Positions 1 through 64,000 of a stretch of DNA of 64,000 nucleotides are shown here, in pieces. Every line of letters begins with the position of its first letter. Position 1 is the stretch's first letter. The position numbers and the translations under genes are program-made. The notes under the pieces were generated by a model. The model did not search any database. It was not told where the DNA came from and was given only the letters and a program-made list of their open reading frames with translations. The stretch comes from Alkalicaulis satelles (lineage in GTDB: Bacteria > Pseudomonadota > Alphaproteobacteria > Caulobacterales > Maricaulaceae), in NCBI RefSeq assembly GCF_008630495.1, contig NZ_VWOJ01000001.1:930001-994000 (forward strand). Direction: 5' to 3'.

Positions 1-1799
1 CTCGGATCGAAGGTCGGGGTGTCGTCAGTGGAAATACGCTCGTAGCGCAGGCCACCGGTCAGCTCCAGGTTCGGCAGGGCCTGCCAGCGGGCCTGACCGA
101 ACAGGCTGGTGCGTGAATAGCCCCACTCGGCCGCACCGTCGCGGGCGACGTTGGACGGCACGTTGCGATAATCAACCACCGCAATCTGGTCGATGATGTT
201 CTGAGCGCCCGTGAAGTCGAAATTGCCCCGCGAGCGGTTCACGAACATGTTGTAGAGGTCGAGGGTTTCGTACTCGCCGCCCACGGTGAAGATGAAGTCG
301 TTCCAAGTGTAGTCGGCCTTGCCGAAGATCTGGAGACGGGTGTCTTCATACTCGTTGGCGTGACGGAATTCGTCGCAACCACCGTTAATGGTGCGGGCGT
401 TGGGGCCGATCAGGCCCTCGAGCGGCGTGCCCGCCACGCTGGCGGCGTTCAGGTTGAACCGCAGCAGACCCACGCCATCCGCCGCACGGCAGTTCTGGCC
501 GCGGACATAATCGATATAGCTGACGCGGAATTCGGTGGAGAGCTCCGGCGTCCAGTCCGAGAACAGCTGGGCGGTGTAGTTCTTCAGCGTGGTCGGGGTG
601 TCGTACCAGGCCGACTGGAAGTTAAGCGCGCCGATATTGCTGACGCCGCTGTCTTCGGTCTGCTGATAGTTCACCTGCAGGCGGTGGTCATCATTGATGT
701 TCCAGTCCAGGCGCAGGAACCAGCGCTCGGTCTCTTCGGGCACAGCCGCTTGCTGGGGACGGCCCAGCATGTCGATGCCGTAGACATTCTGGACAAGCGT
801 GTTCAGTTCCGTGAACAGGCGCGGATCAATGCCGTTCGACACGTCCGTAGCTGCGAAGTCCACCTGGCGGGCGGTTTCGAAGCGGTCATAGGAGAAGGAG
901 AAGAACAGGCGGTCGCGGATGATCGGGCCGCGGACGGAGATGCCGTATTCTTTTTCCTCGAATTCACCCGGGCTGAAGCTGCCTTCACCGCCGAACGTGG
1001 TCGAGCCGACCCAGTCCTGGTCGCGATAGTAGTAGAACGCCGCGCCGTCGAACTCGTTGGTGCCGCCGCGGGTGGTCACGTTGACCAGGCCGCCGGTGAA
1101 GCCCGACGAGGTGACCGAGTAGTCAGAAGCCACCAGCGAGACCGACTCGATGATGTCGATATTGATCGGCGAACGGGCCGTGGCGAAGGTGTTGGAGCCC
1201 AGGCCGAAATTGTCCTGCTGGCGCGCACCGTCAATGGTCACGCCGTTGAAGCGCGGGTTGACGCCCGCGACCGACAGGTTGTTCGGGCCGCCGGAGATGG
1301 CCAGGGGATCGCGGTTCAGGGTGGAGATCACGTCGCGCGACAGGGAGGGCTGGTTGGCCACGTCGCGGGCGGTGAAGTTGGAGCCGACGCCCGCGTTCAG
1401 GTCGACGCGGCTGATGGCCTGGCCGGTCACGGTGATGACGTCAGCGGCGGCAGGGGCCAGCACGATGCGCACGGGAGCGCCCGCGCCCGGGGCCAGGTTC
1501 AGGCCCTCGATGGCGTCGCCTTCAAAGCCCGGCGCGCTGATCAGCACATTGTACGGGCCGCCGACGCGCAGGCCGGTCTGAAGGAACGCGCCCGAAGAGC
1601 CGGTGGTGGCGACGTTCGCCGAGCCGGTGGGCGTGTGGATGATGGTGACGCGCGCGCCGGCCACAGGCTGGCCGTTCACGTCCACGACAGCGCCGCGCAG
1701 CTCCGAAGAGGTCTGCTGGGCATGAACCGCCGCCATCGGCGCCATGGCCGCCAGCGCGACAGCCGAGGCTCCGAGAGTGAGCTTCTTCATAATCGCCAT
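1..1799 (-). CDS. TonB-dependent receptor, Oar-like, partial (C-terminus outside window)
   Basis: This is an outer-membrane receptor whose beta-barrel would import a ligand using TonB energy; the substrate cannot be told. Reading leftwards from an ATG at 1799, a signal peptide (MAIMKKLTLG..., cleavage after AVHA, about residue 29) is followed by a carboxypeptidase-regulatory-like beta-sandwich (about residues 32-110), then a plug domain with DVISTLNRDPLAISGG-type sequence, then the first barrel strands. The start at 1799 is preferred to an ATG at 1790 because AGGGGG lies about 11 bases upstream of it. The reading frame stays open to base 1, so roughly the last third or more of a usual 900-1000-residue receptor is missing. 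The regulatory-domain-plus-plug order is typical of Oar-like receptors, which are numerous in Caulobacter relatives. Confidence 0.88.
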   Translation of the reverse strand, partial: MAIMKKLTLGASAVALAAMAPMAAVHAQQTSSELRGAVVDVNGQPVAGARVTIIHTPTGSANVATTGSSGAFLQTGLRVGGPYNVLISAPGFEGDAIEGLNLAPGAGAPVRIVLAPAAADVITVTGQAISRVDLNAGVGSNFTARDVANQPSLSRDVISTLNRDPLAISGGPNNLSVAGVNPRFNGVTIDGARQQDNFGLGSNTFATARSPINIDIIESVSLVASDYSVTSSGFTGGLVNVTTRGGTNEFDGAAFYYYRDQDWVGSTTFGGEGSFSPGEFEEKEYGISVRGPIIRDRLFFSFSYDRFETARQVDFAATDVSNGIDPRLFTELNTLVQNVYGIDMLGRPQQAAVPEETERWFLRLDWNINDDHRLQVNYQQTEDSGVSNIGALNFQSAWYDTPTTLKNYTAQLFSDWTPELSTEFRVSYIDYVRGQNCRAADGVGLLRFNLNAASVAGTPLEGLIGPNARTINGGCDEFRHANEYEDTRLQIFGKADYTWNDFIFTVGGEYETLDLYNMFVNRSRGNFDFTGAQNIIDQIAVVDYRNVPSNVARDGAAEWGYSRTSLFGQARWQALPNLELTGGLRYERISTDDTPTFDP

Positions 1800-2169
1800 T
1801 TTGATTTGGTCCCCCTAATCGACCGGGTCCTGACGCCGACACTACGCCGACGCTTCACGGGGGGCTCTATAAGGTGGCGCTAACGGATCAACGACAAAAT
1901 TGTGAAGCTTTTATAACAGCGCCCGGCGCCTGTTGATTGGCATACGGATGGATGTCCCGCCTTGCAGACGCCCTATCCCTTTTGGCCCACAGGGGAATCG
2001 GTTGTTGCGCCGCAGCATGACCGGTCAGGAAAGCCTGTGGGCATCGCGCGCGCCACCCCCTGGGCCTTGCATCACATGACCGGCCGGGCGTGTCTTTTTG
2101 ACAACGCCTGTCCGCGCCCGGGCTGAGCTGTGCTTTGACAAGCGCGCCCGGCCCGCTCATGAAGCATCC
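1800..2169. other. Intergenic region between divergent receptor and glycosyltransferase genes
   Basis: These 370 bases must hold the promoters for two divergent genes. Two TTGACA hexamers (2096-2101 and 2134-2139) could be -35 elements for the rightward gene, but no convincing -10 follows at normal spacing. No repeat, RNA gene or small gene with a ribosome binding site was seen. Confidence 0.4.
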
Positions 2170-3735
2170 ATGCGCATGCCCGATCCGCTGTCCTGTCTGC
2201 CTGACCAGACCCGCCCAGCCCTCTTTCTGGCGGGGGGTGTCATGCTTGTGCTGCTGGCGGTGCGCATCAGCGTGCTGTTCTTCGATCCCGGCAGCCTCTA
2301 CGCCGACGAGACGCAATACTGGCTGTGGTCGCGCGAGCTGGACTGGGGCTATTATTCCAAACCGCCCATGATCGCCTGGCTGATCGCGCTGAGCACGGCC
2401 GTATTCGGTGATTCGGACTGGGCGGTGCGCCTGCTGGCGCCGGTGCTCAATACGCTGACCGCAGGCTTTCTGGGGCTGACCGCGGCGCGTCTCTATGGGC
2501 CGCGCGCAGGCGTGGCGGCGGCGGTGATGTGGCTGGTGATGCCGGCCGTCTGGCTGTCGAGCGCGATCATGAGCACCGATGCGGCGCTGATGACCGGGAT
2601 TTCCGCGTCTCTTTATACGCTGGTGCGTCTGCGCGAGGGGGGCGGATGGATCTGGGCGGCCGCGCTCGGCCTCGCCCTCGCCTTCGCCTTCCTGGCCAAA
2701 TACGCCGCCATTTACGTGTTCGCTGGCGCAGGCCTGGCCGTGCTGGTGGACGCGCCCCTGCGCCGGGCGCTGGTCAGCGCGCGCGGGGGCCTGGCGCTGA
2801 TCGTCTTCGCCTTGCCCGCCGGCGGCAATCTGGCCTGGAACGCGGTCAATGATTTCGCCACGCTGGGCCATACGGTAGACAACGCCAACTGGGGCGCAGA
2901 CCTGTTCAATCCGGGCGAGGCCCTGAGCTTCGCCGCAGATCAGTTCGCCGTGTTCGGGCCGCTCATGATGGTGATGCTGATCATCGCCGCCATCGCCGCC
3001 CTGCGCAGCTGGACGCCGGACTGGAACGCGGCCAGCACCGCGCTCCTGCTCACCGCCTTCACCTTGCCGCCTCTTCTTGTGGTGACCGGCCAGGCCTTTA
3101 TCAGCCGCGCCCACGCCAACTGGGCCGCGGCGGCCTATGCCGCCGGGCTGATTCTCACCGTGGCGTTCCTTTTGCGCGGGCCGGTCTGGCGGCGCTGGGT
3201 TCTGGCGGGATCGGCCATATTGCATGCCAGTGCAGGGGCGTTGTTCGTGACGCTGGCCACCGCCCCGCAGCTGGCCGACGCGCTGGGCGCAGAGAGCGCC
3301 TTCCACCGGGTGCGCGAATGGCCCGCCACCGCCGACGCCGTGGCGGCTGCCGCGCGCGAGCATGGCGCCCCCACCCTGGTGTTCGACAATCGCAATGATT
3401 TCCACCAGATGCAGCGCTATGGCGGGCATATCCCGGCGGAGCTGTTCATGTGGCGGCGTTTCGCCGGCCCGCATAATTACGCCGACACGCTCTGGCCGCT
3501 GGCGCCGGGCTTTGAGGGCGAGGTGCTGGTGGTGTCCCAGCGCCCCCACGAGGCGCCCCTCATCGAAGAGGATTTCGCCCGCTTCGAACCGGCCGGGGAG
3601 ATCGTCATCGCCCTGGGCCCCACGCGCGAGCGCCGCTACCAGCTGTTTCTGGCGCAAGGCTATGATCCGGTCCCGCGCGACGCCGCCTTCGAGGCCCGCG
3701 CCCGGGCGCTGGCGGAACAGACGGCAGGGCCCTAG
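2170..3735 (+). CDS. GT39-family (ArnT/PMT-like) membrane glycosyltransferase
   Basis: This is a polytopic inner-membrane protein of about 521 residues with the hallmarks of the dolichyl-phosphate-mannose/ArnT family (GT-C fold), which moves a sugar from a polyprenyl-phosphate carrier to lipid or protein on the periplasmic side. The first periplasmic loop carries the catalytic-type acidic pair in YADETQYW, followed by WGYYSKPPM, the classic family signature. About ten to twelve hydrophobic helices follow, then a soluble C-terminal domain. The open frame extends to 2098, but the ATG at 2170 sits right before the first hydrophobic segment and the extra 24 residues look non-native; an ATG at 2176 is also possible. 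It converges on dctM: both stop codons lie within the same CTAG at 3732-3735. The acceptor is unknown. Confidence 0.85.
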   Translation: MRMPDPLSCLPDQTRPALFLAGGVMLVLLAVRISVLFFDPGSLYADETQYWLWSRELDWGYYSKPPMIAWLIALSTAVFGDSDWAVRLLAPVLNTLTAGFLGLTAARLYGPRAGVAAAVMWLVMPAVWLSSAIMSTDAALMTGISASLYTLVRLREGGGWIWAAALGLALAFAFLAKYAAIYVFAGAGLAVLVDAPLRRALVSARGGLALIVFALPAGGNLAWNAVNDFATLGHTVDNANWGADLFNPGEALSFAADQFAVFGPLMMVMLIIAAIAALRSWTPDWNAASTALLLTAFTLPPLLVVTGQAFISRAHANWAAAAYAAGLILTVAFLLRGPVWRRWVLAGSAILHASAGALFVTLATAPQLADALGAESAFHRVREWPATADAVAAAAREHGAPTLVFDNRNDFHQMQRYGGHIPAELFMWRRFAGPHNYADTLWPLAPGFEGEVLVVSQRPHEAPLIEEDFARFEPAGEIVIALGPTRERRYQLFLAQGYDPVPRDAAFEARARALAEQTAGP

Positions 3736-4994
3736 CCGTTGACAAAATAGAGCGCGATTTCCGGCACGAAGGCGATCACCATCAGCGCGCCCAGCATCAG
3801 GACGATAAAGGGCAGCACCGCCTTGGTCACCGTCCAGAAACTCTCCTTGAAGGCGGCCATGGCCACGATCAGGTTCAGCCCCAGCGGCGGGGTCAGATAG
3901 CCGATGCCCAGATTGACGATCATGATGATGCCGAAATGCACCGGGTCCACGCCCTGCGCCTCGGCCAGCGGCTGCAGCAGCGGCGCCAGCACCAGCGTGG
4001 CCGAGCCCACATCAATCACCATGCCGACGCCCAGCAGCAGGATATTGGCCAGCAACAGGAACTCGGTGCGCCCGGAGATCATCTCGTTGAGCTCGGCCAC
4101 CAGCGCCTGGGGCACGCCCTCGGCGGTGAGGAAGACATTGAGCGAGAAGGCGAAGGCCAGCACCGGATAGAGCGAGCCCAGCAGCTTGCCCGATTCCACC
4201 GTCACGGCTTTCAGGTCCGCCAGCGACAGGTCGCGGTGCAGGACCACCTCCACCGCCACCGCCAGGATCACCGCCACGGCGGCGGCCTCGGTGACGGTGA
4301 AAATGCCGCCATAGATGCCGCCCAGGATCACCACAGGGATGGGAATGGCGAAGGCGGCGCGGCCAAGCGCGCGCACAAAGCCTGTGATGCGCCAGCCGCC
4401 CTCGCGCCGGCGCACGTTCAGCACAAAGGCGTAGACCGCAAACACCGCGATCATCACCAGCGCCGGGCCGATGCCGGCCAGGAACAGCTTGGCGATCGAG
4501 GTCTGGGTGATATAGCCGTAGAGGATGAGCGGGATGGAGGGCGGGATGATGATGCCCAGCACGCCGCCCGAACACAGCATGCCGATGGAGAAGCTTTTCG
4601 AATAGCCCGCCTCGGTCAGCGCCTTGTACATGATGCCGCCCACCGCCAGCAGCGTCACCGCCGCCGAGCCGGAAATGGCCGCAAAACCCGCGCACGACAG
4701 AACGGCGGCCAGCGCCAGCCCGCCGGGCACAGGCCGGGTCACCTCGCGCATCAGATCAATGATGCGTTCGGCGATACTGCCCTTGGACATCACCGCCCCG
4801 GCCAGCACGAACAGCGGAATGGCCAGCAGGACTTCCTGATTGACCGCGAACCAGATGTCATAGACGGCGTATTCGGGCCGCCCGTCATTGAATACCGAAT
4901 AGACGAACAGCGCCGCGCAGCCCAGCAGCACCAGAACCGGCTGGCGCAGCACCATCAACAGGACGATCAGCCCGACAAGCAGCCACATTTCCAT
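3732..4994 (-). CDS. dctM: TRAP transporter large permease subunit (DctM)
   Basis: This 420-residue integral membrane protein is the transport subunit of a tripartite ATP-independent periplasmic (TRAP) transporter, coupling sodium or proton entry to uptake of a substrate delivered by DctP. It has the usual twelve-helix length and family-typical stretches such as AIPLFVLAGAVM near residue 58, SCAGFAAISGSAAVT near residue 100 and GYLTPPLGLNL near residue 370. Its ATG overlaps the stop of dctQ by one base (TGATG), so the two are translationally coupled. The gene order dctP-dctQ-dctM on one strand is the standard TRAP operon. The substrate cannot be read from the permease; the divergent amine oxidase gene hints at an organic acid or amine-related compound, which is only a guess. 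Confidence 0.93.
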   Translation of the reverse strand: MEMWLLVGLIVLLMVLRQPVLVLLGCAALFVYSVFNDGRPEYAVYDIWFAVNQEVLLAIPLFVLAGAVMSKGSIAERIIDLMREVTRPVPGGLALAAVLSCAGFAAISGSAAVTLLAVGGIMYKALTEAGYSKSFSIGMLCSGGVLGIIIPPSIPLILYGYITQTSIAKLFLAGIGPALVMIAVFAVYAFVLNVRRREGGWRITGFVRALGRAAFAIPIPVVILGGIYGGIFTVTEAAAVAVILAVAVEVVLHRDLSLADLKAVTVESGKLLGSLYPVLAFAFSLNVFLTAEGVPQALVAELNEMISGRTEFLLLANILLLGVGMVIDVGSATLVLAPLLQPLAEAQGVDPVHFGIIMIVNLGIGYLTPPLGLNLIVAMAAFKESFWTVTKAVLPFIVLMLGALMVIAFVPEIALYFVNG

Positions 4995-5533
4995 CAGCGC
5001 GGCTCCTGGTCAGGCAGATCGGCGGCGCCGGCGGCCGCCTCCTTGATCTCTTCAATATCTTCGGACGGTTTCAGGGACGGGTCGGCGGCATAGGCGGCGA
5101 AGCGGATGAAATTGCTGATGAAAGCCAGCGCGATCATCACCTGCAGAGCCCAGACCGGCAGGCGCAGGATTTCTGTCCTATCGCCCAGCAGGGCGCTCTC
5201 GCCCACCATCCACACGGCGAGTCCGGCGAACAGGGCGAAGAACACCGCCGTCACCGCGCTGACCAGCCGGTCCATGACAGCTTCGGCTGATTTGGGGATC
5301 AGGGCGTCAAACAGGCGCGGGCGCAGATGGGCGCCCGCATCGGTGGCCACGCCAATGCCGAACATGGCCACCGCCACCATGCCGATCACGGCGATCTCGG
5401 TGGCGCCGACAAGCCCGGTCATGAAAACCCGGCGCGCGATCACATCGGCCAGCAGGGCCAGCGCCATCAGCGCAAAAGCGCCAATCGTCGCCCAGCGCTC
5501 GGCCTGGCCGATGAAGGCGAGCAAGCCTCTCAT
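4994..5533 (-). CDS. dctQ: TRAP transporter small permease subunit (DctQ)
   Basis: This four-helix membrane protein of 179 residues is the small subunit that bridges DctM and the binding protein. Four hydrophobic segments are visible (about residues 15-35, 45-65, 88-112 and 125-150), with the family-typical WxxxGAFxxMxxxxxxDVxxR pattern in the first helix. The C-terminal 30 residues form a charged cytoplasmic tail rich in Glu. It starts four bases inside the end of dctP (ATGA overlap) and its stop overlaps the dctM start, so the three form one tightly coupled operon. Length and position leave little doubt about the family. Confidence 0.9.
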   Translation of the reverse strand: MRGLLAFIGQAERWATIGAFALMALALLADVIARRVFMTGLVGATEIAVIGMVAVAMFGIGVATDAGAHLRPRLFDALIPKSAEAVMDRLVSAVTAVFFALFAGLAVWMVGESALLGDRTEILRLPVWALQVMIALAFISNFIRFAAYAADPSLKPSEDIEEIKEAAAGAADLPDQEPR

Positions 5534-6621
5534 GACGCCCCCGCATTATCGGCCTGAAGGCGCGCAAATTCGGCCTTGCCGTCCATGATCCGGTCGGCGA
5601 ACTCGCGCGCGCGCCCGCCAATGGAGCGCACCAGCCGGTCCAGCACATTTCCGGTCACCGCGCGCCATGCGGCCCGCTCGCTATCGCTGAGATCATGGAT
5701 CGTCACCGGCGCGCCGTCCGTGGTGCGGATTTCGCGCACCAGCTGGCCATCCGGTCCGCGCTGCTCGCCTGCGCGCATCCAGCCCACCACCAGATCGTCG
5801 AGCACCCGCACCCCGGCGCGCGCCGAAGCCGCGCTGCCCCAGGCGTTGTCGATGGTGTCGCGCTGGCTGGCGGACGCACGCTCATACCAGGGCTTGTTCA
5901 GGATGATGGCGCCGGTGTCGTAGGAATGGCGCGTGAGGGTGAAATGCTCGGCCAGATCCAGCGTGGAGAAGAAGTGGAACACCGCGCTGGACAGCCCGCC
6001 CTGGACCAGGCCGGTCTGCAGCGCCGGGATCACATCGGCGATGCCCAGCGGGATCGCATCCATGCCCGCCGCCTCGCAGAAGAAGCGCGCCGCCGCATTG
6101 GGGCTGGTGCGCATGCGCAGGCCCGCCGCCATGCCGGGATGGGTCAGGGGGCGGTTGGCGAAGATATGGGTCCAGCCCACCTCCACCCATTGCAGCAGGC
6201 GCAGATTCTGCGCCCGCGCCAGCTCGTCGGTGATGTCGAACAGGTATTCGTCATAGACGAAGTCCACCTCGGCCTGGCTGTCGAACAGATAGGGCGCCAT
6301 GGCGATGGTCAGCTCGGGGATGGAGGAGGACAGGCCCTGCAGGCTCATCCCGCCGATATGGGCCCGCCCCCGGCGCAGATCGTGGAGCATGCGCTCCTCG
6401 CTGCCCAGCTCGGCCTTGGTGAAATACTCGAAATTGAGGGTGGGGTTAGCGGCGATATTGGCCTCGAAATTGGCCCATTGCGCATCCCAGGGCGTGCGCG
6501 GCGGCGCCTGGGCCACAGCCCGGCCATAGAGCTCGCCTGCCGGACGGCGGTCGCCGCAGGCCGCGATCCAGGGCGCGGTCCCGGCGGCCCCGGCCAGGGC
6601 GATAAAGTCTCTTCGGCGCAT
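5530..6621 (-). CDS. dctP: TRAP transporter solute-binding protein (DctP)
   Basis: This is the substrate-capturing component of the TRAP system (363 residues). The N-terminus MRRRDFIALAGAAG resembles a Tat signal and ends in a lipobox-like IAAC, so the protein is probably a lipid-anchored periplasmic binding protein. The mature part has the DctP fold signatures: RMLHDLRRGRAHIGGMS, AMAPYLF, RMRTSPN (the conserved arginine that usually contacts the substrate carboxylate) and GLVQGGLSS. The reading frame stays open far upstream to 8115, but that part is antisense to the amine oxidase and is rejected; the ATG at 6621 has GGGAGGAG upstream at good spacing. It is the first gene of the dctPQM operon and diverges from the amine oxidase across a 138-base region. 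Confidence 0.9.
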   Translation of the reverse strand: MRRRDFIALAGAAGTAPWIAACGDRRPAGELYGRAVAQAPPRTPWDAQWANFEANIAANPTLNFEYFTKAELGSEERMLHDLRRGRAHIGGMSLQGLSSSIPELTIAMAPYLFDSQAEVDFVYDEYLFDITDELARAQNLRLLQWVEVGWTHIFANRPLTHPGMAAGLRMRTSPNAAARFFCEAAGMDAIPLGIADVIPALQTGLVQGGLSSAVFHFFSTLDLAEHFTLTRHSYDTGAIILNKPWYERASASQRDTIDNAWGSAASARAGVRVLDDLVVGWMRAGEQRGPDGQLVREIRTTDGAPVTIHDLSDSERAAWRAVTGNVLDRLVRSIGGRAREFADRIMDGKAEFARLQADNAGAS

Positions 6622-6678
6622 CGCCGCTCCTCCCCTCGGGTCCGGGCGCGCTTTTGACTTGCGCTTCAGCCCGGCTTC

Positions 6679-6694
6679 AAATGGTATAACATTT
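6679..6694. promoter_or_regulatory. Inverted repeat in the dctP/amine oxidase divergent promoter
   Basis: AAATG-GTATAA-CATTT is an inverted repeat of two 5-base arms, sitting in an AT-rich island within otherwise GC-rich DNA. The central TATAAC could be a -10 element. The form resembles operators of GntR-family repressors, which often control TRAP and catabolic genes, but no regulator gene is adjacent and the assignment is inference. Confidence 0.4.
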
Positions 6695-6759
6695 AAATTC
6701 GGGGCCGAAGGCAAGGCGCATACTGCGCGCCAGCCCGGTTTCAAGCGGGGAGCATAGCG

Positions 6760-8187
6760 ATGAATCTCACACGGCGCAGCGCCCTTGGCGGCCTGATCGG
6801 CGCCGGCGCCTTCGCCATCGGGGGCTGCGGCCCGCAAGGCGATCGCGGGCGCAAGGACGCCGATGTGATCATCATTGGCGCAGGTCTCGCCGGCCTTCAC
6901 GCCGCCCTGATGCTGGAGGAAGCCGGGCTGGAGGTGATGGTGCTGGAAGCCTCGCGCCGGATCGGCGGACGGCTGAAAACGCTCGATCACCTGCCCGGCG
7001 CGCCCGAGGCCGGCGGCCAGCAGGTCGGCGCCACCTATGCCCGCTTCCGCGCCCGCGCCGCAGAAGCGGGGCTCGAGTTCACCGGCTTCCCGCCCAGCCG
7101 CTTCGGCGAGGTGATGAGCGTCAACGGCGCGCTCATCGAGGCGCGCCAATGGGCGGGCTCGGTCCAGAACGCCCTGCCTGAAGCCTGGCGCGCCATCCCG
7201 CCCGGACGCCTGTTCATGCAGCTGGCCATGCGCGCCAATCCGCTGGAGGACGTCTATGCCTGGCGCGATCCGGGATCGGCCGCCCATGACATCGCCGCAG
7301 CGCAATGGCTGGTCAGCCAGGGCGCCAATGACGAGGCGCTGCGGCTGATGGACACCAGCCTGAATGGCCGCGATCTGGCCAGCTATTCCATGCTCAATAT
7401 CTGGCGCTCGCTGGCGATCTATGAGCAGGAGCGCCCGCTGGGCGGCGCCCAGCAGGTGGCCGGCGGCGCCCAGCGCGTGCCCGAAACCATGGCCGCCAGG
7501 CTGGCGCGCGAGGTGCGCCTGGGCCATGGCGTGCGCGCGATCCAGGCCGATGACAGCGGCGCGGCGGTGCGGCTGGAGGACGGGCGCGAGCTGCGCGCCG
7601 ATTTTATCATCTCCACCCTGCCCTTCGCGGTATTGCGCCATCTGTCGGTGGACGCCCCGCTCGATCCGGCGACCCGCGAGGCCATCGCAGACATGGCCTA
7701 TACGCCCATCGTCCAGCTCCATCTCGAAGCCCAAACGCCCTGGTGGGAGGAAGACGGGCTGGCGCCGGAGATGTGGACCGACTCCCCCCTCAACCGGATT
7801 TTCGCCCAGCGCAGTCCCGACGGAGACCCCACCGGCATGCTGCTGGCCTGGCTGGACGGGCGCGGCGCGCTGGCGGCCGATGACATGGATGACGCTGCGC
7901 TGGAGACCCTGGCGCGCGAGACGCTGGCCGCCATCCGCCCGGCCAGCCAGGGCCGGGTGCGCCTGGCCCATGTGCAGCGCTGGACCGCCTCCAACCCGCT
8001 GGCCGGCGGCGCCTATATGCACTGGCGCCCGGGCGAGGCCCGCCGCTGGGCCGAGGCGCGCTTCACGCCCGCCGGACGCCTGCACCTGGCCGGCGAACAC
8101 ACCGGCGATCTCCACACCGGCATGGAAGCGGCCATGGAATCGGGCGAACGCGCCGCCATCGCGATTCTGGACGCGGCGGGGGCGTGA
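6760..8187 (+). CDS. Flavin-dependent amine oxidase, Tat/lipoprotein signal
   Basis: This 475-residue FAD enzyme of the flavin monoamine oxidase family is expected to oxidise an amine with release of ammonia and hydrogen peroxide. A twin-arginine-like start (MNLTRRSALGG) runs into GGCG, a possible lipobox, so it should be exported folded with its FAD. The dinucleotide-binding motif IIIGAGLAGLHAA is at about residues 37-49, followed by the Glu-containing MVLEASRRIGGR typical of this family. The C-terminal FAD signature LAGEHTGDLHTGMEAAM ends the protein. GGGGAG precedes the ATG. It is divergent from the dctPQM operon with a shared palindrome between them, so the transporter may bring in the substrate or product. 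The substrate is unknown. Confidence 0.88.
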   Translation: MNLTRRSALGGLIGAGAFAIGGCGPQGDRGRKDADVIIIGAGLAGLHAALMLEEAGLEVMVLEASRRIGGRLKTLDHLPGAPEAGGQQVGATYARFRARAAEAGLEFTGFPPSRFGEVMSVNGALIEARQWAGSVQNALPEAWRAIPPGRLFMQLAMRANPLEDVYAWRDPGSAAHDIAAAQWLVSQGANDEALRLMDTSLNGRDLASYSMLNIWRSLAIYEQERPLGGAQQVAGGAQRVPETMAARLAREVRLGHGVRAIQADDSGAAVRLEDGRELRADFIISTLPFAVLRHLSVDAPLDPATREAIADMAYTPIVQLHLEAQTPWWEEDGLAPEMWTDSPLNRIFAQRSPDGDPTGMLLAWLDGRGALAADDMDDAALETLARETLAAIRPASQGRVRLAHVQRWTASNPLAGGAYMHWRPGEARRWAEARFTPAGRLHLAGEHTGDLHTGMEAAMESGERAAIAILDAAGA

Positions 8188-8191
8188 CGGG

Positions 8192-8422
8192 TTAGCGGCG
8201 GAACAGGGATTTGGGCAGGCCGGACTGACGGATCATGGAATTGAGCGTGCCGGTCTTGATCTGGTCATTCAGATTATGGGGCGCCACGTCGACGAAATAG
8301 ACCACGCCCTCATGCTCGCGCCTGTAGCGCCTGTGGCTGGTGCCATCGTGGCGATGGAGCACGAAGCCGTTGGCTTCAAGGATCGCAATGAATTGCCGGA
8401 ACGTGCATTTCAGGCGGGGCAA
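8192..8422 (-). CDS. hicA: HicA-like toxin (mRNA interferase)
   Basis: This 76-residue protein matches the HicA/YcfA family, small double-stranded-RNA-binding-fold ribonucleases that cleave mRNA when freed from HicB. Features are the N-terminal KCTFRQFIAILEANGFVL helix-strand, the catalytic-type histidine in DGTSHRRYRRE (about residue 30) and the VDVAPHNLNDQIKTGTL segment that ends in the family's typical 'GTLNSMIRQSGL' helix. Its start overlaps the end of the upstream HicB-like gene by 13 bases, so the two are co-translated. It converges with the amine oxidase gene only five bases away. Confidence 0.85.
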   Translation of the reverse strand: MPRLKCTFRQFIAILEANGFVLHRHDGTSHRRYRREHEGVVYFVDVAPHNLNDQIKTGTLNSMIRQSGLPKSLFRR

Positions 8423-8724
8423 GGCAATCTGTGGGCTTCAAAATGGCGCCCGCCCTGGCCTTGCTGATGAAACACGCTGGCCGCCATCAGCATGAAGGCG
8501 ATGCGCAGCCGCGCCAACAGGGGCGCCTTGCGGTGCAGGAGCTTGTCCTGCACCTCCGGACGCTCCTTGCGGACATCCTCGATATAGGTCGCGATGGCGT
8601 GATCGAGCGCGCGCCTGACCTCTTCATAGCTCACGCCCTGGACCGCGATATCAAGGTCCAGGCAGATGGCCTCCCAGTCACCTTCGCGGCCATAGGCTGC
8701 GCAAAGCACAGAACGCGCCGTCAT
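8410..8724 (-). CDS. HicB-like (DUF1902-type) protein with extended tail
   Basis: This 104-residue protein has a HicB-like strand-helix core, ICLDLDIAVQGVSYEEVRRAL, followed by LDHAIATYIEDV. The start at 8724 is chosen because GGGAGAG precedes it and the upstream extension (to 8925) runs against the neighbouring gene. The second half (from about residue 60) is a basic, then hydrophobic stretch (RLRIAFMLMAASVF) and a His/Gln-rich tail not found in ordinary HicB antitoxins. That tail overlaps the hicA start. It lies between a canonical hicB and hicA, so either this protein or the upstream HicB neutralises HicA. Whether it binds DNA is unclear, since no ribbon-helix-helix or helix-turn-helix is evident. 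Confidence 0.65.
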   Translation of the reverse strand: MTARSVLCAAYGREGDWEAICLDLDIAVQGVSYEEVRRALDHAIATYIEDVRKERPEVQDKLLHRKAPLLARLRIAFMLMAASVFHQQGQGGRHFEAHRLPCPA

Positions 8725-8819
8725 AACTCTCCCGAAATCTTCCTGCGGCCAATCCGGCTGACCGGCTCCCATAATATGAGACCGGGCGCACCAAAACGCC
8801 ATGAATTTCCTGCGCGGGC

Positions 8820-9077
8820 TCAGCCGCCTGCCAGCTTTTCGGGCTTTCGGGGATGGGACTGTTGGCGCGCGGCCGATCCGGGCGCCGGAATCGCCCGGCC
8901 CATCTCCTGGCGCGCCTGAAGCCATTGGGCAATGGCGTCCATCGCGTTCGCGACCGCTTCCTGCGGGGTCTCCCCGTCAGACACGCACCCGTCGAGATCG
9001 GGGACCATGGCCATATACCCTCCCCCATCCTCCTGGGAGAGCGGCGTGACCCGAATTTCATAATGTGTATCAGCCAT
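8820..9077 (-). CDS. hicB: HicB-family antitoxin
   Basis: This 85-residue protein carries the standard HicB partial RNase-H-like fold: YEIRVTPLSQEDGGGYMAM, then VPDLDGCVSDGETPQEAV and a long helix ANAMDAIAQWLQARQ. The ATG at 9077 has GGGAGG at good spacing; an ATG at 9116 is possible but the extra residues are not family-like. The C-terminal tail is Pro/Arg/Lys-rich and shows no clear DNA-binding domain. It is separated by 95 bases from the next gene, another HicB-like protein, and the only HicA gene lies beyond that. Confidence 0.8.
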   Translation of the reverse strand: MADTHYEIRVTPLSQEDGGGYMAMVPDLDGCVSDGETPQEAVANAMDAIAQWLQARQEMGRAIPAPGSAARQQSHPRKPEKLAGG

Positions 9078-9221
9078 TAGAGGCCTCCCGCCGGTCCAGA
9101 TGCGCCCGGAGCTCAACTCATAGGGGATTTATCGCGAAAGCACCACCCTCCCCCATTTGCCCCCGCGCACGCCTTCAGGCAGGCTGAGACGCTGTAGACA
9201 GGCGATACGGAGGGACGGGCC

Positions 9222-9890
9222 ATGATCGCGGCGCTGGTGCTGGCGTTTTCAGGCGGACATGCAGGCGAGATCGAACGGGAGGGGCAGGTCATGGCGAGCC
9301 TGCTCGCCGGCGTCTGGTCCAATGCGGCCCAGTACGAGGCCGCGGACGAGAGCCTCAAGCGCCCGCCCGCGGCAGGCCACCCCTATGACTGGCTCGACCT
9401 GCAGCATGCGCGCTTTGTCTCAATCGACACGCCCCACATTCCCGGCGACGCGGTGTATCTGGAATGGCGCGAGGGCGGGCCGGACGGGCCGGTGAGCCGC
9501 CAGCGCCTGTGGGTGTTCCACAGCGAGATCCTGCCCGATGAAAGCCCGCTCACCGGCATGGATTTCTACACTTTCCGCGACCCGGCCGCGTTTGAGGGAC
9601 GCACGGGATGGGAGGATTTCACAGACCTCACCCCAGACGATCTGATCGGCTATCCGCAAGCCTGCCAGCTCAGGCCCGTCTCGCGCGAAGGCGGCGAGAC
9701 CGTGCTGGCGGTGGATGAGGCCGATTGCGTGATCACCGCACAGTCCGGGCGCACCATGGGGATCAGCGCGCGCGTCTCCATCAGCTTTGGCCGGATCGCG
9801 TATTCGGAATCCGGCCGGCTGGAGGACGGCGAATACGCCTTCAAGGTTCCCGGCGCGGGCGCCTACCATTTCGAGCGGGTCTGGAACTGA
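9222..9890 (+). CDS. CpeT/CpcT-like secreted protein
   Basis: This 222-residue protein resembles the CpeT/CpcT family (once DUF1001), beta-barrel proteins first known as phycobilin lyases but widespread in non-photosynthetic bacteria with unknown role. The family-like points are LAGVWSNAAQYEAA (about residues 28-41), VYLEWREGG, RQRLWVFHSE, the central acidic Phe-rich segment and a late FGRIAYSESGRLEDGEY strand. The first 15 residues (MIAALVLAFSGGHAG) look like a short signal peptide. GGAGGGACGGGCC precedes the ATG. Two cysteines (in YPQACQL and EADCVI) could form a disulfide in the periplasm. No bilin or photosynthesis gene is nearby, so a lyase role should not be assumed. Confidence 0.65.
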   Translation: MIAALVLAFSGGHAGEIEREGQVMASLLAGVWSNAAQYEAADESLKRPPAAGHPYDWLDLQHARFVSIDTPHIPGDAVYLEWREGGPDGPVSRQRLWVFHSEILPDESPLTGMDFYTFRDPAAFEGRTGWEDFTDLTPDDLIGYPQACQLRPVSREGGETVLAVDEADCVITAQSGRTMGISARVSISFGRIAYSESGRLEDGEYAFKVPGAGAYHFERVWN

Positions 9891-9894
9891 CGCG

Positions 9895-12800
9895 TCAGGG
9901 CGCCAGAGCGATCTCCCCCGCCCGTCCGGGGCCATAAACGGCCGAGATCTGCGCCACGCGCAGGCGCGCGCCCTCTGTTCCGCCGGGCAGAACCGAAGCG
10001 ATCACGCCCGCCTCCAGCGACAGCGCAGGAACAGCCGTCTCGCCCTGCCAAACGACTGTTTCATCGGCATTGAGAAGCGACACCGCATAGCGCTCGCTCT
10101 CCTCGCCCAGCGGGATGTCCGCGCCCCAGGCGTCGGCGTCCAAGCGCCCGCGCCGCACCCAGCGCGCCTCCAGCGCGCCGTTCCTGACGTGCGCGCGCAC
10201 ATGCACAGGGCTGAGCGGGCGGATGTCCGCGCCGTGATAGCCCGCCTCGATCACCCGCGCGGACGGATCATTGAGCGCTGCGCCCGGCGGGACGGCGGCG
10301 AGGATCAGCGCTTCGCCGCGCTCACCGGCGCTGACCGGAACCACCGCCCCCGCCCCGTCCAGCACCACCACGCGCGCGCCCTCGCCCGCCCCTGACAGGG
10401 GCGATCCGCCCATGCCACGCAGGAGCCCGGTGAGGCGCCAGTCCTGCGGCCCGGTCATCTCCGCCGTCTCGAAGCTCAAAACCTCCCAGCCCTCGCCCGT
10501 TTCCACCGCCAGCCGGTTGGCGCCGGACAGAAGCGCGGCGCGCGTGACGCTGGACAGCGCCCCGTTATCCAGGCGCAGTTCCATCACATTGCCCTTGTCG
10601 ATCCGGCCCTCAAAGCCCGGCCCCAGCGGGGCGGTCAGAACGCCGGTGAAGGCCGGCGCGGTGATGCGCGCGCGTTCGCTGGCCGTCTCCAGGCTGGCGC
10701 CGGCATAGATCACCAGCTCGCCCGGCCAGGGATCAGCAGACGCCGCCGCCCATAATCCGCCGCGCGCGCCCTCGCCCGGCGCCAGCGGCAGGTCCAGCGC
10801 GCGCAGGAGGGGCCGGGAGGGCAGAGCCGCCGCCTCGCCCGCGCCCGGTTCGGGGCCGGTGATCAGGGCCGGGCCGGGGCTCGCCCCGGTCAGTTCCGCG
10901 CGCCGGGCGCTGAGCCCTTCGGTCACCGCGATGCGCCAGACCCGGCCCGCAGGCCCGGCATCAAGCGTCACCGCATCGCCCGGCTCCAGCGCGCTCAAAG
11001 ACGGCGGCAGCACCAGGCGCGCCGTCTCGGCTTCGGCCCGCGCCCGGGTCAGCAGTGTCTGCGCCCAGCCCGCCGCCAGCGTGCGGTCAGCCAGCGCAGG
11101 GATACGCAGATCGATCAGCCCTTCGCGCACGCTATCCAGCCCGTGGGCGTAAACCGAGGCCGGGCGGTAATCGCCGTCATCGGCCAGGAAGGTCAGGCGC
11201 GCGCCTTCGGGCCGGGCCTCTTCCGGCGCTCTTGAAAAGCTCACCCGCTCGCCATCGCCGCGCACGGCCAGATTCAGCCCCTCCAGCGCCAGCGGCGCAC
11301 CTTCCGGCGTCACGGGGATGCAGGCCGGCCCATCCGCCCGGTCGGCCAGCACAAAACCAAACGCTGCGCCCAGCTGGTCGATCAGATCGCGCGCGCGCAC
11401 CGGGGGCTCGATGACGAAGCCGGCCAGCACGCCGGTCAGGCGCGACGCATCCAGCTCTGCAAGCCCTGCGCGCGCCGCAATATCGCTGACAAGCCGCGCC
11501 AGCGGCGACTGGCCCGCCCGCCCGGTCAGCCAGTGACCGGTGCGCCAGTTCGGCCCGTCCGCCCAGACATCGCTACGGGCGGGAAACTCAGGGAAGGGCC
11601 GCGCATCCCAGGTCCATACATGGCTCATGGCCATATCCAGCATGGGCCCGCCATAGACCGGCGAGAGCGGATTGACGCCCGGCGCGGTCCAATAGGCGTA
11701 CAGCGCCTCGATATAGCGCCGCTGGATCAGATCATCGCGCGCGCCGGTGGAGAAATAGGGCGCAAAACTCTCCGAGCTTTTGGGGTCAATGAACACGTTG
11801 GGCTGGTTGGCGCCCTTGTCCACCGCCGGGCAGCCCAGTTCCACCAGACGCACCGGCTTCATGGCCGGGACCCAGTCCGTAGGCGACGCGTTGCGCACGC
11901 CATCCAGCCGCTCGTGATGGGCGTTGGCCCACCAGCGGCGCAAATCCTTGTAGCGCCACACCCAGGGCTCGTCATGGGCGCCGTCGGTGATGGGGGTGCG
12001 CGCCTGCGCCTCCCGGTCGGCTGGGCTGGCATAGAACCAGTCATACCCCTCCCCGCCCTCCACATTGGCGCTCAGATAGTCCCGGTCATAAATGGAGGCC
12101 GCGCCCGCCAGCGCGTCGAGATGGGCCGCACCCTCGCGCCAGTCGGCCAGCGGGGCGTACCAGTCAATGCCCACATAATCGATGTTCTCATCCGCCCACA
12201 GCGGATCGAGATGAAACAGCCGGTCGCCGCCGCCGGGCGCATGCCCGAAATATTCCGACCAGTCGGCGGCATAGGAGAGCTTCACCTGCGGCCCCAGCAG
12301 GGCGCGCGCCTCACCGGCCAGATGCTTGAGGTGGGACACGAAGGGATAATCAGCCGGGCCGGAGCGCACCTGGGTGAGAGAGCGCATTTCCGATCCGATG
12401 ATCAGGCTCTCCACCCCGCCCGCCGCCTTGGCCAGCGACCCATGGTGCAGGATGAAGCGCGAGAAGGACCAGGCGTCCGGGCCGGAATAGGCGATGGTCT
12501 CGCCGCTGACGCTGAAATGACTGGCCAGCGCCCCGCCATGGAACGCGCTCACCTGATCGGCCGCCACGGCGCTCTGGTCGGGCGAGCCGGGCTGGCCCGG
12601 CGCCGGGTGGCAGGTGATGCGCCCGCGCCAGGGATAGGCGCCCTGCTCCGCCCCGCCCCAGGGATCGGGCAGGCCATTGCCCGGCGCCACGTCCATCAGG
12701 ATGAAGGGATAGAGCGTGACCTGATAGCCGCGAGCTTTGAGCGCCTTGATGGCCATGATCACCGTCTCGTCGCCGGGGGCGCCGCCATAGGCCGGCCCCT

Positions 12801-13713
12801 CGCCCGAGCCGCTGACCAGATGGGCGGTGGCGCGCGTCTCGCCTGCGGCGCTCCAGATCAGGGGCCGGGTGACTTTCTCGCGCGTCTCCACGCCGGGGCG
12901 GATCTCGCACTCTGCGCAGCGCAGATCGGTCCCGAACCAGGCGGTGACCAGCGCCACGCTCTGACAATTGGGCAGCGCGCGGGCCAGATCGTCCAGCGCG
13001 GCTTCCAGATCGCTGCCCGCGCGCGCGGTATGGCGGTTTTCAGGGCGGTCCTGGCCCTCGCGGATCTCGCGCGCCACAGCCCGGTCGGCATAGGCGAACT
13101 CGCCAGACGCCGGGATCAGGCACATGCCGCGCACCGCCTCTTCCAGCCCGCCCGCTTCTCCCTCGGCCGCCGCGATGATCTCGAACGACAGATTGGGAAT
13201 GCGCTCGCCATAGGGTGTGAGATCGAGATCTTCAAACACCGCATAGGCCAGGCCGCGATAGGCCGGCGCGGCGCCCTCGATGGCGGTGATCAGCGGATCG
13301 GGCGCCTGGTCTTCAGCGCCGGTATAGATGCGCACCAGCGCGCCGGCCCGCTCGAACGGCTCGCCATTGGCCCAGATGCGCCCGACCCCGCCAATCGGCC
13401 CTTCGGCCAGCCCCACCGCAAAGCTCAGCGAGTAGCGGTACTCGGTGGTCTTCGGCCCGCCCTTGCCGCCCCCGGACGAGCGGGTCTGGGCGCTCTCGCG
13501 AAAGCGCGCCGCCCAGATCACCTGTCCGGTCACGCGCATGCGGCCATAGACGATGGGAATCCCGGCGCCTTCCGTCGAGGTCTGCACCGACAGTTCGGAG
13601 AGGCGCGGTCCTTCACGGTCCCGCGCAAACAGGCCGGTAATCGCGCGCTGGGCTGCGCCGCCGATGAAGGCGGCTGCCAGACGCGCCGCGCCGGGCAGAA
13701 TCACCTGACCCAT
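9895..13713 (-). CDS. GTA baseplate 'megatron' / TIM-barrel-like protein (RcGTA g15 homologue)
   Basis: This 1272-residue protein is the largest GTA structural protein. In R. capsulatus GTA, gp15 forms the central baseplate spike that contacts the host envelope. The N-terminus MGQVILPGAARLAAAFIGG is characteristic of the family. A glycoside-hydrolase-like TIM barrel occupies about residues 400-750 and contains NIDYVGIDWYAPL and VRLVELGCPAVDKG. Phage tail-like beta domains follow, ending in a fibronectin-like C-terminus. It is the last gene of the GTA operon and is full length and in frame, which argues against long neglect of the cluster. It begins 24 bases after the g14 stop. It ends five bases from the convergent CpeT-like gene. 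Confidence 0.93.
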   Translation of the reverse strand: MGQVILPGAARLAAAFIGGAAQRAITGLFARDREGPRLSELSVQTSTEGAGIPIVYGRMRVTGQVIWAARFRESAQTRSSGGGKGGPKTTEYRYSLSFAVGLAEGPIGGVGRIWANGEPFERAGALVRIYTGAEDQAPDPLITAIEGAAPAYRGLAYAVFEDLDLTPYGERIPNLSFEIIAAAEGEAGGLEEAVRGMCLIPASGEFAYADRAVAREIREGQDRPENRHTARAGSDLEAALDDLARALPNCQSVALVTAWFGTDLRCAECEIRPGVETREKVTRPLIWSAAGETRATAHLVSGSGEGPAYGGAPGDETVIMAIKALKARGYQVTLYPFILMDVAPGNGLPDPWGGAEQGAYPWRGRITCHPAPGQPGSPDQSAVAADQVSAFHGGALASHFSVSGETIAYSGPDAWSFSRFILHHGSLAKAAGGVESLIIGSEMRSLTQVRSGPADYPFVSHLKHLAGEARALLGPQVKLSYAADWSEYFGHAPGGGDRLFHLDPLWADENIDYVGIDWYAPLADWREGAAHLDALAGAASIYDRDYLSANVEGGEGYDWFYASPADREAQARTPITDGAHDEPWVWRYKDLRRWWANAHHERLDGVRNASPTDWVPAMKPVRLVELGCPAVDKGANQPNVFIDPKSSESFAPYFSTGARDDLIQRRYIEALYAYWTAPGVNPLSPVYGGPMLDMAMSHVWTWDARPFPEFPARSDVWADGPNWRTGHWLTGRAGQSPLARLVSDIAARAGLAELDASRLTGVLAGFVIEPPVRARDLIDQLGAAFGFVLADRADGPACIPVTPEGAPLALEGLNLAVRGDGERVSFSRAPEEARPEGARLTFLADDGDYRPASVYAHGLDSVREGLIDLRIPALADRTLAAGWAQTLLTRARAEAETARLVLPPSLSALEPGDAVTLDAGPAGRVWRIAVTEGLSARRAELTGASPGPALITGPEPGAGEAAALPSRPLLRALDLPLAPGEGARGGLWAAASADPWPGELVIYAGASLETASERARITAPAFTGVLTAPLGPGFEGRIDKGNVMELRLDNGALSSVTRAALLSGANRLAVETGEGWEVLSFETAEMTGPQDWRLTGLLRGMGGSPLSGAGEGARVVVLDGAGAVVPVSAGERGEALILAAVPPGAALNDPSARVIEAGYHGADIRPLSPVHVRAHVRNGALEARWVRRGRLDADAWGADIPLGEESERYAVSLLNADETVVWQGETAVPALSLEAGVIASVLPGGTEGARLRVAQISAVYGPGRAGEIALAP

Positions 13714-13737
13714 GGGCGGGCCTCCTTCATGTCAGGA

Positions 13738-14154
13738 TCAGTTTTCAGGAAAGGCGAAGGCGCCGCAGACGCGCCGGCGCCACCAGGGGACCAGCGCGCT
13801 CTCGCACACCGCGCGTCCCTGCATGGCGTGGATCATATGGCCGGGCGCGCTGAGGATGGCGCAATGGCTGGCCGGGGCGCCGGGCGCATAGCGAAAGACG
13901 ATCACATCGCCCGGCCGGGCCGTCTCCACCGGGACCAGCCAGCGCCGCGCCGCATCATGCAGGGTGTCTTCCCCGCCCCGCCCGGCCCAGCCCGGGTCAT
14001 AGGGCGGCACGCTTTGCGGTTCATCGCCATGGAGCGCGCGCCACACCCCGCGGATCAGGCCCAGGCAATCACACCCCGCCCCGCGCAGGCTCGCCTGATG
14101 GCGATAGGGCGTGCCGAGCCAGAGCCGCGCCTCGGCCAGCGCGCGCGCCCTCAT
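13738..14154 (-). CDS. GTA NlpC/P60-family cell-wall peptidase (RcGTA g14 homologue)
   Basis: This 138-residue peptidase of the NlpC/P60 superfamily sits in the GTA baseplate, where it is thought to open peptidoglycan of the recipient cell for DNA entry. The catalytic cysteine is in GCDCLGLIRGVW (second cysteine, about residue 29) and the catalytic histidine in PASHCAIL (about residue 97). The length matches the GTA family. It starts four bases inside the end of g13 (ATGA overlap) and precedes g15, which is the conserved order of tail genes. Confidence 0.92.
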   Translation of the reverse strand: MRARALAEARLWLGTPYRHQASLRGAGCDCLGLIRGVWRALHGDEPQSVPPYDPGWAGRGGEDTLHDAARRWLVPVETARPGDVIVFRYAPGAPASHCAILSAPGHMIHAMQGRAVCESALVPWWRRRVCGAFAFPEN

Positions 14155-15029
14155 CTCTTGCCCCCGTCGCGCACGGCTTCCGACCCCGCAGCGCGCAGGA
14201 TCAGATCATTGCCCGGCATATGGGGACAGCCGCGGAAATTGACCGCGTTGGAAAACTGGCCCGCGCAGGTCTCGAAGCGCTTGTCGCAGCCGGCGGTGAT
14301 CTCGAACCCGTCGCCCGCCTGCACCGGCGCGGCCGGAACCGGGTCCAGCTCCAGCGCCGCCCCGTCCGGCCCATGACGATGGGCCGTGACGCGCTGGCGC
14401 GCGCCGGTATTGGCGCCGCTGGTCCAGACGATCACCCCGCGCGCAAACCAGCCCGGCGCAAAGCTCTCCAGCCCGCCCGCCAGCAGCGCGCCGGGCGCCA
14501 GCGCCTGCGTGACCGTTCCAGCGCCGCGCCAGCCGGGCGCGTCGAGATCCACGCCGCAGCGTTCATCGCCCAGCTCGGCGTCGCAGGCGCGCGCAAACAC
14601 CCGCCCGATCAGCCGGTCGAGCCGCGCCGACAGGCCCGACAATTCGGCCTCAAACCCCGAAGGCCCGCGCCGCACCGCGCCCAGCTCGCCGGTGAAGGTG
14701 CGCCAGTTCAGCGCCGGATCGCGCCAGTCCACGCGCCAGACTTCCACCCGCGCCTGGTCCCACAGCCCGTTATCGAGATCGGCCTGGCTGACCCCGTCCG
14801 CGCGCATCACGCCGAACACCGCCCCGCGCGCCGCGCCATCGCCGGCGCGCATCTCGCCGGCCTCGAACCCGCCGCCGGGCTGGCAGGCAACGCCCGCGAC
14901 GGTGAGCGCCCGGTCATGATCGGTAAACCCGAACACCGCGCCATCGCGCCGCTGCGCAATCCAGCACCAGGCCAAAGTCGTCACCCCCGCCTCCAGCGTC
15001 AGCCGGAGCGGTTCAGGTATGGGGATCAT
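14151..15029 (-). CDS. GTA baseplate hub protein, DUF2163 (RcGTA g13 homologue)
   Basis: This 292-residue protein of the DUF2163/phage BR0599 type forms the baseplate hub of GTA particles. Near the N-terminus is FGFTDHDRALTV, a diagnostic stretch, and the C-terminus has the Cys-containing set GCDKRFETCAGQF...NFRGCPHMPGND. Those cysteines correspond to the metal- or iron-sulfur-binding corner of lambda gpL-like hub proteins; binding here is inference. Its end overlaps g14. Upstream there is a 515-base gap full of repeats before g12, whereas these two genes are close together in RcGTA. Confidence 0.92.
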   Translation of the reverse strand: MIPIPEPLRLTLEAGVTTLAWCWIAQRRDGAVFGFTDHDRALTVAGVACQPGGGFEAGEMRAGDGAARGAVFGVMRADGVSQADLDNGLWDQARVEVWRVDWRDPALNWRTFTGELGAVRRGPSGFEAELSGLSARLDRLIGRVFARACDAELGDERCGVDLDAPGWRGAGTVTQALAPGALLAGGLESFAPGWFARGVIVWTSGANTGARQRVTAHRHGPDGAALELDPVPAAPVQAGDGFEITAGCDKRFETCAGQFSNAVNFRGCPHMPGNDLILRAAGSEAVRDGGKR

Positions 15030-15083
15030 GAGAGGGACTTTCTGTGTGGGGGGGGATCATCTCGCCCAAGCCTCCTCCCCTAG

Positions 15084-15153
15084 CGTTTCCCCGGCGAAAG
15101 CCGGGGCCCAGGATAACCGTTGATCTGGATCCCGGCTTTCGCCGGGAAAACGC
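15084..15153 (+). repeat. Type A double-hairpin repeat, copy A1
   Basis: About 70 bases made of two arms of about 29 bases that are near-complementary to each other, each arm also containing its own hairpin (CCCCGGCGAAAGCCGGGG on the left, CCCGGCTTTCGCCGGG on the right). The ends are CGTTTCC and GGAAAACGC. This form resembles bacterial interspersed mosaic (BIME/REP-pair) elements. It lies in the g13-g12 gap. Confidence 0.9.
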
Positions 15154-15195
15154 ATGGGGGGGATGGAGGGGAAAATCATCTGACGCAGGCGCGCC

Positions 15196-15351
15196 CACCC
15201 CTCACCCTACCCTCTCCCCTCAGGGAGGGGAGAGGAGGCTTTGACGCTGCGGTCTATTCGGAAAATGCCTGATCCCAAACTCAAAGGATCAAGCGCGGCG
15301 TGGATGCCCCCTCTCCCCCATGGACATGGGGGAGAGGTAAGGTGAGGGGGC
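15196..15351 (+). repeat. Type B composite repeat, copy B1
   Basis: A 156-base unit starting with CACCCCTCACCCTACC, containing a first hairpin (CTCTCCCCTCAGGGAGGGGAGAG), a stretch with GACGCTGCG and TCGGAAA, and a second hairpin around CCCCCATGGACATGGGGG, ending AAGGTGAGGGGGC. A closely similar unit is at 20562-20716 and a shorter one at 17359-17454. Confidence 0.88.
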
Positions 15352-15385
15352 GCGGGTGATCACCTCGCCTGAACCTCTCAACTCG

Positions 15386-15455
15386 CGTTTCCCCGTCGAA
15401 AGACGGGGCCCAGGAGAACCGTGGGTCTGGATCCCGGCTTGCGCCGGGAAAACGC
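15386..15455 (+). repeat. Type A double-hairpin repeat, copy A2
   Basis: Same architecture and orientation as the copy at 15084, with compensatory changes in the left hairpin (CCCCGTCGAAAGACGGGG), so the stem is kept although the bases differ. This covariation suggests that the structure matters. It follows B1 at almost the same distance as copy A5 follows B3. Confidence 0.9.
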
Positions 15456-15503
15456 GGAGTGGGAGATGGAGGGGAGAAAAGCCTAAAGATCCAGCGCCAT
15501 CCC

Positions 15504-15533
15504 CTTTCCTCCCCCGCTTGCGGGGGAGGAAAG
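15504..15533. repeat. Type C hairpin, copy C1
   Basis: A perfect inverted repeat: CTTTCCTCCCCCGC, a TT loop, then GCGGGGGAGGAAAG. It lies 11 bases beyond the g12 stop, where it could act as a terminator or RNA-end stabiliser, though no T-run follows. Related hairpins are at 20867-20896, 24431-24452 and 24551-24572. Confidence 0.85.
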
Positions 15534-15544
15534 AGGCGCGCTCC

Positions 15545-16159
15545 CTACTCCCTCACCTCCACCAGCGGCACGCTGGGGGCGGCGGCGGCGAAGTGTTCGG
15601 CTGAGAGCTCCAGCCGGTCGGCGTCGAAGCGGGCGGGGCAGTCGAAGCGGAAACCTGCGGTGACCGGCACGCCGGAGGGCGGCGGTTCGGCGAACACGAT
15701 CTGGCCGCCCGACACAGTCACCGGCGTGACCACGCCGTCCACCGCCGCCATGACGCTTTCGGCCACAGGCCTTGTGATAGGCCGCAGCCAGGCGCTGTCC
15801 CCCGTCCCGTAGCGCTTGACGAGATCGAAGGCGGTGCGCTCCCCGTCGCCCTCGCCCAGCGCCTGGTCCAGGGCCGAGGGCTGGGCCGAGGGCAGGCAGG
15901 AGGCGTGGTCCATGGGGTCGGTGAAGCGGAAGGCGTGCAGGCGCCCGCGCCGGGCTTCGAAGAAGGCGATCAGTTCGGCCAGGTCATCGCGCGAGCGCAC
16001 GCCGGGCGCGGCGTCCCAGCGGCGGCGCGAATGGGCCCAGGGGCTGTTGCGCTCCTCGGCGCCGCTGGCCAGCGTGACGATCTCGGTGCGCCGCTCCGGC
16101 CCGCCGCGCGCATGAAGCCCGATGGAGAGCGGAAAGCGCACATCATGAAACACGCTCAC
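15545..16159 (-). CDS. GTA distal tail protein, DUF2460 (RcGTA g12 homologue)
   Basis: This 204-residue DUF2460 protein forms the distal tail ring joining the tail tube to the baseplate hub in GTA particles. The N-terminal MSVFHDVRFPLSIGLHA and the following ERRTEIVTLASGAEERN, WAHSRRRW and FFEARRGRLHAFRF are strongly conserved family stretches. The length matches the family. Its ATG overlaps the end of g11 by four bases, so the two are coupled. Confidence 0.93.
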   Translation of the reverse strand: MSVFHDVRFPLSIGLHARGGPERRTEIVTLASGAEERNSPWAHSRRRWDAAPGVRSRDDLAELIAFFEARRGRLHAFRFTDPMDHASCLPSAQPSALDQALGEGDGERTAFDLVKRYGTGDSAWLRPITRPVAESVMAAVDGVVTPVTVSGGQIVFAEPPPSGVPVTAGFRFDCPARFDADRLELSAEHFAAAAPSVPLVEVRE

Positions 16160-16686
16160 AGCGCCCCCCGTCCCGCCAGCACGGCGCGCGCCACGCTGGC
16201 CGCGATCTGGCGCTCCGACCGGCGCACGGCGTCGGCGGCGTCCGCGCCCGGCGCGGCGTGGATGATGACCTGCACGGGCGGGGCGGCCATGGGCTCGATC
16301 CGGCCCGAGGCCGACGGCGTGAACACTTCCGGCCCCCGCTCGCCCACCAGATAGGGCGCGCTGCTTAAGACCGGCCCGCCTTCGGCGCGCTGGCCGATGA
16401 CATGGTCAAACACCCGGCCCAGACCGGCGGCCAGGCCCTCGACTTGCGGCGCCACGATCTCGCGCACGGCCAGGCGCGCCAGATCGCGCAGGATCGCCTC
16501 GCTCATGCGCGCAAACGACACCTCGCCCGCGCGCGCCGCGGCTTCGAGGCTGGAGGATATGGAGCGCCCGGCGGTCTCGAAGGCCTCGCTGATGCGGTCC
16601 GCGGCGTCCTCGCCGGCGTCCGCGGCTTCATTGAGCGCAGCGGCGGTTTCGGCGGCCCCGGCGCGAGTCTCGGAATGGGATGTCAT
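16156..16686 (-). CDS. GTA short tail tape measure protein (RcGTA g11 homologue)
   Basis: This 176-residue, Ala-rich helical protein sets tail length in GTA particles. RcGTA has an unusually short tape measure for its short tail, and the length here fits. The first 60 residues are predicted helical with regular Ala/Glu spacing (coiled-coil-like), then MSEAILRDLARLAVREIVAP and a C-terminal RGPEVFTPSASGRIEPM typical of tape measure ends. It overlaps the gene upstream (16683) and g12 downstream (16159) by four bases each. Confidence 0.88.
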   Translation of the reverse strand: MTSHSETRAGAAETAAALNEAADAGEDAADRISEAFETAGRSISSSLEAAARAGEVSFARMSEAILRDLARLAVREIVAPQVEGLAAGLGRVFDHVIGQRAEGGPVLSSAPYLVGERGPEVFTPSASGRIEPMAAPPVQVIIHAAPGADAADAVRRSERQIAASVARAVLAGRGAL

Positions 16687-16880
16687 GGAGAGCTCCTTTT
16701 ATCGGGATAGGCCGCGCGCAAAGCCTCCAGCCCGGCCCGGTCCAGCGCCTCGCCGGATGCCGGCGCCAGGGCGGCCAGAAGCGCGCGCCATTCGGCAAGG
16801 CTCAGCGCCCAGAACTCGGATGGAGAAAGGCCCAGGCGCAGCACCGCCGTCTGCAGCCAGGCCCGCCAGCGCGCGCTCAT
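16683..16880 (-). CDS. GTA tail assembly chaperone-like protein (RcGTA g10.1 / rcc01693 type)
   Basis: This small protein of 65 residues matches the rcc01693/phage TAC_6 type: MSARWRAWLQTAVLRLGLSP, then SEFWALSLAEWRALLAAL and a short basic tail. The ATG at 16880 is chosen because GAAGGA lies upstream and the longer frame (to 16976) is antisense-like and overlaps g10. In tailed phages the two genes before the tape measure encode chaperones that coat it during assembly, and that role is inferred here from position and size. Confidence 0.85.
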   Translation of the reverse strand: MSARWRAWLQTAVLRLGLSPSEFWALSLAEWRALLAALAPASGEALDRAGLEALRAAYPDKRSSP

Positions 16881-16890
16881 CAGCGGTCCT

Positions 16891-17178
16891 TCACGACAGA
16901 TTGGCGAGGAAACACGCCGCCACACCTTGCGCCGCCGCGCGCGGATCGGCCTGGCCGGCCAGGGTGTCGGGATCATCCGCGCCGCCCGCCCTGAGCAAGG
17001 CCGCCAGCACGCCGGCCAGCTCGCGCGCGGTGAGCGTGCGCATCTTCGCCCCCAGCGCCTCCAGCCCGTCCGCGCCCAGCAGCGCCTCGATCTCGGCCAG
17101 GGCGGCCAGGGTGAATTTCAGGCGCACGCGCGCCCCGGCGATAACCATCAAGGTCTCGCCCGTCAGCGGGTTCGTCAT
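16891..17178 (-). CDS. GTA-gp10 family tail protein/chaperone (RcGTA g10 homologue)
   Basis: This 95-residue protein belongs to the GTA gp10 family. The core RLKFTLAALAEIEALLGADGL (strand then helix) and LTARELAGVLAALLRAGG helix are family-typical, and NPLTGETLMVIAG at the start fits. It lies directly before g10.1 and g11. GGAG precedes the ATG at 17178. The function is inferred from RcGTA as a tail tube or tape-measure chaperone. Upstream, about 470 bases of repeats separate it from the next gene, which is not a GTA gene. Confidence 0.9.
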   Translation of the reverse strand: MTNPLTGETLMVIAGARVRLKFTLAALAEIEALLGADGLEALGAKMRTLTARELAGVLAALLRAGGADDPDTLAGQADPRAAAQGVAACFLANLS

Positions 17179-17214
17179 GGGGGCTCCGTTGGGGGGGGGT
17201 GAACGTCATTCATG

Positions 17215-17337
17215 CCTTCCCGGAATGGGCGAAGCCCATATCCGGGATCCATCCCCCCTGGTTTCCTACCGCCTCAACAGTGGCCAGTGAGTGGTGGATG
17301 GGTCCCGGGTCTCCCTCCGGTCGCCCGGGAAGGCAGG
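17215..17337 (+). repeat. Type D repeat, copy D1
   Basis: A unit of about 120 bases with inverted ends (CCTTCCCGGAATGGGCG at the left, CGCCCGGGAAGGCAGG at the right) and internal GCCCATATCCGGGATCCATC opposed by GGTGGATGGGTCCCGGG, so that the whole can fold as one long stem. A second copy is at 22684-22803. Both lie in GTA gaps. Confidence 0.85.
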
Positions 17338-17358
17338 GTTGGCGTAAAGCTGTGTTCC

Positions 17359-17454
17359 TTTCGGAAATGCCAGATGCCAGGTGCACAGGAATAAGTGCTG
17401 CGCCTGAAGCCCCCTCTCCCCCATGGACATGGGGGAGAGGTAAGGTGAGGGGGC
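17359..17454 (+). repeat. Type B composite repeat, shorter copy B2
   Basis: Begins with TTTCGGAAATGCC and contains the CCCCCATGGACATGGGGG hairpin and GAGAGGTAAGGTGAGGGGGC end of the type B unit; the first third of the full unit is absent. It sits between type D copy D1 and type A copy A3. Confidence 0.8.
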
Positions 17455-17488
17455 GCAGGCGATCACCTCGCCCAAGCCTCTCAACCTG

Positions 17489-17558
17489 CGTTTCCCCGGC
17501 GCAAGCCGGGGTCCAGGATAACCGTTGGTCTGGATCCCGGCTTGCGCCGGGAAAACGC
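17489..17558 (+). repeat. Type A double-hairpin repeat, copy A3
   Basis: Same 70-base architecture as the copy at 15084 and in the same orientation, with GCAAGC/GCTTGC in the loops in place of GAAAGC/GCTTTC. It lies about 90 bases beyond the stop of the secreted non-GTA gene. Confidence 0.9.
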
Positions 17559-17647
17559 CAAGGGGGGATGTATGGAAAGACACTTTTAGAAGCCGGCGCC
17601 CTTGTCTCCCCCCCCACATCCAACCACCTCAGCCGCGCCGTCCCGTA

Positions 17648-18190
17648 CTAGGGCTGGGCCGCCGCCCTGCCCGCCGCGACCACAATCCCGGCGACGCAGG
17701 ACATGTAAGCCCCTCGCGTGGAGGCTGGCAGGGCGGGCAGATGGGTGAAGCGCCACACCGCGCGCGGCTCGGCGCCGGACGGATCAATCAGCGAGAAGTC
17801 GCCCGGCGTGTCAAAACCCGCCCTGATCAAGCCCATCTCCCGGTTCGACACGCGGATAAACGCCATGTCCTGCCCCGCCGCCTCATTCTTGACCATGCGG
17901 GCCGGGCGCTCGTCGCCATTGGGCAGGCCCAGCACCACGTCAGCGCCCGAGGCGAGCTCAGCCACGCCTGCGCCGAGCACCACGAGCGTGTTATCACGCT
18001 GGGCGCCGCGGCGGCTGACCATCAGGGTGAGCTGATTGCGTCCGCCCAAACGCGAATTCCACTGATAGGCGCAGGATTCGCCCTGTGTCTCTTCATAGGT
18101 CCAGCCTGGCGCCTGCGCCTGCGCCCCGCCGCTCAGGCCCGGCGCCGCCAGCGCCGCCGCCAGAGCGGCTGTCATGATCTGGAGCTTCAT
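17648..18190 (-). CDS. Secreted protein of unknown function inside the GTA cluster
   Basis: This 180-residue protein has a clear signal peptide (MKLQIMTAALAAALAAPG..., cleavage after AQA near residue 26). The mature part has two cysteines (in ESCAYQW and YMSCVAG) that could pair, and strands such as NQLTLMVSRRG and DVVLGLPNGD. I do not recognise the family. The ATG at 18190 follows AGGAGG; the longer frame to 18331 lacks a signal peptide at its start and is rejected. It lies between g9 and g10, where RcGTA has no gene, and has ordinary GC-rich composition. It faces repeats downstream. It may have ridden in with rearrangement of the cluster, or have been adopted by it; nothing in the sequence decides this. 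Confidence 0.75.
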   Translation of the reverse strand: MKLQIMTAALAAALAAPGLSGGAQAQAPGWTYEETQGESCAYQWNSRLGGRNQLTLMVSRRGAQRDNTLVVLGAGVAELASGADVVLGLPNGDERPARMVKNEAAGQDMAFIRVSNREMGLIRAGFDTPGDFSLIDPSGAEPRAVWRFTHLPALPASTRGAYMSCVAGIVVAAGRAAAQP

Positions 18191-18263
18191 GGATGCATCC
18201 TCCTGTCCTGGATGGCGCCAGACTAGTCCCTTCGCACGTGCACGGCGCCCCCTGAACAGGGGA

Positions 18264-18680
18264 TTAGTCCGGCGCAAAACTGATCTCTCCGGCCGAGGCC
18301 AGCGAGAGCGAATAGGCCGCCTCGCCATCATGGCGCCCGGAATATTCCAGCGCGGTGACCAGGAACGGCCCCTCCAGCGCGCCGAAGCCGGGGATGATCA
18401 GGCGCCAGTCGCGCCTGTCCTGGGCGAAGAACACCGCGCGCACCGTCTCGTCGGCGGCGCTGTCGACGAACACGCCCGCCCCGCTCACCGCCGCCGAGCG
18501 CACCCCGGCCCCGCCCAACAGCTCGCGCCAGCGCCCCGGGCTCTCGCCATGGGTGGCGTCAATGGCGCGCGCATTGAGCGAGATCGCCCGCGCCCGCAAG
18601 CCCGCCACGGCGGCGAAGCCTTGCGGCGCGCCGCCATCGCCGATTTTCAGCAATATGTCCCGTCCCGCTTGAGCGGCCAT
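18264..18680 (-). CDS. GTA major tail protein, TP901-1 type (RcGTA g9 homologue)
   Basis: This 138-residue tail tube protein builds the GTA tail by stacking hexameric rings. Family features are MAAQAGRDILLKIGDG at the N-terminus, FAAVAGLRARAISLN, and the C-terminal strand LEYSGRHDGEAAYSLSLASAG. The length is as in other GTAs. AGGAGAG lies upstream of the ATG. It is separated from g8 by an intruding AT-rich gene and a terminator-like hairpin, so unless transcription reads through, it may need its own promoter. Confidence 0.92.
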   Translation of the reverse strand: MAAQAGRDILLKIGDGGAPQGFAAVAGLRARAISLNARAIDATHGESPGRWRELLGGAGVRSAAVSGAGVFVDSAADETVRAVFFAQDRRDWRLIIPGFGALEGPFLVTALEYSGRHDGEAAYSLSLASAGEISFAPD

Positions 18681-18710
18681 GAGGGTCTCTCCTGTGATGT
18701 GAAGCCAAGA

Positions 18711-18739
18711 AAAAAGCCGCCCGGCGAGGGGCGGCTTTT
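18711..18739. terminator. Bidirectional intrinsic terminator between g9 and the DUF4760-like gene
   Basis: AAAAAAGCCGCCC-GGCGAG-GGGCGGCTTTT forms an 8-pair GC-rich stem flanked by A-run and T-run, so it reads as a terminator on both strands. On the minus strand it comes right after the AT-rich gene and before g9, in the middle of the GTA operon. Confidence 0.8.
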
Positions 18740-18760
18740 GGAGTGGGACTGGCCAACGAC

Positions 18761-19303
18761 CTACTGACCAGATCTACTATGCATTCTGAATTTCGGCTTC
18801 TGTTTTTCACTAGCCCATTTATAAGCCAAATGCTCGAAGTCTTCAAATAAATTTTCTGCTTCAAGATTTGATCTGTAATCGTAAACCGTATGCTGAAAAT
18901 CTAACCAATCTGCAATATACGATTGCGAACAATAATCTCGAATTATTTCTTCCGAAAGCCACTTTTTTCTTATTCCCAACGCCAGCGACTCATAAAAATT
19001 AAATAGCGCCTTGAGTGTTCTGGCTGCATTATGTGCCTCACTATCTTTTATGAATCTAAAAACTTCAATTTCTTTTACTGTCATGTCTTTTAATCCGCGC
19101 GCTTCAATCTCACCTCTCAATTCTCGGAACTGATCAATAATATCAGCCACATATTGATCAGAGCTCATCTTTGAAATCATAAGTATAGAGGTGTCAACAA
19201 CGTGTCTACGTCGAGCATGAAAATATGCTGCCCAGCCAGCTATAGCTGTAAGCATTGAAAAAAGTGCAATGAATATGGGCGCGTAGCCAGCGGCTTGTGC
19301 CAA
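18761..19303 (-). CDS. DUF4760-like membrane-anchored protein, AT-rich, inserted in the GTA cluster
   Basis: This 180-residue protein has one N-terminal transmembrane helix (about residues 7-27, YAPIFIALFSMLTAIAGW) and a helical cytoplasmic domain with FRFIKDSEAHNAARTL and ALFNFYESLALGIRKKW, which fits DUF4760-type proteins of unknown function. It begins with TTG at 19303, preceded by AAGGGGGAG at good spacing. Composition is sharply different from its neighbours: 18841-18900 is 30% G+C by hand count, against roughly 70% around it. That and its position between g9 and g8 mark it as recently acquired. Small membrane proteins of this type sometimes serve phage exclusion, which is speculation here. 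No transposase or integrase is visible beside it. Confidence 0.75.
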   Translation of the reverse strand: MAQAAGYAPIFIALFSMLTAIAGWAAYFHARRRHVVDTSILMISKMSSDQYVADIIDQFRELRGEIEARGLKDMTVKEIEVFRFIKDSEAHNAARTLKALFNFYESLALGIRKKWLSEEIIRDYCSQSYIADWLDFQHTVYDYRSNLEAENLFEDFEHLAYKWASEKQKPKFRMHSRSGQ

Positions 19304-19368
19304 GTTCGTTTCTCCCCCTTAAAGTGCAAAATTATCCCACCTCAAAATGCACAAACGATCAATACCCC

Positions 19369-19770
19369 CTACCCCTCCAACAGCGCCCGCAGGCGCACGA
19401 GCCCCTGCACGATGCGGGCGTCACTGGTGGCGAAGCGGTCGGTATAGACGACCTGGCACAGGACGCAGCGATGGGGCGGGTCGAGCGCCAGGGGCGCATT
19501 GTGGAGCGCGGCGCGGATGGCGGCCAGGGCGCCGGCGAGGCGGTCTGCATCATCGCGCCGGGCGTAGATCTGCACGGTGAGGCGGTGATCGATCAGGTCC
19601 GCGCCCGCCCCGCCCGCCGGCGTGCTGGCGGCGCGGCCCAGCTGGGCGAAGGGATAGGCCGTCCCGCCCGGGGCGATGGCATGCACCCGCCCGCCCAGAA
19701 CCGCGCTCACGCTTGAATCAGCCTTGAGGCGCGCCAGCACCGCTTCGGCAAAGGCGGTTTCCGCACTCAT
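19369..19770 (-). CDS. GTA tail terminator protein, DUF3168 (RcGTA g8 homologue)
   Basis: This 133-residue DUF3168 protein is the tail terminator that caps the tail tube and connects it to the head. Family signs are FAEAVLARLKADSSVSAVLGGRV, AYPFAQLG and DLIDHRLTVQIYARRDD, followed by the late RIVQGLVRLRALLEG helix/strand. The ATG overlaps the end of g6 by four bases, leaving no room for a g7 gene between them. Confidence 0.92.
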   Translation of the reverse strand: MSAETAFAEAVLARLKADSSVSAVLGGRVHAIAPGGTAYPFAQLGRAASTPAGGAGADLIDHRLTVQIYARRDDADRLAGALAAIRAALHNAPLALDPPHRCVLCQVVYTDRFATSDARIVQGLVRLRALLEG

Positions 19771-20363
19771 AGCCTGATGCTCCGATAGGGGCGGATGAGA
19801 TGGGCCACGCCCTCGGGCAGGCCCGCCTCGCCGCGCCGGGCTTCGGGCGCGTGGCGCCCGCCATAACTCTCCGAAACCAGGCGCAGCACCGCCTCGCGCA
19901 AGGGGGCGGGCACATCGTCCGGCTCGGCGCCGTAACCGGCGGTGAAATCGATCTCGATCCCGCCTGCGCGCCGTCCCGGGCGCGGCAGGGCGTAAGGCGC
20001 CAGCGGGATGATGCGGCCCGGATCGGTCCCGGTCTCCACCCGGTATTCATCCGGGCTCCACGCTTTCGCGGCGCCCTGCGCGTCATAGATGCGCACCGCC
20101 TCCACGCTGATCAGCGGCCCGGCGGCCACACGCACCGCGCCCGACAGAAAGGACACGCGCGAGGCGGGCCAGGCGTCCAGCGTCTCGCGAAAGCTGCGCG
20201 CGATCAGCACCCGCCCGGTGAGATGCTCGACGCGCGCGCAGGCCGCGTCCAGCAGGGCGGCGATCAGTTCGTCCTCGTCCTCATGACCCACGCGCAGCCA
20301 GCTGCGCGCTTCAGCCACGCTGACCGGCCCGGCGCCCGCCGGCGCCAGCTCCACAAGCGCCAT
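19767..20363 (-). CDS. GTA head-tail connector/adaptor protein (RcGTA g6 homologue)
   Basis: This 198-residue protein resembles the phiE125 gp8/HK97 gp6-type head-tail adaptor that docks on the portal ring. The N-terminal VSVAEARSWLRVGHEDEDELIAALLDAA helices and the FRETLDAWP and IEIDFTAGYGAEPDDVP stretches are the family signature. The ATG at 20363 follows GAAAGGA; the longer frame to 20564 runs into repeat DNA. It is followed immediately by g8, without the head-closure protein g7 that separates them in RcGTA. Confidence 0.92.
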   Translation of the reverse strand: MALVELAPAGAGPVSVAEARSWLRVGHEDEDELIAALLDAACARVEHLTGRVLIARSFRETLDAWPASRVSFLSGAVRVAAGPLISVEAVRIYDAQGAAKAWSPDEYRVETGTDPGRIIPLAPYALPRPGRRAGGIEIDFTAGYGAEPDDVPAPLREAVLRLVSESYGGRHAPEARRGEAGLPEGVAHLIRPYRSIRL

Positions 20364-20446
20364 GGCGCATCCTTTCGTGAGGTTTTTTGGGGGGTGGTTT
20401 GGGCTGGGGGTGCGGGAGATGATCTGAACCCAAGCCCCCTCCCCCG

Positions 20447-20516
20447 CGTTTCCCCGGCGAAAGCCGGGGCCCAGATTAACCGTGGGTCTGGGTCCCGGCT
20501 TTCGCCGGGAAAACGC
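20447..20516 (+). repeat. Type A double-hairpin repeat, copy A4
   Basis: Same architecture and orientation as A1. With B3, A5 and C2 it forms a composite in the same order and nearly the same spacing as A1-B1-A2-C1 at 15084-15533. Confidence 0.9.
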
Positions 20517-20561
20517 CAAGGGGGGAAGGACGGGGAAAAGAAGCTTCAGACGCAGGCACCG

Positions 20562-20716
20562 CACCCCTCACCCTACCCTCTCCCCTCAGGGAGGGGAGAG
20601 GAGGCTTTGACGCTGCGTATTTTCGGAAATGCCTGATCCCAAGCCCAAAGGATAAAGTACGGCTTGGATGCCCCCTCTCCCCCATGGACATGGGGGAGAG
20701 GATAAAGGTGAGGGGG
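20562..20716 (+). repeat. Type B composite repeat, copy B3
   Basis: A 155-base unit closely matching 15196-15351 along its whole length, including both hairpins and the TCGGAAA...GCCTGATCCCAA middle. It ends with GATAAAGGTGAGGGGG, a small variation from copy B1. Confidence 0.88.
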
Positions 20717-20750
20717 TGCGGTGGATCACCTGAACGCCGCCCCTCCTCCG

Positions 20751-20821
20751 CGTTTCCCCGTCGAAAGACGGGGCCCAGTTGCGCCGGAGATTCTGGGTCC
20801 CGTCTTTCGCCGGGAAAACGC
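20751..20821 (+). repeat. Type A double-hairpin repeat, copy A5
   Basis: Same element with GTCGAAAGAC in the left stem and the matching GTCTTTCGCC in the right arm, again keeping base pairing. The spacer between arms is GTTGCGCCGGAGATT, unlike the other copies. Confidence 0.88.
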
Positions 20822-20866
20822 ATGGGGGAGATGGAGTGAGAACTCTTCAAACGCTGGCCGCGACCT

Positions 20867-20896
20867 CTTTCCTCCCCCGCAAGCGGGGGAGGAAAG
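20867..20896. repeat. Type C hairpin, copy C2
   Basis: CTTTCCTCCCCCGC-AA-GCGGGGGAGGAAAG, a perfect 14-base inverted repeat 17 bases beyond the stop of the major capsid gene, matching copy C1 (which follows g12). Confidence 0.85.
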
Positions 20897-20913
20897 ACAA
20901 TGCTCGACGCCCC

Positions 20914-22131
20914 CTACTCCGCGGCGAACTTCAAGAGCTTGATGGCGTTGAAGTCCTGGACGCCGCCGCCGACACGGCGGGTGGTGTAGAACAGGACATA
21001 GGGCTTGGCCGAATAGGGATCGCGCAGGATCTGCACGCCCTGGCGGTCGACGATGAGATAGCCGCGCTCGAAATCGCCGAACGCAATCGCGCATTCGCCC
21101 GCTGCGATATCGGGCATGTCCTCGGCCTCGGTGACGCGGTAGCCCATCAGCGTGGCCGGCTGGCCGGCGGCAAGGCCCGGCTGCCAGATATAATTGCCCT
21201 CTGAGTCCTTGAACTTGCGCACCACGCTGACGCTCGCCTTGTTCATGACAAAGCGCGCATTGGCCCGGTAGGCGGCGGCGGGGGCGTAGATCAGGTCGAT
21301 GAGCACATCCACCGGGTCTTCGGCCGGGAAGGCGCCCGCCGCGCCGGTGGCCACGAAGCCGATCTCGCCCCAGGCGTTCTGGCCCTCTTCTTCCCTGGGA
21401 TAGGACAGGAAGCCGCGCGGCTTGTTGACGCCGTCGCCATTGACGAAGGCGGCCCCTTCGGCCGCGGCGAACACGTCGCGCACCTCGTCGGCCAGCCATT
21501 CGTCCAGATTGACCATGGCGTCATCGAGCAAGGTGGGCGTGGCCGCGGGCATGGCGTAGAGCTCGGCGGCGGGAAACTCGATCAGCGCCAGGGTGGAGGT
21601 GTCGGTCTCGGGCCGCGCGGCGGTTTCGGCGACCCAGCCTGCGCTGGCGCCGCCCAGGCTCACCGGCTTCTTGAACACGCCCGATGCGCTCTGGCGCACG
21701 CTGGCGATGGCGCGGATGGGGCTGGCCTCGCGCACCTTGGCGGTGATCATGGCCTCGATTTCCGGCGGGGCGACATGGCCGCCATCGGCGGGCGAGCCGC
21801 CGGACAGCGCCTTGGCTTCCACCAGGCGCGCGCCGTCTCCGCTGCGCAGGAAATGGGCAAACGCCGCCTTGGCCTCGCTGGGCGCCTCACCGCTTAAGGA
21901 AGGCCGCCCGGCCTCCAGCGCCAGCCGGTCCAGCCGGCCTTGCGCGCGGTGCAGGGCGGTGTCGATGCGGTTGATCTTCTCCTCCAGCAGCGGATCGGCG
22001 CTGCGCTTGGTCTCGATCTCCTTCAGACGCGCATCATTGGCCTGCTTGAAGCTTTCAAAGGCGGTGAGCAATTCATGCATCGCCGCGCGGGTCTTGCCGC
22101 CGGACGCGGCCATTTTGGTCTCCCGGGTCAT
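20914..22131 (-). CDS. GTA major capsid protein, HK97 fold (RcGTA g5 homologue)
   Basis: This 405-residue HK97-type major capsid protein builds the GTA head. About the first 110 residues form a charged helical scaffolding-like segment (EETKRSADPLLEEKINRID type), which the g4 protease would remove. The capsid fold follows, with DGGHVAPPEIEAMI, LLDDAMVNLDEWLADEV (spine helix), AAFVNGDGVNKPRGFL and the C-terminal DFERGYLIVDRQG and YVLFYTTRRVGG strands. AAAGGA precedes the ATG. The gene is complete and in frame, and it precedes a 550-base gap filled with repeats. Confidence 0.95.
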   Translation of the reverse strand: MTRETKMAASGGKTRAAMHELLTAFESFKQANDARLKEIETKRSADPLLEEKINRIDTALHRAQGRLDRLALEAGRPSLSGEAPSEAKAAFAHFLRSGDGARLVEAKALSGGSPADGGHVAPPEIEAMITAKVREASPIRAIASVRQSASGVFKKPVSLGGASAGWVAETAARPETDTSTLALIEFPAAELYAMPAATPTLLDDAMVNLDEWLADEVRDVFAAAEGAAFVNGDGVNKPRGFLSYPREEEGQNAWGEIGFVATGAAGAFPAEDPVDVLIDLIYAPAAAYRANARFVMNKASVSVVRKFKDSEGNYIWQPGLAAGQPATLMGYRVTEAEDMPDIAAGECAIAFGDFERGYLIVDRQGVQILRDPYSAKPYVLFYTTRRVGGGVQDFNAIKLLKFAAE

Positions 22132-22168
22132 GGGGATCCTTTCATGTGTGAAGTTTACAGGAAGAAGG

Positions 22169-22636
22169 TCAGGCGGCGGCGCGGGCGCGCACGGCGCCCG
22201 GCCCGGCCAGCACGCTCAGACGCGCGCCGGCCAGCATGGGGAAGGTGACGATGGACACCTCCCACAGATCAATCTCGAGCAGCTCGCGCCCGCCGCCGGG
22301 GCGCGGCCTGGAGTGACGCGTGCGAAACCCGATGGACAGCCCGTCCACCGCCCCGTTGCGCACCAGGGACAGCGCCGCGCGCCCGCGCGGGGCGTCGCCC
22401 ATCAGCCGTCCGCGCACATACAGGCCGCGCCCATCCTCGGTGATGGCGTCCCACACGCCCACCGGCTCGCCGGCATCATGCTGGAACAGCATGCGCACCC
22501 CCGCCGCCCCGCGCCGGGCCAGGCTGGCCGCAAACGCGCCGCGGCGCACGATGTCGCCGCCATGGTCGGCCTCATCAAACAGGCTGGCATAGCCGGCCAT
22601 CTCGAGCATGACGCCCGAGCCGTCCTGCGCTGGCAT
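22169..22636 (-). CDS. GTA HK97-family prohead protease (RcGTA g4 homologue)
   Basis: This is a serine protease of the HK97 prohead family (155 residues) that removes the capsid N-terminal segment during head maturation. The catalytic-type residues are in FQHDAGEPVGVW (histidine) and GAVDGLSIGFRTRHS (serine). WEVSIVTFPM near the C-terminus is highly conserved. Two in-frame ATGs lie at 22642 and 22636; the AGGAG box abuts the first and stands six bases from the second, so 22636 is preferred. It is followed 38 bases later by the capsid gene. Confidence 0.92.
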   Translation of the reverse strand: MPAQDGSGVMLEMAGYASLFDEADHGGDIVRRGAFAASLARRGAAGVRMLFQHDAGEPVGVWDAITEDGRGLYVRGRLMGDAPRGRAALSLVRNGAVDGLSIGFRTRHSRPRPGGGRELLEIDLWEVSIVTFPMLAGARLSVLAGPGAVRARAAA

Positions 22637-22683
22637 GCGCATCTCCTTTGTATGTGAAGTTTGGGGGGTGCTAACCCATCCTG

Positions 22684-22803
22684 CTTTCCCGGAATGGGCG
22701 CAGCCCATATCCGGGACCCATCCCCCAAGGTTTCGAGCCGCCTCAGCGGTTGCCGATGACCGGTGGATGGGTCCCGGATCGGCTTCGCCGTCCGGGAAGG
22801 CAG
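22684..22803 (+). repeat. Type D repeat, copy D2
   Basis: Second copy of the unit at 17215-17337: CTTTCCCGGAATGGGCG, GCCCATATCCGGGACCCATC, then the opposing GGTGGATGGGTCCCGG and TCCGGGAAGGCAGG. It fills most of the g4-g3.5 gap. Confidence 0.85.
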
Positions 22804-22849
22804 GTGTTGGTGGTTTTCCCTGCCACTCGATGGCGGGAGGGGCTGCCCC

Positions 22850-23107
22850 CTAGCCGCCCTCATCGAGCTTGCGTTCAATGCGGGTGATCGCCGCGCGGGT
22901 GTAGGCGCTGTGTTCTTCCAGGCGGGCGAGGCGTTCATTGACGCTGTCGGCGGCGGCGGCGCGGGTTTCCAGCTGGGCGAGGCGTTCGCGCACGCCGCCC
23001 GCCCACATCAGCGCGCTGGCGGTCTGCAGGGCGAGCGCCACGGCGACGCCCAGCGTCAGGGTGCGGTCCACGCGCCAGGGCTCGCGCGCAAAAGCAGGCG
23101 CTTTCAT
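22850..23107 (-). CDS. Small GTA membrane/coiled-coil protein (RcGTA g3.5 position)
   Basis: This 85-residue protein occupies the position of RcGTA g3.5 between portal and protease. It has one hydrophobic segment (LTLGVAVALALQTASALMWAGG, about residues 16-37) followed by a heptad-like helix (RERLAQLETRAAAADSVNERLARLEEH). Its ATG overlaps the end of the portal gene by four bases. The role is unknown even in the well-studied GTAs; identity is from position and shape rather than from clear sequence motifs. Confidence 0.8.
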   Translation of the reverse strand: MKAPAFAREPWRVDRTLTLGVAVALALQTASALMWAGGVRERLAQLETRAAAADSVNERLARLEEHSAYTRAAITRIERKLDEGG

Positions 23108-24252
23108 GGGCGGCGCTCCTCATCCAGGCCCAGCAGGGCGCGTTTCTCGTCATCGGACAGGAAACCCGCCGCGTTCACCCGCGCCCAGCGCGCGCTGCGC
23201 TCCTCGGACAGGGCCGGCAGGGCGTCCTCGTCAGGCTCGATCACGAACCCCTCGCCCAGCCAGGGCGCCAGCCAGGCGGTGAGCGCGCTGGCGGTCTTGC
23301 GCGCCAGCGGCAGCACGGTCTGGCGGTAGAAGGCCAGGTTCGCCTCACGATAGTTCGCATATGTATTATCGCCGGGCAGGCCGAGGATCATGGGCGGGGC
23401 GCCAAACGCCAGCGCGATCTCGCGCGCGGCCTCGCGCCTGGCCTCGATGAAGTCCATCTCGGCGGGCGAATGTCCCATGGGCTTCCAGTCCAGCCCGCCC
23501 TCCAGCAGCAGAGGCCGCCCGGCATTGGCCGGTCCGGAATACAGCCCTTCCAGCTCGTCCTTCAGGCGGGCGTATTGCGCCTCGCTCAGGCGGCCATCCC
23601 CGCCCTCGCGCCCCGTCACCACCAGCGCGCCCGAGGGCCGGGCGGCGTTGTCCAAGAGCGCCTTGGCCCATGTCCCGCCGGCATTGTGCACGTCCACGGC
23701 GCGCGCCGCCGCCTCCATGGGCGACTGGCCGTAATGATCGTCCAGCGGATTGAAGAGCTTCATGTGAAGCAGCGCGCTGCGCCCGCTGGCCCGGTCGCGG
23801 GCGAACACCCGCGCCTCACCGCCCAGCCGGTATTCCCACCCGTCCGCCCAGCCCTTGGGGCCGGTGAGGACGCGCATGCGGTCCGGGCGCAGGGCGTAGA
23901 GCGCATGCGGCCCCTCCGCCCCGCCCGCCAGCTCCAGATAGGCGTCGCCGGCCACTTGCAGATGGCCGTGAAACGTTTCGAACAGTTCGGCCCGGCACTG
24001 GTCCGGATTGGGCCGCGCCAACAGCGCGCGCACGGCCTGCGCCCCCGGCCCCTCGCCGCCCACCCGCAGGGGACAGGCCGCCGCGGCCTCGGCGATCAGG
24101 CGCACGCAGCGATGGGCGATGGCGTTGCGCCCATAGCCCTCGCGCGCGAACGCGCCATAGGTGCGCGCGCTCCAGGCCGCGCACGGCCCCAGCGACACCG
24201 TCCAGCGCCCCCCGGCCGCCTTGGCGTCCAGGCCCAGAAGTTTCTTCAGCAT
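23104..24252 (-). CDS. GTA portal protein (RcGTA g3 homologue)
   Basis: This 382-residue HK97-type portal protein forms the dodecameric ring through which DNA is packaged. Typical stretches are YGRNAIAHRCVRLIAEAAA, LARPNPDQCRAELFE, GDAYLELAGG, YALRPDRM, HMKLFNPLDDHYGQSPMEAAA and the C-terminal LGLPGDNTYANYREANLAFYRQT with GLDEERRP. The ATG at 24252 has AAGGA upstream. The longer frame to 24501 reads through repeat DNA and is not protein-like. It is preceded by a 356-base gap holding repeats, then the terminase. Confidence 0.95.
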   Translation of the reverse strand: MLKKLLGLDAKAAGGRWTVSLGPCAAWSARTYGAFAREGYGRNAIAHRCVRLIAEAAAACPLRVGGEGPGAQAVRALLARPNPDQCRAELFETFHGHLQVAGDAYLELAGGAEGPHALYALRPDRMRVLTGPKGWADGWEYRLGGEARVFARDRASGRSALLHMKLFNPLDDHYGQSPMEAAARAVDVHNAGGTWAKALLDNAARPSGALVVTGREGGDGRLSEAQYARLKDELEGLYSGPANAGRPLLLEGGLDWKPMGHSPAEMDFIEARREAAREIALAFGAPPMILGLPGDNTYANYREANLAFYRQTVLPLARKTASALTAWLAPWLGEGFVIEPDEDALPALSEERSARWARVNAAGFLSDDEKRALLGLDEERRP

Positions 24253-24307
24253 GAGAGGGTCCTTTTTGTGTTGGGGGGCGTTGAGTTTGCACAGAGCCCT
24301 CAACCTG

Positions 24308-24377
24308 CGTTTCCCCGGCGCAAGCCGGGGCCCAGGAGAGCCGTTGGTCTGGATCCCGGCTTGCGCCGGGAAAACGC
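24308..24377 (+). repeat. Type A double-hairpin repeat, copy A6
   Basis: Same architecture and orientation as A1-A5, with GCAAGC and GCTTGC loops. It lies in the terminase-portal gap of the GTA cluster. Confidence 0.9.
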
Positions 24378-24424
24378 ATGGGGGGATGGGGATGCGGAGA
24401 AAAACTTCAGACGCGGGCGCCATC

Positions 24425-24578
24425 CCCTTTCCTCCCCCGTTTACGGGGGAGGTGTCAGCGCAGCTGACGGAGGGGGGGTGCGGCGGTTCAGGCAGGCGCA
24501 AAGGTTTGAAGCGCAGCTTCCCCCCTCCGTCTGACGCTCCGCGTCATCCACCTCCCCCGCAGGCGGGGGAGGAAAGAG
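24425..24578. repeat. Long imperfect inverted repeat with type C hairpins at both ends
   Basis: Both ends carry a type C-like hairpin (CCTCCCCCGTTTACGGGGGAGG at 24431-24452 and CCTCCCCCGCAGGCGGGGGAGG at 24551-24572). Between them GTCAGCGCAGCTGACGGAGG opposes CCTCCGTCTGACGCTCC, so the unit can also fold as one large stem. It lies 31 bases beyond the terminase stop. Confidence 0.8.
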
Positions 24579-24608
24579 GGCAGCCCCGCTTTGCTATCCC
24601 AAAACCCC

Positions 24609-25961
24609 TCACATCCCGCGCATTCTGGGTCCCGCCGCGTCCATCAGGGCGGCCAGCGCCCAGACCAGGGCGTCGGCGCGGTCGGGGCTGGCGTGTTCAC
24701 CGGGCGCGCCGAAGGCGCACATCTGGTCCTCCAGCGCCGGGAAGCGTCCGGCATGGGCGACGCGGCCTGCCGCGTAGAGCGCGGCGGCCGGTTCGGCCCG
24801 GGCGCGCTTGCCGCGGCTGGCGCGCACCAGGCGCACCGGCAGGTCGCGCGCGGCGGCCTGCAGCACGGCGCGCACCATGTCGCCGCCCTGATTGGCCTCG
24901 GCCACCACACTGTCGGCGTCATGGGCCTCGAACGTTTCAGCCACCCGCGCCGCCCAGGCTTCGGGCCGGGCGTGGAGGGAGGCGTCGGCCAGGATCACGG
25001 CGCGCGAGGTGCGCCCGGTTCCGGCCGCGCCCGCCACGATGATCCCGCAGGCATCGCCCGATCCGTCGCCGGCGGGCGGGTCCACCGCCACCACGATGCG
25101 CTCGGGCTCGGGCGCTTCCAGGCGCAGGGCCTGTTCGATCAGGGCGCGGGTCCACACCGCGCCTTCAGGATCATCGACCAGCATGCCCTCCAGCTCCTGA
25201 CGGAACAGGTGAGAGCCGGCGTATTGGGCCTCCATGGCCTCGATAAAGCCCGGCGCCAGATTGTGCCGGTTCTCCACGGTGGCGTAGCGGGTCAGGGCGA
25301 CGCCGGGCGCCCCGATCAGGTTTTTCACCGCCGGTATGGCGCGCGGCGTGGTGGTGATCACCAGGCGCGGATCGGCGCCGAGCCGCAGGCCCAGGCGCAG
25401 CATGTCCAGCGTCTCCTGCGGGCGCGTCCAGGCAGCGAATTCATCGGCCCAGGCCGCATCAAATTGCGGCCCGCGAAGCCCGTCGGGGTCCTCGGCGCTG
25501 AAGGCGTAGCCCACTGCGCCGCCCGGCCAGACCACCCGCCGGCGCGAGACCTCATAGGCGGGGCGCTCATGGGGATAGCCCAGATTCATCAGGCCCGACG
25601 GCCCGCCCAGCATCACCTCGCGCACATCCTGAAAGGCCGGGCCCACCAGGGCGATGCGCCGGGCGCCGGCGGCGACCTGGGCGCGCACCCATTCGGCGCC
25701 CGCGCGCGTCTTGCCCGCGCCGCGCCCGCCCAGAAACATCCAGATGCGCCAGTCGCCGGGCGGCGCCGTCTGCTTACCATGCGCCCACTGGCGCCAGTCA
25801 TAGAGCCATTCCTCAGGCGGTTTCTTCCCCGCCCTCACCTCCTGCACGATAGGGTCCCATGCCGATGGATCGAGACAGCGCATCAAGACGAGCTTCGAAT
25901 TCGGCCACAAGCTGCTTGTGTTCTGCGCTTCCGGGCCGGGCATGGTGTTCGGGTGCGTCAC
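24609..25961 (-). CDS. GTA terminase large subunit (RcGTA g2 homologue)
   Basis: This ATPase-nuclease packages DNA into GTA heads. Its frame is 450 residues from the longest start. Walker A is FLGGRGAGKTRAG (about residues 76-88) and Walker B AAWADEFAAW (about 170-180). The nuclease domain follows with IVVAVDPPAGDGSGDACGI, VVAEANQGGDMV and the late ASPDRADALVWAL, all terminase signatures with the acidic residues present. The true start is uncertain: it overlaps g1, and the ATG at 25883 (MRCLDPSAWD...) would give a shorter overlap and a 424-residue protein closer to the family length. No strong ribosome binding site distinguishes the choices. The intact motifs argue that packaging is still under selection. 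Confidence 0.93.
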   Translation of the reverse strand: MTHPNTMPGPEAQNTSSLWPNSKLVLMRCLDPSAWDPIVQEVRAGKKPPEEWLYDWRQWAHGKQTAPPGDWRIWMFLGGRGAGKTRAGAEWVRAQVAAGARRIALVGPAFQDVREVMLGGPSGLMNLGYPHERPAYEVSRRRVVWPGGAVGYAFSAEDPDGLRGPQFDAAWADEFAAWTRPQETLDMLRLGLRLGADPRLVITTTPRAIPAVKNLIGAPGVALTRYATVENRHNLAPGFIEAMEAQYAGSHLFRQELEGMLVDDPEGAVWTRALIEQALRLEAPEPERIVVAVDPPAGDGSGDACGIIVAGAAGTGRTSRAVILADASLHARPEAWAARVAETFEAHDADSVVAEANQGGDMVRAVLQAAARDLPVRLVRASRGKRARAEPAAALYAAGRVAHAGRFPALEDQMCAFGAPGEHASPDRADALVWALAALMDAAGPRMRGM

Positions 25962-26298
25962 GCGATGCGGTCCTTGTCTCCGCCGCCTTGCGGCTGTGCC
26001 TGGTCATGGTCTGTTTCTCCAGCTGGGCGAGACGCCCGGTCAGCGTGTTGACGAAGGCCAGGATGCGGCCCGCGCGCTTCCAGTCGCCGGCTTCGGCTGC
26101 ATCCAGCGCCTGCTCGATCAGGCGCAAGGCCCGGGCCATAAGCCGCCCGGACTCGCTGGGGGGGAACACCTTGTCCAACCACCCGCAGCGCTGCTTTATG
26201 GTGGCCGGTTTCACGCCGTGGCGCCGGGCCAGCGCTTCAGGCGCCTCGCCGCTGAGCCAGGCGCGGTAAATCGCCTCCCAGTCCGGCGCCGCGGCCAT
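25813..26298 (-). CDS. GTA small-terminase-like protein (RcGTA g1 homologue)
   Basis: This 161-residue protein is first in the GTA cluster, where RcGTA has g1, a small-terminase-like subunit. The N-terminal part is a helix-turn-helix-like segment (DWEAIYRAWLSGEAPEALARRHGVKPATIKQRC), followed by helices RALRLIEQALDAAEAGDWKRAGRILAFVNTL and RLAQLEKQTM, the oligomerisation type region. The C-terminal third is polar and disordered-looking and ends within g2. The promoter for the GTA operon should lie upstream of 26298, but that region is largely repeats and no clear promoter or CtrA box was seen. Confidence 0.82.
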   Translation of the reverse strand: MAAAPDWEAIYRAWLSGEAPEALARRHGVKPATIKQRCGWLDKVFPPSESGRLMARALRLIEQALDAAEAGDWKRAGRILAFVNTLTGRLAQLEKQTMTRHSRKAAETRTASRDAPEHHARPGSAEHKQLVAEFEARLDALSRSIGMGPYRAGGEGGEETA

Positions 26299-26479
26299 CG
26301 CCCCAGCCCTCCATCTCGACCCTGCCCAAACCCTAACGCCCGCCCGCCCCGGCCGGATTTTTTGCGGGAGATCGCGGTCAAGGCTCTGGAAGTATTGGCG
26401 TGAGGGCGGGGATAGCGGGGGTGGTTATGCGCGGTTTGGGGGGCATGGCGCCGCACCCCTCACCTTACCTCTCCCCCCG

Positions 26480-26606
26480 CGTTTTCCCGGCGAAAGCCGG
26501 GATCCAGAAACACCAGCGCTGCTGGGCCCCGGCGTGCGCCGGGGAAACGCATGAGGGGGGCTTTGGGAGCACGACTTCAACCGCGGAAAGATGGATCGAA
26601 CGCCGC
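26480..26606 (-). repeat. Type A repeat copy A7 plus a 50-base type E tail
   Basis: Type A element in the orientation opposite to A1-A6 (begins CGTTTTCCCGGCGAAAGCC, ends GGCGTGCGCCGGGGAAACGC), followed by a segment with GGGCTTTGGGAGC and CCGCGGAAAGATGGATCG. The pair (A plus E) recurs at 27062-27188 in the same orientation, so the two copies bracket the GIY-YIG gene. Confidence 0.88.
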
Positions 26607-26618
26607 CCTCTCCCCTTG

Positions 26619-26688
26619 CGTTTTCCCGGCGAAAGCCGGGATCCAGAAACACCGCCGCACTGGGCCCCGGCTTGCGCCGGGGAAACGC
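26619..26688 (-). repeat. Type A double-hairpin repeat, copy A8
   Basis: Nearly identical to copy A9 (same AACACCGCCGCACTGG spacer) and in the same orientation. Its right end lies about 60 bases before the GIY-YIG start codon. Confidence 0.9.
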
Positions 26689-26750
26689 AGGTTGGGAAAG
26701 ACAAAGAACTTTTAGCTCGCAAACGCGCGCAGCCCTGTTACATTCCCCTC

Positions 26751-27050
26751 ATGCGCGAAGAGCCCTTTCAGCCTTGCGTGTATCTGATGGCCAGCCGGCG
26801 CAATGGCACGCTTTATTGCGGCTCCACCTCTTCGCCCGTCAGGCGCATCTGGCAGCATCGCGAGGGGATGGGCTCGGTATTCACCCGGAAATACCGGGTC
26901 AACCGGCTGGTCTGGTATGAATTTCACGGCCAGATGAGCGCCGCGCTCAAACGTGAGCTTCAGATCAAGGAGTGGCGCCGGCGCTGGAAGCTGGAGCTCA
27001 TCGAAACCGCCAATCCGGACTGGCGCGATCTCTACGAAGACTGGTTCTGA
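26751..27050 (+). CDS. GIY-YIG nuclease-domain protein (UPF0213-like)
   Basis: This single-domain GIY-YIG protein of 99 residues should be a small endonuclease. The fold's core signs are CVYLMASRRNGTLYCG (the 'GIY' and 'YIG' positions are YLM and YCG), the conserved arginine and histidine in SPVRRIWQHREG, and the glutamate in KRELQIKEWRRRWK, with WRDLYEDWF at the end. All catalytic-type residues are present. It starts with ATG at 26751 and shows no strong ribosome binding site. It lies on the plus strand between two type A repeats, with about 60 and 12 bases to them, in a region otherwise devoted to the minus-strand GTA cluster. The cellular role of this family is poorly known; see the finding on its link with the repeats. 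Confidence 0.88.
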   Translation: MREEPFQPCVYLMASRRNGTLYCGSTSSPVRRIWQHREGMGSVFTRKYRVNRLVWYEFHGQMSAALKRELQIKEWRRRWKLELIETANPDWRDLYEDWF

Positions 27051-27061
27051 TCCGCCCCCTG

Positions 27062-27188
27062 CGTTTTCCCGGCGAAAGCCGGGATCCAGAAACACCGCCG
27101 CACTGGACCCCGGCTTGCGCCGGGGAAACGCAAGAGGGGGGCTTTGGGGGCAAGACTTCAGCCGCGGAAAGATGGATCGAACGCCGCC
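27062..27188 (-). repeat. Type A repeat copy A9 plus type E tail
   Basis: Second A-plus-E pair, matching 26480-26606 with few changes and in the same orientation. It begins 12 bases after the GIY-YIG stop and ends at the stop of the TPR gene. Confidence 0.88.
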
Positions 27189-27190
27189 CA

Positions 27191-27748
27191 CTACCCCGAG
27201 GGCTCGACCACGAAGCGGGTGAGTTCCTGGCGGGCGAGGGCGAAGCCGGGATTGGCGTCCAGGGCGGCCTGGAGATCGTCATAGGCGCCGGCCAGATCGC
27301 CGGCCTGTTCGCGCGACAGGGCGCGGTTGAAATAGGCGTGGGAGGGCCGGTCAAAGCCCAGATCCAGCGCGCGGGTGAAGTGCTCCGCCGCGCCGGTGAA
27401 ATCCTCCAACCCCATCATCGCCACGCCGCGATTATGCCAGAAGGCGGGCTTGTCCGCATCCAGGCGCAGCGCCCGGTCGAACTGGACCAGCGCCTCGTCC
27501 GAGCGTCCGGCGCGGTGCAGCAGAATGCCCAGATTATTGTGGGTGGCGGCCCGGTCGCGCGGGGTCAGGCGCATATCCTCCAGCCCCGCCTCGCAGCGGC
27601 GCAGCGTGGCCGCGCGGCCCCGGTCGCCTGCTTCAACCGCGTGATAACAGGCCTCGGCCTGGCTGGAGCCCATGATCACCTGGGCCTGCGCGCCCGGTGC
27701 GGCGAGGGCCGCAGCCATCAGCGCCAGTGGAATCGCCGCGTGTTTCAT
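27191..27748 (-). CDS. Secreted tetratricopeptide-repeat protein
   Basis: This 185-residue protein has a signal peptide (MKHAAIPLALMAAALAAPG, cleavage after AQA at about residue 22) and then four TPR-like units, the clearest being THNNLGILLHRAGRSDEALV, FWHNRGVAMMGLEDFTGA and AYFNRALSREQAGDLAGA. Such proteins scaffold protein contacts in the periplasm. A cysteine pair in the first unit (EACYHA, LRRCEAG) could form a disulfide. It runs towards the GTA repeats and lies next to ctrA, from which a terminator separates it. Its partner is unknown. Confidence 0.85.
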   Translation of the reverse strand: MKHAAIPLALMAAALAAPGAQAQVIMGSSQAEACYHAVEAGDRGRAATLRRCEAGLEDMRLTPRDRAATHNNLGILLHRAGRSDEALVQFDRALRLDADKPAFWHNRGVAMMGLEDFTGAAEHFTRALDLGFDRPSHAYFNRALSREQAGDLAGAYDDLQAALDANPGFALARQELTRFVVEPSG

Positions 27749-27797
27749 GACCCTGAATATAGCACGACCCCGCAGGCGCGGCGAGCCGATGTGAAAC

Positions 27798-27823
27798 AGC
27801 CCCGGAGACGGGCTCCGGGGCTG
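27798..27823 (-). terminator. Intrinsic terminator after ctrA
   Basis: CAGCCCCGGAG-CCCG-CTCCGGGGCTG on the minus strand is an 11-base perfect stem followed by TTTC. It lies 26 bases beyond the ctrA stop and upstream of the TPR gene. Confidence 0.8.
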
Positions 27824-27848
27824 TGATCATTGGGCTGGATCCTGGGGA

Positions 27849-28544
27849 TCAGGCCGATTTGGCCTCTTCGACCGGATCGCGCAGCACATAGCCGCGGCCC
27901 CACACGGTCTCGATATGATTGTCGCCGCTATTGGCCGCCGACAGCTTCTTGCGCAGCTTGCAGATGAACACGTCGATGATCTTCAGCTCCGGCTCGTCCA
28001 TGCCGCCATAGAGATGGTTGAGGAACATCTCCTTGGTCAGCGTGGTGCCCTTGCGCAGGGAGAGCAGCTCGAGCATCTGGTATTCCTTGCCGGTCAGATG
28101 CACGCGCTGGCCGGCCACCTCGACGGTCTTGGCGTCGAGATTGACCGCGATCTCGCCGGTGCGGATGATCGACTGGGAATGGCCCTTGGAGCGGCGCACC
28201 ACGGCGTGGATGCGCGCGATCAGCTCTTCCTTGTGGAAGGGCTTGGTCATGTAGTCGTCGGCGCCCGAGCCCAGGCCGCGCACCTTGTTATCGATATCGG
28301 CATTGCCCGACAGGATCAGGATGGGCGTGTCCACCTTGGCCACGCGCAGGGTCTTGAGCACGTCAAACCCCGGCATGTCCGGCAGATTGAGATCCAGAAG
28401 AATGATGTCGTAATCGTACAGCTTGCCGAGATCGACGCCCTCCTCGCCGAGGTCGGTGACATAGATGTTGAAGCCTTCCGACTTCAGCATCAGCTCGATC
28501 CCCTGCGCCGTGGCGCGATCGTCTTCAATCAGCAGAACCCGCAT
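27849..28544 (-). CDS. ctrA: Cell-cycle response regulator CtrA
   Basis: This is the master cell-cycle regulator of alphaproteobacteria, 231 residues, exactly the Caulobacter length. The receiver domain (1-120) has the acidic pair EDD at 7-9, the phospho-acceptor Asp51 in [13 protein letters not shown], and the lysine in TKPFHKEE. The C-terminal winged-helix DNA-binding domain includes [24 protein letters not shown] and [20 protein letters not shown], which are hallmarks of CtrA. The ATG at 28544 follows GGGAGGGGG; the frame to 28595 is not needed. In relatives CtrA controls flagellar, division and GTA genes, all of which occur in this window. Its upstream region is rich in GANTC methylation sites, suggesting CcrM control. 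Confidence 0.97.
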
Positions 28545-28572
28545 CGGTTCCCCCTCCCAAGGCATCCGCGGC

Positions 28573-28716
28573 GAATCATCCACCTCGCCGGACACTCAAA
28601 GCGTTAACCTTGTTCGCACTGTGAGGCGAGAAGTCCTTAAAGGAAGTTAACAGCGGTTTGACTCCTGTGGCCGAATCGAGTCCGGGGGCGGCTCTATCAC
28701 AGCCGCCCCCGGAGTC
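28573..28716. promoter_or_regulatory. ctrA upstream region with five GANTC (CcrM) sites
   Basis: GANTC sites lie at 28573-28577, 28660-28664, 28673-28677, 28678-28682 and 28712-28716, in the 170 bases upstream of ctrA. In Caulobacter the ctrA P1 promoter contains a CcrM GANTC site whose methylation state times expression. TTAA tetramers at 28637-28640 and 28647-28650 resemble a CtrA box but with six bases between instead of seven, so autoregulation is only a possibility. Confidence 0.55.
28683..28712. terminator. Strong hairpin between the KamA-like gene and ctrA
   Basis: CCGGGGGCGGCT-CTATCAC-AGCCGCCCCCGG is a perfect 12-base stem. It lies 25 bases beyond the stop of the radical SAM gene, where a terminator is expected, though no T-run follows on the minus strand. 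It sits inside the ctrA upstream region, flanked on both sides by GAGTC sites. Confidence 0.55.
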
Positions 28717-28736
28717 TCAAAGGGTTAACAGGTGCG

Positions 28737-30182
28737 TTATTCCGCAGCGTTCAGCAGCATCGGGGCCAGCGCGCCCAGCAGGGCGCCCCATTTATCCCCA
28801 TCTGAACGCACCCGGCCGTCATAGAGGATGCGGTCCTCATAGCCGGTGATCCACAAGGCGTCCGGATTGCGCCGCGCGATCACCAGATCGCCCTGGGCGT
28901 CGTTATGGGGCGTGCGGTGCAGGCGGAAAATGACCAGGCCGTCAGCCAGCGCCTCGCCCATCTCGCCGCCCAGCGCGGCCAGACGCTCATCGCCGTCGAT
29001 CACGGCCACCATCTCCATCTTGCCGGCCTCGGTGGACAGGGCGAAGCGCGAGCGCTCAATCCCGGACAGATTGGCCTGGCTGTCTGCGTGCAGCTTCCAG
29101 GCCTTTTCCACCGGCACGGCGAAGGCGCGATGGCCCTCGATCTCGCGGCATTGGAAGAAATAGTGATTATTGATCCCCATGCGCTTGAGCTCCTGCTGGA
29201 GCAGGCGCAGCGTATCGGCGTCGTCATTCACGTCGTCGATGATCGGGGTCTGGTTCTCCATGGTGATCCAGGGCCGCGCGCCCAGGCCGTGGGCGGCCCG
29301 CTCCACCAGCGGATTGCGCAAGAGCCGTCCGGCCTCGTCGCGCACATACTCGCCCTCCTCGCCCAGCATCAGGAACTCGTCGGGGTGGGTGAAGTGGACC
29401 ATGAAGGCGAGCAGCACTTGCGGGTGCAGCTCGTGGAACAGGTCGAGCATCTCCAGGAAATTATCGTCGAAGCGCTCGGGGAAGAAGGCCATCTCCTTGG
29501 TGCCGATCCGGATCACCTCAAGGCCGGCTTCGGCCAGCCCGTTGAGATAGTCGAACAGATTGCGGTTGGAGAGCACCATCGGATCGCCGCCCGACAGCAG
29601 CGCCTCGCGGATTTTCGGCTTACCGGTGATCTCGCCGCGTTCCACAGCCTCGTTATGGCCCTCGATATACTGGCGGATCTCGTGGATGGAGGCGGTGTCC
29701 TTGGAGGTCTTGCCGGTGAGGAAATCCGAGCGGTAGCAATAGCGGCACCAGCTCGAACACGCGCGCACCACATAAAGCAGCACCAGCTCGTATTTGTGCA
29801 AAAGGCCCGGCACGGGGCTGTATTTGAGCTGGTTGGACGGATCGGCCTCGCCGGACAGATCGTCCATCTCTTCGGGGCGCGCCTTGATCAGATTGCGCAC
29901 CGCGCGCGAACGCACGGCCAGATCGAGATAATAGTCCGTGGCCCGCGGCGGCAGCCGGTCCGACACGCCAGAGGCTTCCAGCGCATCGAGCTCGCTTTCA
30001 GAATATACCGCTGCGCCGCCGCGCGCGACATAGTCGCGATAGCGCGCGATATCATGCACCACATAGCGGTTGAAGCGCGTCTCATCGATCTGCGCGTAGA
30101 CATTGTCCTTGTGGCGGCGCGAGACCGCCTTGAGTTTCGGGCGCGACCCGGCGATGCGCTCAGGCTTGTGGTCAAACGGCAT
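28737..30182 (-). CDS. KamA-family radical SAM protein (lysine 2,3-aminomutase-like)
   Basis: This 481-residue radical SAM protein belongs to the lysine 2,3-aminomutase family, which uses an iron-sulfur cluster, S-adenosylmethionine and PLP to move amino groups. The cluster-binding motif is ACSSWCRYCY (CxxxCxxC, about residues 142-149). The following REALLSGGDPMVLSN and the substrate-barrel region (IRIGTKEMAFFPERF) fit the family, as does NQTPIIDDVNDD. The C-terminus is longer than in clostridial KamA. No EpmA-type partner or lysine-catabolic gene is nearby, so the substrate is open; the protein may be a distinct subfamily. AGGAGGAG precedes the ATG. It runs towards ctrA and is followed by a hairpin. 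Confidence 0.85.
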   Translation of the reverse strand: MPFDHKPERIAGSRPKLKAVSRRHKDNVYAQIDETRFNRYVVHDIARYRDYVARGGAAVYSESELDALEASGVSDRLPPRATDYYLDLAVRSRAVRNLIKARPEEMDDLSGEADPSNQLKYSPVPGLLHKYELVLLYVVRACSSWCRYCYRSDFLTGKTSKDTASIHEIRQYIEGHNEAVERGEITGKPKIREALLSGGDPMVLSNRNLFDYLNGLAEAGLEVIRIGTKEMAFFPERFDDNFLEMLDLFHELHPQVLLAFMVHFTHPDEFLMLGEEGEYVRDEAGRLLRNPLVERAAHGLGARPWITMENQTPIIDDVNDDADTLRLLQQELKRMGINNHYFFQCREIEGHRAFAVPVEKAWKLHADSQANLSGIERSRFALSTEAGKMEMVAVIDGDERLAALGGEMGEALADGLVIFRLHRTPHNDAQGDLVIARRNPDALWITGYEDRILYDGRVRSDGDKWGALLGALAPMLLNAAE

Positions 30183-30501
30183 GGCTCCTCCTCGTCGTCG
30201 ATGGCTCGGCGGCGGCGACAGCGCCAGCGATGTGAGTTCTTCTGCGGACGCGCCGCATGGGGGCGCTTTTCAACCCGGTACGGGCCGCGCGCCCGGCTGG
30301 CCCTTCGATCAGGGCGCAAGCCGCCAGCGCGAGGGGGAAAATAGTGATTTCTGGAGCGAATGGAACAGGCTGACGGTATTTTTGCGCCTGATGATAATTA
30401 ATCCTGGCGGGCCGCTGCGTTTACGCCGTTGAAACCGCAATGAGGTTAAAACGGAAGTCCGATGGCGCAAAACGCGCTGGCAACAAGGCGGAACCGCCCC
30501 C
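30183..30501. other. Divergent intergenic region, KamA-like gene / fliI
   Basis: These 319 bases hold the promoters of the two divergent genes. Features seen are an AT-richer patch around 30370-30405 with TTAA at 30398-30401, and GGTTAAAAC at 30444-30452, either of which could be a CtrA half-site for the flagellar genes. No full TTAA-N7-TTAA box and no certain sigma-54 promoter was found. Confidence 0.4.
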
Positions 30502-31827
30502 GTGCAAAGCCTGATCGAGAGACTCTCCAGCGTTGAGACGCGCCGCTTCAGGGGCCGCGTGAGCGCTGTGAATGGCCTGCTGATCGAGGCCTCGGGGCCG
30601 CCCCAGGCGCTGCGCCTGGGCGCTCATGCGGTGCTGGATGCAGCGCCCGGAACCGAACCGGCCGCCTGCGAGGTGGTGGGCTTTCGCGGCGAGACCGCCC
30701 TGATGATGGCTTATGGCGACCTGGCGGGCGTGCGGCCCGGCGCAGGCGCGCGAATCGTTCCGGAAGGGGTGGCGATTCGCCCCAGCCGGGCCTGGCTCGG
30801 CCGGGTGATTGACAGCTTCGCCCGCCCGCGCGACGGGCTGGGCGCCCTGCCCGACGGTCCGGCGGACTATCCGCTGAAAGGCCGCCCGCCCTGCGCCCAT
30901 GCGCGCCAGAGGCTGGGCGAACGCCTGGATCTGGGCGTGCGCGCGCTCAATCTGTTCGCCCCCATGCGCAAGGGCCAGCGCCTGGGCGTGTTCGCCGGGT
31001 CGGGCGTGGGCAAATCGGTGCTCATGGGCATGCTGGCGCGCGGATCGGGCGCCGATGTGATCGTCATCGGCCTGATCGGCGAGCGCGGGCGCGAGGCGCG
31101 CGAGTTTGTCGAGGACGTGCTGGGCGCGGACGGGCGCGCGCGCTCGGTGGTGATCACCGAGACCTCCGACGCCCCCGCCCTGGCGCGGCGGCGCGCGGCC
31201 TATGTGACTATGGCCACGGCCGAGTATTTCCGCGATCAGGGCCTGAACGTGTTGTGCCTGATGGATTCGGTGACGCGCTTTGCGCTGGCCCAGCGCGAGA
31301 TCGGGCTGGCGGCGGGCGAACCGCCCACCACGCGCGGCTACACCCCGTCAGTGTTCGCCGAACTGCCCGCCCTGCTGGAGCGGGCCGGGCCGGGGCCGGA
31401 AGGCTCGGGCTCCATCACCGGCCTGTTCACCGTGCTGGTGGACGGCGATGATCACAACGAGCCCATCGCCGATGCGGTGCGCGGCATTCTGGACGGCCAT
31501 ATCGTCATGAGCCGGGCCATCGCCGAGCGCGGCCGCTTCCCGGCCATTGACGTGCTCAAATCGATTTCGCGCACTGCGCCGGAGGTTTACGCGCCCGAAG
31601 AGGCGCCCCTGGCGATCGAGGCGCGCAAGCTCCTGGCGGCCTATGCCGACATGGAGGAACTGATCCGTCTGGGCGCCTATGCCCACGGAACCAACCCGGA
31701 GGTGGACCGGGCCATTGCGGTCAACGCACCGCTCGAAGCCTTGCTGGCGCAAACAAGAGACGAGGCCTCCTCGATTGAGGAGAGCTTTGCGTTGCTGGCG
31801 GGCGTATTGGTGGAACAGGAAGGGTAG
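30502..31827 (+). CDS. fliI: Flagellar export ATPase FliI
   Basis: FliI (441 residues) is the hexameric ATPase that powers unfolding and delivery of flagellar export substrates at the base of the flagellum, with FliH and FliJ. The P-loop is AGSGVGKS (about residues 165-172). [37 protein letters not shown] and [20 protein letters not shown] are standard for FliI/F1-beta-like ATPases. The start is GTG at 30502 with AAGGCGG upstream. The four-base gap to fliJ makes them one operon. The opposite-facing ctrA two genes away fits the known control of flagellar genes by CtrA. Confidence 0.96.
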
Positions 31828-31830
31828 ACG

Positions 31831-32250
31831 ATGGCGGCGAGATCACACGCGCCCTTGATCCGGCTGGCGCGGTTCAAGGTCGAGGAATTGCAAAAACAGA
31901 TGGCGGAGATCGAGCGCATCCGCGCCTCGATCCGCGAACAGATCACCCGGCTGGAAGAAAGCGTGCCCGAGGAACAGTCCGTGGCCAGCGAGTCCCGCGA
32001 GGGCTATCTGGCCTATGGCAGCTATGCCCGCTCGGTGATCCAGCGCAAGGACAAGCTGCGCGCCTCGATGGAGGAAGTCGACGCCCAGGCCGATGACATC
32101 CGCGCGCGCATGGAACAGGCCTTCGCCGAGCTGAAAAAGTACGAACTGCTCGAGGAGCGCCGGCTGATGCGCCTGCAGGACGCTGCGCGCATGGCCGAAC
32201 AGGCCGAGATGGACGAGATCGCCGGCCAGCGCCTGCGCAGCGCGCACTAG
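31831..32250 (+). CDS. fliJ: Flagellar export chaperone/stalk protein FliJ
   Basis: FliJ (139 residues) is a long antiparallel coiled-coil protein that fits into the FliI hexamer like the gamma stalk of F1 ATPase and escorts export chaperones. The whole sequence is helical with heptad character, starting LIRLARFKVEELQKQMAEIERIR and continuing through REQITRLEESVPEEQ to RRLMRLQDAARMAEQ. Identity rests on length, coiled coil and position directly behind fliI. A strong terminator follows, ending the two-gene operon. Confidence 0.9.
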   Translation: MAARSHAPLIRLARFKVEELQKQMAEIERIRASIREQITRLEESVPEEQSVASESREGYLAYGSYARSVIQRKDKLRASMEEVDAQADDIRARMEQAFAELKKYELLEERRLMRLQDAARMAEQAEMDEIAGQRLRSAH

Positions 32251-32278
32251 GACTTTCCTGGCTTCACCGTTCACACAG

Positions 32279-32307
32279 CCCCGGCGCGCCATCGCGCCGG
32301 GGTTTTT
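32279..32307 (+). terminator. Intrinsic terminator after fliJ
   Basis: CCCCGGCGCG-CCAT-CGCGCCGGGG is a perfect 10-base stem followed at once by TTTTT. It is the clearest rho-independent terminator in the window and closes the fliIJ operon. Confidence 0.93.
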
Positions 32308-32437
32308 ACCCATGTCCGCCACGCCTTCGCCCTGAAACCGGCGCCGGAGCGCGAAACACTGGCCGCGTTCAAGTTTGGAGCTAGGCTGACGGGGGCGTCT
32401 TGTGTTAATCTCTTGTTCATCACTGAGGGGACGAAGC

Positions 32438-33244
32438 ATGGCTCGGCTCTGCGCCCGGCAGATACGGCAGGTCTTCCGCGCATTCAGCGCAGGCGCCATG
32501 GCGTGCGCCCTGGCCGCCCCCGCCTTCGCCCAGCAGCGCCAGGAAGACCCCCGCCCGCCCCTGCGCGATCTGCCCGGCCAGCTGCACGAGCGTTTCGATA
32601 TCGAGCGTTTCCGCCAGATGGAGGTGATCCGCCGCGGCGAGGAGCAGGCCGAACAGGCTGAACAGCCTGCCCCGGAGCGCGCGCGCGATCCTCGCATTGC
32701 CGATATCGACTGGACGGCGGCGCGCGCCGATCACCAGGCGCAGCTGGCCGCGTTCCGCGAACGCACCGCCGCCACCGCCACGCGTGTGGTCACCACCGAG
32801 AGCTATACCCCCTTCGTGGCCCGGGATCTGGCCGATCGGCTGGAGCCGGTGCACCTGCCGGTGCTGCTGCCCCAGATCAATGGGGTGATCCAGACCCGCT
32901 CGGGCGGCCAGCCCGGCCTGATGCTGCGCACCCGGGCCAATTTCTACGACGCCTCCTACGATCATGACGGCATGAGCGTGACCATTTCGGGCACGCGCCT
33001 CATCCGCCACCGCATGAACAGCCCGCAAATGCGCGAGCGCATGGATCGCGGCCGCGGCGCCGACGGCGTCATGGTGGAGCGCGACGAAAGCGGCGGGCTG
33101 ACCGCCAGCTTCACGCGCTATGGCGCGGCTTATACAGTCACCGTGGAGTGCGGGACCTATGCTGACCCGCGCTGTGAGGATGAAACGGCTATCAGAGAAC
33201 TCGTCGGACGGCTTGTCGTCGCCGGCGGAAATCCGGAGGAGTGA
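32438..33244 (+). CDS. Secreted protein of unknown function
   Basis: This 268-residue protein has an N-terminal signal sequence (positive start MARLCARQIRQ, hydrophobic FSAGAMACALAAPAFA, cleavage before QQRQE near residue 33). A charged Pro/Glu-rich segment follows, then a mixed alpha/beta domain from about residue 85 with FVARDLADRLEPVHLPVLLP, GLMLRTRANFYDASYDHDG and MSVTISGTRLIRH. Two late cysteines (VECGTY and PRCEDE) are close enough to pair. I do not recognise the family. The ATG at 32438 has GAGGGG upstream; the frame to 32402 adds nothing typical. It is followed by two membrane-anchored proteins with Pro/Glu linkers and may act with them. Confidence 0.75.
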   Translation: MARLCARQIRQVFRAFSAGAMACALAAPAFAQQRQEDPRPPLRDLPGQLHERFDIERFRQMEVIRRGEEQAEQAEQPAPERARDPRIADIDWTAARADHQAQLAAFRERTAATATRVVTTESYTPFVARDLADRLEPVHLPVLLPQINGVIQTRSGGQPGLMLRTRANFYDASYDHDGMSVTISGTRLIRHRMNSPQMRERMDRGRGADGVMVERDESGGLTASFTRYGAAYTVTVECGTYADPRCEDETAIRELVGRLVVAGGNPEE

Positions 33245-33278
33245 GCTTCCGGACCAGACCTGAGGGGGTTGTGAGACG

Positions 33279-33617
33279 ATGCGTGATCAATTGCTTGCCG
33301 TAGTTGTGGCGGCCGCTGGCGGCGCGGCGCTGTATTTCATGCCGGTCAATGGCAATGGCGCCGAACCGCCCGCTGACGAGGCTGCAGACAATGCGGTGGA
33401 AGAGGCGCTGGACGCGGCCGGCGAGGCCGCTGACGAGCTGGGCGCCATGATCGAGGACCTGGTTGAGGGTGATGAGCCGGTCCCGCCCGGCGACCCCGAA
33501 CCGGAGCCCGAGCCCGAGCCTGAACCTGAACCGGAACCGGACCCCGAGCCGGAACCTGAGCCCGAGCCCGAGCCCGATCCCAACGGGGATGACGGCGACG
33601 GCCCGGCCGAGGAGTAA
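33279..33617 (+). CDS. Membrane-anchored acidic Pro/Glu-repeat protein
   Basis: This 112-residue protein consists of one N-terminal membrane helix (QLLAVVVAAAGGAALYFMPV), an acidic Ala/Glu-rich stretch (residues 30-65) and a Pro-Glu/Asp-Pro repeat tail (about residues 68-105) with no folded domain after it. The N-terminus is clearly related to that of the next gene (LLAxVVAxAGGAALYxxP in both), as is the repeat, so it looks like a paralogue that lost, or never had, the peptidase domain. GAGGGG precedes the ATG. Its last codons contain the ribosome binding site of the next gene (GAGGAG), so the two are coupled. It probably spans part of the periplasm; its function is unknown. Confidence 0.7.
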   Translation: MRDQLLAVVVAAAGGAALYFMPVNGNGAEPPADEAADNAVEEALDAAGEAADELGAMIEDLVEGDEPVPPGDPEPEPEPEPEPEPEPDPEPEPEPEPEPDPNGDDGDGPAEE

Positions 33618-33622
33618 GGGCC

Positions 33623-34741
33623 ATGTCCGCCGCTCGCGACATCCTGCTGGCCGCAGTGGTCGCTGTCGCGGGCGGCGCGGCGCTCTATTACTTTCCGCTG
33701 GACGATGTTCCGGCGCCCCCCGGGCCGGTCGAGCCCGGGCCTGGGGAGCCTGATCCCGATCCGGGGCCGGAGCCTGATCCCGGCCCTGATCCGGAGCCAG
33801 AGCCAGAGACGGAGCCAGAGCCGGATCCTGATCCGGAGCCGGATCCCGATCCCTCGCCCGGTCCGCTGGACCCGGACGGCGCGGTGTTCGCCTGGGCGCC
33901 GCCCGGCGAGCTGCCCACCTTCGACTACCGCAATAATGTGGACGTGGCCAACCGCTCCGGCTTTGGCTGGGACGGTTCGGATGAGCTGTCGCGCAATTAT
34001 GTGTTCGCCCCGGACCTGACCTGGCCGCTGGACGGGCCGGGCTACGCCAACACCCAGGTCTACCGCCCCGGCGGGCAATTTTCCGGCGTGGGCGGTCCGG
34101 GCGGATCGGGCGAATGCGACGCGCGCAATTTCGATTACCCGTGGGAAGACAATTTCTGCGAACGGCGCGGCACGTCCACCCGCAATCCCTTCTGCCCCAA
34201 TAACGCCCACGGCCACCATGTGGGCCAGGATATCAGGCCGCAGCAATGCACCCGCAACTTCCCGCTGGAAGAGCGCCAGATGGCGGTGGCGGTGACCGAC
34301 GGCTATATCTCTTCGGTCGCCTCCATGACCGTGCGCCTGCGCGGCGATGACGGGCGGACCTACTGGTATATGCATCTGGAGCACTGGGATAATTGCGACC
34401 TGTCGCAGCTGACCACCCCGGCCCAGTGCAGCGCCGCCAACCTGCCCAGCGTGTGCGAACGCTCCGCGCTGGAAGTGGAGGCCGGACAGGACGTGCGCGC
34501 AGGCGATCCCATCGGGCGGGTATCCAACTGGTTCGGCATTGGCTGGAGCAATGGCGCCTGCCGGCGGTCCCTGACCACCGACCATCTGCATTTCGAGATC
34601 CGCGACACCATCGATCCCGACGGCAGCTTCACCGCCAGCGCGGTGCCGGTGCCGCCCTATTCCTCGCTGGTGACGGCCTATCTGCGATTTATCGGCGCCG
34701 ACGAAGCCGACTTCCCCGACTGGGAAGAAGCGGAGTTCTGA
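33623..34741 (+). CDS. Membrane-anchored M23 (LytM-like) peptidase-domain protein with Pro/Glu linker
   Basis: This 372-residue protein has an N-terminal membrane helix (residues 6-24), a long Pro/Glu/Asp linker (about 28-85) and a C-terminal M23-type metallopeptidase domain. Zinc-ligand-like residues are in GHHVGQDIRP (HxxxD pattern, about residue 194), YWYMHLEHW, and TTDHLHFEIRD (HxH, about residue 322). Several cysteines in the domain (ECDARNF, NFCERRG, FCPNNAH, QQCTRNF, NCDLSQL, PAQCSAA, SVCERSA, GACRRSL) suggest disulfides and periplasmic location. Such proteins cut peptidoglycan cross-links or activate amidases; the position beside the dcw cluster suits a cell-wall role. Whether it is active or a LytM-type activator cannot be told. 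Confidence 0.82.
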   Translation: MSAARDILLAAVVAVAGGAALYYFPLDDVPAPPGPVEPGPGEPDPDPGPEPDPGPDPEPEPETEPEPDPDPEPDPDPSPGPLDPDGAVFAWAPPGELPTFDYRNNVDVANRSGFGWDGSDELSRNYVFAPDLTWPLDGPGYANTQVYRPGGQFSGVGGPGGSGECDARNFDYPWEDNFCERRGTSTRNPFCPNNAHGHHVGQDIRPQQCTRNFPLEERQMAVAVTDGYISSVASMTVRLRGDDGRTYWYMHLEHWDNCDLSQLTTPAQCSAANLPSVCERSALEVEAGQDVRAGDPIGRVSNWFGIGWSNGACRRSLTTDHLHFEIRDTIDPDGSFTASAVPVPPYSSLVTAYLRFIGADEADFPDWEEAEF

Positions 34742-34761
34742 CGAGGGCTGGGCGCAAGGCC

Positions 34762-35055
34762 TCAGGCCGGTTTGTGCGGATGGGCGTCCAGTTCCAGGCC
34801 CAGCGCCTTCATCACCGCCAGCGTGGTCTTCAGCGTGGGATTGCCCGCCTCGCTCAGGGACCGGTAGAGATGCTCGCGCGACAGTCCGGTCGCTTGTGCG
34901 ATCTGCGTCATCCCCTTGGCGCGCGCCGCCACACCAAGGGCATGGGCGATATAGGCCGGGTCCTGGGTCTGGAAGGCTTCGGCCATGAACACCGCCACGG
35001 CCTCGCCCTCACTGAGGTCCTCTGCCGGATCATAGGGCGTCAACATGTCAGCCAT
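34762..35055 (-). CDS. HI1420-family addiction-module antitoxin, apparently without toxin
   Basis: This 97-residue DNA-binding protein matches the HI1420/'putative addiction module antidote' family: YDPAEDLSEGEAVAVFMAEAF at the start, then a helix-turn-helix GMTQIAQATGLSREHLYRSLSEAGNPTLKTTLAVMKAL. The ATG at 35055 is chosen over 35106 because the family starts with this segment. The RelE/HI1419-type toxin normally precedes it in the same operon; here only 97 bases separate it from the ftsA stop and no toxin fits. A short open stretch reading PLARAWSKDDG ends in a TGA overlapping the antitoxin start and may be the last trace of a toxin. It stands where ftsZ usually follows ftsA. Confidence 0.78.
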   Translation of the reverse strand: MADMLTPYDPAEDLSEGEAVAVFMAEAFQTQDPAYIAHALGVAARAKGMTQIAQATGLSREHLYRSLSEAGNPTLKTTLAVMKALGLELDAHPHKPA

Positions 35056-35152
35056 CGTCTTTGCTCCATGCCCTGGCCAGCGGCCCGGATCACAGTGGCA
35101 TTCCAAGGCAGGCAGGGCCAGTCATAAGCCCGGTGAACGCGTTACGCCCCCT

Positions 35153-36481
35153 TCAAAAACTCTCCGCGAACCAGCGCCAGACGGCCGCCGGACCGCGTTC
35201 GGCGGGGGCGGCGGCCTTGCGGCCGCGCGGGGCGGGGGTGAGGGCGCGGGGCAGTCCGGCCAGCGCTTCGGGCGGGCCGTTGACGGCGCGCAGGATCAGG
35301 CCGGCGCCCGCGCTGAAGGCCGGGCCGCTGACCGCGTCGCCCAGGCCGTTGAGGGTTTCGGGCCGGCCGATGCGCACCTGCTTGCTCATCACCCGTCCGG
35401 CCAGCTGGGTGATGCCCGGCGTCTGGGACGCGCCGCCCGTCAGCACCAGGCCGCGCCCGGCTGCGCCTGCCGCCCCGGCGGTTTTCACCCGGTCGCGGGC
35501 CAGCTCGAATATCTCTTCCAGGCGCGGGCGGATGATGGCGTTGAGCATGGCGCGCGGATGCTGGGTCATGGTGTGGGACGCGCCCCCCGCCAGCGGCGGC
35601 GCCTCGATCATCACCTGATCGTCCTCGGGGCTGTCCAGCGCGCTGCCGCTGAGCGCCTTGATGCGTTCGGCGGCGGCCAGCGGCGTGGACAGGCCGCGCG
35701 CGATATCGCTGGTCACATGGGCGCCGCCCACGGGCAGGGCGTCCACATGCTGCAACACGCCTTCGGCGAAGATGGACAGGGTGGTCAGCTGGGCGCCCAT
35801 ATCGATCACCATCACGCCGAGCTCCAGCTCGTCGGCGGTCAGGGCCGCCAGGCCCGAGGCGTAGGGCGTGGCGGTCACGCCGGCCACCGAATAGCCCGCC
35901 CGCTCCACGCAGGCGGCGAGATTATGCAAGGGGTCGGCCGCGCAGCTGACCAGATGCAGGTCCACGCCCAGCACCTCGCCCACCATGGCGCGCGGGTCCT
36001 TGACCCCGCGATGGCCGTCCACCCGCCAGGACAGGGCCAGCGCATGCACGATGGCCCGGCCCGGCTCGTCAAACGCGCTGGCGGCTTCATGGATGATGCG
36101 GCGCAGATCGCGCTCGCGCACCTCGCGCTGGTCCAGCTCCATGTCCACGGCGATGCGCGTGGAGGACGGCGCGCCGCAGGCGGCGGCGACATGCAGGGCG
36201 CTCACCGTCTGGCCGGCCATGCGCTCGGCATTGTCCACCGCAGCGCGGATGGCGCTGGCGGCGGCCTCCATGTCCACCACCGCGCCGGCGCGCACGCCGC
36301 GCGTGGGCACATGGCCGACGCCGATCACCCGCGGACGCAGGCCCGCCAGGGTCGGTTCGGTGCGCGCGATGAAGCACACGGTCTTGGACGCGCCCAGATC
36401 CAGCGCGGCATAGAGGGCGGGCTTGCGCGCGCCTGCGCTCTCCCCGCCTGCAGCGCCGAACATCCCCATCACCCCCATCAC
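35153..36481 (-). CDS. ftsA: Cell division protein FtsA
   Basis: FtsA (442 residues) is the actin-like protein that tethers FtsZ to the membrane and recruits later division proteins. ALDLGASKTVCFIARTE is the phosphate-1 motif (about residues 26-42), VMVIDMGAQLTTLSIF the phosphate-2 region and GLVLTGGASQTPG the adenosine motif. The SHS2/1C domain is present around residues 100-180. The C-terminal AAVWRWFAESF is the amphipathic membrane-targeting helix. Its ATG overlaps ftsQ by four bases. It is the last gene of the dcw operon, and unusually ftsZ does not follow it. Confidence 0.96.
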   Translation of the reverse strand: MMGVMGMFGAAGGESAGARKPALYAALDLGASKTVCFIARTEPTLAGLRPRVIGVGHVPTRGVRAGAVVDMEAAASAIRAAVDNAERMAGQTVSALHVAAACGAPSSTRIAVDMELDQREVRERDLRRIIHEAASAFDEPGRAIVHALALSWRVDGHRGVKDPRAMVGEVLGVDLHLVSCAADPLHNLAACVERAGYSVAGVTATPYASGLAALTADELELGVMVIDMGAQLTTLSIFAEGVLQHVDALPVGGAHVTSDIARGLSTPLAAAERIKALSGSALDSPEDDQVMIEAPPLAGGASHTMTQHPRAMLNAIIRPRLEEIFELARDRVKTAGAAGAAGRGLVLTGGASQTPGITQLAGRVMSKQVRIGRPETLNGLGDAVSGPAFSAGAGLILRAVNGPPEALAGLPRALTPAPRGRKAAAPAERGPAAVWRWFAESF

Positions 36482-37413
36482 GCCCCCCGGCCGCCCGAGG
36501 CGGTGCGTTCGGGCCAGGGCCGCAGCACCATCTCGCCCTCGACCCTGAGATCAATGATCTGGGCGTCGTAATCGAGCACGCCGCGCTCGGCGTGCATCAT
36601 CGACAGATGCGCCAGCGCGCCCGCCGGATCGGCCTCGGGCAGCAGCACCTCGCCGCCGCTCTCCAGCCGCAGCGACCAGCGCCGCGCGCCGACGCGCACA
36701 CGATGGGTGGTGCGCGCCTCGATTTCGGGATGCAGCGCCATCAGCGCCATCAGACGGGCCGCCTCGCCCGGCGCGCCGTCGCCGATGACGATGGGCAGGT
36801 CTGCAAAATCGGCCGGATCGGCGGCCTCGATGACCACGCCGGAGCGGTCGATGACATGGTGGCGCTGATTGTGCTGCCACAGGGCGAAGGGTTCGCGCTC
36901 GGTGATGATGACGCCGATGCGGTCCGGCCACAGGCGCAGCACGCTGGCCGAGTCCACCCAGCTGAGCTCTTCCAGCGCGGCGCGCGCAGCATGGGGGTCG
37001 ATGCCGATCATCCCGGTTCCCGGCTGCGCCCCGATCAGGGCGGCGATGTCAGCGGCCTCGACCCGGCTGGCGCCGGATACATCCACCCAGCCGGCCTGAT
37101 AGCCCGCATCGCCCAGACGCGCCTCATACCAGTCCTGCAGGCCCGCCCCCACATCGCCCAGCCGGCCCAGAGCGGCCATCACGGCCAGCGCGCCCACCGC
37201 GATCACCGCGCCGGTCATGGCGGCCAGGCGCAGCGCATAGCTCGCCCGGCGCCGCGCGGCGCGCAGGCGGGCCGAAAGCCAGTGTGACAGCTTCATGCGC
37301 CCGGCCGGCGGCGTGCGGACCGGCGTGCGCCGGGGGCTGGCGCGCCGTTTCCTGCCTGCGCCGCTGGCCTTGGCGCGCTCTACCTTGGGCAAGACGCATC
37401 CTCCGCCATCCAC
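36478..37413 (-). CDS. ftsQ: Cell division protein FtsQ
   Basis: FtsQ (up to 311 residues) is a bitopic scaffold linking early and late division proteins. A basic cytoplasmic tail (about residues 1-62) precedes one membrane helix ([20 protein letters not shown]). A POTRA domain follows ([21 protein letters not shown] type) with the beta domain [29 protein letters not shown], which is the family's best conserved stretch. The start is uncertain: the ATG at 37413 overlaps ddlB by 34 bases, while a TTG at 37392 stands six bases after GGAGGA and would give an overlap of 13. It overlaps ftsA by four bases. Confidence 0.93.
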
Positions 37414-38294
37414 TCCACGAGATCGTCAAAACCGATCCCGCAATGCGCCGCCTGTTCGGGCGCGAGTGATGTCGGAGTCATGCCCGGCTGGGTATTAATT
37501 TCGAGTAACCACAAACCGCCCGAGGCCGGGTCATAGCGGAAATCGGAGCGCGTCAGACCCCGGCAGCCCAGCGTCTGGTGCGCGGTCACCGCCGCGGCCA
37601 TGGCCTCATCGGCCACCGCTTGCGGAATATCGGCGGGCAGCTGGTGGACCGAGCCGCCATCGGCGTATTTGGCCTCGTAATCATAAAAGGCGGTCTTCGG
37701 CACGATCTCGGTGACGGTCAGCGCCCGGTCGCCCATCACCGCCACGGTCAGCTCGCGCCCCGGGATGAAGCGCTCGATCAGCACTTCATCGCCATAGGGC
37801 CATTCGCCGCTGGCCAGCACCGCGGGCGGGCGATTGGCGCCGTCTGGCACGATCACCACCCCCACAGAGGAGCCTTGCGCATTGGGCTTTGCCACATAGG
37901 GCGGTTTCATCAGATGATCGCGCGCGGCCTCATACCGGTTGGCGATCAGCCCTTCAGGGCATTTGAGCCCGGCGGCGCGCAGCACCGCCTTGGCGCGTTG
38001 CTTGTCCATGGCCAGCGCCGAAGCCAGCACGCCCGAATGGGTGTAGGGCAGGCGCATATATTCCAGCACGCCCTGAATGCGCCCGTCCTCGCCCCACTCG
38101 CCATGCAGGGCGTTGAACACCAGATCCGGCGCGGCCTCTTTGAGCGCTTCGGGCCAGAAGGGCTCGGCCGGATCGATCTCGATCACCTCATGGCCGCGCC
38201 CGCGCAAGGCTTTGGCGATTTGCGCGCCGGAGACTTTCGACACCTCGCGCTCCGGGCTCAGCCCGCCGAGGAGGACGGCGATGCGCTTGGTCAT
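37380..38294 (-). CDS. ddlB: D-alanine--D-alanine ligase
   Basis: This 304-residue ATP-grasp enzyme joins two D-alanines for the peptidoglycan stem. The N-terminal [20 protein letters not shown] and [21 protein letters not shown] loops are diagnostic, then [17 protein letters not shown] (ATP grasp) and the late [17 protein letters not shown], which holds the metal-binding Glu/Asn. All expected motifs are intact. It overlaps murB by four bases upstream and ftsQ downstream, in standard dcw order. Confidence 0.96.
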
Positions 38295-39205
38295 GCGGGC
38301 TCTCCCACGCGGCGGACTTCCCAGTCCAGATCGACGCCGAACTGCGCCTTCACCTGCGCGCGCACGGTCTCGCCCAGGGTTTCGAGATCGCTGGCGCTCG
38401 CCGTGCCGTCATTGATCAGGAAATTGCAGTGCTGCTCGGAAAAGCGCGCCCCGCCCACCGGCTTGCCGCGCCAGCCCGCCGCATCGATCAGCTGCCAGGC
38501 CGAGCGCCCGCCCGACAGCGCCGGATCGGGGTTCTTGAAGGTGGAGCCGGAGGTTTTCTCCCGGATCGGCTGGGTGCTTTCGCGCCGCGCCGTGATCGCG
38601 TCCATGCGCTGCGTGATGGCGGCCGGATCATCGGCGCGGCCTTCAAACACCGCCTCGACGAAAATCCAGTCGGCTGGCGCGTCGCTGTGGCGATAGGCGT
38701 AGCCCATCTCGTCGAGCGGCACGATCAGCCGGCGCCCGCGCCGGTCCAGCGCCACGGCCTCCACCAGCACATCGCGCGTCTCGGCGTTATAGCAGCCCGC
38801 ATTCATGCGCAGCGCCCCGCCGATCGTGCCGGGCACGCCGACGAAAAACTCAAGCCCCGCAATGCCCGCCTTCGCCGCGGCTTTGGCGACCGTCTTGTCC
38901 AGCGCCGCCGTCCCGGCGCGCAGGCGCAAGCCCTCGGCCTGAATGCGTCCGAAGGCCGGGGTGAGCTTCACCGTCACCCCCTTCAGCCCGCCATCACGCA
39001 CCAGCGTATTGGACCCCGCGCCGAGCACATGGACGGGAATATCGCGCGGCGTCTCGGCCAGGAAGCGCGCCAGATCGGCCTCGTCGGCGGGCAGGAACAG
39101 CACTTGCGCCGGTCCGCCCACGCGCAGCCAGGTGATGCCGGAGAGCGGCGCGCCTTCAATCAGCTTGCCGCGCACGGGCGGGAGGCGGGTGAGGAGCGCG
39201 CTCAC
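38291..39205 (-). CDS. murB: UDP-N-acetylenolpyruvoylglucosamine reductase
   Basis: MurB (304 residues) is the FAD-dependent enzyme that reduces UDP-GlcNAc-enolpyruvate to UDP-MurNAc. Motifs are [46 protein letters not shown], the serine acid donor in TSGSTFKNP, and [15 protein letters not shown]. The length and order indicate the short (type II-like) MurB found in alphaproteobacteria. It overlaps murC and ddlB by four bases on either side, so translation is coupled along the operon. Confidence 0.96.
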
Positions 39206-40611
39206 CCCGCCGCCTCCAGCCGCTCCGGCAGTTCCGCCGCCCAGGCGGTGATGTCGCCGGCGCCCAGGCAGACCACCAGATCGCCAGACGCGATGCGGGA
39301 TTTGAGATCGGCGGCCAGCGTCTCGCGCGTGGTGGCCGACGCGTCGCGGTGGGAGTGGCGTTGCAGGCCGGCCACCAGCCCGTCCTGATCAGCGCCCTCG
39401 ATGGGCGTTTCGCCGGCTGAATAGACCGGCGCCACCAGCACGCTGTCGGCGTCATTGAAGCAGGTGCAGAACTCTTCAAACAGGTCATGCAGGCGCGTGT
39501 AGCGGTGGGGCTGGACCACGGCGACCACCCGGCCCTCGCCGGCGCGCTGGCGCGCGGCTTTGAGCACCGCGGCGATCTCCACCGGGTGATGGCCGTAATC
39601 ATCAATGACGGCGACGCCGCCCGCCTCGCCCACCAGGGTGAAGCGGCGCTTGACGCCCTTGAACCCGGCCAGGCCTTTTCGCGCCTCGGCCTCCTGCCCG
39701 CCCAGCGCCTGCACCACCGCCAGCGCCGCGGCGGCGTTGAGCACGTTGTGCTCGCCGGTCATGGGCAGGGCGAGGCCCGCCCAGGTGGCCGGTTCGGCGC
39801 CGCGCGCCTGGAAGCGCAGGTCAAAGCGCGCGCCCGTGGTGTCGCCGTCATGATTGACGATGCGCACATCGGCCTGGGGCGAGAAGCCATAGGTGATCAC
39901 CCGGCGGTCCTCGATGCGCGCGGCCAGCGCCTGCACCTCGGGGTGATCCACGCACAGCACGGCGAAGCCGTAGAAGGGCAGGTTCTCGACGAATTGCCGG
40001 AAGGCTTCGCGCAGCGCGTCGAAATCGCCGTAATGCTCCATGTGTTCGGGATCGATATTGGTGATGATCCCCACCGTGCCGCGCAGTTTCAGGAAGGAGC
40101 CGTCGCTCTCGTCGGCCTCCACCACCATCCAGCCGCCCTCGCCCATCTTGGCGTTGGAGCCATAGGCCGAAATGATGCCGCCATTGATCACGGTGGGATC
40201 AAACCCGGCGGCATCCATCAGGGCGGCCACCAGCGAGGTGGTGGTGGTCTTGCCATGGGTGCCGGCCACCGCGACCGAATGCTTCAGGCGCATCAGCTCG
40301 GCCAGCATTTCGGCGCGGCGCACCACCGGGATGCGCCGGGTGCGCGCCGCTGCAAGCTCGGGATTGTCGCGGCGCACGGCGCTGGACACCACCAGCGCGC
40401 CGGCCCCGTCGATATTGTCCGCCGCATGGCCGATATGGACCACCGCGCCCTTGTCGCGCAGGCGCTGGACATTGGGGCTGTCCTTGATGTCCGAGCCGGT
40501 GACCTGATAGCCCAGATTGAGCATCACCTCGGCGATGCCGCTCATGCCGATCCCGCCAATCCCGACGAAATGCACAGGCGAAGCGGCGGCGGCGAGGTCT
40601 CTGGGCGGCAT
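39202..40611 (-). CDS. murC: UDP-N-acetylmuramate--L-alanine ligase
   Basis: MurC (469 residues) adds L-alanine to UDP-MurNAc. It has the N-terminal Rossmann motif [16 protein letters not shown], an intact P-loop [15 protein letters not shown] (about residues 116-130), the EADESDGSF acidic loop, [12 protein letters not shown] and the C-terminal [10 protein letters not shown]. All Mur-ligase catalytic residues are therefore present, which contrasts sharply with the murD homologue upstream in the same operon. It starts five bases after murG and overlaps murB. Confidence 0.97.
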
Positions 40612-40616
40612 GAAGG

Positions 40617-41705
40617 CTACTCCGCGGCGCGTTCGATCAGATCAGCCAGCGCCTCATGCGCATCGGGGCGGCCGGCGGCGCGGGCCGCCGCCGCGCGCGC
40701 GGCGAGAGCTTCGCCGTCCGCCAGCAGCGTTTCAAGGCGCTGTGACAGGCTTTGTGCGGTGACATCGCGCTCGGCCATCACCTCCGCCCCGCCCGCATGG
40801 GCGAGGCCTTGGGCATTGGCGCTCTGGTGATCGTCCATGGCGATGGCCAGCGGCACAAGGATGGCCGGGCGCCCGATGGCCGCCAGCTCCGACACTGACG
40901 AGGCCCCCGCGCGCGAGATCACCAGATGGGCCTGCCCGTAGCGCGCGCCCATATCGTCAAAGAAGGGCGAGAGCTCGGCCTTGACGCCCGCCGCGTCATA
41001 AACGGCGCGGGCGCGCTCCAGGCTGTCCTGGCGGGTCTGCTGCACGACGCTGAGACGCTGGCGCAAGGCTTCGGGCAGCAGCGCGACCGCCTCGGGCACG
41101 GTTTCAGACAATATGCGCGCGCCCAGACTGCCGCCCAGCACCAGAAGCCGGATCTCGCCATCACGCGCCGGGGCGGCATAGGGGGCCGCACGTGCGCTGA
41201 GCACGTGGGCGCGCACCGGATTGCCGGTGACGGCGTGACGGGCGCGGGCGGGCAGGCGGTCGAGGCGGTCAAAGCCCGACGCGACGGAGTGGGCGGACCC
41301 GGCGAACAGGCGGTTGACCCGGCCCAGCACCGCATTCTGCTCATGGATCACAAACGGCAGGCCCGACAGGCGCGCCGCGGCCAGCAGCGGAAAGGCCGGA
41401 TAGCCGCCAAACCCCGCCGCCACATCCGCACCGAAGGCCTTGAGCAGCTTGCGCGTCGCCATCATCCCGGAGGCCAGATCGGCCAGCGCGCCGGGCAGGC
41501 GCAGCGGATTGGACTGGAACGGGCTGGAGGCGCGGATGACGCTCACCCCCTCGCCGGGGAAATCGCCGGTGTGGCGCGCCCCGCGCGCATCGGTGATCAG
41601 GGCCACCTGCCAGCCGCGCGCGATCAGGGTTTCGGCGGCCGCGCGCGCCGGAAAGATATGCCCGCCCGTGCCGCCTGCGGCGATGATCAGCCTGCGCGCG
41701 CTCAC
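40617..41705 (-). CDS. murG: UDP-GlcNAc:lipid I N-acetylglucosaminyltransferase MurG
   Basis: MurG (362 residues) is a peripheral GT-B enzyme that converts lipid I to lipid II on the inner face of the membrane. Motifs are [15 protein letters not shown] (G loop 1), [39 protein letters not shown] (G loop 3), and the UDP-binding [24 protein letters not shown] with DDHQSANA. The gene overlaps ftsW by four bases and ends five bases before murC. Confidence 0.97.
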
Positions 41706-42832
41706 GCCCCGGCTCCCGCCGCGCGCAGGCGGCGCGGCTGATAGGCGCCCGGCCTGTGCCGGGTCAGCGCCAGCAGGAGCCCGGCCGAAAACGCCAACGC
41801 CAGCATGGACGACCCGCCATAGGACAGGAAGGGCAGCGTCATGCCGGTGGACGGGGCCAGATCGAGATTGACCGCGATATTGACCAGCGCCTGAAGCGCG
41901 AACAGCAGGGCCAGGCCCGCCGTGGCCAGCCGCGCGAACGGATCATTGAGCCGCAGGGCCAGCATCCAGGCGCGCGCGAACAGCAGCGCATAGAGCGCGA
42001 TGATCATCAGCATGGCCAGCGCGCCGAACTCCTCGCCCGCCACCGCGAAGATATAGTCGTTATGGGCTTCGGGCAGGATGTGCTTGATGCGCCCCTCGCC
42101 CGGCCCGGCGCCCCACAGCCCGCCATGGCCGATGGCTTCCAGTGCGATATCGGTCTGGCTGCGCGCGCCCGAACCGCCGGAGAGGAAGTCCTGCACCCGG
42201 CGCTGGATATAGGGCACCAGATGCATCGCCGCGGCCCCGCCCGCCGCAATGGCGGCGCCCAGCCCGGCGGTCCAGCGCCAGGACAGGCCGGCGATCCATA
42301 GCAGGGCTGCGAAGATGAGGGTGATCAGCGCGGTCTGGCCCAGATCGGGCTGGCGCGTCAGCAAGAGCACGGCCAGCGCGTAGATCACCAGCGCCATCAG
42401 CCGGCCCGGCGCGGGCGCGCCGCGGTCTTCCTCGGTGAACAGCCAGGCGGTGATGATGATGAAGGCCGGCTTGAAGAACTCGCTGGGCTGCAGGGAGAAA
42501 CCGCCCAGATGCAGCCAGCGCGTGGAGCCGTTGACGTTCGCGCCGAAGACCAGAACCGCCGCCATCAGCACCAGCGATCCCAGCAGCATCAGTCCGGACA
42601 TGCGCCGCACGCCGGTGAGCGAAAAGCTTGCGCTGATCATCAGGATGATCAGGCCCGCAGCCATGAACATGGCCTGGCGGCGCACATAGAAGAAGGGATC
42701 GGCGGCGCTGGACACGGCGGGGCTGGCGGCGAACGACAGCACAAGGCCCATGCCCAGGAGGAAGATGATCATCCCCAGCAAGGGCTTGTCCAGCTCGCGC
42801 AGGACCCGCGAATAGCGCCGGGCGGGGCTCAT
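41702..42832 (-). CDS. ftsW: Septal peptidoglycan polymerase FtsW (SEDS)
   Basis: FtsW (376 residues) is the SEDS-family glycan polymerase that works with FtsI at the septum. It has about ten membrane helices. STRWLHLGGFSLQPSEFFKPA, LLLTRQPDLGQTALI (with the catalytic aspartate), GHGGLWGAGPGEGRIKHILPEAHNDYIFAV and TMTLPFLSYGGSSML-type segments match the family. The ATG overlaps the neighbouring murD homologue by four bases and its stop overlaps murG. It is full length and all conserved residues are present. Confidence 0.96.
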   Translation of the reverse strand: MSPARRYSRVLRELDKPLLGMIIFLLGMGLVLSFAASPAVSSAADPFFYVRRQAMFMAAGLIILMISASFSLTGVRRMSGLMLLGSLVLMAAVLVFGANVNGSTRWLHLGGFSLQPSEFFKPAFIIITAWLFTEEDRGAPAPGRLMALVIYALAVLLLTRQPDLGQTALITLIFAALLWIAGLSWRWTAGLGAAIAAGGAAAMHLVPYIQRRVQDFLSGGSGARSQTDIALEAIGHGGLWGAGPGEGRIKHILPEAHNDYIFAVAGEEFGALAMLMIIALYALLFARAWMLALRLNDPFARLATAGLALLFALQALVNIAVNLDLAPSTGMTLPFLSYGGSSMLALAFSAGLLLALTRHRPGAYQPRRLRAAGAGA

Positions 42833-44181
42833 GCCGCATCTCCCTGTTTCAATCGGCCGGTCAGCCGGTCCAGCGCCGCGGCCAGGGCGGCGCTGTCCTC
42901 ATGGACCTGCTCTGGACCGCGCCGGGTTGACGGAGCGTATAGAAGCTGCGCCCGCCCGCCGCTGAGCATGGCGCCGTGCAGCGCACGCGCCAGCGCCTCG
43001 TCCAGCCCCGCCGCCGTGCGGCAGGCCAGGCGCTTGCCCAGCTTGCGCACCAGGCGCGGGTCCGGGCCGGTGAGGATCAGCCGCTGCAAATGATCCGGCA
43101 GGGGGCTGGCGAACGCCGCCGCGTCGAGGCCGGGATCGGCGATCCACCAGACCGGAAGGTCCGGGGTTATGGCGTCAAGCGTTTCGCGCGGGTCTTGCGC
43201 GGCGCTGTGATCGATGATCTCCACCGCGCCCAGCTGGAAGACCGGCGCGCGCAGACCCTGAGCGCCGGGAAAGCTGGCGAGCGCCGCCTCCATCGCATCT
43301 GCGTCCGCGCCCAGCGCCAGAGCCAGCGCCGCCGCGCCGGCGATCAGTCCGGGCGCCAGCCCCTCAAGCCCCGCCCCGCTGACGCGCCAGTGGCGGCCCG
43401 CGCCATGAGTGCGCGCGTCATGCAGCCGTCCGCCGATCAGATAGACGCCCTCGCCCAGCGCCATGCGGCCGGAACAGGCGATCAGGCGCTCGCGGTCCAT
43501 CCCGCCCTTGCGCAGCGCCGCCAGCCGCGCCCCGGCGCCGGGCGCATCCATGTCGATCAGGGCCGGGCCGCTGCAGCGCGCGGCGAGGCTTGCGAGCTCC
43601 TCGGCGCTGACATCTGCGTCCGGTCCCAGCCACAACGCATGCGGCGCCAGGTCCGGCGCGCGGGCGCGCTCGGCGGCGCTGGCGGTGATCAGGGAGAGGC
43701 TGCCCGCGCGCAAGGGCGGGGCGTCAAACAAGGCGCGGCCCCAGCCGCCGGGGCGCGCATCAAGCCCGCTGCATTGCATAATCCAGCCCGCCAGCGCCAT
43801 CGCGCCATGGGCTTGCGGCCCGCCCGGGGCCAGCGCCAGGCGCGCGCCGGGCCGGGCGGCCAGGGCGTGTGCGAACAGGGCCAGCTCGGTGGTCACCGGC
43901 GCAGCGGCGGCGCTTGCCAGCGCCAGCAGGCCGTTATCATCGGGCCCATCCAGCCGGGCGGCGTCATCAATGGCCAGCACCGCCAGATCGCCCCAGTCGC
44001 GCGCGGTGGGATGTTCGATCACCACGCCTTCGCGCGCCGCTCTCTTGCGCCGGGCCTCATCCTCGTCCCAACCGGTGACCGGCGTTCCACCCGCGGCCAG
44101 CGCGCGGGCCATGGCGCGTCCGCGCGCGCCCAGGCCCAGGATGCAGGCCCGTCCTGCAGCGCTGGCGCGGACGGAGATCAC
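42829..44181 (-). CDS. murD: MurD homologue lacking ATP-binding and catalytic motifs (probable pseudoenzyme)
   Basis: By position (between mraY and ftsW) and overall plan this is MurD, the ligase that adds D-glutamate, and its 450 residues are of normal length. The N-terminal Rossmann region ACILGLGARGRAMARALAAGG and the late ALASFPGAQGLR...VFQLGAVEIIDHSAAQDP align with MurD. But the P-loop (GTNGKT in the family) is replaced by APGGPQAHGAM at about residues 118-128; there is no GKT or GKS anywhere. The ELSSYQLE-type loop, the LNxxPDHxDRH motif, the HNxxNxxAA motif and the DSKATN motif are also gone. The frame is uninterrupted and coupled to ftsW by a four-base overlap, so it is translated. 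It cannot work as a normal ligase; see findings. Confidence 0.85.
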   Translation of the reverse strand: MISVRASAAGRACILGLGARGRAMARALAAGGTPVTGWDEDEARRKRAAREGVVIEHPTARDWGDLAVLAIDDAARLDGPDDNGLLALASAAAAPVTTELALFAHALAARPGARLALAPGGPQAHGAMALAGWIMQCSGLDARPGGWGRALFDAPPLRAGSLSLITASAAERARAPDLAPHALWLGPDADVSAEELASLAARCSGPALIDMDAPGAGARLAALRKGGMDRERLIACSGRMALGEGVYLIGGRLHDARTHGAGRHWRVSGAGLEGLAPGLIAGAAALALALGADADAMEAALASFPGAQGLRAPVFQLGAVEIIDHSAAQDPRETLDAITPDLPVWWIADPGLDAAAFASPLPDHLQRLILTGPDPRLVRKLGKRLACRTAAGLDEALARALHGAMLSGGRAQLLYAPSTRRGPEQVHEDSAALAAALDRLTGRLKQGDAA

Positions 44182-44194
44182 GGGCCCTCACCCA

Positions 44195-45295
44195 TCAGCG
44201 CAGCTTCAGCGTCGACAGCCCGATCAGGGCCAGGACGAAGGCGATGATCCAGAAGCGCACCACGATGGTGGATTCCGACCAGCCCAGCTTTTCGAAATGG
44301 TGGTGGATGGGCGCCATCAGGAAGACGCGCTTGCCGGTCAGCTTGTAGCTGGCCACCTGCACCATCACCGAGACCGCCTCGAGCACGAACAGCCCGCCAA
44401 TGATGATCAGCACGATCTCGTGCTTGACCGCCACGGCGATGGCGCCGATGGCGCCGCCCAGCGACAGCGAGCCGGTATCGCCCATGAACACCATGGCCGG
44501 CGGCGCGTTGTACCAGAGAAAGCCCAGCCCGGCCCCGATCATCGCCCCGCAGATCACGGCCAGTTCGCCCGTGCCGGGGGTGAAGTTCAGGAACAGATAA
44601 TTGGAATAGACCGCCGAGCCGACCATGTAGGCGATGATCCCGAAGGCGCCCGCCGCGATCATCACCGGCACGATGGCCAGGCCGTCCAGCCCGTCGGTCA
44701 GATTGACCGCATTGGACGCGCCCACGATCACCAGCACCCCGAAGATGAAGAAGGCGTAGCTCAAGGGGATCAGCACGTCCTTGAAAAAGGGCACGGCCAC
44801 CGAGGTGGCGAAATTCTCCGGCGTGTTGGGCGCGCCATCGAGCAGCTGCACCATCCAGATCACCGCCGCCAGCGCCACCGCGCCCTGCAAGGCCAGCTTG
44901 GCCTTGCCCGACAGGCCGTGATGGGAGCGCTTGGTGACCTTGCGCCAGTCATCGATGAAGCCGATGCCGCCAAAGGCAGCGGTCACGAACATCACCACCC
45001 ACAGATAGGGATTGGACAGATCGCCCCAGATCAGCGTGCCCGCCAGAATGCCGAACAGGATGATGAACCCGCCCATGGTCGGCGTGCCGGCCTTGGAGAT
45101 GACATGGCTTTCCGGCCCGTCGGTGCGGATGGGCTGGGAGCCCTGTTTGCGCAGCCATCCGATGAAGGGCATGCCCGCCACCAGGGCGATCACGAACGCG
45201 GTCATGAGCGCGGCGCCGGTGCGGAAGGTGAGATAGTTCAACAGGTTGAACAGGGCGAAATCATCAGCGAAAGGAGTCAGGAGCAAATACAGCAT
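44195..45295 (-). CDS. mraY: Phospho-MurNAc-pentapeptide transferase MraY
   Basis: MraY (366 residues) is the ten-helix membrane enzyme that makes lipid I from UDP-MurNAc-pentapeptide and undecaprenyl phosphate. It has the family motifs [31 protein letters not shown] with the metal-binding aspartates, [14 protein letters not shown], and the C-terminal [23 protein letters not shown]. All catalytic aspartates and the HHH motif are present. It lies eight bases after murF and thirteen before the murD homologue. Confidence 0.97.
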
Positions 45296-45303
45296 GGCGC
45301 GAT

Positions 45304-46713
45304 TCAGGCCTCGTTTGGCGCGGCGGCGCGGACAGATTTCACGGCGGCGGCGATCTTGTGAACGCCAGATGCGTTGGAGCCCTTGATCAGCACGATATCA
45401 CCCTGGCGCGCCAGAGCCTGGAACTGTTCGAGCCCGGAATTCCAGTCCTTTGCGCTGACGCCTTCCATTCCGGCGGGCAAGGCCTTGATCAGGGCGCTCA
45501 TGCCCGCCCCCACCCCGATCACCAGCTCAACGCCCGCTTCCGCCAGCGGCGCGGCCAGTGCGGCGTGCAGGGCCGGCGCGTCCGGTCCCAGCTCCAGCAT
45601 CTCGCCCAGCACCGCCACCCGGCGCGCGCCCGCATCCGGGGTGCGCTGGGCCAGTGCGGACAGGGCCGCGCGCATGGAGGCGGGGTTGGCGTTATAGCTG
45701 TCATCAATGAGGGTGACGGCGCGCCCGCTGCTGAGCGTGACATCAAAGCGCGCCCCGCGCCCGGCCCCCGGCGTCAGGCCCGCCAGGGTCTCCAGCGCCA
45801 GCTCGGGATCCACCCCGGCGGCCAGCGAGGCGGCCACCGCGCCCGCCGCGTTCACCGCCTGATGGGCGCCGGGCAAGGCCAGGCGGAAGTGGCGCAGCCG
45901 GCCCATCACATCCATCTCGCCCGCCCCGCCCTCGCCATCGGGGGCGTAGCGCAGCACCCGCACAGCGGCGGCGCGCGCAAAGCCGAAATCGAACAGGAAG
46001 CCCGCCCGCGAGCGCATGGCGGCGTCGCGCAGGCGCGGGGCGTAGTCATCATCGGCGGGGATCACCGCCACGCCGTCCACTTCCAGCCCGGTGAAAATCT
46101 CCGCCTTGGCCTCTGCGATGGCCTCCATGGAGCCGAGATTTTCCAGATGGGCCGGGGCGATTCTGGTGATCAGCGCCACATGGGGGCGCACCTGGGCGGT
46201 CAGCGCAGCGATCTCGCCGGCATGGTTCATGCCCATTTCGAACACCGCGCCGCGCGTGTCGGCCGGCATGCGCGCCAGGGTCAGCGGCACGCCCCAGTGA
46301 TTATTATAGCTGGCCACGCTCCAGTGAGCGGGACCGTTCGCGCGCAATATGGCCGCCAGGGCTTCCTTCACGCTGGTCTTGCCCACCGAGCCGGTGACGC
46401 CGATGCGGATGGCCGGGCTGCGCAGGCGCGCGCCCTGACCCAGAGCACGCAGCGCGTCGAGGGTGTCATCCACCACCAGGCGCGGGCCCTCGCAACAGGC
46501 CGGATCAGAGACCAGCACCGCAGCGGCGCCCTTGTCCAGCGCGGCGCGGGCGAAGTCATGGCCGTCGCGCGCGTCTTTGAGCGCCACGAACAGATCGCCC
46601 GGCTGCAGCGTGCGGGTGTCGATGGAGACGCCTGTAGCGCTCCAGCCGCCATCGGTCAGGCGCCCGCCAGCGGCCAGGGCGGCGTCAGCAGCGGTCCAAA
46701 GCGGCGCGGTCAT
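45304..46713 (-). CDS. murF: UDP-MurNAc-tripeptide--D-Ala-D-Ala ligase
   Basis: MurF (469 residues) joins D-Ala-D-Ala to the tripeptide precursor. The N-terminal [27 protein letters not shown] is the MurF substrate domain, the P-loop is [15 protein letters not shown] (about residues 107-121), then [14 protein letters not shown], and the C-terminal [15 protein letters not shown]. These are complete. It overlaps murE by four bases and is followed eight bases later by mraY. Confidence 0.97.
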
Positions 46714-48167
46714 GACCGGCCCTCCCTTTCCTTGAGCAGGCGCGCGACGATGGCCGGCTCGTCAAACGCGATCACCCGGCCGCCGACAATCTGGCCGGTC
46801 TCATGGCCCTTGCCCGCGATCAGCAGCGCATCACCGGGCGCCAGCATCTCAATGCCCGCCCGGATGGCGCTCTCGCGGTCGCCGATTTCAGTTGCGCCCG
46901 GACAGGCGGCCAGGATCGCCGCGCGGATGGAGGCCGGGTCCTCGCTGCGCGGATTATCGTCGGTGACAATGCACACATCAGCCAGGCGCGCCGCCACCGC
47001 GCCCATGGCCGGGCGCTTGGTGGGATCGCGGTCGCCCCCGGCGCCGAACACCAGGATGATGCGCCCGCGCGTATGGGGCCGCGCTGCGCGCAGGAGCTTG
47101 TCCAGACCGTCGGGCGTATGGGCGTAATCGAGCAGCACCGGCGCGCCGTCTTTCGTCATGCCCGCCGGCTGCATCCGCCCGGCCACGCCGGTCAGGCGCT
47201 CCAGCGCGGCGAACACGCTTTGCGCCTCCAGCCCCGACGCGATGGCCATGGCCGCCGCGCCCAGCGCATTGGCGGTCTGGAACTCGCCGATCAGAGGCAG
47301 CTCGATGAGCTGTTCGGCGCCGCGCCAGGCGAAGCGGATGATCTGGCTGGCCGGTTTCGGCGTGATCTCGCGCACGGCCAGATCCCGCCCGCGCCAGCCG
47401 ATGGAGATCACCTCCAGCCCGGCGGCCCTGGCGGTCTGCTCCACGCGCGCCGACCAGTCGGAATCCATGTTCACCACCGCGCTCGTCCCGGACGGCGCCA
47501 GGGCGGTGAACAGGCGCATTTTGGAGGCGAAATAGTCCTCGAAATCAGGGTGATAATCCAGGTGATCCTGGGTCAGATTGGTGAAGGCGCTGACCGAGAT
47601 GCGCGCCCCGTCCATGCGGTGCTGCTTGAGCCCGTGGGAAGAGGCCTCCATGGCCAGATGGGTCACGCCCTCGCCAGCCAGCGCGTCGAGCGCCTGGTGC
47701 AGGGCGATGGCGTCCGGCGTGGTGTAGCCCACCTCAGTGCGCCCGCTTGAACGCGTCACGCCCAGCGTGCCCAGCGCCGCCGCTTCCAGCCCCGCCCCCG
47801 CCCAGATCTGGCGCAGGAATTCCACGGTGGAGCTTTTGCCATTGGTGCCGGTCACCGCCGCGATATGGGCGGGCTGGCGCGGATAAAAGCGCGCAGCGAT
47901 GGCGGCCAGCGCCGCAGCGGGTTCGCGCGCCTCGACCACCGGCACGGGCGCGTCCGTCCCCGGCGGGGCGAGCACGCAGGCCGCGCCGTTATCGACCGCC
48001 ATGGCGATGAACTGGCGTCCGTCCGTGCGCACGCCCGGCAGGGCTGCGAACAGATCGCCGGGCTTCACCTTGCGGCTGTCCAGCGCCAGGCCCGACACGA
48101 CAAGTTCGCCCGCGCCGGGCGGCACTGCGAGCTCAGGGCCCAGGATATCGGCCAGACGCCGGCTCAT
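46710..48167 (-). CDS. murE: UDP-MurNAc-L-Ala-D-Glu--meso-diaminopimelate ligase
   Basis: MurE (485 residues) adds the third residue of the stem peptide. P-loop AAVTGTNGKSSTVEFL (about residues 104-119), EASSHGLKQHRMDG, FTNLTQDHLDYHPDFEDYFASK and LDYAHTPDGLDKLL are intact. The DNPRSEDP motif (about residues 405-412) is the meso-diaminopimelate-specific signature, so the cell has an ordinary Gram-negative DAP-type wall. It overlaps ftsI and murF by four bases each. Confidence 0.97.
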   Translation of the reverse strand: MSRRLADILGPELAVPPGAGELVVSGLALDSRKVKPGDLFAALPGVRTDGRQFIAMAVDNGAACVLAPPGTDAPVPVVEAREPAAALAAIAARFYPRQPAHIAAVTGTNGKSSTVEFLRQIWAGAGLEAAALGTLGVTRSSGRTEVGYTTPDAIALHQALDALAGEGVTHLAMEASSHGLKQHRMDGARISVSAFTNLTQDHLDYHPDFEDYFASKMRLFTALAPSGTSAVVNMDSDWSARVEQTARAAGLEVISIGWRGRDLAVREITPKPASQIIRFAWRGAEQLIELPLIGEFQTANALGAAAMAIASGLEAQSVFAALERLTGVAGRMQPAGMTKDGAPVLLDYAHTPDGLDKLLRAARPHTRGRIILVFGAGGDRDPTKRPAMGAVAARLADVCIVTDDNPRSEDPASIRAAILAACPGATEIGDRESAIRAGIEMLAPGDALLIAGKGHETGQIVGGRVIAFDEPAIVARLLKEREGRS

Positions 48168-49999
48168 GGCTGGGGCCTTGCAGGCTGGAGCGGAACCGGT
48201 TCTTCAGCGGGGATGTCGGCGCGCGCGCGCGGCGTGAACAGGCTCGCCACATGCTCGGCGCGCGCGGACGGGTCGGCGTCGCGGCGGCGCAGGTCCAGCA
48301 CCCCGGCCAGCGAGCGCAGGATATCGCCCGCCGCCGGCGCCGCATTCCAGCCCGCCGTGGCGAAGTTATGGGTCTCCCGGCTCGGGCGGGGCCGGTCAAA
48401 GCTGACGGTGAGCACATATTGGGGATCGTCAAACGGGAACACGGCCACAAACGTGGTCACGCGGTGATCGCGGTCATAGCCGCCAGGCCCCGCCTGCAGG
48501 GCGGTGCCGGTCTTGCCCGCCACGGCCAGCCCCTCCACGTCCGGACCGCCGCGCCGCGAACGCGCCACCGTCTCGCGCATCACCGCCAGCACCTGGGCGG
48601 AGGTGCGCGCGCTCATCACCGTCTCGCCGGCGATGATCTCGCCGGGCGCCACGGGGCGCAGGGTCGGCGGCACATAGACCCCGCCATTGGCCAGCGCCGC
48701 ATAGGCCGAGGTCAGCGCCAGCGGCGACACCGCCAGGCCATGGCCATAGGACGCCGTCATGGTCTCGGCCGGACCCCAGCTGCGCGGCATGCGCGGGCGC
48801 CCGCTTTCGGTCAGCTCCACCGGCGCGCGCTCATGCAGGCGCAGCGCCTCGTAGAAACCGCGCAGCGTGTTCCCCGTGATCTGTTCGGCCATGCGGGCCG
48901 AGCCGATATTGGAGGAATGGATGATCACCTCGCGCGCGGTGAGCACCCGGCGCTGGCCGCGGAAATCGTCAATCGAATGCCCGCCCACGCGCAAGGGCTG
49001 GCGCACGTCAAACCGGTCCTCCAGCGTGACCTTCCCGCTCTCCAGCCCGGCGGCCAGCGCCAGCGGCTTGAACACCGAGCCCAGCTCGTACACGCCAAGG
49101 CTGGCCCGGTTGAAGCGCGGGTCCATGCCCTCTCCCCCCGCCGGGGCGCGCAGATGGGGGTATTCATTGAGATTGAAGCCCGGCAGCGAGGCCATGGCCA
49201 GGATCTCGCCCGTGCCCACCCGCATCAGGATCGCCGCCGCGCCCTGGGCCTTGTGGCGGGCCATATGCTCGCCGAGCACGCTCTCCACCCTGTGCTGGGC
49301 GGTCAGATCGATGGACAGGGCCACCGGGCGTCCGGACGGGTCATTGAGCTCGGCGTCAAAGGCCAGTTCCGCGCCCGACAGGCCGCGCATGTCGCGCCCG
49401 GCATAGCCGACCACATGGGCCGCCGCGGTCTGGCTGGTGTAGACCCGCGCCGGCTGGATGCGGAAATACACGCCCGGCAGGCCGAGATAATGGATGGTCT
49501 GGCGCGCGCGCGGGGTGAGATCGCTGGCGATGGGGATAAAGCGCTGGCGCGCGCGCATGGAACGGGCCACCCGCTCGGCGTCCAGCCCGGTCACCACGCT
49601 GGACAGGCGCTCCACCGTATCGTCGATCAGCTCGCGCGGAATATGCTGGCCGTCGGCATAGGCGGTGTAGAAATCAAGCGTATGGGCGATCAATTGGCCA
49701 TGGCGGTCGGTCAACGCGGCCCGGCGCGGCGGCTCGCTGGCGGCCAGGCGCGTCTCGCGCGGCCCTTCGGGAGAAAACAGCGACACGTCCACCGCGCGCA
49801 CCGCCACCAGCACGAAGCCGGCGGCCAGCACCGCCCCGGCGATTCCCAGGCGCCCGCGCGTGCGGTCATCGCGGTCCGGCTGGCCGGCTTTCAGGCGCAC
49901 CTGACGGGTCATGCCCGCAGGCGCGCGCTCGTCCGGCGCGCCGCGGCGCGGCTGGGTGCGTACGGTGACCGCGCGTATTTTCCTGCCCCAGAACCCCAT
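48164..49999 (-). CDS. ftsI: Septal transpeptidase FtsI (PBP3)
   Basis: FtsI (611 residues) is the class B penicillin-binding protein that cross-links septal peptidoglycan. A cytoplasmic tail and one membrane helix (LGIAGAVLAAGFVLVAVRAVD, about residues 51-71) precede the pedestal domain. The transpeptidase domain has all three motifs: SVFK (in YELGSVFKPLALAAG, about residue 308), SSN (HSSNIGSARM) and KTG (VAGKTGTALQ). Length fits the family. It abuts ftsL without a gap and overlaps murE by four bases. Confidence 0.97.
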   Translation of the reverse strand: MGFWGRKIRAVTVRTQPRRGAPDERAPAGMTRQVRLKAGQPDRDDRTRGRLGIAGAVLAAGFVLVAVRAVDVSLFSPEGPRETRLAASEPPRRAALTDRHGQLIAHTLDFYTAYADGQHIPRELIDDTVERLSSVVTGLDAERVARSMRARQRFIPIASDLTPRARQTIHYLGLPGVYFRIQPARVYTSQTAAAHVVGYAGRDMRGLSGAELAFDAELNDPSGRPVALSIDLTAQHRVESVLGEHMARHKAQGAAAILMRVGTGEILAMASLPGFNLNEYPHLRAPAGGEGMDPRFNRASLGVYELGSVFKPLALAAGLESGKVTLEDRFDVRQPLRVGGHSIDDFRGQRRVLTAREVIIHSSNIGSARMAEQITGNTLRGFYEALRLHERAPVELTESGRPRMPRSWGPAETMTASYGHGLAVSPLALTSAYAALANGGVYVPPTLRPVAPGEIIAGETVMSARTSAQVLAVMRETVARSRRGGPDVEGLAVAGKTGTALQAGPGGYDRDHRVTTFVAVFPFDDPQYVLTVSFDRPRPSRETHNFATAGWNAAPAAGDILRSLAGVLDLRRRDADPSARAEHVASLFTPRARADIPAEEPVPLQPARPQP

Positions 50000-50329
50000 C
50001 TAGCGCCGGATCGCCTCCCTGTAGGAGGCCCGCACCGGCGCGCCCTCGCCCGCGGCCAGGCGCGGCAGGTCGCTGAACCCGATCTCCTGATCGTGGCGCA
50101 CCGGCTCGAAGCCCAGATAGAGCCGCGCCAGGCGGCGCAGATTCTCGTGATCTTCCTGCAGGGCGATTTCTGCTTCCAGCGCGCTGATGCGCCCGCGCTC
50201 ACGGGCCAGCTCGGCATGCAGGGCCGCCAGCGTCTGCTGGTCGCCGGCCGTGCCGGTCTTGGCCACGTAAAGCGCCGCCAGAAGCGCAAGCGCGACACAG
50301 GCCGCGACGATATTGACCAGGCGGATCAT
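50000..50329 (-). CDS. ftsL: Cell division protein FtsL
   Basis: FtsL (109 residues) is a small bitopic protein which joins FtsB and FtsQ and activates FtsWI. One membrane helix (IVAACVALALLAALYVA) is followed by a coiled coil (ALHAELARERGRISALEAEIALQEDHENLRR region) and a short C-terminal tail. FtsL is poorly conserved in sequence, so identity rests on this shape and on the position between rsmH and ftsI. It overlaps rsmH by four bases and its last base abuts ftsI. Confidence 0.92.
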   Translation of the reverse strand: MIRLVNIVAACVALALLAALYVAKTGTAGDQQTLAALHAELARERGRISALEAEIALQEDHENLRRLARLYLGFEPVRHDQEIGFSDLPRLAAGEGAPVRASYREAIRR

Positions 50330-51333
50330 GATAAGGCCTCCGTGAGACGATCAAGAGTGGGCAGGCGTGAATGGGCCGCCGCGGCGCGCGGCCAGGCCGG
50401 CGCAGGCGTGCGGGCGGCGGCGCGCAGACGGGCCGAGCGCGCGCGGGGATTGCTGGCGGCTTCCGCTTCGCTGGCGGCCAGCGCCTTGCGGGTGAGCAGC
50501 GAGAAGCTCGGCTCATGGGCCGGGCGCTGTTCGGGCTGGTGGCGCGAGCCCGAGCCTTCCAGCCCGCAGCGCGCGCGCAGGAAGGTCTTGACCATGCGGT
50601 CTTCCAGCGAATGAAAGCTGACCGCCACCAGCCGCCCGGCCGGGCGCAAGGTCCGCTCGGCGGCTTCCAGCCCGCGGGCCAACTCGCCCAGCTCGTCATT
50701 GATGAAAATGCGCAGCGCCTGAAACACGCGGGTGGCCGGATGGATGCGCTGGGGCTTGCCCGGCATGACGCGCGACACCAGCCCGGCCAGCGCCAGCGTG
50801 CGGGTGAAGGGCGCCTCGGCGCGCGCGGCCACGATGGCGCGCGCGATGCGCCCGGCATGACGCTCCTCGCCATAAATGCGAAACACCGCCGCCAGCTCGT
50901 CAGCCTCCAGCGTGTTGACCGCATCGGCCGCGCTGGGGCCTGAGCGCGACATGCGCATGTCCAGCGGCCCGTCCTGCTGGAAGGAGAAGCCGCGTTCGGC
51001 CTCGTCCAGCTGCATGGAGGACACGCCCAGATCCATCACCACCCCGTCCGCGCCGGACGAGTTGGCTTCGGCGATGACCTCTTCCATCAGGGAGAAGGGC
51101 CCGAACGCAAAGGCGAAACGGCCCGGATAGGCGCTCTTGAGCGCGTCGGCGGCGGGGCGCACGGTGGGATCGCGGTCAATGCCCAGCACCCGGCAGTCGG
51201 CGGCGCCCAGAATGGCGCGGCTATAGCCGCCGGCGCCGAAGGTGGCGTCGATATAGAGCCCGCCATCGCGCGGCGCGAGCTGGCGCAGGACCTCGTCCAG
51301 CATGACCGGGATGTGCGGGGCGGCGGTCATCAC
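50326..51333 (-). CDS. rsmH: 16S rRNA (cytosine-N4) methyltransferase RsmH
   Basis: RsmH (formerly MraW; 335 residues) methylates the N4 position of C1402 in 16S rRNA near the ribosomal P site. HIPVMLDEVLRQLAP at the start, YIDATFGAGGYSRAIL (SAM-binding), DGVVMDLGVSSMQLDEAERGFSF, and the C-terminal AVSFHSLEDRMVKTFLR are diagnostic. The gene overlaps mraZ and ftsL by four bases each. It is the usual second gene of the dcw operon. Confidence 0.97.
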   Translation of the reverse strand: MMTAAPHIPVMLDEVLRQLAPRDGGLYIDATFGAGGYSRAILGAADCRVLGIDRDPTVRPAADALKSAYPGRFAFAFGPFSLMEEVIAEANSSGADGVVMDLGVSSMQLDEAERGFSFQQDGPLDMRMSRSGPSAADAVNTLEADELAAVFRIYGEERHAGRIARAIVAARAEAPFTRTLALAGLVSRVMPGKPQRIHPATRVFQALRIFINDELGELARGLEAAERTLRPAGRLVAVSFHSLEDRMVKTFLRARCGLEGSGSRHQPEQRPAHEPSFSLLTRKALAASEAEAASNPRARSARLRAAARTPAPAWPRAAAAHSRLPTLDRLTEALS

Positions 51334-51788
51334 GCGCCCTCCCGGCGGCGCGGACGGCGCAGGGCCGCCTTGTTGTCGCGCGCAAAGGCCAGATCCTTGC
51401 CCGCCTGCCCGGCATGGGCGGCCGGATCCCAGATCTCGAACCGCCGGCCCATGCCGATGAACACCGCCGAGGATGACAGCCCGGCATGCTCCATCAGCTC
51501 GCGCGGCAGGGTGACCCGGCCGGTGGATTCAAACGCCAGGGCGCGCGCGCCGCCGAAGATCACCCGTTCGAACGCGGTGCGCGCATCGTCATAGGGGTCC
51601 ATCTCCTCGATGGCCTCGGCATAGTCCTCCAGAAGGCGCTTGCCGCCGCCTTCCAGGAAGGCGCCGTTGAACGAGCGCCAGACATAAACCCCGTTGAAAC
51701 CCTCAGCGGCCACGCTCGCACGGAAATCGGCGGGAACGGAGACCCGTCCCTTCGCGTCAATCGCGTTCGTGGTCGTCGAGACGAACAT
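51330..51788 (-). CDS. mraZ: Transcriptional regulator MraZ
   Basis: MraZ (152 residues) is an AbrB-like DNA-binding protein that represses its own dcw operon. The two swapped-hairpin repeats are visible: NAIDAKGRVSVPADFRA near the N-terminus and ALAFESTGRVTLPRELMEHAGL near residue 85, each with the conserved DxxGRxxxP/E-type signature. Length is typical. It is the first gene of the operon, and its probable operator lies 52 bases upstream. Confidence 0.95.
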   Translation of the reverse strand: MFVSTTTNAIDAKGRVSVPADFRASVAAEGFNGVYVWRSFNGAFLEGGGKRLLEDYAEAIEEMDPYDDARTAFERVIFGGARALAFESTGRVTLPRELMEHAGLSSSAVFIGMGRRFEIWDPAAHAGQAGKDLAFARDNKAALRRPRRREGA

Positions 51789-51840
51789 GGCCGTTCTGGC
51801 TTCCCCGTTGAGCCACGCCCCCGGTTTGCGTGGTTAATTA

Positions 51841-51865
51841 TGGGATAACATGGGATAGCATGGGA
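51841..51865. promoter_or_regulatory. MraZ operator: three TGGGA direct repeats at 10-base spacing
   Basis: TGGGA occurs at 51841, 51851 and 51861, each separated by five bases, with a weaker TGGTT at 51831. This matches the TGGGN repeats with five-base spacers described for E. coli MraZ, here upstream of mraZ (read on the plus strand). Confidence 0.85.
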
Positions 51866-52017
51866 CACAATCCATAAACCTGTCCTGGAGACGGGTAATG
51901 CTGTTGCCCACAAGTCAAACCAGACAGGCGAATCCGCCCGATTCAAGAACAGAGAAAGAACAGGTTAACGCCTCCGGCGGAGGCCGGCCGGGCGTGGGGG
52001 TGATTTGCGGCGGCCTG

Positions 52018-52047
52018 CGACATATGGCACTATGAATACGACATATG
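52018..52047. promoter_or_regulatory. Paired CGACATATG direct repeats upstream of the Xre/RES module
   Basis: CGACATATG occurs at 52018-52026 and 52039-52047, 21 bases apart (two helical turns), ending 15 bases before the antitoxin ATG at 52063. This is the expected place for autoregulation by an Xre-type antitoxin. The role is inferred. Confidence 0.55.
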
Positions 52048-52062
52048 ACGGAGACAGGCCTC

Positions 52063-52548
52063 ATGGTCGCCGAATACGCCCTTCCCGAAGACGACATGGT
52101 GGCGCGCGCTGCGGCGCTGCTGGGCGGGCCGGATGTGCTGGACCGCGATGTGCGCACGCGCCTGGGCGCCCATGAGCTGTTGCGCGCCGGCCTGCCTGTG
52201 GCGGCGCTGGAGCGCGTCCTCAGCCTCACCGCGCGTGACGGCCCGGCCCGGCTGGACGAGGATGAGGTGCTGACCCGTGCGCTGGGCCTGTCCCGGCGCA
52301 CATATCAGCGCTGGAAGCTGCGCGACGGCCCGGTCAGCGCCGATGCCGGCAACCGCATCTGGATGCTCGCCAGCCTGATCGCCCAGGCCGAGGATGCTTT
52401 GGGTTCGCGCGCCGCGGCGCTTGAGTGGTTCGCCCGCCCGGCGCTGGCGCTGGACGGGCGCACGCCGCTCTCGCTGCTGGAAACACCCGCCGGGCAGGAA
52501 CTGGTCCGCCAGGCGCTGATCCGCATCGATCAGGGCGTCTATACGTGA
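52063..52548 (+). CDS. Xre/MbcA/ParS-type antitoxin
   Basis: This 161-residue antitoxin is of the Xre/MbcA/ParS (DUF2384-containing) type that neutralises RES toxins. A helix-turn-helix-like N-terminal half includes VARAAALLGGPDVLDRDVRTRL and LSRRTYQRWKLRDGPVS, and the C-terminal toxin-binding domain has NRIWMLASLIAQAEDALGSRAAALEWFARPALALDG followed by PLSLLETPAGQELVRQALIRIDQGVY, the diagnostic region. The ATG at 52063 has GGAGA upstream, while an earlier ATG at 52045 has none and overlaps the repeat. Its stop overlaps the toxin GTG. Confidence 0.88.
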   Translation: MVAEYALPEDDMVARAAALLGGPDVLDRDVRTRLGAHELLRAGLPVAALERVLSLTARDGPARLDEDEVLTRALGLSRRTYQRWKLRDGPVSADAGNRIWMLASLIAQAEDALGSRAAALEWFARPALALDGRTPLSLLETPAGQELVRQALIRIDQGVYT

Positions 52549-53051
52549 AGCGGCTGGCGCCGCTGATTGTTCCGGGTCTGGGCCTTCATGTCTGGCGTCT
52601 GGACAAGGCGGTGCACGCCCCGACCTGGCATAGCGGCGCAGGCAGCGCGCTGGCGGGCGGACGCTGGAACAGCACGGGCCGCCGGGTGATCTATGCCAGC
52701 CTTGATCCGGCCACCGCCATTCTGGAAGTCGCCGCCCACAAGACCTTCCCGGTGCTGGGCGCCCTGCCCCATACGCTCACCCGCGCCCGGCTGAAACCCG
52801 GCCTGTCGATCCGGGTCGCTGACGAAGCGTCATGGCCGGACCCGGACTGGCTGAAACCGGGCATTCCCGTCCCCGCCCGGCAGGCCTTCGGCGACCGTGT
52901 GCTGGCGGACCATCACGTCCTGATCGCGCCCAGCGCCGTCTCGCGCCATAGCTGGAACGCCGTCATAAGGGCGGGCGATCCGCAAGAGCTGTTCGAAGAC
53001 ATCGCCCAGGAAGCGTTCAGCCCCGATCGGCGCCTGAGCGGTCAGACATAA
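52545..53051 (+). CDS. RES-domain toxin
   Basis: This 168-residue RES toxin belongs to a family that depletes cellular NAD+ in known cases. GLHVWRLDKA (RES arginine), GGRWNSTGRRVIYASLDPATAILEVAAH (the conserved Glu) and the late HHVLIAPSAVSRHSWN (Ser region) give the name and are all present. The start is GTG at 52545 inside the antitoxin stop (GTGA), a common toxin arrangement that limits its synthesis. A longer frame to 52425 is rejected. It ends only seven bases before the 3' end of the convergent RNase P RNA gene. Confidence 0.9.
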   Translation: MKRLAPLIVPGLGLHVWRLDKAVHAPTWHSGAGSALAGGRWNSTGRRVIYASLDPATAILEVAAHKTFPVLGALPHTLTRARLKPGLSIRVADEASWPDPDWLKPGIPVPARQAFGDRVLADHHVLIAPSAVSRHSWNAVIRAGDPQELFEDIAQEAFSPDRRLSGQT

Positions 53052-53057
53052 GACAAG

Positions 53058-53470
53058 CGTGCCGGGCGGCCTGTAAGCCGGGTTCTGTGCCGCTGTTTCC
53101 GGGACGGAAACAGCGCGGCGGCCATTCCTCTGGGACGGCGCTTGCGCGACGCCTCATGCGACCCACCCGGACGGCAGCGCGGAGGCGCGCCTGCTGCAGC
53201 CGGAGCTGCAGCGTCCGTCCCTATTCGGTCTTGCTCCAGGCGGGGCTTGCCGTGCCCCCTTCCTTGCGGTCGGGGCGGTGGGCTCTTACCCCACCGTTTC
53301 ACCCTTGCCGGACGCGGCGAGCCGGGTCTGGCGGTCTGATTTCTGCGGCGCTGTCCCTGAACCGGTCGCCCGGCCCGCCGGGATTTCCCCGGCGCCTTGC
53401 CTCCATGGAGCCCGGACTTTCCTCTCCTGCGGCCTTTCGGCGCTTGCAGGAGCGGCCGCCCGGCCGCCCG
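53058..53470 (-). ncRNA. rnpB: RNase P RNA (class A)
   Basis: The minus strand carries the catalytic RNA of RNase P, which trims the 5' ends of tRNA precursors. Near its 5' end is GAGGAAAGTCCGGGCTCC (complement of about 53406-53423), and near its 3' end AGAACCCGGCTTACAGGCCG (complement of about 53070-53089), both universal signatures. The ends pair: GGCCGCCCGGC near 53454-53464 on the plus strand matches GCCGGGCGGCC at 53061-53071, forming helix P1. Length of about 410 bases fits. Exact ends are estimated to within about ten bases. It lies downstream of ampD on the same strand. Confidence 0.95.
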
Positions 53471-53505
53471 ACACCGCTCTTAAGTCGGGGTTTGCGCCCG
53501 CCGCG

Positions 53506-54186
53506 TCAAGCGCTGAGCGCCTGCACCGCCGCGATGAGGCCCAGCGTCTCATCATCCAGGCGCCCGTCCACGCGCGCCGGCCGGAAGCGGCGCTGGAAGG
53601 CCGTGACCACATCTGCAAGCGCATTATCGGCTGCCGGATAGCCGATGGCGGCCAGCGCAGCGGGTGCGGCGTCCGCGCTGAGGCCCGCCACCGGCGCCTC
53701 CGGCCACAGCCCGATCCCGGCCTCAGCCAGCGTGCGCCAGGGAAATTTCTCGCCCGGATCGGCCTTGCGCGCCGGCGCCATGTCGCTATGGCCGATCACA
53801 TCACGCGCAGCGATGGCGTGGCGGGCCAGGATGTCCCGGCACAGCGCGGTCACCGCCTTGATCTGGGCGTCAGCAAAGTCCGGCAGGTCGAAATCATGGC
53901 CGCCATTGACGATCTCGATCCCGATGGAGGCCGAGTTCACATCCCGGCAGCCGCGCCAGGCGCCCGCCCCGGCGTGCCAGGCGCGCTTGTCCTCACTCAC
54001 CAGGGCGAAGACGCGCCCGTCCTCCTCCACCAGATAATGGCTGCTGACCTTGGCTTGCGGATCGCGCAGCCGCTCCAGCGCCGCCGCGCCCGTCTCCATG
54101 CCGGTATAGTGCAGCACCAGGATCGAGACCGGCGCGGGCCGGTCATTGAAATTGGGCGAGGGCGCATGAATGACCGAAGGGCTCAT
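53506..54186 (-). CDS. AmpD-like N-acetylmuramoyl-L-alanine amidase
   Basis: This 226-residue zinc amidase cleaves the bond between MurNAc and L-alanine, in muropeptide recycling if cytoplasmic. Zinc ligands and catalytic residues are in SILVLHYTGMETG, KRAWHAGAGAWRG, SIGIEIVNGGHDF and VIGHSDMAPARKADPGEKFPW. A C-terminal peptidoglycan-binding-like domain (AAIGYPAADNALADVVTAFQRRFRPARVDG) follows from about residue 175. There is no signal peptide, which favours the AmpD recycling role. It overlaps the EamA gene by four bases and its stop is about 36 bases before rnpB. Confidence 0.9.
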   Translation of the reverse strand: MSPSVIHAPSPNFNDRPAPVSILVLHYTGMETGAAALERLRDPQAKVSSHYLVEEDGRVFALVSEDKRAWHAGAGAWRGCRDVNSASIGIEIVNGGHDFDLPDFADAQIKAVTALCRDILARHAIAARDVIGHSDMAPARKADPGEKFPWRTLAEAGIGLWPEAPVAGLSADAAPAALAAIGYPAADNALADVVTAFQRRFRPARVDGRLDDETLGLIAAVQALSA

Positions 54187-55094
54187 CGCGGCTTCCTCAA
54201 CACGGTCTCCACCGGCGCCTGCCGGGAGCGGCGCGCGGCCACAATGCCCACGCCCGCCAGCGCCAGCATGCCGCCGGCAATCAGCTGCCAGGTGATCTCG
54301 TCGCCCAGCAGCGCCACCCCGCTGATCACCCCGATCAGGGGCGCCATCAGGGTCAGGGGCGCGATCAGCGAGGCGTCATAGCGGCGCAGAAGCCAGTAAA
54401 AAGCGCCATGGCCGAACACATTGACCAGCACCACGGTGAAGACCAGCGTGGCGAAGAACGGCCAGCCCCCGGCCAGGACGGCGCTGATCTGGTCACGCTC
54501 CATCACAAACGACAACAATGCCAGCGGCGGAAACGAGATCAGCCCGATCCAGGCCTGCAGCTTGAGGGCGGGCGCGGGCGTGCGCTTGATGAAAATGGCG
54601 CCCGCCGCCGCCGCCAGCGCCGCCCCCACCCCGGCCCACAGGCCAATGGTGAACGAGAACTCGGCCGGCTTGAACACCACCAGCGCCGCGCCGGCGAACG
54701 CGATCGCCATGCCGCTGGCGCGCACCCAGCCCACCCGCTCGGCCAGGAAGATCACCGACAATATGGTGGTGAAGGGCACCGAGAGCTGGACCACGATGGC
54801 GATGGCCGAAGGCGTGGCGTAGCGCAGGCCGATGAACAACAGCGCAAACTGGATGGCGCCCATGGTCAGGGCTGCGCCGATCACCGGTCCGAAGGGCCGT
54901 GGCACAGGCAAGAGCCAGGGCGCCAGGATCGCATAAAGCAGGGCGAAGCGCAGGAAGGCGAAGAACACCGGCGGGGCGCCCTCAAACCCCTCCACAATCA
55001 CCGGCGTGCCCGAAACGGACCATTTCGCCACGACGAAATTCACGCCCCAGATCAGGCAGATGAGAAACAAAAGGGCGAAATGGCGCAGGCTCAT
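54183..55094 (-). CDS. EamA/DMT-family transporter
   Basis: This 303-residue membrane protein has ten predicted helices in two homologous EamA halves, the drug/metabolite transporter architecture. The first helix ALLFLICLIWGVNFVVAKW and the VAPLTLMAPLIGVISGVALLGDE-type segment near residue 255 are typical. Substrates in this family are very varied (amino acids, nucleobases, exported metabolites) and cannot be told here. The stop overlaps the ampD start by four bases, but a functional link need not follow. It ends about 90 bases after the mlaA stop. Confidence 0.88.
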   Translation of the reverse strand: MSLRHFALLFLICLIWGVNFVVAKWSVSGTPVIVEGFEGAPPVFFAFLRFALLYAILAPWLLPVPRPFGPVIGAALTMGAIQFALLFIGLRYATPSAIAIVVQLSVPFTTILSVIFLAERVGWVRASGMAIAFAGAALVVFKPAEFSFTIGLWAGVGAALAAAAGAIFIKRTPAPALKLQAWIGLISFPPLALLSFVMERDQISAVLAGGWPFFATLVFTVVLVNVFGHGAFYWLLRRYDASLIAPLTLMAPLIGVISGVALLGDEITWQLIAGGMLALAGVGIVAARRSRQAPVETVLRKPR

Positions 55095-55187
55095 GGATGC
55101 AAGGCTCTAACGAAGCCGCACCCGCGCTTCAAGCGCGCCGTCCGGCGCTCCCGCTATCGTGATGGCGCCCCGGCGCAGACCGGATGA

Positions 55188-55886
55188 TCACTCGCGCGGC
55201 GCGGTGATGAAGGCGCGCCGCTCGGCCCGCCAGGCCTCGCGCAGGGTGATGTAGATGTCAGCCTGGTCTTCGCCGCCGGGCGCATCGTCCAGCCGGGCGA
55301 GCGTGTCTTCCAGCTCCAGCCGGATCTCGCCCACGCGCAAGGCCCGCTCGGTCCAGCGCACGCCATCACCAGGCCAGTCCTCGCTCCAGTTGAGCGGATA
55401 GGGATAGCGGTCGGCGAAGCGCCCGGCCGAATCGCGCACGCTGGACGGTCCGATAAAGGGCAGCACGATATACGGCCCCTCGCCTGCGCCCCACACCGCC
55501 AGGGTCTGGCCGAAATCGGCTTCATGGCGGGGCACGCCCTCACGGCCGGCCACATCGAACAGCCCGCCAACCCCCACCGTGGTGTTGGCCGCAAAGCGGA
55601 AGGCGGCGTCCGCCGCCGGTCCGGGCTGGCCCTGCAGGACCAGATTGGCGAACACCACCGGCTCCCTGAGATTGCGCAGCACATTGCCGATCCCGGTGCG
55701 GGCCAGCTGCGGGGTGTATTGCCCGTAAGCGCGCGCCGCCGGGCCCACCACGGCGCGGTCAGCGGCCAGATTGAAGCCCAGCGTGGCCCGGTTCACAGGC
55801 TCGAACGGATCATTGGCGCGATCGGGCGCGCTGGCGCACCCGGCCAGGGCCAGAGCGGCGGCGGATATCAGGACGGGCCAGCGCAT
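55188..55886 (-). CDS. mlaA: Outer-membrane lipid asymmetry lipoprotein MlaA (VacJ)
   Basis: MlaA (232 residues) removes phospholipids from the outer leaflet of the outer membrane and hands them to the Mla pathway. A lipoprotein signal (MRWPVLISAAALALAGCAS, lipobox LAGC) precedes the body, which has NDPFEPVNRATLGFNLAADR, NVLRNLREPVVFANLVLQG and DFGQTLAVWGAGEGPYIVLPFIGPSSVRD, all diagnostic. The ATG at 55886 follows AAGGAGA. The longer frame to 56078 is rejected. Other Mla genes are not in the window. Confidence 0.95.
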   Translation of the reverse strand: MRWPVLISAAALALAGCASAPDRANDPFEPVNRATLGFNLAADRAVVGPAARAYGQYTPQLARTGIGNVLRNLREPVVFANLVLQGQPGPAADAAFRFAANTTVGVGGLFDVAGREGVPRHEADFGQTLAVWGAGEGPYIVLPFIGPSSVRDSAGRFADRYPYPLNWSEDWPGDGVRWTERALRVGEIRLELEDTLARLDDAPGGEDQADIYITLREAWRAERRAFITAPRE

Positions 55887-56013
55887 GAGGTCTCCTTGGC
55901 GTGCTGCTGGAGCGGAAACTGGCGCGCCGGGGCGCTGCGTCAAGCCGCCGCAGGGCGCAGGCGCAGTCCGGCCTGCAGCGCATCCCGGCCATTGAATCCG
56001 GGCAGATAATCGC

Positions 56014-56029
56014 ATAAAGATATCTTTAT
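56014..56029. promoter_or_regulatory. Perfect 16-base palindrome upstream of metF
   Basis: ATAAAGATATCTTTAT is a perfect palindrome in an AT-rich patch 47 bases before the metF start. ArsR-type SahR regulators of methionine-cycle genes bind sites of this kind in proteobacteria, which fits the metF-metH operon. The factor is not encoded here and the assignment is from memory of that family. Confidence 0.6.
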
Positions 56030-56076
56030 ATCGTTGCGCTAATTTGAGCGCCGAAGGGGATTTGAAGGACAAGGCC

Positions 56077-56967
56077 ATGTCAGCTCATGCAACGCTCCGG
56101 CCCGGCGCGCCGCATGTCTCGTTCGAATTCTTCCCGCCCAAGAACGAGGCGATGGAGGCGCGGTTGTGGGACTCCATCAACCGGCTCCAGCCGCTGGGTC
56201 CGGCCTTTGTCTCGGTGACCTATGGCGCAGGCGGCTCCACGCGCGAGCGCACCCACCGCACGGTCAAGCGCATCGTGGAGGAGACCGACCTGCTGCCGGC
56301 CGCCCACCTGACCTGCGTCAGCGCCACCCGGGCCGAGATTGATGATGTCATCCGCAGCTATTGGGATGCGGGCGTGCGCCATATCGTATCCCTGCGCGGC
56401 GACCCGCCCGAGGGCATTGGCGAGCGCTATATCCCGCATCCGGGCGGCTATGAGAATGCGGCGGACCTGAGCGCAGGGATCCGCGCCATCGCCGATTTCG
56501 AGATTTCGGTGGGCTGCTATCCCGAAAAACACCCTGAAAGCGCCAGCCTTCAGGCCGATATCGATCATCTCAAGCGCAAGATCGATAATGGCGCGACGCG
56601 TGCGATCAGCCAGTTCTTCTTCGATGCCGATGTGTTCCTGCGCTATCTGGAGACGGTGCGCGCGGCGGGGATCACCATTCCCATCGTGCCGGGCATCATG
56701 CTGCAGCCCAATTTCAAGGGCCTCAAGCGCATGGCCAAGCTGTGCGGCGCCTCCATCCCCGAACGCCTGGAAACGGTGTTCGACGGCATGGACGAAGACG
56801 AAAAGACCCGCGAGCTGATCACCGCCCATATCGCAGCTGATCTGTGCGATGCGCTGAAAGCGGGCGGTGTCGACCAGTTCCATTTCTACACGCTCAACCG
56901 CGCCGAGCTGGCGCTGGCGGCGTGCGCGCTGCTGGGCGTGAAACCCGAACCGGCGGAGGCGGCCTGA
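56077..56967 (+). CDS. metF: 5,10-methylenetetrahydrofolate reductase
   Basis: MetF (296 residues) reduces methylene-THF to methyl-THF using a flavin, supplying the methyl donor for methionine synthase. HVSFEFFPPKNEAMEARLW at the start, FVSVTYGAGGSTRERTHRTV, HLTCVSATRAEIDD, IVSLRGDPPEG and AISQFFFDADVF are diagnostic. The ATG at 56077 follows GAAGGA; the upstream TTG at 56044 is not needed. It is first of the methionine block, with metH1 three bases after its stop. The palindrome upstream suggests control with the methionine cycle. Confidence 0.97.
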   Translation: MSAHATLRPGAPHVSFEFFPPKNEAMEARLWDSINRLQPLGPAFVSVTYGAGGSTRERTHRTVKRIVEETDLLPAAHLTCVSATRAEIDDVIRSYWDAGVRHIVSLRGDPPEGIGERYIPHPGGYENAADLSAGIRAIADFEISVGCYPEKHPESASLQADIDHLKRKIDNGATRAISQFFFDADVFLRYLETVRAAGITIPIVPGIMLQPNFKGLKRMAKLCGASIPERLETVFDGMDEDEKTRELITAHIAADLCDALKAGGVDQFHFYTLNRAELALAACALLGVKPEPAEAA

Positions 56968-56970
56968 ACC

Positions 56971-58032
56971 ATGACCCGAACGGACCGCATCAAGGCGCTC
57001 GAAGCGCTGGGCCAGGAGCGTATTCTGGTGCTGGACGGCGCCATGGGCACCATGATCCAGCGCCTGAAACTCACCGAAGACGATTACCGGGGCGCGCGCT
57101 TCGCCGACTGGAAAAGCCCCGTCCAGGGCAATAACGATCTGCTCAATCTGAGCCAGCCCGGCGCCATCCGCGACATCCATGCGGCCTATTTCGCCGCCGG
57201 TTCGGACATGGTGGAGACCAATACGTTTTCGGCCACGCAGATCGCCCAGGCCGATTACCACATGGAGGACATCGCCGCCGAGATCGCCGCCGAGGGCGCG
57301 CGCCTGGCGCGTGAGGCCGCTGACGCCGCCGAGGCGGAGACGGGCCAGCCCAAGGCCGTGCTGGGCGCCATCGGACCGACCAACCGCACGCTCTCGCTGT
57401 CGCCTGATGTGGAGGATCCGGGGTTTCGCGCCGTGACCTTCGACCAGGTGCGCGACACCTATGCCGAGCAGGCCAGGGCCATGGCGCCGTTCGTGGACTT
57501 CTTCCTGATCGAGACGATTTTCGACACCCTCAACGCCAAGGCCGCGATCAAGGCGCTATTGGATCTGCGCGCCGAAGGCGGCGTGGACGCCGATATCCCG
57601 ATCATGCTGTCGGGCACCATCACCGACGCGTCGGGCCGCACCCTGTCGGGCCAGACCACCGAAGCCTTCTATAACTCGGTGCGCCACGCCCGGCCCTGGG
57701 CGGTGGGGCTCAATTGCGCGCTGGGCGCCGAACAGCTGCGCCCCTATGTGGCCGAGATGAGCCGCATCGCCGAGACCCGCGTGATCGCCTATCCCAATGC
57801 CGGCCTGCCCAATGCCTTCGGCGAGTATGACGAGACGCCCGAAGAGACCGCCGGCTTCATCGGCGACTGGGCGCAATCGGGCCTGTTGAACATTGTCGGC
57901 GGCTGCTGCGGCACCACGCCGGACCATATCACCCGCATCGCCAAAGCCGCCTTCGCCGGGCGCCCCCGCGAGATCGCCAAACGCCCCCCGGCCATGCGCC
58001 TGTCGGGCCTTGAACCGTTTGAGCTGGCATGA
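56971..58032 (+). CDS. metH: Methionine synthase, homocysteine-binding half (MetH1)
   Basis: This 353-residue protein is the homocysteine S-methyltransferase domain of cobalamin-dependent methionine synthase encoded as a separate gene. It binds homocysteine through zinc: the cysteines are C249 (GLNCALG) and C312-C313 ([10 protein letters not shown]). [39 protein letters not shown] and [15 protein letters not shown] are MetH N-domain signatures. The other domains are on the gene at 59052. Split MetH is known in several alphaproteobacteria, but here a two-gene insertion lies between the halves. Confidence 0.95.
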
Positions 58033-58040
58033 CGGGCTAT

Positions 58041-58075
58041 AACCCCCCTATACCCCCCTTTACCCCTTATAGGGG
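58041..58075. promoter_or_regulatory. Three 10-base C-rich direct repeats before the inserted TA module
   Basis: AACCCCCCTA, TACCCCCCTT and TACCCCTTAT follow each other at 10-base period from 58041, ending in AGGGG that makes a short inverted repeat (CCCCTTATAGGGG). It directly precedes the antitoxin-like gene. A related motif in inverse orientation (GGGGGGCATAAGGGGG) lies inside that gene at 58256-58271. This looks like an operator array; it is inferred. Confidence 0.5.
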
Positions 58076-58111
58076 CAGTGCTAGTTTGGCGTCATCCAGA
58101 AGGAGGACGTC

Positions 58112-58594
58112 ATGAACATGCACAGCACACCCCATGCATCCGCCCAGGTCAAAGTGGCGGACTGGTCGCTATGGCTCAAGCACATCTCCGGAGACCCGGC
58201 CCTGACCAAACGGCTCGCAAGCCTCAAGGCAGGTGAAACCGTCACGCTCACCGTAGGGGGGCATAAGGGGGTATGGGAGAAGAAGGCGGACGGTAAGGAC
58301 GGACGCCCCACCGGGGGCCTCAAACCCCTTGATGACGACACGCGCAAGGCCTGGTTCGGCCTCTACAAGACCCGCCGCGGCGCGCTGGTGGACATCGCCC
58401 TGGCGCCTTCCGAAGGCAGCCCGGCCCGCCGCAGCGCAAGGCCCCAGGCCCGCGCAGATGTCTTGGAAGCCGCCTCGCCCGCCGATAAGGAAGCCGCTTG
58501 GGCCGCTTTCACCGCCCTTCGTCAGGCAGGCTGGCGGTTTGACTCCCGGCCCTCCGGGCGCGACGCGCTGCACGAGCGGGGGCCGCGCGGATGA
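58112..58594 (+). CDS. Probable antitoxin partner of a PIN-domain toxin
   Basis: This 160-residue protein precedes and overlaps a PIN-domain gene (ATGA overlap), the typical antitoxin position. Its sequence has an N-terminal polar domain (VADWSLWLKHISGDPALTKRL, LKAGETVTLTVGGHKGVWEK) and a basic C-terminal part (ARRSARPQARADVLEAAS, then a Trp-containing helix). I do not see a standard VapB ribbon-helix-helix or AbrB domain, so it may be a less common antitoxin type; the 'TLTVGGHKGVWEK' stretch resembles a beta-barrel. AAGGAGG lies before the ATG. Three 10-base repeats precede the gene. Confidence 0.6.
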   Translation: MNMHSTPHASAQVKVADWSLWLKHISGDPALTKRLASLKAGETVTLTVGGHKGVWEKKADGKDGRPTGGLKPLDDDTRKAWFGLYKTRRGALVDIALAPSEGSPARRSARPQARADVLEAASPADKEAAWAAFTALRQAGWRFDSRPSGRDALHERGPRG

Positions 58595-59051
58595 TCACGC
58601 TGGACACCAATCTCTATCTCTACTCCGTGGACGAGGCCGAGCCGGTAAAGGGCGCCATCTGCGCCGAACTCGTCAACCGCGCCCAGAGCGCGGGCGCGCC
58701 CATCGCCCTGCAGGTGTGCGGCGAGTTCTATGTCAACGCCGTGCGCCATAGCGGGCGCACGCCCTGGGAAGCGGCCCAGGCTGCGCGCAACCTGCTCAGC
58801 TCTCATTCCAGCTTCCGCGCCAGCCGCACTGCGGTGGAGCGGGCGTTGGCCGAGGCCGCCGCTGGGCGGTTCGGCTATTGGGATGCGCTCCTGCTCGCCT
58901 CTGCCGGCGAAGCGGGATGCGAAGCCCTGCTCACTGAGGACATGGCCGATGGCGCCCGGCTGGGCGGGGTTGAGGTTATCCATGTGTTTGATGACGGAAA
59001 GCTCTCGTCCCGCGCCGAAGCCGCGCTCACCCAACTGGAGTCCCGCGCCTG

Positions 59052-59052
<1 letters not shown>
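58591..59052 (+). CDS. PIN-domain ribonuclease, VapC-like toxin
   Basis: This 153-residue PIN-domain protein should be a metal-dependent ribonuclease. The acidic active-site residues are in [14 protein letters not shown] (first Asp), CGEFYVNAV (Glu), [12 protein letters not shown] (Asp) and [12 protein letters not shown] (last acidic pair), the full PIN set. Its ATG lies inside the stop of the upstream protein, and its stop overlaps the ATG of the downstream metH half. The pair therefore sits seamlessly between the two methionine synthase genes. Confidence 0.88.
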
Positions 59053-61730
<2,678 letters not shown>

Positions 61731-61895
61731 GCGCGCCCTTCCCCCCTCATCACCCATCACGTCACAGACTTGACGCCGGGCCTTTCCTGAAGCGCTCCGC
61801 GGCATAGTTGTTCTGATCACGGCGCGGCTTCGTTCCAGAGCCGTGGCGGAACAATAATGACAGGAGGAAGGCTCCGCCTGGCGGAGCGGCGTGGA

Positions 61896-62708
61896 ATGGC
61901 AGACGACGAACTTACCTTCGATCCCGAGACCTATAAGAAAGCTGTTTCGCTCTATAAAACAAAGTCTGACCGGTTGGCCCACACGGCCATCCGGGCGCTG
62001 GTGGACGAGACATTATTGCGCCTGTCCGAACGGGCCCGGGACACCCGCCTGGCCCGGTCGTCTGATATTCGCCCCGAGCTCCTGGACCAGTTCTGCGTCC
62101 TGATCACGCAAGACGAGCCTGATGCGCTGCTCGCCTTCATCGGCGGCCAAAGACGGGCCGGCCTGACGCGTAGCGGCGTGTATCAGGGATATATCGCCGC
62201 GGCGGCGCAATGGCTGGGGCGGCAATGGCAGGAAGACACGCTCTCCAGCCTGCAGGTGGCCAAGGCCAGCGGTCATCTTTACGCCCTGATGCGCGCCCTG
62301 CGCGCTGAACGGCCTGTCCATCCCGTCAGCGCGCGCAGGTCCGCGTTCTTTGCAACCGTTCCCGGTGAAGACCACGCGGTGGGGGTGACCCTGGCGGCCG
62401 AGATTTTCCGCGAGGCGGGATGGAGCATTGATCTGCTCACCGGCGCCGGACACCAGGCGATCCTGGACCGCATCACCCGCACCCGGCCCTATCTGATCGG
62501 ACTGTCGCTCAGCTCGGACAGGTCCTTGGCCGCGCTGGTCAGGCTTGTGGTGTCCATACGCCTTGTCTCGCCACAGGCGGTGATCGGGGCCGCCCCGCCC
62601 CTGACCCTTGAGGACCGCAGCCTTATGGAAATGGCCGATATTGATCTGGTGTTCCGCGACGCCCGCACGGCGCTGAGCGATCTCGAAGCCCTCGCCGCGC
62701 AGGGCTGA
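61896..62708 (+). CDS. Cobalamin-binding regulator-like protein (AerR/PpaA-like)
   Basis: This 270-residue protein has a helical domain (LLRLSERARDTRLA to about residue 135) with LGRQWQEDTLSSLQVAKASG, the cap-like region of B12 sensors, then a Rossmann-like cobalamin domain with EDHAVG (ExHxxG, His160) and RTRPYLIGLSLSSDRSLAALV. This fits AerR/PpaA-type regulators of light or redox gene control and, more loosely, CarH photoreceptors. The conserved His would bind cobalamin. No DNA-binding domain is evident, so it may act as an antirepressor. The ATG at 61896 is preferred to 61857; a hairpin (GCTCCGC/GCGGAGC) lies between them. It follows metH by 165 bases. Confidence 0.72.
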   Translation: MADDELTFDPETYKKAVSLYKTKSDRLAHTAIRALVDETLLRLSERARDTRLARSSDIRPELLDQFCVLITQDEPDALLAFIGGQRRAGLTRSGVYQGYIAAAAQWLGRQWQEDTLSSLQVAKASGHLYALMRALRAERPVHPVSARRSAFFATVPGEDHAVGVTLAAEIFREAGWSIDLLTGAGHQAILDRITRTRPYLIGLSLSSDRSLAALVRLVVSIRLVSPQAVIGAAPPLTLEDRSLMEMADIDLVFRDARTALSDLEALAAQG

Positions 62709-62727
62709 GCCCCGCCGGGGGCCGCCC

Positions 62728-64000
62728 TCAACCGGCCTCGCCCCAGCCGCCCCCGCCCGGGGTTTCGATCTCCAGAACATCGCCCGGCTGCACCTCCACG
62801 CGGAACAGGGCGGGCAGGTCCTCAACGCGGCCGTCTGAGCGGATCACGCGCTGGGCGCCGGGCTGGCCGTGCGCCCCGCCCTTGATCCCCGGCGGCGCCA
62901 CGGTGCGCCGTCCCGACAGGAGCGAGGCTTCCATGGGTTCCAGGAAGGCGATGCGGCGCACCGTCCCGTCGCCGCCGCGCCAGCGCCCGGCCCCGCCCGA
63001 ACCGGTGCGCAGGCGGTGGGCCAGGATGCGCACCGGATAGCGCAGTTCCAGCACTTCAGCGTCGGTCAGGCGCGAATTGGTCATGTGGGTGTGCACGCCG
63101 CAGGCGCCGTCAAACCCGCGCCCATCGGCCAGCACGCCGGCGCCCGCCCCGCCGCAGATGGTCTCGTAATACTGGCGGCGCGCATCGCCGAAGGTGAGAT
63201 TGTTCATCGTGCCCTGGCTGGGCGCCAGCCGGCCCGTGGCCGCAAACAGCGCATCCACGATCAGCTGGCTGGTCTCCACATTGCCCGCCACCACCGCCGC
63301 GGGCGGGCGCGGCGCGATCAGGCTGGCCTCGGGGATGATTAGCCGGATGGGTTTCAGACAGCCTTCATTGAGCGGGATGGAATCCTCCACCAGGCAGCGC
63401 AGCACATAGAGCACCGCCGCACGCGCCACCGCGCCGGGGGCGTTGAAATTATCGCTGAGCTGCGCGCTGGTCCCGGTGAAATCAATTTCGGCTTCGCGCG
63501 CGGCGCGGTCCACCCGTATGGCGACGCGGATCACCCCGCCGCCATCCATGGCCATCTCAGCCTCGCCATCCTCCAGCGCGCCGATCACCCGGCGCACGGC
63601 GCGTTCGGCATTGTCCTGCACATGGCCCATATAGGCGCGCACGGTCGTAAGCCCCTCGCGCGCCGTCATCTCCATCAGCGCCCGTCCGCCCGCCGCGCAG
63701 GCCGCCAGCTGGGCCTTCAGGTCGGCGATATTCTGATCGGGATTGCGCGCCGGATACGGCCCGGCCTCCAGCGCCGCGCGGACGGCGCCGGCCTCGAAGC
63801 GGCCATCCTTCAATAGCCGCACCGCATCCAGCACCACGCCCTCTTCCTCGATGCGGGTGGAAAACGGCGGCATGGAGCCCGGCGCGATGCCGCCCACATC
63901 GGCGTGATGGCCGCGTGCGGCCACGAAGAACAATCGCTCGCCATCGGGCGCGCACACGGGCTGGATCACGGTGATGTCGGGCAGATGCGTGCCGCCATTC
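62728..64000 (-). CDS. Hydantoinase B/5-oxoprolinase family protein, partial (N-terminus outside window)
   Basis: This is the C-terminal part of a HyuB-type protein, one half of ATP-dependent N-methylhydantoinase or 5-oxoprolinase. The frame is still open at base 64000 and begins GGTHLPDITVIQPV, a conserved family segment. Further signs are FFVAARGHHADVGGIAPGSMPPFSTRIEEEGVV, DNFNAPGAVARAAVLYVLRC, ETICGGAGAG and TPGGGGWGEAG at the C-terminus. About 424 residues are visible of roughly 550-600 for a separate HyuB, or 1200 if fused to HyuA. Substrate cannot be told from this part. Confidence 0.88.
   Translation of the reverse strand, partial: NGGTHLPDITVIQPVCAPDGERLFFVAARGHHADVGGIAPGSMPPFSTRIEEEGVVLDAVRLLKDGRFEAGAVRAALEAGPYPARNPDQNIADLKAQLAACAAGGRALMEMTAREGLTTVRAYMGHVQDNAERAVRRVIGALEDGEAEMAMDGGGVIRVAIRVDRAAREAEIDFTGTSAQLSDNFNAPGAVARAAVLYVLRCLVEDSIPLNEGCLKPIRLIIPEASLIAPRPPAAVVAGNVETSQLIVDALFAATGRLAPSQGTMNNLTFGDARRQYYETICGGAGAGVLADGRGFDGACGVHTHMTNSRLTDAEVLELRYPVRILAHRLRTGSGGAGRWRGGDGTVRRIAFLEPMEASLLSGRRTVAPPGIKGGAHGQPGAQRVIRSDGRVEDLPALFRVEVQPGDVLEIETPGGGGWGEAG

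What the first reader, a model, noticed from the sequence alone, without database searches (positions are those of the whole stretch)
42829..44181. MurD in the dcw operon has lost its P-loop and every ligase signature motif
The 450-residue frame between mraY and ftsW is unbroken, overlaps ftsW by four bases and still shows the MurD Rossmann start and C-terminal layout. Yet GTNGKT is replaced by GGPQAHGA (about residues 120-127), no GKT/GKS occurs anywhere, and the ELSSYQ, PDHxDR, HNxxN and DSKATN motifs are all absent. MurC, MurE and MurF in the same operon keep theirs. An essential enzyme cannot be lost, so a second D-glutamate ligase should exist elsewhere, and this protein may have been kept as a structural or regulatory part of the Mur/Fts complex, or as a UDP-precursor sensor.
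Basis: partly seen in the sequence, partly recalled or inferred. Interest (0 to 1): 0.85.

Follow-up and report, generated by a model that had tools for sequence, protein, structure and literature searches.

The report
Dead MurD kept in cell-wall operon
In one genus of alphaproteobacteria an essential cell-wall enzyme seems to have been replaced by a different two-enzyme route, and the old gene still encodes a dead-looking but selected protein with the old fold, which suggests a second, non-enzymatic job.

The parts
42829..44181 (-). degenerate MurD orthologue (pseudo-MurD), 450 aa, GTG start
   Evidence: predicted MurD fold
43801..43824 (-). former P-loop: residues 120-127 read GGPQAHGA where the intact outgroup MurDs have GTNGKS or GSNGKS
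43579..43584 (-). junction (residues 200/201) where a 12-residue segment (GYVAAKKRIFAN in the outgroup G013), holding a Lys conserved in the 13 intact MurDs, is missing in 11 of 11 relics
42829..42832 (-). ATGA: relic stop overlaps ftsW start by 4 bases (with script-chosen starts the same in 11 of 11 relics and 11 of 13 intact outgroup murD)
44195..45295 (-). mraY
   Evidence: TIGR00445 E 1.2e-114
41702..42832 (-). ftsW
   Evidence: TIGR02614 E 3.3e-97 (325.8 bits, cut-off 337.5), Pfam FTSW_RODA_SPOVE E 4e-79
40617..41705 (-). murG
   Evidence: TIGR01133 E 1.1e-82
39202..40611 (-). murC, intact
   Evidence: TIGR01082 E 9.9e-158
45304..46713 (-). murF, intact
   Evidence: TIGR01143 E 1.4e-106
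46710..48167 (-). murE, intact
   Evidence: TIGR01085 E 6.3e-130

Best explanation
The gene is the dcw-cluster murD of this lineage after it lost catalysis. [quoted passage not shown] this freed the old MurD from its job. The old gene lost its ATP-site and substrate-site motifs (shown), probably before the genus radiated (inferred from shared losses and relic monophyly), and is still made as a folded three-domain protein encoded between MraY and FtsW (fold predicted, expression not tested). Selection still acts on its amino-acid sequence (shown for clade A). The most likely reason, which is inference, is a non-enzymatic part in the assembly of Mur ligases, MraY/MurG and FtsW: a pseudoenzyme that keeps MurD's place as a partner while the chemistry is done elsewhere. 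One subclade later lost it.
Against: No interaction, expression or knockout data. Three congeners lack the gene and 7 of 7 MurL-bearing alphaproteobacteria outside the order lack any murD in the slot, so whatever it does is dispensable. Its omega is 1.8 to 4.5 times that of its neighbours and clades A and B share only 29-38% identity. Clade B omega is unusable (tree length 34.6). Pairs with G000 or G034 are more relaxed (NG86 0.45-0.54). One pairwise ML estimate (G341-G062) gave 0.785, unlike YN00 0.197 and NG86 0.233 for the same pair. Purifying selection could act against misfolding rather than for a function. MurD2 in relic-B and deletion clades (7 of 11 genus genomes) has D, not E, at the first diagnostic position, and the window's MurD2 lacks the fourth residue (F435). 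The MurL matches are far below the model's cut-off of 700 bits. MurI is missing in many relatives without MurL (46 of 99 family genomes have a match) and aminotransferases weakly like D-amino acid transaminase are present in 14 of 15 genus genomes, so absence of MurI does not prove the MurL route. AlphaFold2 can fold from remembered families, so the fold is a prediction only.
Confidence: 0.55

Rival explanations
1. Dying relic held open by operon position: the protein does nothing; its frame is kept because translation through it is coupled to ftsW by the ATGA overlap and a stop or frameshift would lower FtsW.
For: ATGA overlap in 11 of 11 relics; higher omega than all four neighbours tested; gene missing in 3 congeners, where ftsW has an AGGAAG/AGGAAA ribosome-site-like stretch of its own; no murD in the slot in 7 of 7 other MurL-bearing alphaproteobacteria.
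Against: Coupling alone does not constrain amino acids, yet omega is 0.16-0.21 with all three domains well below 1 in clade A and a confident MurD-like fold is predicted in both relic clades. 45 columns are invariant in 11 relics.
Confidence: 0.25
2. New ligand-binding or catalytic role: the Mur fold was re-used to bind something else, such as a nucleotide, a precursor or a cofactor, as a sensor or a new enzyme.
For: Relic-specific fixed residues, for example D73, D324, A416, G422 in 10 or 11 of 11 and an invariant SGR at 237-239; weak NAD-domain matches of the N-terminal Rossmann part of the window protein.
Against: SPG loop lost, GGNIG loop eroded; the GxGxxG pattern is broken in 5 of 5 clade B relics; only six relic-specific fixed positions were found and they do not look like a catalytic set.
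Confidence: 0.15
3. Still an active MurD by an unusual mechanism.
For: Operon position and predicted fold.
Against: No P-loop in 11 of 11, Lys to Ala; every signature motif lost; MurD2 and MurL homologues are present.
Confidence: 0.02
4. Accessory subunit of the new route: the relic binds MurD2 or MurL and tunes it.
For: All 11 relic genomes have MurL and an intact MurD-family ligase.
Against: The 3 deletion genomes and 7 other MurL genomes have the route's genes without it.
Confidence: 0.1

Closest known systems
[quoted passage not shown] TIGR01087)
   Same: slot between mraY and ftsW, ATGA overlap with ftsW, predicted three-domain fold, N-terminal start, 24-33% identity (clade A) to intact MurDs of sister genera
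   Different: ATP- and substrate-site motifs lost, 12-residue loss, 26.4 bits on the murD model against a cut-off of 211.95
MurD2/MurL alternative route of Xanthomonas, Micromonospora, Devosia, Parvularcula and others (PMC8788868, PMC5808125)
   Same: the genome has a MurD2-type ligase and a MurL homologue; the two are adjacent in seven of the eleven genus genomes of the family sample and in G342
   Different: the parts of the two papers that I read say nothing about a retained dead MurD; this genus is not in the list given in PMC8788868
Pseudoenzymes in general (pseudokinases and the like; recalled)
   Same: fold kept, active site lost, sequence under selection
   Different: the listings that I saw show no paper on a pseudo-Mur ligase

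Membership tests
MurD, active ligase | score above the curated murD cut-off (211.95 bits) | tested here: not met
   26.4 bits
MurD, active ligase | P-loop G-T-N-G-K-S/T | tested here: not met
   GGPQAHGA; Lys to Ala in 11 of 11 relics
MurD, active ligase | ELSSYQ, DHxDR, HNxxN, NDSKATN, SPACASFDQF motifs and the conserved AK segment | tested here: not met
MurD, active ligase | ligase activity | not testable with these tools
   needs an assay
MurD lineage (orthologue by descent) | dcw slot between mraY and ftsW | tested here: met
MurD lineage (orthologue by descent) | three-domain Mur ligase fold closest to MurD | tested here: met
   predicted model; for the window protein; for the clade B model MurD and MurC tie
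Pseudoenzyme | catalytic residues lost, fold kept, protein-level purifying selection | tested here: met
   selection for clade A only, fold by prediction only
Pseudoenzyme with structural role in the Mur/Fts assembly | physical interaction with MraY, MurG, MurF or FtsW | not testable with these tools
   none
MurD2/MurL route (for the rest of the genome) | MurL homologue present | tested here: met
   E 2.9e-79 on NF041275 over nearly the whole model, but 266.6 bits against a cut-off of 700 of a model named for Xanthomonadales
MurD2/MurL route (for the rest of the genome) | MurD2 residues E197, R358, P433, F435 (X. oryzae numbering, PMC8788868) | tested here: inconclusive
   own genome has E, R, P and not F (3 of 4); 7 of 11 genus genomes have D in place of E
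MurD2/MurL route (for the rest of the genome) | no glutamate racemase | tested here: met
   no match in the own genome, 0 of 11 genus genomes; not specific, see text

The most novel reading that the evidence does not exclude
The dead MurD is a genuine non-catalytic subunit of the Mur/Mra/Fts precursor machine, and its survival after MurD2/MurL took over the chemistry shows that MurD has a structural role separable from catalysis.
Probability: 0.4. Interest if true: 0.82.

Novelty: new variant of a known kind. Interest (0 to 1): 0.66.

Why it matters
Whether Mur ligases also serve as structural parts of a precursor-delivery complex is hard to test because they are essential enzymes. Here the enzyme motifs are gone and the protein is kept, with relatives at what look like successive stages: intact MurD only, intact MurD plus MurD2/MurL (G010), dead MurD plus MurD2/MurL, and no MurD in the slot. 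That makes the structural role directly testable. It also extends the MurD2/MurL route to a genus not in the published list that I read, and warns that a gene in the murD slot need not be a murD: NCBI calls three of the relics listed hypothetical protein.

Tried and rejected
Sequencing error or assembly fault: rejected, 11 genomes agree. Lost murD without replacement: rejected. Absence of MurI as proof of the MurL route: dropped, because many relatives without MurL also lack MurI and 14 of 15 genus genomes have below-cut-off D-amino acid transaminase-like hits. Clade B dN/dS: dropped as saturated. The first codon-model run did not return omega values and its omega = 1 runs failed; it was redone. 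The plasmid collection gave no match. The named-genome scan gave four loci only: two Oceanicaulis MAGs, one unnamed alphaproteobacterium MAG and Marinicauda salina, the last with an intact MurD. Three f40 genomes (G135, G242, G323), first taken as MurD2/MurL users, were dropped from that count because they have no MurL match and an MscS-like neighbour. A sequence profile of the relics finds solved MurD only weakly (best E 2.2e-5). Literature: the listings show no paper on a degenerate or pseudo-MurD by title or start of abstract; three lists were capped (12 of 51, 12 of 16, 10 of 15) and the library holds open-licence papers only.

Full report
Observation. The finding is at the stated coordinates on the minus strand. 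The cluster reads mraZ, rsmH, a 109-aa ORF without a Pfam match, a PBP of FtsI type, murE, murF, mraY, [this gene], ftsW, murG, murC, murB, ddl, ftsQ, ftsA. MurC, MurE and MurF score strongly on Mur ligase models; this gene has no Pfam Mur domain and 26.4 bits on the murD model against a cut-off of 211.95.

The replacement. The window's own genome (2,888,634 bases, 8 contigs, 100% complete) has one MurD-family ligase over the cut-off, at C1:143391-144671, 266.9 bits. It has an intact GTKGKS P-loop and ELSSYQ. Aligned to E. coli MurD, three of the four positions that PMC8788868 names as differing between MurD and MurD2 read E, R and P instead of D, K and A; the fourth (F435 in X. oryzae) reads G; the Lys of NDSKATN, which I take to be its K319, reads L. 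PMC8788868 was read in parts 1 and 2 of 3, PMC5808125 in passages. The gene beside MurD2 in four congeners and in six genomes outside the order belongs to one homologous set; three members were scanned and all three match the NCBIfam MurL model. The coordinates add three congeners with MurL beside MurD2, and those add G342. The window's genome has MurL at C1:186316-187653, about 43 kb from MurD2. No glutamate racemase match was found in it.

Distribution. In 99 genomes of the family, MurL was found in 12: 11 of 11 members of the genus and 1 of 88 others, G010. A search of G339-G342 added 4 of 4, so 15 of 15 genus genomes. A MurD2-type ligase is in 11 of 11 genus genomes; G340, G341 and G342 each have one MurD-family ligase over the cut-off, not checked by residues, and G339 (1.7 Mb, 91% complete) gave none at E 1e-35. 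MurI was found in 0 of 11 genus genomes and 46 of 99 overall, so its absence is not special to MurL users. In one search three MurD2 hits carried a stop inside the aligned stretch; read to the first stop they are 437-439 aa.

The slot. I fetched the mraY-ftsW stretch of 14 other genus genomes and of 13 outgroup genomes, picked mostly from the best matches, out of 88. With the window that is 15 genus genomes: 11 have a degenerate MurD of 425-453 aa, open and overlapping ftsW by 4 bases; 3 (G052, G088, G096) have 40-53 bp between mraY and ftsW; in G339 the contig ends within mraY. All 13 outgroup genomes, among them Marinicauda salina (G013), have an intact MurD with P-loop. In a tree of MurF, MraY, FtsW and MurG the genus is one clade (100) with Marinicauda as sister (100); the deletion clade (100) groups with relic clade B (95) inside the genus. 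The relics form one clade in the MurD tree (100), but there G010 is their nearest neighbour (100), against the species tree, which may be long-branch attraction. Losses shared by all 11, of 12 residues around the conserved AK and at GGNIG and HNxxN, speak for one origin.

How usual is retention? Ten of 240 other genomes drawn from the class gave a match to the window's MurD2 at E 1e-50, all of them outside the order. In all ten the ftsW match starts 65-124 bp after the end of the mraY match, with no room for a murD; seven of the ten have MurL. So no murD is left in the slot in those seven, and the retained dead MurD sets this genus apart from them. That they lost it, rather than never had it there, is inferred.

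G010 as an early stage. G010 has MurL and MurD2 side by side, no MurI match, and an intact dcw MurD. That MurD is 53.8% identical to Marinicauda's, whereas the other 11 outgroup genomes have 59.4-71.6%; G010's MraY (79.8%), FtsW (66.4%) and MurF (63.9%) are not low in this way, its MurG (59.5%) is on the low side. Its MurD2 branches apart from those of the genus, which suggests a separate gain.

Selection. GY+F3X4 on six clade A relics gives omega 0.209 against murF 0.119, murG 0.084, ftsW 0.060, mraY 0.046 and 0.066 for six intact outgroup murDs; fixing omega at 1 costs 237.6 log units. The four closest relics give 0.164 (cost 190.9). Each domain is below 1. Third codon positions differ 2.8-3.6 times as often as second ones in four close pairs, but only 1.8 times in G000-G034 and G000-G341. 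A neutral simulation gave NG86 ratios of 0.816 or more in 120 of 120 replicates with means of 1.15 and 1.16, while the two real pairs show 0.233 and 0.236; stops arose in 107 of 120. Against this: one pairwise ML value of 0.785, relaxed pairs involving G000 or G034 (NG86 0.45-0.54), and saturation in clade B.

Mechanism. Shown: loss of active-site motifs, presence of MurD2-type and MurL homologues, conservation of the dead gene, selection on its protein in clade A. Inferred: that the MurD2/MurL route runs here, that the gain preceded the loss, that the protein is made, and that it is kept as a structural partner. The structural idea rests on position, predicted fold and a published contact between Mur enzymes (PMC6420597, abstract and outline only). 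The chief rival, coupling to ftsW without a protein role, explains open frames but not the low omega.

Novelty. Dead paralogues are known in many enzyme families (recalled), and MurD2/MurL is known. A dead MurD kept in the dcw cluster was in no listing; that is a limited library and some lists were capped. I rate it a new variant of a known kind.

Noticed in passing
L102 and L103 (genome G010, another genus of the family): MurL, MurD2 and a third Mur-type ligase (MurC/Mpl-like, judged by eye) in a row, together with an intact but fast-evolving dcw MurD: a possible early stage of the same replacement.
   Followed up: partly
window 33287-35153: A search for three FtsZ signature patterns found none in the window and the ORF at 33287-34591 has no Pfam match, so the cluster seems to end at ftsA without ftsZ; the genome was not searched for ftsZ.
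   Followed up: no
L013-L016, L118-L120 (MurD2 of relic-B and deletion clades): The first MurD2 diagnostic residue is D, as in D-Glu-using MurD, while R, P and L are kept; specificity may be mixed.
   Followed up: no
L022, L024, L025 (genomes G135, G242, G323): A ligase of the MurD2 side of the tree beside an MscS-like channel gene, with V at the first diagnostic position and no MurL match in the genome.
   Followed up: no
genome G339 (same genus): MurL present but no MurD-family hit at E 1e-35; a 1.7 Mb, 91% complete assembly with the mraY-ftsW slot cut by a contig end.
   Followed up: no
G000:C1:143361 and G000:C1:186316: MurD2 and MurL are adjacent in seven congeners of the family sample and in G342, but about 43 kb apart in the window's genome, far apart on one contig in G062 and G341, and on different contigs in G034, G072 and G340.
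   Followed up: partly
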